From Anaerolineae bacterium (lineage in GTDB: Bacteria > Chloroflexota > Anaerolineae > Anaerolineales > UBA11858), in the NCBI GenBank assembly GCA_003694235.1, contig RFKO01000172.1, forward strand, positions 1 through 6,655: a stretch of 6,655 nucleotides of DNA, in the 5' to 3' direction. The first letter of the stretch is position 1. Each line of letters opens with the position of its first letter. The notes beneath the pieces were generated by a model, which searched no databases, was not told where the DNA came from, and saw only the letters and a list, made by a program, of their open reading frames with translations. The position numbers and the translations under genes are program-made. This document shows positions 1-6,655 of the stretch, one piece after another.

Positions 1-278
1 CGCGCGACGGCGATGCGGTCACCGGGGCGCAGGTCGGCGAGCGGGGTCCAGCCGTGGAGTTGACGGAAGGGGTGATTGGCCGTGGCTTTGATTCGCAACC
101 CGCTGCGAGTGGTCAACTCGTACACCGGCTTGACGCCGTTGGGGATGAATTCGGCGACCGGAAGTTGCGCCATGCCCCAGTCTCGCAGCCCCACCGTGCG
201 GCGCAGAGAGGCGGCCTCGGCAATGGACAGGTACGCGCCGCTTTCGGCGTCCACCACGCGCGTGTCGCCCGTCAGGCA
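1..278 (-). mobile_element. Intein (Hint domain) in dCTP deaminase, N-terminal 92 residues
   Basis: An intein is an in-frame protein-splicing element. Its first residue is Cys108 of the precursor (codon 278-276), opening block [10 protein letters not shown]. Block B follows about 60 residues later: [18 protein letters not shown], with the T-x-x-H pair (Thr66 and His69 of the intein), then the usual [13 protein letters not shown] strand. None of this occurs in normal Dcd. The insertion falls between Lys107 and the Ser expected from GKSTYAR, which would give Ser as the +1 splicing nucleophile. The C-terminal blocks (F, and G ending in His-Asn) and any homing endonuclease are outside the window, so full intein versus mini-intein cannot be decided. 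A split intein is also not excluded. Confidence 0.9.
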
Positions 279-599
279 CTTTCCCACGCAGAGCGTGAGC
301 ACCCCGCGCGGGATGCGAAAATACTCCACCGTGCGCGCCAGGGCGAAGGAGTTGGGGGGGATAACGCACACGTCTCCCTTGAAGTCCACCATGCTCTTGG
401 GATCGAAGTTCTTGGGATCCACCACTGCCGAGAAGACGTTGGTGAAAATCTTGAATTCGTCCGCCACGCGGATATCGTAGCCGTAGGACGAGACGCCGTA
501 GGAAATCACCCCCTCGCGCACCTGGCTCTCGATGAAGGGTTCGATCATGCCATGCTCGCGCGCCATTTTGCGAATCCAGTGATCGGGTTTCAATCCCAT
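1..599 (-). CDS. dcd: dCTP deaminase, N-terminal part, interrupted by an intein (runs off the left edge)
   Basis: dCTP deaminase converts dCTP to dUTP in the cytoplasm, feeding dUMP and thymidylate synthesis. The visible 199 residues begin [21 protein letters not shown]. They include the family segments [18 protein letters not shown] (residues 37-54), [18 protein letters not shown] (77-94) and [12 protein letters not shown] (96-107), close to the version I remember from proteobacterial Dcd. In uninterrupted homologues the next residues are STYARCG, which hold the active-site Ser and Arg. Here residue 108 instead starts a Hint/intein domain (C-L-T-G-D-T), so bases 279-599 encode the N-extein and 1-278 the intein. 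The ATG at 599-597 follows a perfect AAGGAGG seven bases upstream. The gene lies 25 bases after the selenoprotein stop and is probably co-transcribed with it. The rest of the intein and the C-extein, with the catalytic Glu, lie beyond base 1. The family call is firm; whether splicing works cannot be judged from this half. Confidence 0.93.
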
Positions 600-606
600 C
601 TTTTAT

Positions 607-613
607 CCTCCTT
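607..613 (-). promoter_or_regulatory. Ribosome binding site of dcd
   Basis: On the minus strand this reads AAGGAGG, a full anti-16S match. It sits seven bases before the ATG at 599 and fixes the dcd start. It lies in the 25-base gap after the upstream gene, so dcd can initiate independently within the operon. Confidence 0.85.
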
Positions 614-624
614 GCGGCGATTGC

Positions 625-1920
625 TCAGTGTTCTTCAATCGTAATCGTGATAATCTGGTCGCCGGGGGGCAGGTCGCCGCCCTGAGCGGGGTCGCGCGGC
701 GTCAGGGCGTTGAGCACATCCATGCCCTCGAGCACCTCGCCAAAAATCGTGTATCCGCCGTTCAGGTGTTCCGCCGGCCCGTAGGTGATGAAAAACTGGC
801 TGCCGTTGGTATCCGGCCCGGCATTGGCCATCGCCAGCAAGCCGGCCCGGTCGAACGTCAGGTTTTCGGAGACCTCATTGGCAAAGGCATATCCCGGCCC
901 ACCCAGGCCAGTGCCGCTGGGATCGCCAGCCTGCGCCATGAACCCCGGAATGACCCGATGGAAGGTAACGCCATCGTACCATCCCTGACGCGCCAGAAAG
1001 ACAAAGTTGTTCACTGCCAGAGGAGCGACATCAGGGAAGAGTTCCACCACAATGTTGCCCTTCTCCGTCTGGATGGTGGCGGTGTACCCTTTAAGCGGGT
1101 CAATCACCTCGGGGGGGCACTGGTCGAACTGGCGCTCGGAGAGGTTGATCAGCGCCAGAATGGTGCCCACCACCGAGACATCCAACGCTCCGTTGTAGGG
1201 GTTGTTGTTCAAAACGATGAACGGCGTCCCCGGCAGGCCGATCTCCTGCCCCTTCTCCCAGGCCTGCTGCGCTTTGGCAACGATAGGCTCACTGGTCAGA
1301 TCGGCCTCGAATTGGGCCGCATCCAACCCCAGGGCTTCTGCCTGATCCACCAGCCAGGCGGTGAAATCCGACGGATCAAGCCCGGCCCATTCGGACTGCT
1401 TCTCGAACAACAAGTCGTGCATCTGCCAGAACTGCCCCTGCGCCGCCGCGGCTTCGCTGGCCTGGGTCGCCAGCAACGCTTTATCATGAATGGAAGCCAG
1501 CGGGAAATGCCGGTAAACCACCCGTACATCCTCGGGAAAAGCCTCACGGATTTGCGCCAACACGGGCGCCATCTGCGCGCAGTACGGTCATTGAAAATCG
1601 CCGTATTCGACAATAGTCAGGGCGGCAGTGTCCGGGCCATCCACCCAATCTTCAGCGGTGACGGCGAACAGAGCCTCGAATTCCGACGGCGCTTCCGGCA
1701 AGGCGCTGACCAGCGTGCATTCGCTGACAAAACCGCTGCTGCCCGTCTCTTTCGGTTCTTGTTCAGCGGTAGGGGAGGCCTGCGCTGCCATCGGGGTTGA
1801 CGCCTGCGTCGAGACAGCAGAGGGTTGGGGGGTGGACGGCGGCTCGGTGGTGTCCGTTGGGCCTGCGACACACGCCGTCAACGCCAGGGCCAGAACGGTG
1901 AAAACAAGAAACTGTCGCAT
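625..1920 (-). CDS. Lipoprotein selenoprotein: DsbA-like thioredoxin fold (U-P-Y-C) fused to cyclophilin peptidyl-prolyl isomerase
   Basis: A predicted 431-residue envelope foldase read through one in-frame UGA (residue 111). Residues 1-17 are a lipoprotein signal with lipobox LTA-C17. Residues 18-65 are a Pro/Ser/Thr/Gln-rich tether. A DsbA-like (Thioredoxin_4 type) domain spans about 90-260, with TIVEYGDFQ-U111-PYC114-AQMAP, then RVVYRHFPL and the cis-proline loop GLPGTPF (Pro233). A cyclophilin domain spans about 276-431, with FHRVIPGFMAQAGDP (320-334) and ANAGPDTNGSQFFI (365-378); the CypA Trp121 position is His, as is usual in bacteria. The inferred role is thiol-disulfide exchange plus prolyl isomerisation outside the membrane. 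Cys68 and Cys268 are further cysteines. GGAG eight bases before the ATG at 1920 supports the start. The internal ATG at 1572 has no ribosome binding site and would lose the redox motif. Alternatives are a nonsense mutation or a sequencing error. The gene starts 26 bases after the peptidase stop. Confidence 0.82.
1545..1577 (-). promoter_or_regulatory. Candidate bacterial SECIS hairpin downstream of the UGA
   Basis: In the mRNA, GCGCC (1569-1565) pairs with GGCGC (1558-1554) around a six-base loop, CGUGUU (1564-1559). Below a G/AA internal loop, GAU (1573-1571) pairs with AUC (1551-1549). After one A/C mismatch, CGC (1577-1575) pairs with GUG (1547-1545), including one G-U pair. The loop begins 23 nt after the UGA and has G at its second position followed by U. 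From memory, the bacterial SECIS rule is an apical loop about 16-37 nt after UGA with a G in its first two bases. GC-rich coding sequence also forms hairpins by chance, so this supports rather than proves recoding. Confidence 0.65.
1588..1590 (-). other. In-frame UGA, predicted selenocysteine codon (Sec111)
   Basis: The minus strand reads GGC GAT TTT CAA TGA CCG TAC TGC. The TGA occupies the first position of the C-P-Y-C redox motif, where DsbA-like relatives have Cys, and the second Cys (114) is intact. The frame stays open for 315 codons beyond it, with conserved thioredoxin-fold and cyclophilin motifs. UGA still ends other genes here (625-627, 4693-4695, 6653-6655), so a genome-wide reassignment is not the explanation. 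Confidence 0.8.
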
Positions 1921-1928
1921 GGTTCACA

Positions 1929-1932
1929 CTCC
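1929..1932 (-). promoter_or_regulatory. Ribosome binding site of the selenoprotein gene
   Basis: GGAG on the minus strand (within TGGAGTG) lies eight bases upstream of the ATG at 1920, in the 26-base gap after the peptidase stop. It supports initiation at 1920 and hence a precursor with a complete lipoprotein signal. Confidence 0.7.
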
Positions 1933-1946
1933 AGAAAACTGAGCAA

Positions 1947-3212
1947 TTAAGGCCGGTCGGCGGCGCGCAGCACCTGCTCGGCCGACCACATCCATGAAAT
2001 CCGATTCAAGAACTCCGCCAGCGAGGGGCTGGCCGCACGCAACCGACGCACCGCATCGCCCAGCGGGTCTTCCGACGCGCCGGCCGCGCCGCCGGGGGTA
2101 TCGGCGTAGGCGCCATGAAAGGCGAAATACGCCTGATTCAGTTTACGCAGCCGATAGCCGTTTTCCCAGAACACCAGGCGGCGGGCTTCCATATAAGCCT
2201 CGGCTTCCTCAACCTTCCCCTGCGCCAGCAGTTCATCCACCCGCAGGCGGGTTTTGTGCATCTCGGCGCGGAAGTCGAAGGGCGGCGGCTGCGTTGCCTC
2301 GGAGGCAGAGGGAGAGACCTTCGGCGGGGGGGCGGGAGAGGGCATCCGCTCCGGATAAAAGCGCCTCAGATAAGCATCGCGGATTTCTTTCCCGGCAAGA
2401 CTGGCCACCGTCTCGTTGATGATGCGCATCTCCGGGCTGCTTTCGTACAGCATCCCCAGAGGACGCAGGGTGAGGAAATTGTGCACCCATTCGTGCGCCA
2501 CCACCTCCACCAGCCAGTTGAGATCGGTGGATTGAATGACCATGGTGGGATACACGCCCACGCCACCGACATTGACCACCAGCGAAGAGACGTTCAGGGC
2601 ACGATCCACCTGCGCTTCCAGCGCCTCGCGCTGGTCGGCAGTCAGCCCGGCGACCAGCGAGATGTTGAAATCCTGCCGAATCACCTCGCGCGGGGAGACG
2701 ATCAGCGCGGTGGGCAGAGGCGTCACGTGATACAACACCGGAGGGACGGGCAAACCGCCGAGCGTCAAACCCATTTCCGCTGCCACGGTGGTCAACTGAT
2801 CCTGCAAAATGCTCTCCACCAGCGGCGCGAGAAAGCGCTGCTGGGAGAGCAGTTCATCCAGCTCGCGGCGCGCGGCCTGCGAAGCGCCTAGCGGATCATC
2901 CACCTCCGGCGAGGCGTAAATGGCCTCGATTTCGGCCTCCAGTTCCTGCGTGCGCCTGACCAGATCGAGGTACTGCAGCACCAGGTTGTGCGCCTCCCGC
3001 GAGGGCAAATACTGCGCCGGAGCAGCTGCCGTTTGGGCGGCCTTGAGCATCAGCGCATCCAGCATCCAGCCGGCATAGTTGAACTCCAGTGGACGGGTGA
3101 ACGCCCGCAAACGACCGGCGCGGTCGGCCAGATCGGCGTGAGAGCGCTGTAAAACCAGCATCAGCGCCAGCAGAAAAAGGAGCGTCCGCAAGCGGCGGAA
3201 CCACCGTTCCAT
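1947..3212 (-). CDS. Membrane-anchored or secreted HExxH zinc metallopeptidase (family not recognised)
   Basis: 421 residues. The basic N-terminus (MERWFRRLRT) and hydrophobic residues 11-21 form a signal peptide or membrane anchor; SHA at 24-26 is a possible cleavage site. Helical, charged sequence with coiled-coil character covers about 72-125. The catalytic signature VVAHEWVHNF places H240-E241-x-x-H244, with NETVASLAGKEI following and Glu267 as the likely third zinc ligand (gluzincin-like, HExxH then ExxA 22 residues on). A Pro/Ser-rich hinge (291-311) leads to a helical C-terminal region containing LNQAYFAFHGAYADTP (358-373), whose His/Tyr residues may contribute to the active site. The substrate is unknown. 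I recall similar uncharacterised proteins from Chloroflexota but cannot name a family. It is first in the leftward operon. No Shine-Dalgarno precedes the ATG, and the inferred promoter lies almost on top of it, suggesting a leaderless start. Peptidase activity is inferred from the motif only. Confidence 0.8.
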   Translation of the reverse strand: MERWFRRLRTLLFLLALMLVLQRSHADLADRAGRLRAFTRPLEFNYAGWMLDALMLKAAQTAAAPAQYLPSREAHNLVLQYLDLVRRTQELEAEIEAIYASPEVDDPLGASQAARRELDELLSQQRFLAPLVESILQDQLTTVAAEMGLTLGGLPVPPVLYHVTPLPTALIVSPREVIRQDFNISLVAGLTADQREALEAQVDRALNVSSLVVNVGGVGVYPTMVIQSTDLNWLVEVVAHEWVHNFLTLRPLGMLYESSPEMRIINETVASLAGKEIRDAYLRRFYPERMPSPAPPPKVSPSASEATQPPPFDFRAEMHKTRLRVDELLAQGKVEEAEAYMEARRLVFWENGYRLRKLNQAYFAFHGAYADTPGGAAGASEDPLGDAVRRLRAASPSLAEFLNRISWMWSAEQVLRAADRP

Positions 3213-3221
3213 ATGGGCGAG

Positions 3222-3253
3222 ATTGTATCACGCTCCAACGCAGCACATATCAA
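3222..3253 (-). promoter_or_regulatory. Candidate promoter of the leftward operon
   Basis: On the minus strand an extended -10, TGA-TACAAT (3230-3222), lies downstream of TTGATA (3253-3248). The spacer is 20 bases to TACAAT, or 17 to the overlapping TGATAC. Transcription would start around 3213-3215, only 1-3 bases before the ATG at 3212. Position and motif were judged by eye. Confidence 0.5.
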
Positions 3254-3257
3254 GTTA

Positions 3258-3266
3258 TGGTATGAT
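3258..3266 (+). promoter_or_regulatory. Candidate extended -10 promoter of the UMF1 transporter gene
   Basis: TGG-TATGAT is an extended -10 with no good -35 at the expected distance. The start would be near 3273, giving a leader of about 49 bases that contains the ribosome binding site. It overlaps the upstream edge of the divergent minus-strand promoter, so the two transcription units may compete or be co-regulated. Confidence 0.45.
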
Positions 3267-3304
3267 AACCCCACTTTTCATTCGCTGTTTCCAATAACAA
3301 CCCA

Positions 3305-3314
3305 GAGGAAAGGA
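3305..3314 (+). promoter_or_regulatory. Ribosome binding site of the UMF1 transporter gene
   Basis: GAGGAAAGGA holds two overlapping Shine-Dalgarno candidates. AGGA at 3311-3314 ends seven bases before the ATG at 3322, which supports that start. Confidence 0.65.
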
Positions 3315-3321
3315 AATCGCC

Positions 3322-4695
3322 ATGAACTCATCCGAACTCTCATCCCCTCCCATAAACGACAAGCGGGAAATCTTTGGCTGGGCGATGTATGACTGGGCCA
3401 ACTCGGCCTTCAGCACCACGGTTGGCACGGTCTTCCTCGGCCCGTACCTGGCCTCGCTGGCCGCCACGGCCGCCGAAGCCTACAACGACGGCATGGCCCG
3501 CTTCTTCGGCATCCCGGTCGCTCCGGATTCGTTCGTCCCCTATGCCGTCTCTTTCTCGGTCGGCATGCAGGTCATCTTCCTGCCCATCCTGGGGGCGCTC
3601 GCCGACTACTCTCACCGCCGCAAGCAATTGCTGCAACTGGTCGCCACCATCGGCGCGCTGGCGACCATCGCCCTGTTCTTCGTCACCCAGCCGGTGTGGT
3701 GGCTGGGCGGCGTGCTGTTCGTGATCGCCAACCTGGCATTCGGCGCGGCGGTGGTGTTCTACAACGCCTACCTGCCCGATATCGCCAGCGAAGACCAGCG
3801 TGACCGGGTTTCATCCTACGGTTGGGCGCTGGGCTACCTGGGCGGCGGTCTGCTCCTGCTGCTCAACCTGATCTTCTTCCAGTTGCGCGAAAAGCTGGGG
3901 GTACCCACCGATCTGGCAGTGCGCATCAACCTGGCCTCCGCGGGCGTATGGTGGATGGGCTTTTCCTTCATCACCTGGGCGCGCCTGCGCTCGCGACATC
4001 CCACACGGCAGCTGCCCGCGGGCGAAAACTATTTCACCATCAGCTTCAAGCAACTGGCGCACACGCTCAAAGAGATCAGAAACTTCCCCGAAACCCTCAA
4101 GTTCCTGCTGGCTTACTTCCTGTACAATGACGGCATCCAGACGGTGATCGCGGTCTCGGCCACCTTCGCCGCCGCGCCGCTGGCCCGCGGCGGGCTGGAG
4201 ATAGACCAGGGGACGCTCACCATGGTCATCCTGATGATCCAGTTCGTGGCCTTCGGCGGCGCGCTGTTCTGGGGCAAACTGGCCAACTGGGTGGGCGCCA
4301 AGCGCGCCATCATCATCAGCCTGGTGATCTGGGCCGGCGTGGTCACCTACGCCTACGGCGGCATGAAGGGCGAGACCCGCGTGCTGGAGTTCTGGATTCT
4401 GGGCGCCTTCATCGCCATCGTGATGGGCGGCAGCCAGGCGATCAGCCGCAGTCTGTTTGCCCAGATGATCCCCGACGGGCAGGAAGCCGAATACTATTCT
4501 TTCTATGAGGTCAGCGAGCGCGGCACATCCTGGATTGGGCCCTTCCTGTTCGGGTTGATGAACCAGATGTTCGGCAGCCTGCGCCCGGCCATCCTTTCAC
4601 TGATCTTCTTCTTCTTCATGGGGCTGATCATCCTGCCCTTCGTCAATGTGAAGAAGGCCATCGCCGATGTCAAAGCCTATGCCCCTCAAGGCTGA
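3322..4695 (+). CDS. UMF1-family (Atg22-like) MFS transporter
   Basis: A 457-residue integral membrane carrier of the major facilitator superfamily. The N-terminal signature EIFGWAMYDWANSAFSTTV (16-34) and the C-terminal SLFAQMIPDGQEAEYYSFYE (377-396), followed by SERGTSWIGPFLFGL, are hallmarks of the UMF1/Atg22-like group. The MFS loop 2-3 pattern appears as GALADYSHRRKQ (91-102). About twelve hydrophobic segments can be drawn; clear ones are near 76-94, 105-121, 127-149, 168-187, 205-220, 301-318, 329-346, 355-370, 404-416 and 423-441. Length is normal for the family. Yeast Atg22 exports vacuolar amino acids, but bacterial substrates are mostly undefined, so none is assigned. The gene has its own promoter and ribosome binding site and ends at a strong terminator, so it appears monocistronic. 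The TGA stop shows that UGA terminates normally in this genome. Confidence 0.93.
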   Translation: MNSSELSSPPINDKREIFGWAMYDWANSAFSTTVGTVFLGPYLASLAATAAEAYNDGMARFFGIPVAPDSFVPYAVSFSVGMQVIFLPILGALADYSHRRKQLLQLVATIGALATIALFFVTQPVWWLGGVLFVIANLAFGAAVVFYNAYLPDIASEDQRDRVSSYGWALGYLGGGLLLLLNLIFFQLREKLGVPTDLAVRINLASAGVWWMGFSFITWARLRSRHPTRQLPAGENYFTISFKQLAHTLKEIRNFPETLKFLLAYFLYNDGIQTVIAVSATFAAAPLARGGLEIDQGTLTMVILMIQFVAFGGALFWGKLANWVGAKRAIIISLVIWAGVVTYAYGGMKGETRVLEFWILGAFIAIVMGGSQAISRSLFAQMIPDGQEAEYYSFYEVSERGTSWIGPFLFGLMNQMFGSLRPAILSLIFFFFMGLIILPFVNVKKAIADVKAYAPQG

Positions 4696-4718
4696 GCGCG
4701 TCGCAGGCTGACCCATTT

Positions 4719-4753
4719 CAACGCGGAGGCTTCTCCTCCGCGTTGTTTTTTTT
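4719..4753 (+). terminator. Rho-independent terminator after the UMF1 transporter gene
   Basis: A perfect 11-bp stem, CAACGCGGAGG (4719-4729) with CCTCCGCGTTG (4735-4745), encloses the five-base loop CTTCT and is followed by eight T residues (4746-4753). It lies 23 bases after the stop codon. There is no matching A tract on the left, so it acts mainly on rightward transcription. Confidence 0.95.
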
Positions 4754-4771
4754 CTGCCCCCGTTGAGCCTC

Positions 4772-4780
4772 TGGTAAAAT
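4772..4780 (+). promoter_or_regulatory. Candidate extended -10 promoter of the VanW-family gene
   Basis: TGG-TAAAAT lies between the terminator and the gene, with only a weak -35 region (TTCTGC at 4752-4757, 17 bases upstream). Transcription would start near 4786-4788, about 5-7 bases before the ATG. That fits the absence of any Shine-Dalgarno there. Confidence 0.5.
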
Positions 4781-4792
4781 CGCGCAGACACG

Positions 4793-6655
4793 ATGAACGC
4801 CAACCGCTCCTGCCTCCCCGCGCTGCTCCTGCTTCCGCTGGTCTCCCTGCTCACCCTGCTGGCGACGCTGTTCGCCGTCACACTGGGGCACCAGCTGGCC
4901 TACCGCGGGCGCATCTTCCCCACCGTGCGCGTGGGCGAGATAGACCTTTCGGGGCTTACCCCCGCCGAGGCGGCGGCGCGTCTGCAAACGGCCTACGATT
5001 ACCCACACAGCGCGCGCTTCACCCTGCGGGATGGGGAAAAAACCTGGACGTTTTCCCCCTACGAATTGGGGATTCTCTTCGACCCCGCCCGGGCCGCGTT
5101 GCAGGCCTATCAGGTTGGCCGTCGCGGCGGGGTGTTCCAACGGCTGAGCGAGCAATGGCGCGCCCGGCGGAACGGCATCGTCCTCCCGCTAGAGTTAACC
5201 TTCGACCAGCGCATCGCCGCGCTCAAGCTGGAAGAAATCGCCGCGCAGGTCAACCGGCCCACCATCGAAGCTTCGCTGCAAATTGATGGCGTGGATGTCG
5301 TCGTCCGGCAGGGGCAGGTGGGACGGCATCTCAACGTCCCCGCCATGCTCACCATCCTGCAAACCTACGCTCAGGCCATGACCGCTGCCGAGATCCCGCT
5401 GGTGATCGAGGAAGACCCGCCGGTCATCCTGGATGCGGAGGCCCAGGCCGAGGTCGCCCGGCGCATCCTCAGCGCGCCGCTCACCCTCACCCTGCCCGGC
5501 GCAGGGGAGGACGGCCCCGGCCCCTGGCTGCTGCCGCGCGAGACGCTGGCCAGCATGTTGGAGATCAAACGCATCAAAACCGCCGACGGCGAAGCCTACC
5601 AGGTGCTGCTGAGCGAAAAGAAGCTGAGCGATTTCCTGGCGCAAATCGCTCCCGGCCTGGAGCGCCCGCCGGAAAACGCCCGCTTCATCTTCAACGACGA
5701 TACCCGCCAGCTGGAGTTGATCCGGCCGGCGCAGGACGGGCAAGCGCTCGATATCCCGGCCACCATCGCGGCGATCAACCAGGCGTTGCTCGCCGGCGAG
5801 CACGAGGTGGCCTTGGATATGGAATACAGCTCGCCGCAAGTGGGGGACGAGGCCACCGCCGAAAGCCTGGGCATCACCGAGCTGGTCAGCTCGCACACCA
5901 CCTACTTCTACGGCTCCGACCCGGCGCGCAGGCAGAACATCCGCACCGCGGCGGGGCGCTTCCACGGTCTGCTGGTGCCGCCGGGAGCAGTTTTCTCGAT
6001 GGCCGAGGTGCTCGGCGATGTCAGCCTGGACACCGGTTACGCCGAGGCGTGGATCATCTTCGGCGACCGCACCATCAAAGGGGTGGGCGGCGGCGTGTGC
6101 CAGGTCAGCACCACGCTGTTTCGCACCGTGTTCTTCGGCGGCTATCCGATTGTGGAGCGTTACCCGCACGCCTACCGCGTGTACTACTACGAGCAGACCT
6201 ACGGCGGCGGACACGACAGCCGAATGGCCGGGCTGGACGCCACGGTCTATGTGCCGGTGGTGGACTTCAAGTTCAAGAACGATACCCCCTACTGGCTGTT
6301 GATGGAAACCTACGTGGGCAACAACTCCCTGACTTGGAAGTTCTACTCCACCTCGGACGGGCGCACGGTGGAATGGCATACCACCGGCCTGGTGGATGAG
6401 CAGGACCCGCCGGAGCCGCGCTACATCGAGAACCCCGACCTCGCCCCGGGGGAGATCCGCCAGGTGGATTGGGCGGTGGCAGGCGGCAGCGTGACCGTCA
6501 CGCGCACCGTCTACCGCGACGGGCAGGTGATTGACGAAGACGTGATTCAGACCCACTACGTCCCCTGGCGGGCGGTGTGCGAGTACGGCCCCGGCACCGA
6601 AGGCATGCCCCCCAAAGACCCCGACCCCGACCACCCCTGCCGCCCTGATTCCTGA
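4793..6655 (+). CDS. VanW-family envelope protein with peptidoglycan-binding-like and G5-like domains
   Basis: 620 residues, complete, with its TGA as the last three bases of the window. Hydrophobic residues 8-31 form an uncleaved signal anchor, placing the rest outside the membrane. VRVGEIDLSGLTPAEAAARL (45-64) starts the repeat typical of VanW proteins (PG_binding_4 type). A second such unit probably covers about 215-345 (it includes DDTRQLELIRPAQDGQALD, 302-320). The VanW domain spans about 365-505: GRFHGLLVPPGAVFSM (388-403), GVGGGVCQVSTTLFRTVFF (430-448, Cys436), ERYPHAYRVYYY (455-466), GLDATVY (480-486) and FKFKNDTPYWL (492-502). The C-terminal part (about 541-596) resembles a G5 domain, ending THYVPWRAV. 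VanW occurs in some vancomycin-resistance clusters, but its biochemical role is unsettled; a wall-associated function is inferred. No vanA/vanH-type genes are present, so resistance should not be inferred. No ribosome binding site is seen; the start rests on the signal anchor and the nearby promoter. Confidence 0.92.
   Translation: MNANRSCLPALLLLPLVSLLTLLATLFAVTLGHQLAYRGRIFPTVRVGEIDLSGLTPAEAAARLQTAYDYPHSARFTLRDGEKTWTFSPYELGILFDPARAALQAYQVGRRGGVFQRLSEQWRARRNGIVLPLELTFDQRIAALKLEEIAAQVNRPTIEASLQIDGVDVVVRQGQVGRHLNVPAMLTILQTYAQAMTAAEIPLVIEEDPPVILDAEAQAEVARRILSAPLTLTLPGAGEDGPGPWLLPRETLASMLEIKRIKTADGEAYQVLLSEKKLSDFLAQIAPGLERPPENARFIFNDDTRQLELIRPAQDGQALDIPATIAAINQALLAGEHEVALDMEYSSPQVGDEATAESLGITELVSSHTTYFYGSDPARRQNIRTAAGRFHGLLVPPGAVFSMAEVLGDVSLDTGYAEAWIIFGDRTIKGVGGGVCQVSTTLFRTVFFGGYPIVERYPHAYRVYYYEQTYGGGHDSRMAGLDATVYVPVVDFKFKNDTPYWLLMETYVGNNSLTWKFYSTSDGRTVEWHTTGLVDEQDPPEPRYIENPDLAPGEIRQVDWAVAGGSVTVTRTVYRDGQVIDEDVIQTHYVPWRAVCEYGPGTEGMPPKDPDPDHPCRPDS

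Follow-up and report, generated by a model that had tools for sequence, protein, structure and literature searches.

One gene in the 6,655-nt stretch of Anaerolineae DNA analyzed here (contig RFKO01000172.1; hereafter the window) very probably encodes a selenoprotein, likely a lipoprotein, in which selenocysteine (Sec) is read from an in-frame UGA codon, and in which the DsbA-like domain carrying this residue is fused to a cyclophilin. This reading is drawn from sequence comparison. The initial annotation had described two open reading frames in the same frame split by one TGA, and this arrangement was confirmed on the minus strand, where positions 1920-625 are open throughout save for a TGA at 1590-1588. 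The upstream frame (1920-1588) is 110 aa long and ends at this TGA; the downstream frame (1572-625) is 315 aa long when counted from its first ATG. The read-through product has 431 residues, with U at position 111 within EYGDFQ-U-PYC, and its translation contains no other stop or frameshift. A second TGA, at 627-625, is the ordinary terminal stop of the fusion gene. The features of the gene and of its upstream neighbor are collected in Table 1.

Table 1. Features of the predicted selenolipoprotein gene and of the gene upstream of it
Feature	Coordinates	Strand	Basis
Whole gene: predicted selenolipoprotein, 431 residues, DsbA-like then cyclophilin domain	625..1920	-	Read-through translation, Pfam
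Signal peptide, lipobox LTAC, Cys17	1870..1920	-	Cys17 in 95/99 rows
DsbA-like thioredoxin-fold domain, residues 92-250 (PF13462, PF01323), cis-Pro 233	1171..1647	-	Pfam
In-frame UGA, residue 111, predicted selenocysteine of U-P-Y-C motif	1588..1590	-	Translation, alignment column
Cys114 codon, resolving Cys of UxxC motif	1579..1581	-	Cys in 64/64 Sec- and Cys-type rows
SECIS-like hairpin: stem 1571-1565 with 1558-1552 (one mismatch), loop CGUGUU 1564-1559	1552..1571	-	
Cyclophilin-type peptidyl-prolyl isomerase domain, residues 281-408 (PF00160)	697..1080	-	Pfam, structure comparison
Upstream neighbor, 421 aa, N-terminal hydrophobic helix, HEWVH (2495-2481), N-E motif	1947..3212	-	

Relatives of the gene were read at 102 loci: 48 that include the window's own (L018-L065), 53 of the best 80 of 188 GTDB loci (L077-L129), and one further stretch (L194, from G192), the only one added from among the matches that had not been made into loci. 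The other 27 of these best 80 (L130-L156), mostly from other phyla, matched in the DsbA half only and were left out. Three loci were removed from the alignment, namely a partial gene (L125), a gene whose frameshift misaligned the column of interest (L122), and L077, leaving 99 rows. Among the best 80 of the 188 GTDB loci, L077 is the closest (71%, from an Anaerolineales assembly); judged by position and identity, it duplicates L048, which comes from the same genus. The tree comprises 95 rows after removal of the duplicates L092, L093, L109 and L126, which were likewise removed from the first hairpin scan described below.

The active-site column of these 99 homologous genes holds TGA in 30 rows, a Cys codon (TGC or TGT) in 34, and a codon for another residue in 35; the loci were picked by similarity to the window's protein (P0001) and by short word patterns, and 30 of 99 is not a natural frequency. 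The Cys codons of the 34 relatives bear out the initial placement of the TGA at the first Cys of a CPYC motif. In each of the 30 TGA-bearing homologs, this codon is the sole in-frame TGA and always occupies the same alignment column, which argues that its position is not due to chance. The close relatives, too, have UGA or Cys in this column of the alignment: among the 21 genomes of the window's own family, 11 carry TGA and eight carry Cys, while two have no full-length match. On the tree, L057 and L058, one of the Sec type and the other of the Cys type, form a sister pair.

The part of the gene that lies 3' of the UGA is under purifying selection, as judged from substitution rates. Decay in close relatives had been named at the outset as an outcome that would speak against Sec, and none was found: for this part, dN/dS is ∼0.1, with a value of 0.108 for the window's gene against L048, values of 0.081, 0.068 and 0.060 for three closer pairs, and 0.387 for the distant pair formed with L027, synonymous sites being near saturation in most comparisons that involve the window's gene. 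One further 3' value, 0.208 for L065, is unreliable, the 3' part of that gene lying in another frame. The portion 5' of the UGA is less conserved than the 3' portion.

The domain content of the protein is well defined by profile searches. Pfam scores exceed the gathering thresholds widely for Thioredoxin_4 (PF13462; 67.2 bits vs. 23.2), DSBA (PF01323; 62.2 vs. 25.6) and Pro_isomerase (PF00160; 157 vs. 21.7), and the LPAM_1 lipoprotein profile gives 15.2 bits, below its cut-off of 20. A linker separates the signal peptide and lipobox from the DsbA-like domain. Among the relatives, the two domains remain fused and the Cys of the lipobox is retained in 95 of the 99 rows, which favors the fusion originally proposed. 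The cis-Pro of the DsbA-like domain is invariant (99/99 rows), and the residue before it is Thr in all 30 Sec rows. Thr also precedes it in 21 of the 34 Cys rows, while the other 35 rows mostly have Val (30). In the cyclophilin domain, R322, Q330, N366, Q375 and F377, which we take to correspond to residues of CypA, are kept in most rows (R322 in 91 of 99). Two further cysteines, Cys68 and Cys268 (codons 1717-1719 and 1117-1119), occur together in 78 of the 99 rows, are both absent from 14, and stand alone in seven. Because they are in the main jointly present or jointly absent, a structural disulfide between linker segments is suggested by the alignment.

An AlphaFold2 model of the read-through protein built with 56 homologs has a mean pLDDT of 90.3 and a pTM of 0.81, with residues 22-28 and 31-47 below a pLDDT of 50. 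Its cyclophilin fold was confirmed against the PDB, where Mycobacterium tuberculosis PpiA (1w74) matches with 49-53% identity over the domain. The VIA-align matches listed for this model are cyclophilins alone because the cyclophilin domain fills the list. No DsbA structure is ranked there, and the DsbA assignment therefore rests on Pfam and NCBIfam.

Bacterial Sec insertion is expected to involve a SECIS hairpin downstream from the UGA, and a GU-loop hairpin at 23 nt had been pointed out by the initial annotation. Such a hairpin does exist, with its loop beginning 23 nt after the UGA. As given in passages of PMC13188914, the bacterial SECIS model consists of a loop of 3-9 nt and a stem of 4-16 bp, with G in one of the first two loop positions, a distance of 16-37 nt from the UGA, and an MFE ≤ -7.5. 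The window's hairpin conforms to the model as stated there, with a 6-nt loop that has G at position 2 followed by U, a core stem of 5 bp, and an energy of -12.9 kcal/mol. Taken by itself, the window's hairpin is not significant: single-sequence folding gives a shuffle z of +1.42, no better than chance, and its six of seven pairs are reached in 13% of draws from a synonymous-codon null. A search of the whole window against Rfam at E ≤ 10 returned no SECIS or credible RNA, only seven weak matches that all fall below the gathering score.

Much stronger evidence comes from covariation among relatives, for which three sets of rows were chosen by branch: A1 (16 of the 30 Sec rows), A2 (20 of the 34 Cys rows) and A3 (14 of the 30 Sec rows). 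In A1, which holds the 16 Sec-type genes nearest the window, the hairpin is a 7-bp stem with 96.4% of its cells paired and a loop of CGUGUU or close variants. All 16 rows form the five core pairs, and three pairs have changed on both sides in a compensatory manner. None of 500 shuffles scores as high on any of five measures, and when the hairpin is shifted along the alignment the paired cells reach at most 59.8%. At the same positions in the Cys-type genes of A2, 50.0% of cells are paired and RNAalifold finds no structure. A null that shuffles codons while keeping the protein yields the same picture for A1, where 108 of 112 pairs form against a null mean of 69.0 (SD 3.3; 0/2000 draws as high). 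The Cys rows of A2 show a slight excess, with 70 of 140 pairs against 58.7 (7/2000), and this excess comes partly through L080.

The gene at L080 (396-455) has a Cys codon in the active-site column, yet it retains seven of seven hairpin pairs, and it is the sole such case among the 20 Cys-type controls. From its sequence, L080 has likely undergone a recent change from Sec to Cys and still carries a fossil SECIS hairpin.

The mere presence of a hairpin was also considered as a marker to separate Sec-type from Cys-type genes, and was rejected. A scan at 16-37 nt with our version of the model found a conforming hairpin somewhere in 25 of 30 Sec rows, but also in 23 of 33 rows of the Cys type and in 24 of 32 with other residues, with mean energies of -8.3, -5.7 and -5.7 kcal/mol, respectively; the model is permissive and the classes are not separated by it. 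Because the SECIS model alone is this permissive, the weight of the argument rests on the conserved place of the hairpin and on its covariation.

The 14 more distant Sec-type genes of A3 have a conserved hairpin that lies 15 nt further downstream. Its stem (columns 35-41 with 45-51) encloses a loop of GGU or GUU, has 90.8% of cells paired, and includes four pairs in which both partners have changed. The same genes also have a proximal helix (11-18/24-31), which is 72.3% paired. With the two helices taken together, none of 500 shuffles reaches the paired cells or the covariation score; the count of doubly changed pairs is matched by six of 500, and that of further pair types by 51 of 500. Counted from the UGA, the distal loop begins at 38 nt, or at 37 nt if U41-A45 is taken as the loop pair, which places it at the edge of the 16-37 nt range of the model. 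All five Sec rows in which the first scan (16-37 nt) missed a hairpin belong to this far branch, and they were missed because the hairpin there sits at 38 nt. In one member, L119, the distal hairpin is not formed (2/7 pairs). That the two hairpins could be one misread element was rejected, since each branch is without signal at the position of the other.

These observations bear on the history of Sec in the family. By a quick method, the tree requires eight changes of the Sec state, and starred branches impose at least five of these. A tree constrained to place all 30 Sec rows in a single clade is rejected (p-AU 1.5e-116). Neither analysis distinguishes gains from losses. Considered jointly, the two hairpin positions and the tree suggest that Sec was gained more than once, although the hairpin may instead have been relocated after a single gain. 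A family with two SECIS places and a Cys-type gene that retains the hairpin can be used to trace the gain, loss and relocation of SECIS elements.

The expectation that the host encodes the Sec decoding machinery was borne out in part. The genome assembly of the window (1.78 Mb in 344 contigs, 80.8% complete) includes a tRNA-Sec of 74.8 bits, which ARAGORN also reports as SeC with anticodon tca, and a SelB of 348.8 bits (cut-off 242.25) with SelB winged-helix domains. The other two genes named in the initial annotation, selA and selD, were not found in this 80.8% complete assembly; a selD-like match was rejected because it is HypE (385.9 bits). Among 57 genomes searched, 21 of the family and 36 chosen others, matches over the cut-off were obtained for selA in 54, selB in 55 and selD in 49. 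A tRNA-Sec was counted in 54 of the 57, a generous figure because the model also matches other tRNAs: in 14 control genomes it gave matches at E ≤ 0.001 in all 14, five of them over the cut-off. Of the 11 family genomes with the TGA, only that of the window yielded no selA; the other 10 have the gene. A genome of the same genus (G411, 80% complete) has selA and a 74.8-bit tRNA-Sec, with no selB or selD over the cut-off. One of the other genomes searched (G410, 82% complete) carries the Cys form of the gene; none of its selA, selB and selD matches is over the cut-off and its tRNA-Sec match reaches only 47.1 bits.

Three explanations that dispense with Sec were weighed against these data. If translation stopped at the UGA and restarted downstream, two proteins would result: a short lipoprotein, and a cyclophilin that keeps only a truncated piece of the DsbA domain. 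Protein databases do hold products that start after the UGA, as the initial annotation had foreseen for standard gene calling: P0008 (312 aa, the post-UGA part of L048), P0017 (a “hypothetical protein” of 315 aa) and P0039 (a “peptidylprolyl isomerase” of 311 aa). Such entries are without the catalytic residue, and we consider restart very improbable. Its product would be deprived of the active site, although the domain is conserved and purifying selection acts on it; the first ATG after the UGA (1572) comes only after the Cys114 codon (1581-1579); 34 relatives encode the fusion with Cys; and the UGA-bearing genes share a covarying hairpin whose seven pairs all form only in L080 among the 20 Cys-type controls. 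Slightly less credible still is a nonsense mutation, gene decay or sequencing error. The missing selA and selD would fit such an origin, but the TGA recurs in the same column of 30 genes from many assemblies, dN/dS downstream is near 0.1, and no other stop or frameshift interrupts the gene; the relatives already refute this explanation unless the genome of the window alone has lost Sec decoding. The least plausible proposal, to which we give almost no weight, is that UGA is reassigned genome-wide or is read as Trp or Gly without selenium. Nothing was found in its favor, the genome has tRNA-Sec and SelB, and the aligned residue is Cys in 34 relatives. TGA also terminates the fusion gene itself and two neighbors, an ATG22 gene and a VanW gene, and UGA is therefore not reassigned.

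A fourth alternative shares the Sec claim with our preferred explanation and differs in function. The protein could be a true selenoprotein whose DsbA-like domain is chiefly a reductase or a peroxidase-like antioxidant and whose cyclophilin is a mere binding module. Sec in thioredoxin folds is often used for reductive chemistry, and the equivalents of CypA Trp121 and His126 are presumably His385 and Tyr390 in the window's protein, both of which favor this alternative. Against it, the domain matches the DsbA/DsbG group in Pfam and NCBIfam, and the likely extracytoplasmic place, together with a PPIase that conserves the five residues listed above, points to folding. We regard the antioxidant role as unlikely, though a serious competitor, and a role in folding as reasonably probable.

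In the folding role that we prefer, SelB with Sec-tRNA would bind the hairpin 3' of the UGA, and Sec would be inserted at residue 111. The signal peptide and a lipid anchor at Cys17 would fix the protein to the cell membrane, facing outward. There, Sec111 and Cys114 would constitute a reactive pair adjoining cis-Pro 233. Sec111 would attack disulfides, or substrate thiols would attack Sec111, and Cys114 would then resolve the selenenyl-sulfide, which would make the protein a disulfide oxidase or isomerase. The sequence data are compatible with oxidase, isomerase and reductase roles alike. The tethered cyclophilin would turn X-Pro bonds in the same client.

A third participant may be encoded next to the fusion gene. 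The HExxH-type neighbor precedes the fusion gene, in the same orientation, at 70 of the 102 loci, and HExxH is retained in all 70. The window's 421-aa representative has no Pfam or NCBIfam match and shows a weak gluzincin-like fold match; it is likely a membrane-anchored zinc metallopeptidase of no named family, and likely acts as a membrane protease of the same folding and quality-control unit. Our overall reading, which we put forward tentatively as a whole, is that Anaerolineae possess a lipid-anchored bifunctional selenoenzyme in which a prolyl isomerase is tethered to a selenol disulfide isomerase, and that this enzyme and an unclassified zinc protease of the membrane are made as a single unit for folding and quality control outside the cytoplasm. 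The repeated gain of Sec that forms part of this reading is proposed because the codon position of the SECIS hairpin differs between the two main Sec branches.

The claim that a Sec-containing DsbA-cyclophilin protein is undescribed holds for the fusion, of which no record was found in the open-licence PMC literature as far as its searched passages extend. It does not hold for the DsbA/DsbG-like half, because selenoproteins of this kind with UxxC are already catalogued in passages of PMC1088965, PMC1794560 and PMC13188914. The novelty lies in the cyclophilin fusion and not in Sec within a DsbA fold. The nearest named family is NF041057 (Rcas_1661 family thioredoxin-like (seleno)lipoprotein), which corresponds to the “DsbG-like protein, UxxC” of the passages in PMC13188914. 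Its members are lipoproteins that have a DsbA/DsbG-like domain with Sec first in UxxC, as is predicted for the window's protein. Profile positions 2-234 of 247 align with residues 7-245 of the window's protein, but the score of 92.5 bits is below the curated cut-off of 190 (three far relatives score 82.3-98.1 bits), and the profile stops where the cyclophilin part starts.

Other relatives share part or all of the architecture. The DsbA-like selenoproteins of form 1 (Sargasso Sea and later; PF01323) have the DSBA domain and UxxC, and the passages searched mention no cyclophilin. M. tuberculosis PpiA has the cyclophilin fold but is a single domain, its chain being without a DsbA part. The Cys-type DsbA-cyclophilin fusions of Chloroflexota have the same architecture at 44-58% identity to the window's protein (60% for P0002), whereas Cys replaces Sec and the SECIS hairpin is not conserved. 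The name “cyclophilin family peptidyl-prolyl cis-trans isomerase/protein-disulfide isomerase” is given to some database entries with this architecture, whichever active-site residue they have. If our reading is true, the fusion represents a new architecture in the selenoproteome, one in which Sec chemistry and a prolyl isomerase are physically linked at the cell surface, in a large and mostly uncultured bacterial class. Sec and Cys enzymes of the same architecture, including the sisters L057 and L058, also provide a natural test set for the benefit of Sec in oxidative folding.

Several additional observations were made in the course of this analysis. The genome of the window encodes a second DsbA-like protein (L191, 525-1391 on the plus strand of contig 288 of G000) with one in-frame TGA at UxxC, which speaks further in favor of Sec in the fusion protein. 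Its motif is EFSDFQUPFC, and it scores 172 bits against NF041057, below the cut-off of 190. A possible hairpin lies downstream from this TGA, and the same TGA is present in L192 and L193.

Nearly all of the above-cut-off selD matches listed for the relatives carry one in-frame TGA inside the gene, which makes SelD itself a probable selenoprotein in the majority of them, as far as sequence can indicate. In two genomes (G200, contig 14, and G168, contig 1; L171 and L172), the selD match lies in open frames of 743 and 750 codons without TGA, and a TGA-bearing selD is also found elsewhere in the same genomes. These long TGA-free frames are possible fusions.

A branch of 35 rows (e.g., L036, L034 and L024) has replaced the first active-site Cys by Ser, Ala, Thr, Asp or Glu. 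In 31 of these rows, a Cys is present four residues earlier, as in CDFQSxGC, and the Val noted above before the cis-Pro belongs to 30 of them. The redox pair of this branch has perhaps been re-sited. Finally, a dCTP deaminase gene occupies positions 3-599 on the minus strand of the window (DCD 5-107) and extends past the window edge. It is broken after residue 107 by an intein-like stretch that matches Intein_splicing at 28.4 bits, below the cut-off of 35.8.
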